Positions 1 through 21,348 of a stretch of 21,348 bases of DNA are shown piece after piece. Position 1 is the stretch's first letter. Each line of letters starts with the position of its first letter. The stretch is taken from assembly GCA_030690875.1 (NCBI GenBank), contig JAUYFP010000041.1, forward strand, positions 1 to 21,348, read 5' to 3'. The notes under the pieces are model-generated. The model saw only the letters and a program-made list of their open reading frames with translations, was not told the DNA's origin and ran no database searches. This DNA comes from a bacterium (GTDB taxonomy: Bacteria > Patescibacteriota > Patescibacteriia > UBA1558 > GWA2-36-10). The position numbers were made by a program, and so were the translations under genes.

Positions 1-39
1 TTCAATTTACGAGCGATTGTGGATAATTAGGAGTTTATA
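1..39. other. Left edge, undecided
   Basis: Bases 1-30 form a short open frame ending in TAG at 28-30. This could be the last nine codons of an upstream plus-strand gene cut by the window edge, but it is too short to assign. No hairpin or promoter is visible before base 40. Confidence 0.15.
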
Positions 40-68
40 TTTACCTAATTTAAAAAAAGTGTTATAAT
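40..68 (+). promoter_or_regulatory. Sigma70-type promoter for the pilin pair
   Basis: There is a perfect -10 TATAAT at 63-68. A weaker -35, TTTACC, lies at 40-45 with a 17-bp spacer. Transcription would start near 75, leaving a leader of about 50 nt before the first pilin ATG. Confidence 0.6.
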
Positions 69-124
69 ATAATTGGTTTTGTCAAATAAATTATTTATAA
101 TAAATTGACTATAATAAATTAACT

Positions 125-631
125 ATGAAAAATCTCTTAAAAAAAAGTGGGTTTACCTTGATTGAGTTGATAATAGTAGTCGCTATTATTGCTTTACTAG
201 CGGCGGCGACATTTGTGGCTGTTAATCCAGCTAGAAGAATTCATGAAGCCAATGACGCTCAGCGCTGGGCTGATATTACTGCTATTGCTGATGCTTGGGC
301 GACTTACGTGGCGGATAATAGTGGTAACAATGCTACTAGTAGTCCATATTGTATTACGGAGAACCGTAACTGCATGATTTCTACTAAGGGAGGCGCTACT
401 AGCACAGTAGGTAATGATGGTGGTTGTGCTAGTACTACTAGTGGAACAATCTGGTTAGATCCATTGGTAACTAATGGATATCTTGGAGATATTCCTTATG
501 ATCCAGGTTTATCAGGCACCGTAACGGCCACTAATACTGGTTATTATTTTCATAAGGATGCTCATGGCGCTATTTTTGTCGGTGCTTGTGATAAAGATTA
601 TGAGAACAACCTCATTCAGGTTGTCCGTTAA
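125..631 (+). CDS. Type IV pilin-like major subunit (paralogue 1)
   Basis: This is a prepilin of 168 aa. A nine-residue basic leader ends in Gly9 and is followed by the class III motif FTLIEL, so a PilD-type peptidase should cut after Gly9 and N-methylate Phe10. Glu14 is the conserved Glu5 of the mature protein, used in subunit assembly. The hydrophobic N-terminal helix spans about 11-33. The globular part has four cysteines (76, 83, 101, 155), probably two disulfides, and a C-terminal block GYYFHKDA..GAIFVGACDKDY that is nearly identical in the next gene. The two genes are clearly tandem duplicates, about two-thirds identical by eye. The role is a pilus filament for surface attachment or DNA uptake. 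Pilus versus pseudopilus cannot be decided because no assembly genes are in view. Confidence 0.88.
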   Translation: MKNLLKKSGFTLIELIIVVAIIALLAAATFVAVNPARRIHEANDAQRWADITAIADAWATYVADNSGNNATSSPYCITENRNCMISTKGGATSTVGNDGGCASTTSGTIWLDPLVTNGYLGDIPYDPGLSGTVTATNTGYYFHKDAHGAIFVGACDKDYENNLIQVVR

Positions 632-683
632 TTTATTTTAGAAATTTGTTGCTTCTTATAAAAAAGAGTTTTTGGTTTTATTT

Positions 684-1217
684 ATGAAAAATTTAATAAA
701 AAAAAGTGACTTTACCCAGCGCCATTATGGCGCTGGGTTTACTTTAATTGAGTTGATAGTAGTAGTTGCTATTATTGCTTTATTAGCGGCCTCTACTTTT
801 GTGGCTATTAACCCAGCTAAAAGAGTCCACGAATCTAATGATGCTAAACGTTGGGCCGATGTCACAGCTATTGCTGATGCTTGGGCAGCTTACGCGGCAG
901 ATCATAGTGGTGATAATGCCACTACATCAGCTATATGTATAACTGGTAATGAAAATTGTGTGATTGCTAATTATAGAGGAACCGACACTAACTCCGAATG
1001 CCATGCTTCTACCACTGGTGATACCACTGGTAATTTAATCTGGTTAGATCCTTTAGTTACCAATGGTCTTTTAGGTGCTATTCCGGCCGATCCCCAGTCT
1101 AATACGGCGATTACTACTACTACTGGCTATTATTTTCATAAAGATGCTAACGGCGCTATTTTTGTCGGTGCTTGTGAGGATGATTATGATGGTAATGTCA
1201 TTCAGGTTGTCCGTTAA
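684..1217 (+). CDS. Type IV pilin-like subunit (paralogue 2) with enlarged leader
   Basis: This is the paralogue of the preceding pilin, with the same FTLIEL site, hydrophobic helix, four cysteines and C-terminal block. I start it at ATG 684 because MKNLIKKS matches the first pilin's MKNLLKKS. A TTG at 672 would add four residues with no counterpart. The leader is 18 residues instead of nine because nine residues, DFTQRHYGA, are inserted just before the GFTLIEL cleavage site. They are encoded by a perfect DNA palindrome at 714-738. The peptidase should remove the insertion, so the mature pilin is normal. The gap to the first pilin is about 50 bp with no terminator, so the two are co-transcribed. 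Confidence 0.88.
   Translation: MKNLIKKSDFTQRHYGAGFTLIELIVVVAIIALLAASTFVAINPAKRVHESNDAKRWADVTAIADAWAAYAADHSGDNATTSAICITGNENCVIANYRGTDTNSECHASTTGDTTGNLIWLDPLVTNGLLGAIPADPQSNTAITTTTGYYFHKDANGAIFVGACEDDYDGNVIQVVR
711..742 (+). repeat. Palindromic insertion with 5-bp flanking repeat
   Basis: An 11-bp perfect inverted repeat (arms 714-724 and 728-738, loop of 3) sits inside the pilin coding sequence. TTTAC occurs at 711-715 and again at 738-742, exactly 27 bp apart, like a 5-bp target-site duplication around a 22-bp element. The first pilin lacks these 27 bp at the same place. It is GC-rich compared with its surroundings. Confidence 0.7.
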
Positions 1218-1246
1218 GGCGGGGGTATAAATTTAAAGAATAAGAG

Positions 1247-1278
1247 CTGATTAGTTATTTTTAGCTAATCAGTTTTTT
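1247..1278 (+). terminator. Rho-independent terminator of the pilin operon
   Basis: The 8-bp stem CTGATTAG/CTAATCAG (1247-1254 and 1265-1272) extends inward by weaker pairs and is followed by six T at 1273-1278. Confidence 0.85.
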
Positions 1279-1279
1279 A

Positions 1280-1309
1280 TTGCCAAAATTAACTATTCTG
1301 AGTTATAAT
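1280..1309 (+). promoter_or_regulatory. Promoter for the MacAB-like operon
   Basis: The -35 is TTGCCA at 1280-1285, followed by an 18-bp spacer and a perfect -10 TATAAT at 1304-1309. The start would be near 1316, about 24 nt before the ATG. It lies directly after the pilin terminator. Confidence 0.65.
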
Positions 1310-1339
1310 AGTGTTAATTATAAATAATATTGGATTTTT

Positions 1340-3001
1340 ATGAAGATTATAAAAAACAAGTGGTTTTGGATAGCATTGGTCATTGTTATTGCGCTAATTG
1401 GCTTTATTTTCTTTAAGTTTTCTTCCAAAGAAGAGACTAGCTATGTGACTGAAAAGGCCAAAATTAGTGATTTATCGCAAACGGTAGAAGTTACTGGCTC
1501 AGTTGAGTCAGCTGATGATATTGATTTGAATTTTACTAGCACTGGCACTTTGCAGGGCATTTCGGTTAAAGTTGGCGATAGCGTCAAAGCTGGCCAAACT
1601 TTGGCTAGCTTATTTGCCGGCGATGTTGCTTCGCAAGTGGCTGACGCCCGAGCCAATCTTGAGCTGGTCAAAACCAATTTAAGGGAAATTTTGGCTGGCG
1701 CCAGCAATGAAGATATTAATGTTACCAATGAAGAAGTGGCTAGCGCCGAAACTAGCTATCAAGCAGCTCAAGATAGTTTGAAAAATTTGGAAAGCACTAG
1801 GGATCAAGAATTAGCAAGTCTTAGAGAAATAGCTCTTAATACTTTGTCAGATAAAAGTTTTGTAGCTCAGTATTCTTTGGATCTTATTTATGACAGCATT
1901 TTGGATCAGGACGCGGAAAATGATTTGTTTGTTAGCGACGTTGCTTCCTTAAATCAAGCCAAGGATTATTATGTTTTCGGTAAGAGCGGTTTAGTTGAAG
2001 CTAAGGTCTTGATAGATACAGCTAAAACAACGGAAAATCAGGAAGATATTTTAGTATCTTTAGATTCTTTAAATGGGGTATTAAAAAATATTTCCAATTC
2101 TCTACTGGCCACATTGGATGCCTTGAGAACAGCCGTGTCTAATGGCACTTACACTGTGTCAGTAATTGATAGTTTAAAATCAGATTTAAACACCCAAAGC
2201 ACAGCAGTTAGCACAGCGCTGGCCTTAGTTCAAGATTCTGCTTCTGATATCAGGACTCGCGATCTTTATTATCAAACCAGTATTATTGATAAGGAAAACA
2301 GTGTTAGCTCGGCTTTAAATAGCTTGAATTTGGCCAAAGCCAAGTTGGATTTAAAACAGGCGCCAGCTAGAGATTTTGAAATTGACGCCGCTAATGCCAA
2401 AATTCGTCAGGCCGAAGCAACCTTAAATAGATATTTAAGTAATTGGTCAGAAACTATTATCAAAGCGCCGGTTGAAGGTATAATCAGCAAAGTTAATTTT
2501 GATAAAGGAGAACAAACCTCACTGAGCTCGCCAGTTATTTCCATGATCGGATTAAGTGAAATGGAAATAAAAGTAGATGTGCCGGAATCGGATATCACTA
2601 AATTAGCCATAGGCGATCCAGTAAATATCACCCTAGATGCTTTTTCGGCTGAGGATAAATTTTTTGGCACAGTTACTTTTGTTGATCCGGCCTCTACCTT
2701 AATTGACGGCGTAGTTTATTATAAAGTGACTATTAGCTTCAATCAAAAAGACGATCGCCTAAAATCCGGCATGACTGCTGATTTAACCATTAATACCGAC
2801 AGCCGAACTGGCGTTATGGTTGTGCCTTCCCGTGCGGTGATTTATCGGGAAGATAAAAAATATGTTCAGGTTTTAGTCAATGGCCAATTAGCGGAAAAAG
2901 AAGTTACTACTGGCTTGAAAGGCGATGGAGGATTAGTGGAAATATTATCCGGCCTAAATGAAGGCGAAGAGGTAATAACTTATATTAAAAATGGTAAGTA
3001 G
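1340..3001 (+). CDS. MacA/HlyD-family membrane fusion protein
   Basis: This is the periplasmic-adaptor-type partner of the ABC exporter encoded downstream, 553 aa. One N-terminal membrane anchor spans about 8-25 with the short N-terminus inside. It is followed by the first biotinyl-lipoyl half-motif (about 45-95, with VKVGDSVKAGQTLASL), a long helical hairpin (about 100-365), the second lipoyl half (IIKAPVEGIISKVNFDKGE) and beta-barrel and membrane-proximal domains to the end (KSGMTADLTI, VPSRAVIY, GLKGDGGLVEILSGLNEGEEVI). MacA proteins are usually about 370-400 aa. The excess here is in the helical hairpin, which contains an extra segment around 150-340. The ATPase gene follows after 13 bp. 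The substrate cannot be told from sequence. Confidence 0.85.
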   Translation: MKIIKNKWFWIALVIVIALIGFIFFKFSSKEETSYVTEKAKISDLSQTVEVTGSVESADDIDLNFTSTGTLQGISVKVGDSVKAGQTLASLFAGDVASQVADARANLELVKTNLREILAGASNEDINVTNEEVASAETSYQAAQDSLKNLESTRDQELASLREIALNTLSDKSFVAQYSLDLIYDSILDQDAENDLFVSDVASLNQAKDYYVFGKSGLVEAKVLIDTAKTTENQEDILVSLDSLNGVLKNISNSLLATLDALRTAVSNGTYTVSVIDSLKSDLNTQSTAVSTALALVQDSASDIRTRDLYYQTSIIDKENSVSSALNSLNLAKAKLDLKQAPARDFEIDAANAKIRQAEATLNRYLSNWSETIIKAPVEGIISKVNFDKGEQTSLSSPVISMIGLSEMEIKVDVPESDITKLAIGDPVNITLDAFSAEDKFFGTVTFVDPASTLIDGVVYYKVTISFNQKDDRLKSGMTADLTINTDSRTGVMVVPSRAVIYREDKKYVQVLVNGQLAEKEVTTGLKGDGGLVEILSGLNEGEEVITYIKNGK

Positions 3002-3014
3002 AGCATAGACAGAG

Positions 3015-3725
3015 ATGATTGAATTAAAAAACGTTTATAAAGAATTTGTAAATGGTGAAGTTGTTACCAAGGTTTTGCAAGGCATAAATTTGCAAATCGG
3101 CCGAGGTGAGTTTTTGGCGATTATGGGTCCCTCAGGATCGGGCAAATCAACCCTCATGCATATCTTGGGTTTTTTGGACAATATTAGCACTGGCCAATAT
3201 TATTTTGATAATAAAAATGTTAGCAGTTTGGACGATGATATCTTAGCTGATTATCGCAACAAAAAAGTTGGTTTTGTTTTTCAAAGTTTTAATTTGTTGC
3301 CTAAAACCAGTGTCTGGGAAAATGTTCGACTGCCACTTTTATACAATCGAGGCAAAACTGATTTGTCTTATGTTGATAAGGCGATAAAAAGTGTTGGTTT
3401 GGAACACCGTAAAAATTATCTTTCCAATCAGCTATCGGGCGGTGAAAAACAGCGCGTGGCTATTGCCAGAGCTCTGGTGAATAATCCGGATATTATTTTT
3501 GCCGATGAACCGACTGGCAATTTGGACTCAAAATCCGGTATCCAAATAATGTCTATTTTGCATGAGCTTAGTAAAATGGGCAAAACCATAGTGGTTGTTA
3601 CCCATGAGAGCACCACCGCTAAGTACGCCAAGAGAATAGTGCAAATTAGAGATGGCGAAATAGTTAGCGATGAAGTAAATAAGGATGTCATTAGCACGGA
3701 AACTCTAAAAGGCCAATTAAAATAA
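3015..3725 (+). CDS. ABC transporter ATPase, MacB/LolD type
   Basis: This is a 236-aa stand-alone nucleotide-binding subunit that powers the two following permeases. It has Walker A GPSGSGKST at 38-46, Q-loop Gln90 (FVFQSFNLLP), signature LSGGEKQR at 140-147, Walker B IIFADE ending in Glu165, D-loop NLD at 169-171 and switch His197 (VVTHE). All catalytic residues are present. The GFVFQSFNLLPKTSVWENV context and the LDNISTGQYYFD region are typical of the MacB/LolD/FtsE group of mechanotransmission ABC systems. Stop and next start are one base apart (TAA A ATG), suggesting coupled translation with the first permease. Confidence 0.93.
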   Translation: MIELKNVYKEFVNGEVVTKVLQGINLQIGRGEFLAIMGPSGSGKSTLMHILGFLDNISTGQYYFDNKNVSSLDDDILADYRNKKVGFVFQSFNLLPKTSVWENVRLPLLYNRGKTDLSYVDKAIKSVGLEHRKNYLSNQLSGGEKQRVAIARALVNNPDIIFADEPTGNLDSKSGIQIMSILHELSKMGKTIVVVTHESTTAKYAKRIVQIRDGEIVSDEVNKDVISTETLKGQLK

Positions 3726-3726
3726 A

Positions 3727-4962
3727 ATGCGTTTTGATTTTTCTACTTGCAGGCAAACTATTAAAGCGCTCAAAACCAACAAGATGCGCTCTTTTTTGAC
3801 ATCTTTAGGAATTGTTATTGGCATTTCTTCGGTAATTATAATAATGTCCGGTGGAGCTGGCGCCCAAAGTTTGATAACTAATCAAATTCAGGGGATAGGT
3901 GGTGATTTATTGGGTATTTTGCCGGGCGCTAGTGATGATGAGGGGCCACCAGCGGCGGTTATGGGCATCAATATCACCACTCTGGTCTATGATGATGTTA
4001 AAGCCATAGACGACAGGGTAGAGGAAGTGGTGGCCGCTAGCGCCTATGTCAGAGGCATAGCTGTAGCTAGTTGGCAAAACAAGACCAAAGACACTAGTTT
4101 TTTGGGCACTACCGCCAATTATATGGAAGTAGAAGGCGGCGCCGAACTCAGTAGTGGTAATTTTTTTTCTGTGGATACTAAAGAAGAGCGGGTGGCAGTC
4201 CTGGGCTCTTTAGTGGCTGATGAATTATTTGGCAATGTTAATCCTATTGGTGAAAGGGTAAAAATAAACAAAGAATCTTTTAGGGTAGTGGGAGTAATGA
4301 AAGAAAGGGGTTTGGTTGGTTTTCAAAATCAGGATGATCAGATATTTATTCCGCTTTTCACCGCGCAAAAAATAATGCTTGGCATTAATTATCTTAGTTT
4401 TGCCCGAGCCAAAGTAGCCGAAGGATCCGATGTGGAATATGTGATTGACCAAGTGTCCAATGTGCTAAGAGACAGACATGGTATTGCTGATCCTAGCCAA
4501 GATGATTTTTCGGTTCGATCATCAGAAGAAACTTTAAATACTTTAGCCGACATTACTGACGCTTTAAATTATTTTTTAGGGGCAGTAGCGGCTATATCGC
4601 TATTGGTCGGTGGTATTGGTATTATGAATATCATGCTAGTTTCAGTTAATGAAAGCACTAGAGAAATAGGATTGAGAAAAGCGGTCGGAGCCAGGCGGAT
4701 TGATATTAGTCTGCATTTTTTGATTCAGACTATAATTCTGACTACTTTGGGTGGCCTGATAGGCATAATTTCCGGCGTAAGCATTTCATTTTTAATAAGT
4801 GTTGTGGCGATTGCCTTGGGTTATGATTGGGAATTTATTATTCCTATTTCCTCAATAGTTTTATCTATTTCTTTTACGCTGGTGGTAGCTTTGACTTTTG
4901 GCTGGTATCCGGCGCAAAAAGCCGCCAAACTTGATCCAATAGACGCTTTGCGTTATGAATAA
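3727..4962 (+). CDS. MacB-like FtsX-domain permease 1
   Basis: This is a 411-aa integral membrane subunit of the exporter. The family fold is visible: TM1 at about 22-42, a large extracytoplasmic domain (MacB_PCD type, about 45-270), then three C-terminal helices (FtsX domain) starting near ALNYFLGAVAAISLLVGGIGIMNIM. The intracellular coupling motif ESTREIGLRKAVGA lies between TM2 and TM3. The C-terminal YPAQKAAKLDPIDALRYE is characteristic of the family. It is not fused to an ATPase, unlike proteobacterial MacB. Its last 8 bp overlap the start of a second permease of the same family, so a heterodimeric channel is likely. Confidence 0.9.
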   Translation: MRFDFSTCRQTIKALKTNKMRSFLTSLGIVIGISSVIIIMSGGAGAQSLITNQIQGIGGDLLGILPGASDDEGPPAAVMGINITTLVYDDVKAIDDRVEEVVAASAYVRGIAVASWQNKTKDTSFLGTTANYMEVEGGAELSSGNFFSVDTKEERVAVLGSLVADELFGNVNPIGERVKINKESFRVVGVMKERGLVGFQNQDDQIFIPLFTAQKIMLGINYLSFARAKVAEGSDVEYVIDQVSNVLRDRHGIADPSQDDFSVRSSEETLNTLADITDALNYFLGAVAAISLLVGGIGIMNIMLVSVNESTREIGLRKAVGARRIDISLHFLIQTIILTTLGGLIGIISGVSISFLISVVAIALGYDWEFIIPISSIVLSISFTLVVALTFGWYPAQKAAKLDPIDALRYE

Positions 4963-6193
4963 TATAATTACCAGTTTTAAAATTGCTACTAATGCTTTGA
5001 GCAAAAATAGGATGCGGACATTCCTGACTGTTTTAGGCGTGATGATAGGCATCAGCTCGGTGACCGTGATAGTTTCTGCCGGCGATAGCATTGAAAAGTT
5101 GGTTTATGACCAGATGGCCAGTTTTGGTTCGGATTTTATTCAGGCCGAAGTCAGGGCGCCAAAATCAAGTGGCGGTAGCCTGGGTCAAGCTCAGGGCATA
5201 GTCATTACTACCATGAATGAAAATGACCGGCAGGATATTTTAGATTTGCCTTATATAGACAAAGCTTATTCTTCAGTAACAGCTCAAGAGTTAGTTTCTT
5301 GGTCGGGCAATATAAAAAAGACTTTGATTTATGGAGTGAGTGCGGATTTTATTGATATTGACAGTTCCGAAATTGACCAAGGCCGTTTTTTTACTGAAGA
5401 AGAAGATAATAATTTATCTCGGGTGGTAGTTTTAGGTAAAGATGTCAAAGAGGAACTCTTTGGCAGTAATGACGCCATTGGACAAAATGTAAAAGTAAAT
5501 AAACAAAATTACACAGTCATCGGTACGATGAAAGACCGAGGCACGATTTTCTTTTTTAATATGGATGAGCTTATTTATATTCCAATTCAAACTACCCAAA
5601 AAATGATTTTAGGAATTAATCATGTTATATCTATTACTTCCCAACTCAATGATTCGAGCCGTGATCAAGAAGCGGTGAGCGACATTCAAAAAATATTAAG
5701 AGCCAATCATAATATTACTAACCCAGATAGAGATGATTTTGAGGTTATGTCAATGGCCGACGCCCAAGATTTAATGAATACAGTTGTCGGCGGCGTAACT
5801 TTGCTTTTGATAGCTCTGGCGGCGGTTTCTCTGGTTGTCGGCGGCGTGGGCATTATGAATATTATGTACGCCACAGTAGCGGAAAGAACTTTTGAAATCG
5901 GCCTAAGAAAATCTATTGGCGCCAGCAAAAAAGCAATTTTACAACAATTTTTGGCTGAGGCGATAGTTATCACGCTACTAGGGGGAATATACGGGATTTT
6001 ACTGGGAATATTTATGATTTATATAGTTTACCTTATTGCCACTTATTATGGCTTTGCTTGGGACTTTTCCTTGTCTTTGTCGGGTTTAGTCCTGGCTTTG
6101 GGCTTTTCCATTGTCGTTGGCCTTATTTTTGGCCTTTATCCAGCCAAAAGGGCGGCTGATTTGGACCCAATTGCCGCTATTAGAAAAGAGTAA
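4955..6193 (+). CDS. MacB-like FtsX-domain permease 2
   Basis: This 412-aa paralogue of the preceding gene has the same architecture: TM1 about 21-42, an extracytoplasmic domain, three C-terminal helices (VGGVTLLLIALAAVSLVVGGVGIMNIM), coupling motif ERTFEIGLRKSIGA and terminal YPAKRAADLDPIAAIRKE. The ATG lies inside the end of permease 1. Two separate permeases plus one ATPase and one MacA-like protein is the arrangement seen in monoderm MacAB-like or peptide-efflux systems. No TolC-like gene is nearby, consistent with a cell that has no conventional outer membrane. Confidence 0.9.
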   Translation: MNNIITSFKIATNALSKNRMRTFLTVLGVMIGISSVTVIVSAGDSIEKLVYDQMASFGSDFIQAEVRAPKSSGGSLGQAQGIVITTMNENDRQDILDLPYIDKAYSSVTAQELVSWSGNIKKTLIYGVSADFIDIDSSEIDQGRFFTEEEDNNLSRVVVLGKDVKEELFGSNDAIGQNVKVNKQNYTVIGTMKDRGTIFFFNMDELIYIPIQTTQKMILGINHVISITSQLNDSSRDQEAVSDIQKILRANHNITNPDRDDFEVMSMADAQDLMNTVVGGVTLLLIALAAVSLVVGGVGIMNIMYATVAERTFEIGLRKSIGASKKAILQQFLAEAIVITLLGGIYGILLGIFMIYIVYLIATYYGFAWDFSLSLSGLVLALGFSIVVGLIFGLYPAKRAADLDPIAAIRKE

Positions 6194-6195
6194 AA

Positions 6196-6214
6196 GCCAA
6201 CCTCGCAGGTCGGC
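6196..6214 (+). terminator. Weak hairpin after the exporter operon
   Basis: An 8-bp stem with one A-C mismatch (6196-6203 and 6207-6214) and a 3-nt loop lies just after the permease stop. The following bases are only moderately T-rich (TTATCCATT), so termination would be partial at best. Confidence 0.35.
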
Positions 6215-6221
6215 TTATCCA

Positions 6222-6248
6222 TTAGCACTCCTTGACTGAGAGTGCTAA
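6222..6248 (+). promoter_or_regulatory. CIRCE operator (HrcA binding site)
   Basis: This is a perfect match to the CIRCE consensus: TTAGCACTC at 6222-6230, nine bases, and GAGTGCTAA at 6240-6248. HrcA bound here would cover the promoter -35 and repress the whole chaperone operon until heat or misfolding inactivates it. Confidence 0.97.
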
Positions 6249-6261
6249 TTTGGTATATAAT
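6232..6261 (+). promoter_or_regulatory. Heat-shock operon promoter inside CIRCE
   Basis: The -35 TTGACT (6232-6237) is in the CIRCE spacer. The -10 TATAAT (6256-6261) follows after 18 bp. The expected start point, about 6267-6270, coincides with the hrcA ATG at 6268, so the mRNA may be leaderless. Confidence 0.8.
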
Positions 6262-6267
6262 GTTTCT

Positions 6268-6930
6268 ATGGAATCAAGGACGGAAAAATTGTTAAAAGAG
6301 ATTATTGAACTCCATATCAAAACCGCTCATCCGGTCGGCTCTAAAATATTGTTTGATGGCAATAAATTTGAAATTTCTCCGGCCACCATTAGAAATGAAA
6401 TGTTTGAGTTGGAGCACTTAGGCTATATTAGCCAGCCGCATACTTCTGCTGGCCGCGTGCCAACCGCCCTGGGTTATCGTTACTATCTAGATAATTTTTT
6501 GTCAGTGAAAGAGCCAAATGAAAAAGAGCAAAAAGAATTAAAACTAGCTTACAAAAAAGATATTAGAGATTTGGCCAAACTAATGGTGGAGAAAACCAGT
6601 TTAGCCGCCATTGTCGGGTTCGCGCCCAACAGTTTTTATTTCACCGGCCTATTCAATCTTTTTTCTCAACCGGAGTTTGCTGATTACAAAATGATTTTAT
6701 CTATGAGTCAGGTGGTTGATTCTCTGGAAAAAGCTATGGCCGATATTTACAACAGAATTGATAAGCCGGAAGTTTTTTTGGGAACTGACAATCCTTTTAG
6801 TCCAGATTGTTCAGTCGCGGTTACTCCGCTAAGCGATGATAGGCTTTTGGCAATATTAGGGCCGATGCGCATGGATTATAATCGTATTATTGGATTGTTA
6901 GAGGAAACTATCAAGATAGTTAAGGATTAA
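6268..6930 (+). CDS. hrcA: Heat-inducible transcription repressor HrcA (reduced form)
   Basis: This repressor binds CIRCE and controls this operon. I start at ATG 6268 (MESRTEKLLKEII). An in-frame TTG at 6232 lies within the operator and upstream of the probable transcription start. The 220-aa product has the N-terminal winged helix (about 1-75, with SPATIRNEM, LEHLGYISQPHTSAGRVPT and GYRYYLD), then a shortened GAF-like part (FTGLFNLFSQPEF, ending LAILGPMRMDYNRIIGLLEE). Typical HrcA is about 340 aa. The missing roughly 100 residues fall within the middle of the GAF-like region, where the usual inserted dimerisation domain sits. A Patescibacteria-type minimal HrcA is likely. DNA-binding residues look intact. 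Confidence 0.93.
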   Translation: MESRTEKLLKEIIELHIKTAHPVGSKILFDGNKFEISPATIRNEMFELEHLGYISQPHTSAGRVPTALGYRYYLDNFLSVKEPNEKEQKELKLAYKKDIRDLAKLMVEKTSLAAIVGFAPNSFYFTGLFNLFSQPEFADYKMILSMSQVVDSLEKAMADIYNRIDKPEVFLGTDNPFSPDCSVAVTPLSDDRLLAILGPMRMDYNRIIGLLEETIKIVKD

Positions 6931-6942
6931 AATAATAGAAAA

Positions 6943-7482
6943 ATGTCAGATAAGAAAAAAACAGAAGAAAAAAAAGCCAAAACTTTCGATACTTCGACAA
7001 GCTCAGTCGGGTCGCAAAGTCGCGGGAATGATAATTTGAAAAATTTGGAAAACCAAGTAGTTCAATATTTGGCTGGTTGGCAAAAAGCTCTGGCTGATTA
7101 TCAAAATTTGCAAAAGGAAATGGACAAGAAAATTTCTTATTTGGGAGAGTTTATTACCAGCGCTTGCATTTTGGAACTTTTGCCCATATTTGATAATTAT
7201 CAGATTGCTTTGAATCATATTCCCTCAGCGCAAAAAAAAGAGCAATGGGCAATCGGTTTGGAGCATACATTGAAAATGTGGGAGGCCTTTTTAGCCGAGC
7301 ATCACGTCCAAAAAATAAAAACCTTGGGAGAAAAATTTGACCCGAATTGGCATGAATCTTTAGGAGAAGTAGATGATCAGAGCCAAGAGGATCAGATAAT
7401 AGTAGAAGAAAAGCAGTCGGGCTATAAAATAAAAGATAAAGTTATTCGTCCGGCAAAAGTCATAATCAATAATTTAACATAA
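6943..7482 (+). CDS. grpE: GrpE nucleotide exchange factor
   Basis: This is the cochaperone that releases ADP from DnaK, 179 aa. The charged, disordered N-terminus (1-30) leads to a long coiled-coil helix (about 32-80, AGWQKALADYQNLQKEMDKK), a second helical part, and the C-terminal beta domain with the family signature FDPNWHESLG (132-141) and GYKIKDKVIRPAKVII (160-175). It begins 12 bp after hrcA. Residues about 17-28 (TSTSSVGSQSRG) come from an unusually GC-rich stretch at 6990-7025 that looks like an insertion into the tail. The C-terminal domain is complete, so the protein should work. Confidence 0.93.
   Translation: MSDKKKTEEKKAKTFDTSTSSVGSQSRGNDNLKNLENQVVQYLAGWQKALADYQNLQKEMDKKISYLGEFITSACILELLPIFDNYQIALNHIPSAQKKEQWAIGLEHTLKMWEAFLAEHHVQKIKTLGEKFDPNWHESLGEVDDQSQEDQIIVEEKQSGYKIKDKVIRPAKVIINNLT
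6990..7025 (+). repeat. GC-rich repeat-like segment inside the grpE tail
   Basis: CTTCGACAAGCTCAGT at 6992-7007, followed by GTCGC and a second GTCGC nine bases later (7011-7015, 7019-7023), stands out from the AT-rich lysine-coding surroundings. From memory, the core resembles a short dispersed repeat common in many bacterial genomes. It is a single copy in this window, so repeat status is an inference. Confidence 0.35.
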
Positions 7483-7489
7483 ATTAGTT

Positions 7490-7530
7490 GCCGTAGGATT
7501 CTGCTTGGCAGAACGCGGCTTAGGAAGGAG
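7490..7530 (+). promoter_or_regulatory. Structured leader and strong SD before hsp20
   Basis: An inner stem TTCTGC/GCAGAA (7499-7504, 7508-7513) is topped by a 3-nt loop and surrounded by an outer stem GCCG/CGGC (7490-7493, 7516-7519). It lies directly before AGGAAGGAG at 7522-7530, the only strong Shine-Dalgarno I noticed in the operon. The hairpin does not pair with the SD, so a classic RNA thermometer is not supported. It may be a processing or stability element. Confidence 0.4.
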
Positions 7531-7538
7531 AAAAACAT

Positions 7539-7937
7539 ATGTCACTTATACCATGGACCCCATTTTTAGACACTTTTGACTCGCTGGAAAAAAATTTTTC
7601 CAGTTTTGTGCCTGCCATTGACGTCTATGAGGAGAAAGACGCAGTGGTAGTTGAAGCCACTTTGGCCGGTATTAAACCGGAAAATGTCGCCATTAATATC
7701 CACGATGATGTTTTGACTCTGGAAGGCCAGAGGGAAAGTTCCAGTGAAATTGAGGAGAAAAATTATTACCGCAAGGAAGTTAGAAGCGGATCTTTTCATC
7801 GCAGTATTGTTCTACCAACAGCGGTTATTGCCGATAAGGCCAAAGCTAATTTTGAAAATGGTTTGCTCAAAATAGTTTTGCCAAAAGAAGAACAAGCCAA
7901 GCCAAAAAGCATAAAAATTGATATAAGCAATAAATAA
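7539..7937 (+). CDS. Small heat-shock protein Hsp20 (alpha-crystallin domain)
   Basis: This is an ATP-independent holdase that captures unfolding proteins for DnaK, 132 aa. After a short N-terminal arm (LIPWTPFLDTFDSLEKNF) comes the alpha-crystallin domain (about 24-118): PAIDVYEEKDAVVVEATLAG, VAINIHDDVLTLEGQR and the closing strand with FENGLLKIVLPKEE, where the GxLxI/V signature is present. The C-terminal tail KPKSIKIDI carries an IxI-like motif used for oligomer assembly. ATG 7539 is fixed by the strong SD 8 bases upstream. It sits between grpE and a zinc-ribbon gene in the CIRCE operon, so it should be stress-induced. Confidence 0.93.
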   Translation: MSLIPWTPFLDTFDSLEKNFSSFVPAIDVYEEKDAVVVEATLAGIKPENVAINIHDDVLTLEGQRESSSEIEEKNYYRKEVRSGSFHRSIVLPTAVIADKAKANFENGLLKIVLPKEEQAKPKSIKIDISNK

Positions 7938-7942
7938 TAAAA

Positions 7943-8278
7943 ATGATAAATAATTTTCATCCATCGCAAAATCTGCGGCTGATAAAGCAATGTCCGATTT
8001 GTAACACTGATTATGTTCAGTCACAAATGCAAGTTTTAGATGAGTCGGAGTTTGGCGTGCTGACTTACATCAGCTGTCGAGCTTGTGGAGCTAATTTATT
8101 GACCAAGTTTGCCAGTTTTCCCCAAGGGCTTATCGGCAATGCAATCCTGACCGATTTAGAAGCTCAGGAAGTAATGGATTTTGCCAACATGTCTGAATTA
8201 ACAGCCGATGAAGTGTTGGAGATTCAGCAGAATTTTATGGGTAAAGATATAATTAATAAAATAAGAAAAATTAATTAA
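7943..8278 (+). CDS. Zinc-ribbon protein of unknown function in the dnaK operon
   Basis: This is a 111-aa cytosolic protein that I do not recognise as a named family. It carries two CxxC pairs (C17-PI-C20 and C45-RA-C48), a typical zinc-ribbon spacing. A hydrophobic middle ([26 protein letters not shown]) and an acidic helical C-terminus (about 80-111, [16 protein letters not shown]) follow. It lies 5 bp after hsp20 and 8 bp before dnaK, so it is certainly part of the chaperone operon. A role as a redox sensor or a DnaK-associated adaptor is an inference from position only. Confidence 0.75.
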
Positions 8279-8286
8279 TAAAAGAT

Positions 8287-10188
8287 ATGAGTAAAATTAT
8301 TGGAATTGATTTGGGAACAACTAATTCAGCGGTCGCTGTGATAGAAGGCGGTAAGCCGAAAATTTTGGAAAATAAAGAAGGCAATCGCACCACTCCTTCA
8401 ATGGTGGCTGTTTCTAAAAATGGCGAGCGTTTAGTTGGTGTTTCTGCCAAACGTCAGGCAGTAACCAATCCTAAAAATACTATTTTTTCCGTCAAACGGC
8501 TCATTGGCAGGAGATTTTCTGATAAGGAAATAAAAAAAGACATTGAAACTATGTCTTATCAGATTGTTCAAGCTGGTGACGGTGTTAAAGTGAAAATGGG
8601 CGATAAGGATTACAGTCCACAGGAAATCTCGGCTATGATTTTGCAGAAAATAAAAGCTGATGCTGAAGAAAGATTGGGCGAAGAAGTAAAAGAAGCGGTT
8701 ATTACTGTGCCAGCTTATTTTGATGATTCTCAGCGTCAGGCCACCAAAGACGCCGGTCAAATCGCCGGTTTGGAGGTTAAGCGTATTATCAATGAGCCGA
8801 CCGCGGCCGCTTTGGCTTATGGTTTTGACAAAAAGAAAGATCAGCAAATAGCTGTTTATGATTTAGGTGGAGGAACTTTTGATATTTCTATATTGGATAT
8901 TTCCGCCGATACCGTGGAAGTCAAATCAACCAACGGCGACACTCACTTAGGTGGAGACGATTTTGATCAGGTGATAATCAATTGGATTTTAACTGAATAC
9001 AAAAAACAAGAAGGCCTTGATTTGTCTAAAGATCCATTAGCGCTTCAAAGACTCAAAGAGTCAGCGGAAAAGGCCAAAATAGAGCTTTCCTCATCAATGG
9101 AAACCGAAATCAATCAGCCATTTATCACTACCGATGAATCCGGTCCAAAACATTTGGTAATGAAAATTACCCGAGCTAAATTAGAAGAGTTAATTGGCGA
9201 TTTAGTTGAGAAAACTTTAGAGCCATGCCGTAAGGCCTTGAAAGACGCTAAATTAGAAACTAAAGATATTGAGGAAGTATTATTGGTCGGTGGTATGACC
9301 AGAATGCCACTAGTGCAGAAAAAAGTAGAGGAATTTTTTGGCAAAAAACCAAATATATCAGTGAACCCTGATGAAGTAGTAGCTCTGGGCGCGGCTGTGC
9401 AGGCCGGTGTGCTTCAGGGCGATGTTAAAGATGTTTTGCTTTTGGATGTTACGCCACTTACTTTGTCTATTGAAACAGCTGGTAGCGTGGCGACACCGAT
9501 GATTCCGAGAAATACCACTATCCCTACTTCTAAAGGTCAGATATTTTCTACCTATTCTGACCATCAGCCCTCAGTGGAGATAAATGTGCTTCAAGGAGAG
9601 CGTCCATTGGCCAGCGATAACAAATCTTTAGGTAGGTTTATTCTTGACGGCATTCCGCCAGCGCCTCGCGGCATTCCGCAAATTGAAGTTACTTTTGATA
9701 TTGACGCCAATGGCATTTTAAATGTCAAAGCGCTTGATAAAGCGACCAGTAAACAGCAGTCAATCACTATTAAGTCATCTTCAGGTTTGTCAGAAACTGA
9801 AATTCAAAAAATGACCAAAGATGCTGAACTTCACGCTGAAGAGGATAAAAAGAAAAAAGAGGAAATAGAAACCAGAAACGGGGCGGATAATATTATTTAT
9901 TCCACTGAAAAGTTTATTAAAGAAAATAAAGACAAGATAAAGGAAGATGATCAGAAAAAGATGGAAGAAAAATTAAAGGCCTTAAAAGACGTCAAAGACA
10001 AGGATATAGAAAGCGTCAAAAAAGCCGTGGTCGAAATGGAGGACTTAGTCCAGTCTATTGGCGCGGCCATGTATTCCGCCTCCGCTCAAGCTCAGCCAGC
10101 CACTGATTCAGCCACCGATGCTAAAGATAAAAAAGAGGCAGTTGAAGGAGATTTTGAAGAAGTGAAAACAGACCAGAAAGATAAATAA
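8287..10188 (+). CDS. dnaK: Chaperone DnaK (Hsp70)
   Basis: This is the ATP-driven protein folding chaperone, 633 aa, full length. The nucleotide-binding domain shows phosphate loop 1 ([10 protein letters not shown], 5-14), connect 1 ([12 protein letters not shown], 168-179), phosphate loop 2 ([10 protein letters not shown], 192-201) and the adenosine motif ([11 protein letters not shown], 331-341). The interdomain linker VLLLDVTP is at 383-390. The substrate-binding beta domain and helical lid follow. The C-terminal tail is charged and lacks an EEVD-like end, as expected for bacteria. It uses GrpE and DnaJ from the same operon. The region 271-290 ([19 protein letters not shown]) is typical of bacterial DnaK. 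Confidence 0.98.
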
Positions 10189-10190
10189 TA

Positions 10191-10856
10191 ATGACATTTG
10201 AAACACCGCCATTAGGAGACCATTATAACTATTCGGGTTTTGATCCTGAATGGTTAAAAAATCCAGAGATTCAGGAAAAAGCTCGTAAGTTAGCTGAGTT
10301 CTGGCAAAAGGAATTTGCATCTTTAGATTTTAAGGCCTCTGATGATGAAGAGATATTAATTCATTTTACTAATGATCAAAATTTAGTTGATATACAGGCA
10401 GATGATAGTGCAGTTTTGAAAAATAGATCTAGATTTTATGATGGTGGTCGTGAGAATTTAGAAAAACATGGTTTTGATTTTGAAAAAGCTGATGCTGAAT
10501 TTGGTACAGAAAAATGTGTAGTAACAATTCCATTACGGTCATTTAAGCGGTGGCTCGACACTTTATCATGGCTTAAATTAACTGGTGCGGGAGTATTAGA
10601 TAATGCTATAGTGTTTAAAGTTCCAAAGAAAGATATTTTATTAAGAGATGGAAGGTTTGTGGAAAATATGTTTAAAATTGATGCCGAAGGCCAAGATAAA
10701 GATAAATTAGATCTTGATCGCTTAGCATATTTTAATTCTACAAGTCATTATAATGAAGAATTATTTGATGATGAGCAAGCTATACCAGAAGCATGGGTAC
10801 CACACAAGTTATCTTTAGAGGGTGCTCAGACTATTAATTATCAAGAACAAGAATAA
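10191..10856 (+). CDS. Orphan 221-aa protein between dnaK and dnaJ
   Basis: This gene is not a recognised chaperone family member. It begins 2 bp after dnaK, and its TAA shares an A with the dnaJ ATG (TAATG), so all three are translationally linked. The protein is acidic and soluble with no membrane segment or CxxC. Weak pattern similarity to ADP-ribosyltransferase-like folds is visible: IHFTNDQNLVDIQ (57-69) resembles the H-x-T...N-L..I start of DarT-type enzymes, and EAWVPHKLSLEG (200-211) resembles their late Glu-containing strand. This is a guess from motif spacing only. Codon use is plainer and more AT-rich (few GCC/GGC codons) than in dnaK or dnaJ, which suggests later insertion into the operon. 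Confidence 0.8.
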   Translation: MTFETPPLGDHYNYSGFDPEWLKNPEIQEKARKLAEFWQKEFASLDFKASDDEEILIHFTNDQNLVDIQADDSAVLKNRSRFYDGGRENLEKHGFDFEKADAEFGTEKCVVTIPLRSFKRWLDTLSWLKLTGAGVLDNAIVFKVPKKDILLRDGRFVENMFKIDAEGQDKDKLDLDRLAYFNSTSHYNEELFDDEQAIPEAWVPHKLSLEGAQTINYQEQE

Positions 10857-11962
10857 TGCCCAAAGACTATTATAAAATATTAGGCCTTAATAAATCAGCT
10901 TCGGAGGCAGAAATTAAAAAAGCTTTTCGTAAATTAGCCCATCAGCATCATCCGGACAAAAACGGTTCTGGCAGTGCGGAAAAATTTAAGGAAATAAATG
11001 AGGCCTATCAAGTTTTAAGCAACAAGGAAAAAAGACAGCAATACGATCAGTTTGGCACTACTTTTGAAGGCGCTCAGGGCGCTGGTGGCCAAAATCCTTT
11101 TGCTCAAGGTTTCGATTTTTCCGGTTTTCAAGGATTTGGTGGTGGCCAAAATGCCAATTTCGATTTTGATTTGGGTGACATTTTTGATAATTTTTTCGGC
11201 AATGGGCCGGTGAGAAAAAACCGCAGTAGTCGAGGTTCTAATATTGAAGTAGACATTGAAATTAATCTTAAAGAATCTGCTTTTGGCGTCAGTCGCTCTA
11301 TTTCTATTCGCAAACAAATAACTTGTAATTTATGTAGTGGCACTGGCGCTAAAAACGGCGTGGCTTTTGCCAGCTGTCAGACTTGCGACGGCACTGGCCA
11401 GATTATTAGTACTGTGTTTGGCACTTTTAGAACCCAAAGCGTTTGTCCGGAATGTCGTGGTCAAGGCCAGATGATTAAAGAAAAATGTCCGACTTGCAAT
11501 GGTCAAGGAATTATTTTGGAAACCAGCGATATTAAAATTGAGATTCCCGCCGGGATAAACGACGGCCAATCTATTCGTTTGTCCGGTCAGGGCAATGCTG
11601 GTAAAAACAGCGCGTCTAGCGGTGATCTTTATGTTACGGTGCATGTTAAAGACGAAAGGGGCTTTGTCAGAGATGGCGATGATTTGATTACTGAATACGA
11701 CGTGCCTTTTACTACGGCCGCTTTGGGTGGACAAATTGAGATTAAAACTATAGACGGAAAAGTAAAATTAAAAATTCCCAGTGGCACTCCGAGTGGCAAG
11801 AAATTTATTTTGTCAGGCAAAGGTATAAGTCATCTTAAGTCCAGAGGCAGAGGAGAGCAAATTGTGATAGTCAATGTTGATGTGCCGACTAGGCTTACTA
11901 AAAAACAAAAACAACTCTTGGAGGAATTAGACAAAGAGTTTGAGAAAAAATCTTGGTTTTAG
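10856..11962 (+). CDS. dnaJ: Chaperone DnaJ (Hsp40, class A)
   Basis: This is the cochaperone that delivers clients to DnaK and stimulates its ATPase, 368 aa. The J domain (1-67) has the HPD tripeptide at 32-34. The Gly/Phe-rich region spans about 66-117, with several GFxF-type repeats. The zinc-finger region has four CxxCxGxG-type repeats: C157/C160, C174/C177, C197/C200 and C211/C214. The third and fourth read CRGQG and CNGQG. C-terminal beta domains I and II complete the protein (EIPAGINDGQSIRLSGQGNA; ALGGQIEIKTIDGKVKLKIP). It is the last gene of the CIRCE operon, and its ATG overlaps the orphan gene stop. Confidence 0.97.
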   Translation: MPKDYYKILGLNKSASEAEIKKAFRKLAHQHHPDKNGSGSAEKFKEINEAYQVLSNKEKRQQYDQFGTTFEGAQGAGGQNPFAQGFDFSGFQGFGGGQNANFDFDLGDIFDNFFGNGPVRKNRSSRGSNIEVDIEINLKESAFGVSRSISIRKQITCNLCSGTGAKNGVAFASCQTCDGTGQIISTVFGTFRTQSVCPECRGQGQMIKEKCPTCNGQGIILETSDIKIEIPAGINDGQSIRLSGQGNAGKNSASSGDLYVTVHVKDERGFVRDGDDLITEYDVPFTTAALGGQIEIKTIDGKVKLKIPSGTPSGKKFILSGKGISHLKSRGRGEQIVIVNVDVPTRLTKKQKQLLEELDKEFEKKSWF

Positions 11963-11977
11963 AAAATATATTTAATG

Positions 11978-12017
11978 AAATAAAATCGTCACTCGCTTAT
12001 GTTTGGCGGTTTTATTT
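11978..12017. terminator. Bidirectional terminator between dnaJ and the ATP-grasp gene
   Basis: The 11-bp stem (11978-11988 and 12007-12017, one G-T pair) has A-rich and T-rich flanks on both sides and separates convergent genes. Confidence 0.7.
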
Positions 12018-12023
12018 TATATT

Positions 12024-14447
12024 TTAAAGCGCATTAGTGTGCAAATGGTAATAGGGAGGTCTATTTTTATAGCGTTTGATGGCCATAGCAATAATATCTT
12101 CCAAAAAATCGCCATAATCCATACCAGTAAGTCCGGCAACAGACGACACACAATCTTTGATATTAATAGAGGGGTTGGGATTAAGCTCTAAAACATAAGG
12201 ATTATCATCTTTATCCACTCTAATTTCCACCCGTCCATAGTCATGACAGTCCAAAATATTATATGTATCCAAAGCTATCTCAGTTATTAATGCTTCTAGT
12301 TTTTTACTAATATTTTTAGGTGGACGTTGCACGCTAATACCATAAGTATCTAGAGTGTTTTTGCCAAACTTCATTTCGTGTGTATAAATATGCCAATCAC
12401 CATCTTTCATATCCTTAAAGATAGAACGAGATAAGGGTAAGGCGCGTAAATCATCATCTTCACTGCCTAAAATAGATACATCGTATTCATCACCTTCAAT
12501 ATACTCTTCAATTAAAGCTGGGCTACCCATTTCCGTAATGATTTTTTTTAATTGCTGATTAAGTTTTTCTCGATTAGTAACCACCGAATCATTACCGATA
12601 CCAATAGAATTATCAGTATTAGCTGGTTTAATAATCAAAGGATACTTTAAACTTTCGTCGATATCATCATCTAAAGTATAAGCATAATCCCAGTGCGGTG
12701 TAGGAATGTTGTGGTGGGCTAAAAGTTTTTTTACTCTAATCTTATCAATACACAAACTCAAAGTTAGTGGATTGGAACCAGTATAAGGTACGCCTAAAAT
12801 ATCTAATAGTGCCGCTGCATGTGGCTCTAAAAGACTAGAATTGTTAATGCGCTCACAGACATTAAACACTAAATCAACATCGCTATTTTTTAAATTACTG
12901 AAAGCCTCTTCAATTTTGTTAAAATTGAAGAAAGTTACTCGATAACCGCGTTCTTTTAAGGCAGTTTCAATATTACGACCAACTGACATTAGTTCTTGTT
13001 CAATATCATTTTCTCCGTTTTCATAAACATTACAAGCAATACCAATGTGTAAATTCCGTTGATCCTCTTTTTTTAAAATTCTGATTTTTTCAATTTTGGC
13101 AGTATGAATCAGTAGACTGCTATTTAAAGCAGCGTGGGAAAAACTATTTTTGCGTGAAGTCTTGCCAATCGAAGATTCTGGAGTAAATTTAGCTACTTCA
13201 TAATTAATATGTTTTAAGGCATCTTTCAAATTTTCTTGGGCATCAGGCATACTAAAACCAGAAACTGTAATCCAACCTAAAAATTCGTAACCTTCTGGTG
13301 GCACCAGAATTGGTTCGCCAATTTTTTTAAAAAAATATATTTCCTCCAAATATTCTTTTTTGTAAATTGCTTGGTCAACATCTAATTTAGATAAGACCCC
13401 TGAATAATCAGATAGAAAATAGATTCCAGTAATATATTTTTTAGGAATTTCTGGCCGTTCCATTTTAGGCACATACTGACCTAAGGCAATTTTTACTCCA
13501 CACTCAATTAAATCAAGACCCCAAGCGCTTTTGACAAAAGAATAAACTTGGTCGCCACCCATGCGTAAATTAATTTCAATTGGTATTGGCCCGTTTTTGG
13601 TAGATTTGGCTTCAAAATGGACAATACCGTTTTGCACACCTAATTTTTCTAAGGTTTTTTCGGCTAAATTTACTAAATTTAGCTGGTTAATATTTGAAAG
13701 ACTTGAAGGTATAGAGTCTCCGGTTTCCACAAAAAAAGGCTCTTTAGTTTGATGATTATCGGTGATGGAATGAAATTTAATTTTGCCATTTTGTAAAACA
13801 ATATCCAGATCAACCTCATCGCCGGCAATATATTCTTCCACAAAAATATCTAAACCCTCTGCCAAAGCGCTTTCGGTTTTAACGGAAATATTTTTTTTAA
13901 TATAATTATAGGTGTCAATTAATTCCTCTTTATTTTCTATTTTGATAACATAAGCGCTAAAAGCTCCATAAGCCGGTTTAATCACCATGGGGAAAATAAA
14001 GTCTGCCGGTAAATTCTGTATATCGCTTACAGATTTAAGTAAGGCATACTTAGGGGTTGGTAAATTATTGTTTTGACAAAATTCACGAAAAGCAAATTTA
14101 TTCCTGATTTTTTTAGCAATACCATAAGGCGTGCCAATAAAATTAAACTTATCCACTATTTTAGCGGTCAGTGAGACATCGTCTTCCCAAAAAGTAATTA
14201 CACCATTAATATGAATTTCCGGATTATTGATGATAAAATCTTTAACTGCCGCGATGGCTTCTCGGTAATTGGTGTTGTCAGCGATAATCCAATGATCAAC
14301 GTAAGCTTGGGCCCAATTTTTTTCGTTGTTTAAACAAACAATTTTTAAACCCAATTTTTTTAGACGATGTAAAATAAATCTTTTTTTAATAGAACCGGTA
14401 TTAACTAATAGAATAGTTTTATCGGTGAAATCAATGTTATTTTTCAT
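12024..14447 (-). CDS. Fusion of two ATP-grasp ligases (amino-acid ligase-like + Ddl-like)
   Basis: This 807-aa protein has two complete ATP-grasp modules. Module 1 (about 1-425) has a Rossmann-like preATP domain, IKPAYGAFSAYV (156-167), EEYIAGDEVDLD (204-215), the Mg site region PIEINLRMGGDQ (289-300) and a C-terminal lid domain with PPEGYEFLGWI. This layout is like L-amino-acid ligases and carnosine-synthase relatives. Module 2 (about 464-807) resembles D-alanine-D-alanine ligase, with LHIGIACN..., YTGSNPLTLSLCIDKIRVK (555-573), IKPANTDNSIGI (606-617), EEYIEGDEYDVS (647-658) and ELNPNPS (754-760). Both modules keep their ATP and metal residues, so two successive ATP-dependent carboxylate-amine ligations are likely. 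Its ATG overlaps the upstream gene's TGA by 4 bp, with an AAAGGA SD. Substrates are unknown. Confidence 0.88.
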   Translation of the reverse strand: MKNNIDFTDKTILLVNTGSIKKRFILHRLKKLGLKIVCLNNEKNWAQAYVDHWIIADNTNYREAIAAVKDFIINNPEIHINGVITFWEDDVSLTAKIVDKFNFIGTPYGIAKKIRNKFAFREFCQNNNLPTPKYALLKSVSDIQNLPADFIFPMVIKPAYGAFSAYVIKIENKEELIDTYNYIKKNISVKTESALAEGLDIFVEEYIAGDEVDLDIVLQNGKIKFHSITDNHQTKEPFFVETGDSIPSSLSNINQLNLVNLAEKTLEKLGVQNGIVHFEAKSTKNGPIPIEINLRMGGDQVYSFVKSAWGLDLIECGVKIALGQYVPKMERPEIPKKYITGIYFLSDYSGVLSKLDVDQAIYKKEYLEEIYFFKKIGEPILVPPEGYEFLGWITVSGFSMPDAQENLKDALKHINYEVAKFTPESSIGKTSRKNSFSHAALNSSLLIHTAKIEKIRILKKEDQRNLHIGIACNVYENGENDIEQELMSVGRNIETALKERGYRVTFFNFNKIEEAFSNLKNSDVDLVFNVCERINNSSLLEPHAAALLDILGVPYTGSNPLTLSLCIDKIRVKKLLAHHNIPTPHWDYAYTLDDDIDESLKYPLIIKPANTDNSIGIGNDSVVTNREKLNQQLKKIITEMGSPALIEEYIEGDEYDVSILGSEDDDLRALPLSRSIFKDMKDGDWHIYTHEMKFGKNTLDTYGISVQRPPKNISKKLEALITEIALDTYNILDCHDYGRVEIRVDKDDNPYVLELNPNPSINIKDCVSSVAGLTGMDYGDFLEDIIAMAIKRYKNRPPYYHLHTNAL

Positions 14448-15718
14448 AAAAGTCCTTTAAGTTCTTGCTGATAAATATTAAATAGTTTATTTTTAAATTG
14501 TTTGGGAATAGTAGTACTTGGATGAATGCCAAAAAATTTACCACGCAAAATCTTTTCTCGTTTAATTGCCTCTTTTAAATATTTTTTGGCAAATAAATCA
14601 ATTAAGTCGCCTGAGCAACCATTGCGATAAGCCAAGAAAAAAGCCAATAATTGTTCATCACGGACAGCTTTGGGCTTTTCGTAGGCGCGAGTATTTTTTG
14701 CACTAAATAAAGGAAAGAATTCAATATACTGTTTGGCAAAAAAGTTACGATTAAAACTAATTTTTTTTGGATCACCGCCGATTGCTTTAGAATATAAAAA
14801 GGCTTTAGCGCACATTGGACATTCATAGCACCATTTTTCGCTATTAGTTTTTTTTGGCGAGCAAGACATTAAGTATTTTAATAAGTTAGGATAGCGATGG
14901 TATAAAATATGCATTTCCGCTAGATTGTAAATCGGTTCAACCAGACTCACAGACTGTAAATTATTTTTAGTTAGACGTTGTAAATATTGATTATGTTTTT
15001 TAGCATAAATAATTGATTGATCAAAAGACGGATAAGATTTATAGCCGTTGTGATTTATAAAAGCATCTGTAAAATTAGCTTCGTTGCCCAAAATTACATA
15101 TTTAGCGCTATAATAATAAGCTAAGGGCAGAAGTTCTAAAATAAAAGCCAGCATGCCGTTAGTATTATCAAATTCGTGAATTTTTTTAATTAACTTTTTA
15201 GATAAAAATATTTCATCCGCGTTATCATACAAATAATCAATTTGTACTTTTTCGTTTTTGATAAATTTTTTTATAATCTGCTTTTTAAATTTAGCTTCAA
15301 CGCTGTTTAGATTTTCCATTTCTTTAACAAAGACAATTTGGCAGTTTAAACCAAGTTCTCTTACCAAGCCATAAGATAATAAGCTGTCTTTGCCAAAAGA
15401 TAAAGCTAAAATTATCTGTTTAGCTTTAGTTTTATATTTAGGTACTAAATAGGGCTTATTTTTGGCTAAGATAAAACTAAGTCGGGTTTTCTTAGAAGCT
15501 TTAAAATCGGTTAGTAGATCTTTGGTTTTTAGGTTGTTTATATCAGCAATTTTACCCAGATCTTTTACTATACCATAATCAGCAAAATTGGCCATTAGGG
15601 GTTTAGAAAAATTATAAACCAAACTAATATCGGTTAAAAAAGTTAACTGTCGTGTCCGGCTATAAATAAAATTATCAGCCAATATTTTTTTATTTTTAGC
15701 ACCAAGACTGGAAAACAC
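14444..15718 (-). CDS. PP-loop ATPase resembling MurL (UDP-MurNAc-L-Ala-L-Glu epimerase)
   Basis: From the GTG at 15718 this gene gives 424 aa. The pyrophosphatase loop SFGKDS (107-112) marks an N-type ATP pyrophosphatase that adenylates a substrate and releases PPi. The downstream blocks match my memory of MurL: LGNEANFTDAF (210-220), INHNGYKSYPSFDQS (221-235), SLVEPIYNLAEMHI (258-271), a cysteine cluster WCYECPMCAKAF (296-307, with C286 nearby) and KPKAVRDEQLLAFFLA (348-363). MurL, known in Xanthomonas, converts the L-Glu of UDP-MurNAc-L-Ala-L-Glu to D-Glu with ATP going to AMP and PPi. The operon partner is the double ATP-grasp ligase. The frame is open for another 45 codons upstream without ATG, GTG or TTG, so the N-terminus is uncertain. 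Another PP-loop activity remains possible. Confidence 0.75.
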   Translation of the reverse strand: MFSSLGAKNKKILADNFIYSRTRQLTFLTDISLVYNFSKPLMANFADYGIVKDLGKIADINNLKTKDLLTDFKASKKTRLSFILAKNKPYLVPKYKTKAKQIILALSFGKDSLLSYGLVRELGLNCQIVFVKEMENLNSVEAKFKKQIIKKFIKNEKVQIDYLYDNADEIFLSKKLIKKIHEFDNTNGMLAFILELLPLAYYYSAKYVILGNEANFTDAFINHNGYKSYPSFDQSIIYAKKHNQYLQRLTKNNLQSVSLVEPIYNLAEMHILYHRYPNLLKYLMSCSPKKTNSEKWCYECPMCAKAFLYSKAIGGDPKKISFNRNFFAKQYIEFFPLFSAKNTRAYEKPKAVRDEQLLAFFLAYRNGCSGDLIDLFAKKYLKEAIKREKILRGKFFGIHPSTTIPKQFKNKLFNIYQQELKGLL

Positions 15719-15866
15719 TTTCGGCTTATATTTTATTCCATATTTTTTTTCTCCACCAAAGTTAATTTGAAAACCGTCGTTTGTAATTAGTGAAGAAATT
15801 TTAATTGTATTAGCTGAAGATTTTTTTGCTTTGATTTTCTTATTTTTTAATTGTTAATTTGATATT

Positions 15867-15894
15867 ATTATAGCACTTTTCTAGTTTTTGAAAA
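15867..15894 (-). promoter_or_regulatory. Promoter for the MurL-like/ATP-grasp operon
   Basis: On the minus strand there is a perfect -10 TATAAT (15867-15872) and a weak -35 TTTTCA (15889-15894) with a 16-bp spacer. Transcription would begin near 15860, 5' of the open frame that extends beyond the GTG at 15718. Confidence 0.55.
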
Positions 15895-15898
15895 TATC

Positions 15899-15942
15899 AA
15901 AAAATCCACCTCGTTTAGCAATGGTAGTGACGGGCAGATTTT
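15899..15942 (-). terminator. Terminator of the FKBP gene
   Basis: The 10-bp stem (15933-15942 with 15901-15910, two G-T pairs) runs on the minus strand into T residues read from the A run at 15899-15904. It lies just below the FKBP stop codon. The loop is long, so strength is moderate. Confidence 0.5.
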
Positions 15943-15953
15943 GTTGATGATTA

Positions 15954-16622
15954 TTAGTTTATAGAAATCAATTTGACTGTAAAAATCAAAGTGGCGTTTG
16001 GTGGTATTGGACCACTGCCAGTTGAGCCGTAAGCTAAGTCAGAAGGGATAGTCAGTTTTTTTTCTTCGCCGACTTTCATGCCCAATAGACCTTGATCCCA
16101 GCCCTTAATAACTGCGCCTTGGCCAATAGTAAAGGTAAATGGCTGGCCAGCATCAATGCTAGAATCAAATTTGCTGCCGTCTTCCAAAGTGCCGGTGTAG
16201 TCAACAGTGATAGAATCACCGCTTTTGACAATTTCAGAGCCACTACCTTCAGTTAAAATTTCTGTTTGTAATTCCACTTGGTTTTGGTTGTTAATATTTG
16301 TATCAGCGGCTATTTGCTTAGTGATTTCGGCAATATTCATTGCTTCGGGGAAGAAAAGTAGGCCGTCTTTGCTGATGTAAGTATCTACTTTCTTGCCGTC
16401 AGGGAAAGTGACCGGCATTTTGTATAAGCCGTTTTCCTCGGTCATTTCGCCTAGCGTGACTGTTATACCAGCCTGCAAAAGACTCTCGTTGATAAATTTT
16501 TCTGCTATATTTTTAGCTTCGCTTACTCTTATATTTTTGGAATTTAAGCTAGTAAATGATATATAACCTATTAATCCCAAGGATATTATTGTTAAAACAA
16601 TAATAATTAATGTTTTGTTCAT
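15954..16622 (-). CDS. Membrane-anchored FKBP-type peptidyl-prolyl isomerase
   Basis: This is a 222-aa extracytoplasmic folding enzyme that catalyses cis-trans isomerisation at proline. One N-terminal membrane anchor or uncleaved signal (about 4-22) has no lipobox Cys. It is followed by a PepSY-like or spacer region (about 30-110) with an unassigned function. The FKBP domain occupies 118-222 with active-site positions retained: Tyr142 and Asp153 ([13 protein letters not shown]), Val171-Ile172 and Trp175 (VIKGWDQGL), Tyr198 (LAYGS) and Phe214 (TLIFTVKL). The ATG at 16622 has its own promoter at 16652-16679, which runs into the end of the helicase gene. It probably acts on exported proteins such as pilins, an inference from location. 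Confidence 0.9.
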
Positions 16623-16651
16623 AAGTTCTTTTATTTAATTATGGTTCATTA

Positions 16652-16679
16652 ATTATACATCAACGAGAATTAAGGTCAA
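16652..16679 (-). promoter_or_regulatory. Promoter of the FKBP gene
   Basis: On the minus strand the -35 TTGACC is at 16674-16679, the spacer is 16 bp and the -10 TATAAT is at 16652-16657. It lies immediately after the helicase stop codon. Confidence 0.7.
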
Positions 16680-16687
16680 GACTTGAA

Positions 16688-17926
16688 TTAATGACGGCGG
16701 AAATTTCTATTTTGCCTGCGAAATGGCTTATGGCTACGAGCTTGTCCGGTTCTAGTTCTAGGCATTATTTTGTCCTCAATTTTGACAAAGCGTCGTGGTG
16801 GTAAAATTGGCAGATTGGAGATGGGAATGGTTTTTTTGATTAGTCTTTCAATTTGTTTAACAGCCATTCTTTGTTCTGGACCGACAAAAGATATTGCCTT
16901 GCCTGTTTTACCAGCTCGGCCAGTGCGGCCAATGCGGTGCACATAATCATCGCTGTTGTCCGGTAAATCATAATTGATTACCAAAGATATGTCATTGACA
17001 TCAATACCGCGGGCGGCAATGTCAGTAGCTACCAGCACGCGATATTTGCCAGATTTGAATCCGGCCATAGCGGCTTGTCTCTGGGGTAGTGATTTATTAG
17101 AATGTATTTCCGTTGCTGAATGGCCCATGGCTCTGACTAAAATAGCGATTTTTTTGGCGCCATGCTTGGTGCGGGAAAAAATCAAAACTGAACCACTATT
17201 ATCACTTAGTAATTTTTCTAAAAGTTGGGAGCGCACTTCTTTAGAAGCAATAAATATTTCTTGTTCTGTTTGGTCTATGGTAGTGCCAGCTGGGGCGACT
17301 TCAATACGCCAAGGCATTTTCATAAAACGCGCGGCCATTTCCGCAATCGCTTTGGGCATAGTGGCGGAAAACATCATAGTCTGACGCTGTTTAGGCGCAA
17401 AGCTTAAAATTTGTCTTATTTGCGGAGCAAAGCCAATATCAAACATTCTATCAGCTTCATCCAAGACAATTATTCTTACTTTTTCCAAACTAAGGTTTTT
17501 TCTTTGCAAATGATCAATTAAGCGTCCGGGAGTGGACACTATGATATTGGGCTGGCGACGCATAGCTTGAATTTGCTGATAGGAAGAAGCGCCACCGATT
17601 AAGACAGCAGTGCGCAAGCCAAATTTTTGGCCGATTTTGTGAAGCACTTCATCTACTTGCAGGGCTAATTCGCGGGTGGGCAATAAAATCAGTCCTTGAC
17701 CTTTATTTTGGTTAAGCAACTGAATCATTGGTAAACCAAAAGCCAGAGTTTTGCCCGTGCCTGTTTGAGCAATACCCACGATGTCCTTACCTTCCAAAGC
17801 CACTGGAATACACTGGTGCTGTATGGGAGTAGGGGTTTTGAATTGTAAGCGTTCTAGGACAGCCAGTAATTGAGGGCTAAGTCCTAGAGCATGAAAATTT
17901 GTTGGGGTTTGTTTAGTTTTTGTCAT
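16688..17926 (-). CDS. DEAD-box ATP-dependent RNA helicase
   Basis: This is an RNA-remodelling helicase of the RhlE/CsdA group, involved in ribosome assembly, mRNA decay or cold adaptation. The 412-aa product from ATG 17926 begins MTKTKQTPTNFHALGLS. Motifs in order are F..L with Q-motif TPTPIQ, motif I AQTGTGKT, Ia PTRELA, Ib TPGRL, II DEAD, III SAT, IV LIFSRTKH, V ATDIAARGIDV and VI HRIGRTGRAG. A basic C-terminal tail rich in Arg and His (MPRTRTGQARSHKPFRRQNRNFRRH) should bind RNA. A GTG at 17971 in frame would add 15 residues but would place the leader hairpin inside the gene, so the ATG is preferred. The ATG has no SD and is preceded directly by seven T. Confidence 0.96.
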   Translation of the reverse strand: MTKTKQTPTNFHALGLSPQLLAVLERLQFKTPTPIQHQCIPVALEGKDIVGIAQTGTGKTLAFGLPMIQLLNQNKGQGLILLPTRELALQVDEVLHKIGQKFGLRTAVLIGGASSYQQIQAMRRQPNIIVSTPGRLIDHLQRKNLSLEKVRIIVLDEADRMFDIGFAPQIRQILSFAPKQRQTMMFSATMPKAIAEMAARFMKMPWRIEVAPAGTTIDQTEQEIFIASKEVRSQLLEKLLSDNSGSVLIFSRTKHGAKKIAILVRAMGHSATEIHSNKSLPQRQAAMAGFKSGKYRVLVATDIAARGIDVNDISLVINYDLPDNSDDYVHRIGRTGRAGKTGKAISFVGPEQRMAVKQIERLIKKTIPISNLPILPPRRFVKIEDKIMPRTRTGQARSHKPFRRQNRNFRRH

Positions 17927-17964
17927 AAAAAAATGTGTAACCCGAGTTTCTGCTGGGCCACACA
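17927..17964 (-). promoter_or_regulatory. Terminator-like hairpin in the helicase leader (possible attenuator)
   Basis: On the minus strand a 10-bp stem (5' arm TGTGTGGCCC at 17955-17964, 3' arm GGGTTACACA at 17934-17943, 11-nt loop, two G-T pairs) is followed at once by seven T (17927-17933) and then the ATG. An overlapping alternative pairing uses AATGTGT (17968-17974) with ACACATT (17932-17938), so the leader can form competing structures. Confidence 0.6.
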
Positions 17965-18024
17965 ATGACACATTAGATTCGAGTTTTGGCCTCTTGTTTT
18001 GACCAAAATTAATTAGAAGATATT

Positions 18025-18053
18025 AGTATAGCATAAAAAATTGCTTTTGTCAA
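18025..18053 (-). promoter_or_regulatory. Promoter of the DEAD-box helicase gene
   Basis: On the minus strand there is a consensus -35 TTGACA (18048-18053), a 17-bp spacer and -10 TATACT (18025-18030). The predicted leader is about 90 nt and contains the hairpin next to the ATG. Confidence 0.8.
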
Positions 18054-18054
18054 G

Positions 18055-18075
18055 AAAAAGCAACCCGACGGGTTG
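18055..18075 (-). terminator. Hairpin with T run on the minus strand
   Basis: CAACCC/GGGTTG with a 3-nt loop lies at 18061-18075 and is followed on the minus strand by C and five T (18055-18059). It sits directly upstream of the helicase promoter and could stop read-through into it. Confidence 0.55.
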
Positions 18076-18079
18076 AAAT

Positions 18080-18111
18080 AAAAAACACCAATTTTATCAT
18101 TAGTGTTTTTT
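18080..18111. terminator. Bidirectional A/T-flanked hairpin
   Basis: The 9-bp stem AAAAAACAC/GTGTTTTTT (18080-18088, 18103-18111) continues inward with three more pairs after one mismatch. It can terminate in either direction. Confidence 0.6.
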
Positions 18112-18207
18112 GGCAGGGCAGGCAGGATCAGAAGATGTGATATAGCCCATGATCCTAATTTTAAAAACGCTCGAATTATAAAATTTAACAATGAAACTAA
18201 TTACCTC

Positions 18208-18236
18208 TTGACAAGCACAGAAGCTATATATATCAA
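18208..18236 (+). promoter_or_regulatory. Promoter candidate for the EVE-to-SppA block
   Basis: A consensus -35 TTGACA (18208-18213), a 17-bp spacer and a -10 TATCAA (18231-18236) give a start near 18243. The leader would be about 150 nt and would contain both 16-bp repeats. A second TATAAT at 18359-18364 has only a poor -35 (TTGTAG, 19-bp spacing). Confidence 0.5.
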
Positions 18237-18247
18237 TGATTTATGGA

Positions 18248-18305
18248 GGGGGAAATTGCAAAACTCCAATAATTAGGGCTTTTTGAGTTGGGGGAAATTG
18301 CAAAA
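18248..18305 (+). repeat. Two perfect 16-bp direct repeats
   Basis: GGGGGAAATTGCAAAA occurs at 18248-18263 and 18290-18305, a 42-bp period. The first copy is framed by GGAG (18245-18248) and CTCC (18263-18266 region), allowing a small hairpin. The linker contains AACTC and GAGTT, another possible stem. These could be operator or RNA-leader elements, or remnants of a mobile element end. Confidence 0.6.
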
Positions 18306-18393
18306 TTTTATACTTGCTTTTAAATTTTTTTTATTGTAGCATAAAATTATACTTTTTTTATAATAAAACATAAATAATTTGGAAGAAAAATAT

Positions 18394-18858
18394 ATGTCAG
18401 AAGAAAAAAATATTTGGATATTTCAAGCAACTCCTAAACGTTTCAATATTATAAAAGCATTGAACAATCCTGAATATGATTGGGACTTCTGGAGTATTAG
18501 ACAACATAAATCAGAAATAAAAAAAGATGATTTGGCACTTATTTGGGTTTCTGGTCAGGATTCGGGTATTTATGCTGTTGCTGGTATTATTTGTGATCCT
18601 TATAAAACTGGGGAAATAAATCCTATTACAGATGAATATTTTATAGATGAAAAAGAACTCGCTGATGCTACAAATCCAAATATACTTAAAGTAAAAATTA
18701 AATATTCAGGTAAGTTTGTAGATGCACCATTATTAAAAAGTAGACTAAATGCTGTTAAAGGTCTTGAAAATTTATCAATAATACAAATGCCTCGAGGAAC
18801 TAATTTTCTGGTTACAAGAAATGAGTGGAAAATCATTTCAAATTTGATTGGAAAATAG
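18394..18858 (+). CDS. EVE-domain protein (PUA-like fold)
   Basis: This is a 154-aa protein consisting of a single EVE domain. Members have a PUA/YTH-like fold and bind modified bases in nucleic acids. Recognisable blocks are IWIFQATPKRFNIIKAL near the start, DWDFWSIRQHKSEIKKDDLALIWVSGQDSGIYAVAGI in the middle, and LENLSIIQMPRGTNFLVTRNEWKII at the end. The aromatic and GxxAGIYA-type residues that line the pocket in the family are present (WVSG..SGIYAV). I start at ATG 18394 because of GGAAG at 18381-18385. The TTG at 18379 overlaps that SD. EVE proteins often accompany restriction or other defence genes, but none is obvious here. Confidence 0.85.
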   Translation: MSEEKNIWIFQATPKRFNIIKALNNPEYDWDFWSIRQHKSEIKKDDLALIWVSGQDSGIYAVAGIICDPYKTGEINPITDEYFIDEKELADATNPNILKVKIKYSGKFVDAPLLKSRLNAVKGLENLSIIQMPRGTNFLVTRNEWKIISNLIGK

Positions 18859-18892
18859 TTCCATTTAAATAAAATTGGTTATAAGAAAAAAC

Positions 18893-19234
18893 ATGGAAGA
18901 AAAATATAAAATAAATATCCTAGATGGGTTTATAGACTTTGATAATACTACCAATGAATTTGTGGAGCTTATTATTACTATTGACGACAAAGAAATAAGG
19001 ACTAATAAAAGAGTCAAAGAAACTACTAAGGGTTTTTGTTATCCTCCTAGATACCACAAGGCAATAGCTGTGAATCTTAAAAAAGGATCAAGTCTCAAAG
19101 TTTATATCTACGAAGGCGAAGGCCAAGAAAGTATTAATCTAGACAAGCCAACTTTTTTGCGTAAAAAAGAAGGCAGAAAGGCCATATTTAAGCGTGCCTC
19201 TTCTGTACCATATATTTGGGAAAAGGTTATTTAA
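18893..19234 (+). CDS. Small hypothetical protein, beta-rich
   Basis: This is a 113-aa soluble protein from ATG 18893. A TTG at 18875 would add six residues. I do not recognise a family. Alternating short hydrophobic strands (INILDGFIDF, EFVELIITIDDKEI, HKAIAVNLKKGSSLKVYIYEGEG) suggest a small beta-sandwich. The C-terminus is basic with RKAIFKRASSVPYIWEKVI. It follows the EVE gene by 34 bp, and its end overlaps a membrane-protein frame by 19 bp. Confidence 0.6.
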   Translation: MEEKYKINILDGFIDFDNTTNEFVELIITIDDKEIRTNKRVKETTKGFCYPPRYHKAIAVNLKKGSSLKVYIYEGEGQESINLDKPTFLRKKEGRKAIFKRASSVPYIWEKVI

Positions 19235-19548
19235 GAAACAATAATATTAAAAAAATATTTAAAAAGCTACCCGTAGTAATGATCGCCGCAATATATTTAA
19301 TTTTGTTTTATTTGTTTTTTTTGGGTTTATTCAAATTTTTACTTCTTTTTGGTTTAGGTTTTGCAGGAGTATTATCTATTATCCTTATAACTGAATATAT
19401 AGAAGATTTACCTGAAAAATTAACAATAAAATTTAACCTATCTAAACGTAAACAAAAATTATTAAAAATAATAGCTGCATTTACCATATTTGTCGTGGTA
19501 CTAATAATAACCATTTTATTTGGCGGAATAGCTAATTGGATACTTTAA
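19216..19548 (+). CDS. Small membrane protein, three helices
   Basis: This frame gives 110 aa from a TTG at 19216. The only in-frame ATG, at 19279, would drop the basic NNNIKKIFKKLP stretch that should anchor the first helix inside. Hydrophobic segments lie at about 19-60 (two helices: VVMIAAIYLILFYLFFLGL and FLLLFGLGFAGVLSIILI) and 85-105 (IIAAFTIFVVVLIITILF), separated by a charged loop with LPEKLTIKFNLSKRKQK. No family is recognised. The overlap with neighbours on both sides suggests co-translation. Confidence 0.55.
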   Translation: MGKGYLRNNNIKKIFKKLPVVMIAAIYLILFYLFFLGLFKFLLLFGLGFAGVLSIILITEYIEDLPEKLTIKFNLSKRKQKLLKIIAAFTIFVVVLIITILFGGIANWIL

Positions 19549-19550
19549 CT

Positions 19551-19790
19551 ATGTCAAATAATTATATTATGAGTTTCTGGAAATATTATTTACTAAGAAA
19601 GCCAAAATTAGTATTAACTATAATACTAGCGATTGTAATCTATATTTGGATTAGTAGAATTTATAGTGTTCAGATGGATGAATATAGTAGTAGGCAGTTT
19701 GCACTAGTTGTGGATGAGGGTATTTATATATATTATATCAAACCTCTGTTCGTTTTTTTAGCTGCTTTGGTTGTTATCAATAAAATATAA
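19551..19790 (+). CDS. Small membrane protein, two helices
   Basis: This frame gives 79 aa from ATG 19551, two bases after the previous stop. A TTG at 19536 would overlap the previous gene. Two hydrophobic segments, LVLTIILAIVIYIWI and IKPLFVFLAALVVI, flank a short outside loop (SRIYSVQMDEYSSRQFALVVDEGI). It is not recognised. It directly precedes the metalloprotease gene by 3 bp and could be an accessory subunit of it, an inference from spacing. Confidence 0.55.
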   Translation: MSNNYIMSFWKYYLLRKPKLVLTIILAIVIYIWISRIYSVQMDEYSSRQFALVVDEGIYIYYIKPLFVFLAALVVINKI

Positions 19791-19793
19791 AAA

Positions 19794-20321
19794 ATGATGA
19801 AAATAGATAAATTAATAGAAAATAGTGATATTGGTGAAAAGACAGAAAAAATTCTTGTCCGTGTTTTAAGTAAATTTTCACCAGATCTTCAGGATTTTGT
19901 AATAAATAATATCTCGTTCATTGAGGCAAAAGTGGAAAATAAATGGAATAGTAAAAATAATCACATTGGATTTTGTATGGATGTTACAAAATATTCTTTA
20001 AGTTATTTGATTGTTTTAGATTCGAAATATTATAAATTAAAGGAGGAGCATAAAACACATATTATAGCTCATGAGATAGGTCATGCTTTTCTCGGACATT
20101 CGGGTAGTAATGTCAAAGAAGAATTATGTGAAAAAGAGGCTGATGATTTTGTTAAAAAATATGGATTTTTTTCGTCAGATATAGGACTTGGGTATACTTT
20201 AAAATTTCTAATTTCTGCTGCGATTATGATTGCTATAGTAATGCCTGTTATTCTTATTTTTCTTATGCTGGTCTATGTAGATAAAATTGAATATTTATTA
20301 CAGTGGATGGTTTTCATTTAG
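19794..20321 (+). CDS. Membrane-anchored HExxH metalloprotease, ImmA/IrrE-like
   Basis: This is a 175-aa protein. The zinc-binding motif HEIGH is at 93-97 within HIIAHEIGHAFLGH. About 15 residues later EKEADDFVKKYGF provides the likely third ligand (Glu113 or Glu115), the spacing used by the ImmA/IrrE (M78) family. That family cleaves repressors or sensors. The N-terminal 85 residues are soluble. A C-terminal hydrophobic region (about 130-163, LKFLISAAIMIAIVMPVILIFLMLVYV) makes one or two membrane helices, which is unusual because classical ImmA is cytosolic. The active site would face the cytoplasm if the N-terminus is inside. Its position just before an S49 membrane protease suggests a shared proteolytic role, an inference. 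Confidence 0.75.
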   Translation: MMKIDKLIENSDIGEKTEKILVRVLSKFSPDLQDFVINNISFIEAKVENKWNSKNNHIGFCMDVTKYSLSYLIVLDSKYYKLKEEHKTHIIAHEIGHAFLGHSGSNVKEELCEKEADDFVKKYGFFSSDIGLGYTLKFLISAAIMIAIVMPVILIFLMLVYVDKIEYLLQWMVFI

Positions 20322-20339
20322 AAGCATTAATATAAAATT

Positions 20340-21218
20340 ATGACCAAAGAAAAATTTAAGATTATTTTAAATCGTTTATTAATAACCATCCTAGTTATAA
20401 TAATAGTTGGCACTTTTTCTTATATGTTTTTTTCTGATACTGAAGAAGTAAGTAAAGTTTCTACCGATGATCCTAGTAGTGTCAGTGTGGCAAGTGATAT
20501 TACCAATCAACCAGATTGTCCTATCATGGGTATAGCACTGACCGGAGAAATAAGCACTTATGATATGGCTTTTGATGCTGTTGCCGGAGAACCAACACCA
20601 AATATTACTTCAGCTGCTTTTGTTACACAAGCTATTAGAAAGGCTGAAAAAGATGATAAAGTTTTTGGTCTTATCTTAGAAATTGATTCAGGTGGCGGTA
20701 ACCCAGTAGCTAGCGAAGAAATAGCTAACGCCTTAAAGCTAACAAAGAAACCTACTGTGGCTGTAATTAGAGGTATGGGTGCTTCAGGAGCTTATTGGGC
20801 TTCTACGGGTGCAGATTATATACTAGCTTCGGCTAATTCTGATGTTGGTAGCATTGGCGTGACTTTTTCATATTTAGACTATTCTCAAAAGAACCAGAAA
20901 GAAGGAATTACCTATGTTGAATTAAATTCCGCTAAATACAAAAATTCTGGTGATCCAGATAGGCCTTTGACTGAGGAAGAAAGAATTTTATTTCAAAGAG
21001 ACTTAGACATTGTGCATAATAATTTTGTCAAAGCCGTGGCTGAAAATAGAAAACTAGATATAGAGAAAGTAAAGCAATTAGCCGATGGTTCCACAATGCT
21101 TGGGGCTATGGCGCTAGAGAATGGTTTGATTGACAAAATTGGTGGTCAAGCAGAAGCCATCCAATATTTTATAGATAAAGGTGCTATCACTGAGCCACAA
21201 GAAGTTTGTTGGTATTAA
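20340..21218 (+). CDS. SppA-like signal peptide peptidase (S49 family)
   Basis: This is a 292-aa membrane-anchored serine protease that clears signal peptides and membrane-peptide fragments. The N-terminal helix spans about 11-30 with the protease domain outside. Catalytic Ser149 is in GMGASGAYWAS, and the general-base Lys is in NSAKYKNSGDP, most likely Lys201 (Lys199 is the alternative). The fold markers LILEIDSGGGNPVAS (111-125), DVGSIGV (168-174) and ENGLIDKIGG (260-269) are in place. Length matches the single-domain Gram-positive type of SppA. It starts 18 bp after the metalloprotease. Confidence 0.93.
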   Translation: MTKEKFKIILNRLLITILVIIIVGTFSYMFFSDTEEVSKVSTDDPSSVSVASDITNQPDCPIMGIALTGEISTYDMAFDAVAGEPTPNITSAAFVTQAIRKAEKDDKVFGLILEIDSGGGNPVASEEIANALKLTKKPTVAVIRGMGASGAYWASTGADYILASANSDVGSIGVTFSYLDYSQKNQKEGITYVELNSAKYKNSGDPDRPLTEEERILFQRDLDIVHNNFVKAVAENRKLDIEKVKQLADGSTMLGAMALENGLIDKIGGQAEAIQYFIDKGAITEPQEVCWY

Positions 21219-21296
21219 AAATAATTAAAAAAATCTTGAGAGTTGTTTTTAATAGGTTCATAGTTTCTAACTTAAATTTATTAATTTTATTATATC

Positions 21297-21322
21297 AAAA
21301 AAACAAGATAAATAATATCTTG
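21297..21322 (-). terminator. Terminator facing the minus strand at the right edge
   Basis: The 7-bp stem CAAGATA/TATCTTG (21304-21310, 21316-21322, 5-nt loop) is followed on the minus strand by seven T (complement of the A run 21297-21303). On the plus strand it is followed only by CTCTTTT, so it may stop sppA weakly but mainly serves a minus-strand unit entering from the right. Confidence 0.7.
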
Positions 21323-21348
21323 CTCTTTTGGCAGAGGGTCGTGGAGGA
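21323..21348 (-). other. 3' end of an unseen minus-strand gene or RNA
   Basis: This GC-rich 26-bp tail just upstream of the minus-strand terminator differs from the AT-rich spacer beside it. Read on the minus strand, CCTCC (21343-21347) then ACGACCC (21336-21342) could be a tRNA T-stem and acceptor 3' half with T at position 73 and no encoded CCA. A protein C-terminus is also possible. It is too short to decide. Confidence 0.2.

Follow-up and report, generated by a model that had tools for sequence, protein, structure and literature searches.

The window analysed here, a stretch of 21,348 nucleotides of patescibacterial DNA, carries a PP-loop gene overlapping a gene for an ATP-grasp ligase, and it raises the question of what the two enzymes may make together and whether the product belongs to the cell wall. 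A sequence-only reading of this DNA had proposed a MurL-like enzyme coupled to a dual ligase, which could build and epimerise an unusual peptide, perhaps a wall precursor. The layout that it described was confirmed by the ORF coordinates, as the genes of the 424-aa and the 807-aa protein lie on the minus strand and overlap by 4 bp. The features of the locus are:

14444..15835, minus strand: PP-loop (MurL-related) gene, probable full frame, 463 aa from ATC at 15835
14444-15718, minus strand: shorter form of the PP-loop gene, 424 aa from GTG at 15718
15383..15400, minus strand: SFGKDS, PP-loop pyrophosphate-binding motif, residues 146-151 of the 463-aa form
15080..15088, minus strand: GNE motif, residues 250-252 of the PP-loop protein
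14810..14863, minus strand: four-Cys site C325-x10-C336-x2-C339-x2-C342, comparable with the QueC zinc site
12024..14447, minus strand: dual ATP-grasp ligase gene, 807 aa, overlapping the PP-loop gene by 4 bp
13158..14447, minus strand: N-terminal module of the ligase, about residues 1-430, L-amino acid ligase type
13551-13994, minus strand: ATP-grasp_4 match inside the N-terminal module
12024..13130, minus strand: C-terminal module of the ligase, about residues 440-807, Ddl type with altered substrate positions
12090-12668, minus strand: Dala_Dala_lig_C match inside the C-terminal module

Close homologues of the PP-loop protein have about 40 more N-terminal residues than the 424-aa form, and the upstream frame in the window codes for these residues, with ATC at 15835 aligned with the ATG of the homologues. 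The GTG at 15718 thus lies too far downstream, and the gene probably starts near 15835. An AF2 model of the 463-aa form was confident from about residue 10 onward.

The 424-aa protein gave zero Pfam matches up to an E-value of 1, and its best NCBIfam match was MurL (NF041275; 6.4e-6, 24.9 bits against a cut-off of 700); a search of the window's own genome with NF041275 at E 0.001 missed it. Comparison of profiles bore out the MurL-like assignment, since the family profile matched the MurL profile with an E-value of 5.7e-22 over 323 aligned columns, with 17 conserved positions common to both. The SFGKDS motif is shared with MurL (G148 in 78/78 rows of the family, K149 and S151 in 99%), as is E252 of the GNE motif (78/78 rows), and all four cysteines of C325/C336/C339/C342 are kept in the family and in MurL. 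In one tree, the 45 rows of the family and the 20 of MurL formed separate clades with support of 100/97 and 100/100, respectively. A second tree, with labels set by hand that count L024 and L165 as linked with a ligase just beyond 1.5 kb, also set the family apart. The PP-loop protein is hence placed by sequence as a MurL homologue whose clade is distinct from that of MurL. At least 169 homologues, including the query, were obtained from a search that scored the 8000 best candidates. The family profile matched none of the sequences of solved structures, and no report of a tested enzyme of this clade was found among open-licence papers.

The description of the second gene as a fusion of an amino-acid-ligase-like and a D-Ala-D-Ala-ligase-like module also held. 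Both halves gave ATP-grasp Pfam matches over the cut-off (PF13535, 107.4 bits against 27; PF07478, Dala_Dala_lig_C, 110.1 bits against 24), and the N-terminal module had 3vot as its best solved relative (8.1e-29) and matched LAL_C2 (PF18603) with 32.0 bits (cut-off 29.4). The C-terminal module stayed below the cut-off of TIGR01205 (148.2 against 245.65 bits). The substrate residues of D-Ala-D-Ala ligase are Glu15, Tyr216 and Ser281 (E. coli DdlB numbering); in the alignment to 4zqi, Phe stands at the active-site Tyr216 and Asp at the D-Ala2-binding Ser281, the place of Glu15 lying outside the alignment. The 807-aa protein is predicted to hold two ATP-grasp ligases, one of the L-amino-acid-ligase type and one of the Ddl type.

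Conservation of the gene pair was looked for in other genomes and found: of 51 other loci of the PP-loop family, 26 had an ATP-grasp gene no more than 1.5 kb away, as against 0/82 control loci (MurL 0/20, a second MurL-like family 0/62). The count omits the window itself, repeat fetches (L001-L008, L017, L103, L162, L192-L194, L197-L199) and weak MurL-type matches (L009-L016), while the wider stretches L222-L241 repeat genomes already counted. The linkage spans Patescibacteria, Spirochaetes, DPANN archaea and one Omnitrophota contig, and the PP-loop and ligase genes overlap in several phyla, whichever of the two comes first. We conclude that the linkage is real, tight and recurrent. The other 25 of the 51 loci, which showed no ATP-grasp gene over this distance, comprise two with an ATP-grasp gene slightly further away, three that end near the gene, and five bacterial and fifteen archaeal loci with none; the ATP-grasp search models were built from linked loci, and other ATP-grasps could be missed. 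The ligase family is also the larger of the two, with at least 764 dual-ligase homologues including the query (again among the 8000 best candidates scored) against at least 169 PP-loop proteins. On contigs of at least 6 kb, none of 60 dual ligases below 66% identity lay on the same contig as any of the PP-loop homologues listed. Contigs were taken as the same when their lengths agreed, for 119 of 120 listed ligases (one lacked a length) and 120 of the 169 PP-loop homologues; as these 120 are closer relatives, the comparison would overlook distant partners. This suggests that the dual ligase also works without the PP-loop gene. The unlinked loci and such solitary ligases would suit the view that the adjacency is accidental and that each gene serves a separate housekeeping function, but the absence of linkage from every control locus and the gene overlap across phyla and gene orders make this view very improbable.

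The wall-precursor branch of the sequence-only reading fared less well. The window's genome, though only 69% complete, has a MurI over the cut-off (203.7 bits) as well as Mur ligase matches, and a Mur ligase match is absent from 5/7 DPANN genomes carrying the family, which together weaken a role in the wall. MurL proper exists elsewhere in the class, in 21 of 191 genomes, only one of which has MurI over the cut-off; these patescibacterial MurL proteins score 232-494 bits against NF041275 and none of the 191 genomes passes the cut-off of 700, showing that the model is narrow. In one checked case (L104) MurL proper is fused to MurD. If the PP-loop protein replaced MurL or MurI in peptidoglycan synthesis, with the ligase making a variant stem peptide, the MurL homology would be explained, and it would agree with the absence of MurI over the cut-off from 6/16 bacterial hosts (G094, G219, G220, G230, G232 and G233) and with the detection of a separate Ddl (E below 1e-45) in only 8 of the 12 bacterial hosts examined for it (none in G000, G040, G042 or G224). 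A wall role is conceivable in the six hosts. As the main role of the family, peptidoglycan synthesis is unlikely in view of MurI and Mur ligases in the window's genome, the archaea without Mur ligases, and MurL elsewhere in the class; nor was any mur gene recognised within the window.

What stood of the earlier proposal is a peptide-building and probably epimerising pathway. We regard it as an even call that the two genes form the core of a pathway that makes a small peptide non-ribosomally and stands apart from peptidoglycan synthesis; the PP-loop enzyme would adenylate, and probably epimerise, the C-terminal residue of this peptide. Each ATP-grasp module of the 807-aa protein would make one amide bond via an acyl phosphate, the PP-loop protein would then adenylate the N-acylated peptide so formed at its free C-terminal carboxylate, and the C-terminal residue would probably be inverted by the same enzyme. 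The sequences show the homology, the conserved motifs of the active sites, the recurrent linkage and the occurrence in hosts in which no Mur ligase was detected; we infer the order of these steps, the epimerisation and the product. In other lineages this core may be joined by additional ATP-grasps, a LysA-like decarboxylase, an enzyme of the lysine-2,3-aminomutase type or a dipeptide-epimerase-like enzyme of the enolase type. LysA-like decarboxylases and lysine-aminomutase-type enzymes are neighbours at some loci, and dipeptide-epimerase-like enzymes were seen near the pair twice. The cluster around the pair in L022 is fuller than that in the window. A LysA-like partner was not found in the window's own genome (69% complete, searched with no positive control). 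The radical-SAM gene that accompanies the pair in L099, at first an aminomutase candidate, is RlmN and was dropped.

A clear grouping with a QueC-like family would have spoken against the sequence-only reading; by profile, the PP-loop protein lies nearer to MurL (5.7e-22) than to QueC (2.2e-5), though its predicted fold is QueC/QatC-like, as is that of the MurL model; both AF2 models align with QatC over 307 residues. An adenylating enzyme of this fold could equally carry out amidation, ligation or epimerisation. Within the same pathway the enzyme might, by analogy with QueC acting on its substrate, activate the C-terminal carboxylate for attack by ammonia or an amine, so that the peptide becomes an amide or a nitrile or is lengthened. 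We consider this chemistry possible yet doubtful, because the long profile match is to MurL, QueC (PF06508) matches only 8/78 members at E 0.01 (best 1.8e-5, the window protein not among them) against 54/78 for the MurL model at E 0.001, and the annotated neighbours include no recognisable glutaminase or other source of ammonia. It is more improbable still that the protein is a QatC/Cap9-like protein-conjugating enzyme of defence or signalling that uses the ligase product or 7-deazaguanine. In PADLOC the QueC model matched 1/78 members, not including the window protein, and no other model identifiable as QueC-like did so; the place of the Asp in QueC's YPDC substrate motif, set by profile alignment, is D in only 2/78 members; and QatA, QatB, QatD and CD-NTase were not recognised among annotated neighbours. 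Membership of QueC, QatC or Cap9 is weakened by the nearer MurL profile, the few QueC and PADLOC matches and the missing Asp. PADLOC gave no match named QueC or QatC for 19 MurL proteins, so that it is the fold that links MurL with QatC.

Returning to the epimerising small-peptide pathway, a fuller version, which we think less likely than not, would be an undescribed non-ribosomal pathway shared by candidate-phyla bacteria and DPANN archaea. ATP-grasps would join three or four residues, including in some lineages a beta-amino acid supplied by the lysine-2,3-aminomutase-type enzyme; the MurL-related enzyme would spend ATP to invert the C-terminal residue, and LysA-like decarboxylation would follow in some lineages, the product being a conserved secreted or surface metabolite of reduced cells. 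No description of the gene pair was found in open-licence PubMed Central papers. If true, bacteria and archaea with assemblies of mostly 0.6-2 Mb would retain a dedicated secondary-metabolite-like pathway, and MurL relatives in archaea without detected Mur ligases would make ATP-driven epimerisation of peptide C-termini a wider chemistry, with the PP-loop/ligase pairs as small, testable protein pairs. Viral carriage was considered and dropped, as none of 51 pattern matches in viral contigs was confirmed.

Compared with known systems, the PP-loop protein has a predicted QueC-like core and a four-Cys site comparable with those of QueC, Cap9 and QatC (PMC13329287, PMC13279940; see also PMC11996544), and its alignment with QatC extends over the N-terminal extension of the latter, whereas the sequence match is weak or absent and the neighbour genes differ. 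The QueC zinc motif is given as C(x)8CxxCxxC in PMC13329287; the putative metal site of the window protein keeps the four cysteines with x10 in place of x8. PMC13279940 states the reaction of QatC as unresolved, and the fold link to MurL may help here. The N-terminal ligase module retains the E-x-N-x-R of L-amino acid ligases (3vot, BL00235; BacD), but differs in its fusion to a second ligase and its coupling to a PP-loop enzyme; the C-terminal module retains the E-x-N motif of D-Ala-D-Ala ligase. The second MurL-like family (L036-L097) is about as near to the window family by profile as MurL (1.6e-25), but differs in having no ATP-grasp gene within 1.5 kb at any of its 62 loci; L046, the sole member checked, carries a fused creatininase/MftE-like domain. 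MurL itself is partnered by MurD2 instead of a dual ATP-grasp, and falls in a separate clade; unlike the hosts without MurI that characterise MurL, the window's genome has MurI over the cut-off, and among the hosts of the family are archaea in which no Mur ligase was detected, and bacteria retaining MurI. With MurL as described in PMC5808125, the window pair nevertheless shares a homologous PP-loop protein of similar length, the GK-S, NE, S and four-Cys positions, and an adjoining ligase that could make its substrate.

Gene calling on the window returned the two genes with the 4-bp overlap that the sequence-only reading had described:

12024-14447, (-) strand: dual ATP-grasp ligase gene, 807 aa
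14444-15718, (-) strand: PP-loop gene as first called, from GTG, 424 aa

The 424-aa PP-loop gene of that reading proved too short, since the window encodes a conserved N-terminal stretch upstream of the GTG, also common to the PP-loop homologues (mostly 440-480 aa). No ATG, GTG or TTG start for this N-terminus was found in 15718-15859, and an ATC codon at 15835, at the position of the ATG in the closest homologues, may be the start or may reflect an assembly error. The ligase gene faces a convergent dnaJ gene (identified from sequence), and upstream of the PP-loop gene there is one for an FKBP. G+C is 0.28-0.34 over 12-16 kb, below the 0.36-0.41 over 1-12 kb. Elsewhere, the window carries two similar-looking tandem prepilin-like genes (125-1217), the second of which, the only one scanned, has an N-methylation motif; a 221-aa protein without Pfam match between dnaK-like and dnaJ-like genes (10191-10856); and, adjoining an S49 peptidase gene, a 175-aa protein (19794-20321) without Pfam match that has a HEIGH metallopeptidase-like motif and hydrophobic C-terminal segments.

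The PP-loop protein showed no Pfam match, a weak match to MurL and no meaningful match among the sequences of solved structures; its nearest named relatives, by homologue search and tree, are patescibacterial proteins. Among the 78 sequences of its family, 54 matched MurL at E 0.001 (best 5.5e-12) and eight matched QueC at E 0.01 (best 1.8e-5). Profile-profile comparison placed the family at 5.7e-22 over 323 columns from MurL (a set of 20 patescibacterial loci), at 1.6e-25 from a second MurL-like family (loci L036-L097) and at 2.2e-5 from QueC (a profile built from 10 sequences). Because the window family (45 of 78 sequences, support 100/97), MurL (20, 100/100) and the second family (16 of 62, 100/99) each form one clade, the window family is, judged by sequence, part of the MurL superfamily but distinct from MurL itself. 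No outgroup was included, and the program warned that MurL and the second family come together on long branches, so any two of the three groups may be the closest pair. One MurL locus, L104 (10383-13310), is a MurL-MurD fusion by NCBIfam, and open frames of >800 aa occur in other MurL loci. Hosts of the second family include Acidobacteria, Bacteroidota and Desulfobacterota; its one scanned member, in L046 (9356-11875), is a PP-loop protein fused to a creatininase/MftE-like domain, and many other members have frames near 800 aa, some near 500 aa.

Searched with models of its own ligases, the family showed an ATP-grasp gene no more than 1.5 kb from the PP-loop gene in 26 of 51 loci (window left out), compared with 0/20 MurL and 0/62 second-family loci. 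Paired genes lie close together, in either order. The clade to which the window belongs (17 rows, 100/100) has 15 linked rows, one at an edge and one unlinked. Among the unlinked loci, the ligase of L024 and L165 stands a little farther than 1.5 kb away in the same gene run, and L025, L032 and L169 end near the PP-loop gene on one side; L018, L031, L164, L168 and L170 have no ATP-grasp gene within 1.5 kb. Neither has any of 15 archaeal loci (L202-L216), which fall in three subclades and 12 of which were followed to about 4.5 kb (L222-L233). Three of the latter (L222, L227, L228) share a run of small genes (clusters k4-k7), and their PP-loop relatives may have a different role. On contigs of at least 6 kb, 18 of 29 dual ligases with 66% identity or more have a listed PP-loop homologue on the same contig, against 0 of 60 below 66%; the homologues listed are the best 120 of 169, all closer relatives, and distant partners could be missed.

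Among solved structures, the ligase matched the L-amino acid ligase BL00235 with its N-terminal part (3vot, 8.1e-29) and D-Ala-D-Ala ligases with its C-terminal part (3r23, 1.1e-22). Tried as Ddl proper, the C-terminal half was rejected (148.2 bits, cut-off 245.65). E-x-N motifs are kept in both halves of eight aligned dual proteins, and alignment to 4zqi shows that the Ddl-type half has Phe and Asp where E. coli DdlB has Tyr216 and Ser281. The C-terminal half is thus predicted to be Ddl-like, not Ddl.

Further enzymes recur beside the pair. A LysA-like decarboxylase is present in 11 linked loci (L019, L020, L022, L024, L026, L027, L028, L098, L102, L195, L196); nine of nine aligned sequences keep the lysine that presumably binds PLP and a Cys-Asp motif, and two scanned gave 157-160 bits (LysA cut-off 298). 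No such partner was found in the window's genome, a draft of 718 kb in 119 contigs and 69% complete. Lysine-2,3-aminomutase-type enzymes, all under the curated cut-off where scanned, lie near or are fused to the ligase in nine loci, the Woesearchaeotal fusions being proteins of about 700 aa that join this domain to a Ddl-like ATP-grasp:

L021, L024, L026, L028, L029, L030, L033, L171/L238, L201/L241: aminomutase-type loci
L024:5957-8068: aminomutase-ATP-grasp fusion, by Pfam scan
L029:6534-8618 and L030:45-2138: aminomutase-ATP-grasp fusions, by models built from the linked loci

A further ATP-grasp type occurs in L020, L022, L098 and L102, an L-Ala-D/L-Glu epimerase-like gene adjoins the PP-loop gene in L098 and is one gene away in L235, and an ABC transporter lies downstream in L022.

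In genome samples, full-length members (E <1e-90) turned up in 10 of 379 from the window's phylum and 25 of 371 from that of the archaeal genome G225. Transfer between bacteria and archaea is suggested by the tree, because patescibacterial rows and one Omnitrophota row, a single 8.8-kb contig that could be misbinned, nest among archaeal rows in the window's clade. Genome G421 has two full-length members and, besides these, a putative MurL, a 449-aa frame that matches weakly (54 bits), as MurL proteins do.

The enzyme and ligase might serve the cell wall, as the six bacterial hosts without MurI over the cut-off (G094, with two copies of the PP-loop gene, G219, G220, G230, G232 and G233) could indicate; however, the other 10 of 16 bacterial hosts, the window's genome included, have MurI over the cut-off, and five of seven archaeal hosts searched have no Mur ligase match (two have one each). 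Mur ligases matched in all 16 bacterial hosts (4-6 stretches each), and MurI passed in 0/7 archaeal hosts. Of 12 bacterial hosts searched for a separate Ddl (E <1e-45), eight gave one and the window's genome gave none. Among 191 genomes from the class of the window, 21 carry MurL proper; one of the 21 has MurI over the cut-off and three more have weak matches. Weighing these results, we conclude that the pair does not provide D-Glu for the cell wall of the window's organism.

We consider it probable that a carboxylate-activating PP-loop enzyme works with ATP-grasp ligases outside peptidoglycan. In the open-licence literature, we found no paper on a PP-loop, ATP-grasp and epimerase combination, nor on one of diaminopimelate decarboxylase, ATP-grasp and epimerase. 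Each ligase half would make one amide bond, and the PP-loop enzyme would adenylate the C-terminal carboxylate. LysA acts on a D-centre, and a later decarboxylation by the LysA-like enzyme, in lineages with such a gene, would fit that preference. The strongest rival is that the PP-loop chemistry is amidation or nitrile formation, and the chances that epimerisation is the outcome are about even. While the enzymes and their coupling are evident from the sequences, we infer the order of steps, the inversion and the product. If the PP-loop reaction does epimerise, the activated residue would be inverted and then hydrolysed with release of AMP, the course hypothesised for MurL (PMC8788868).
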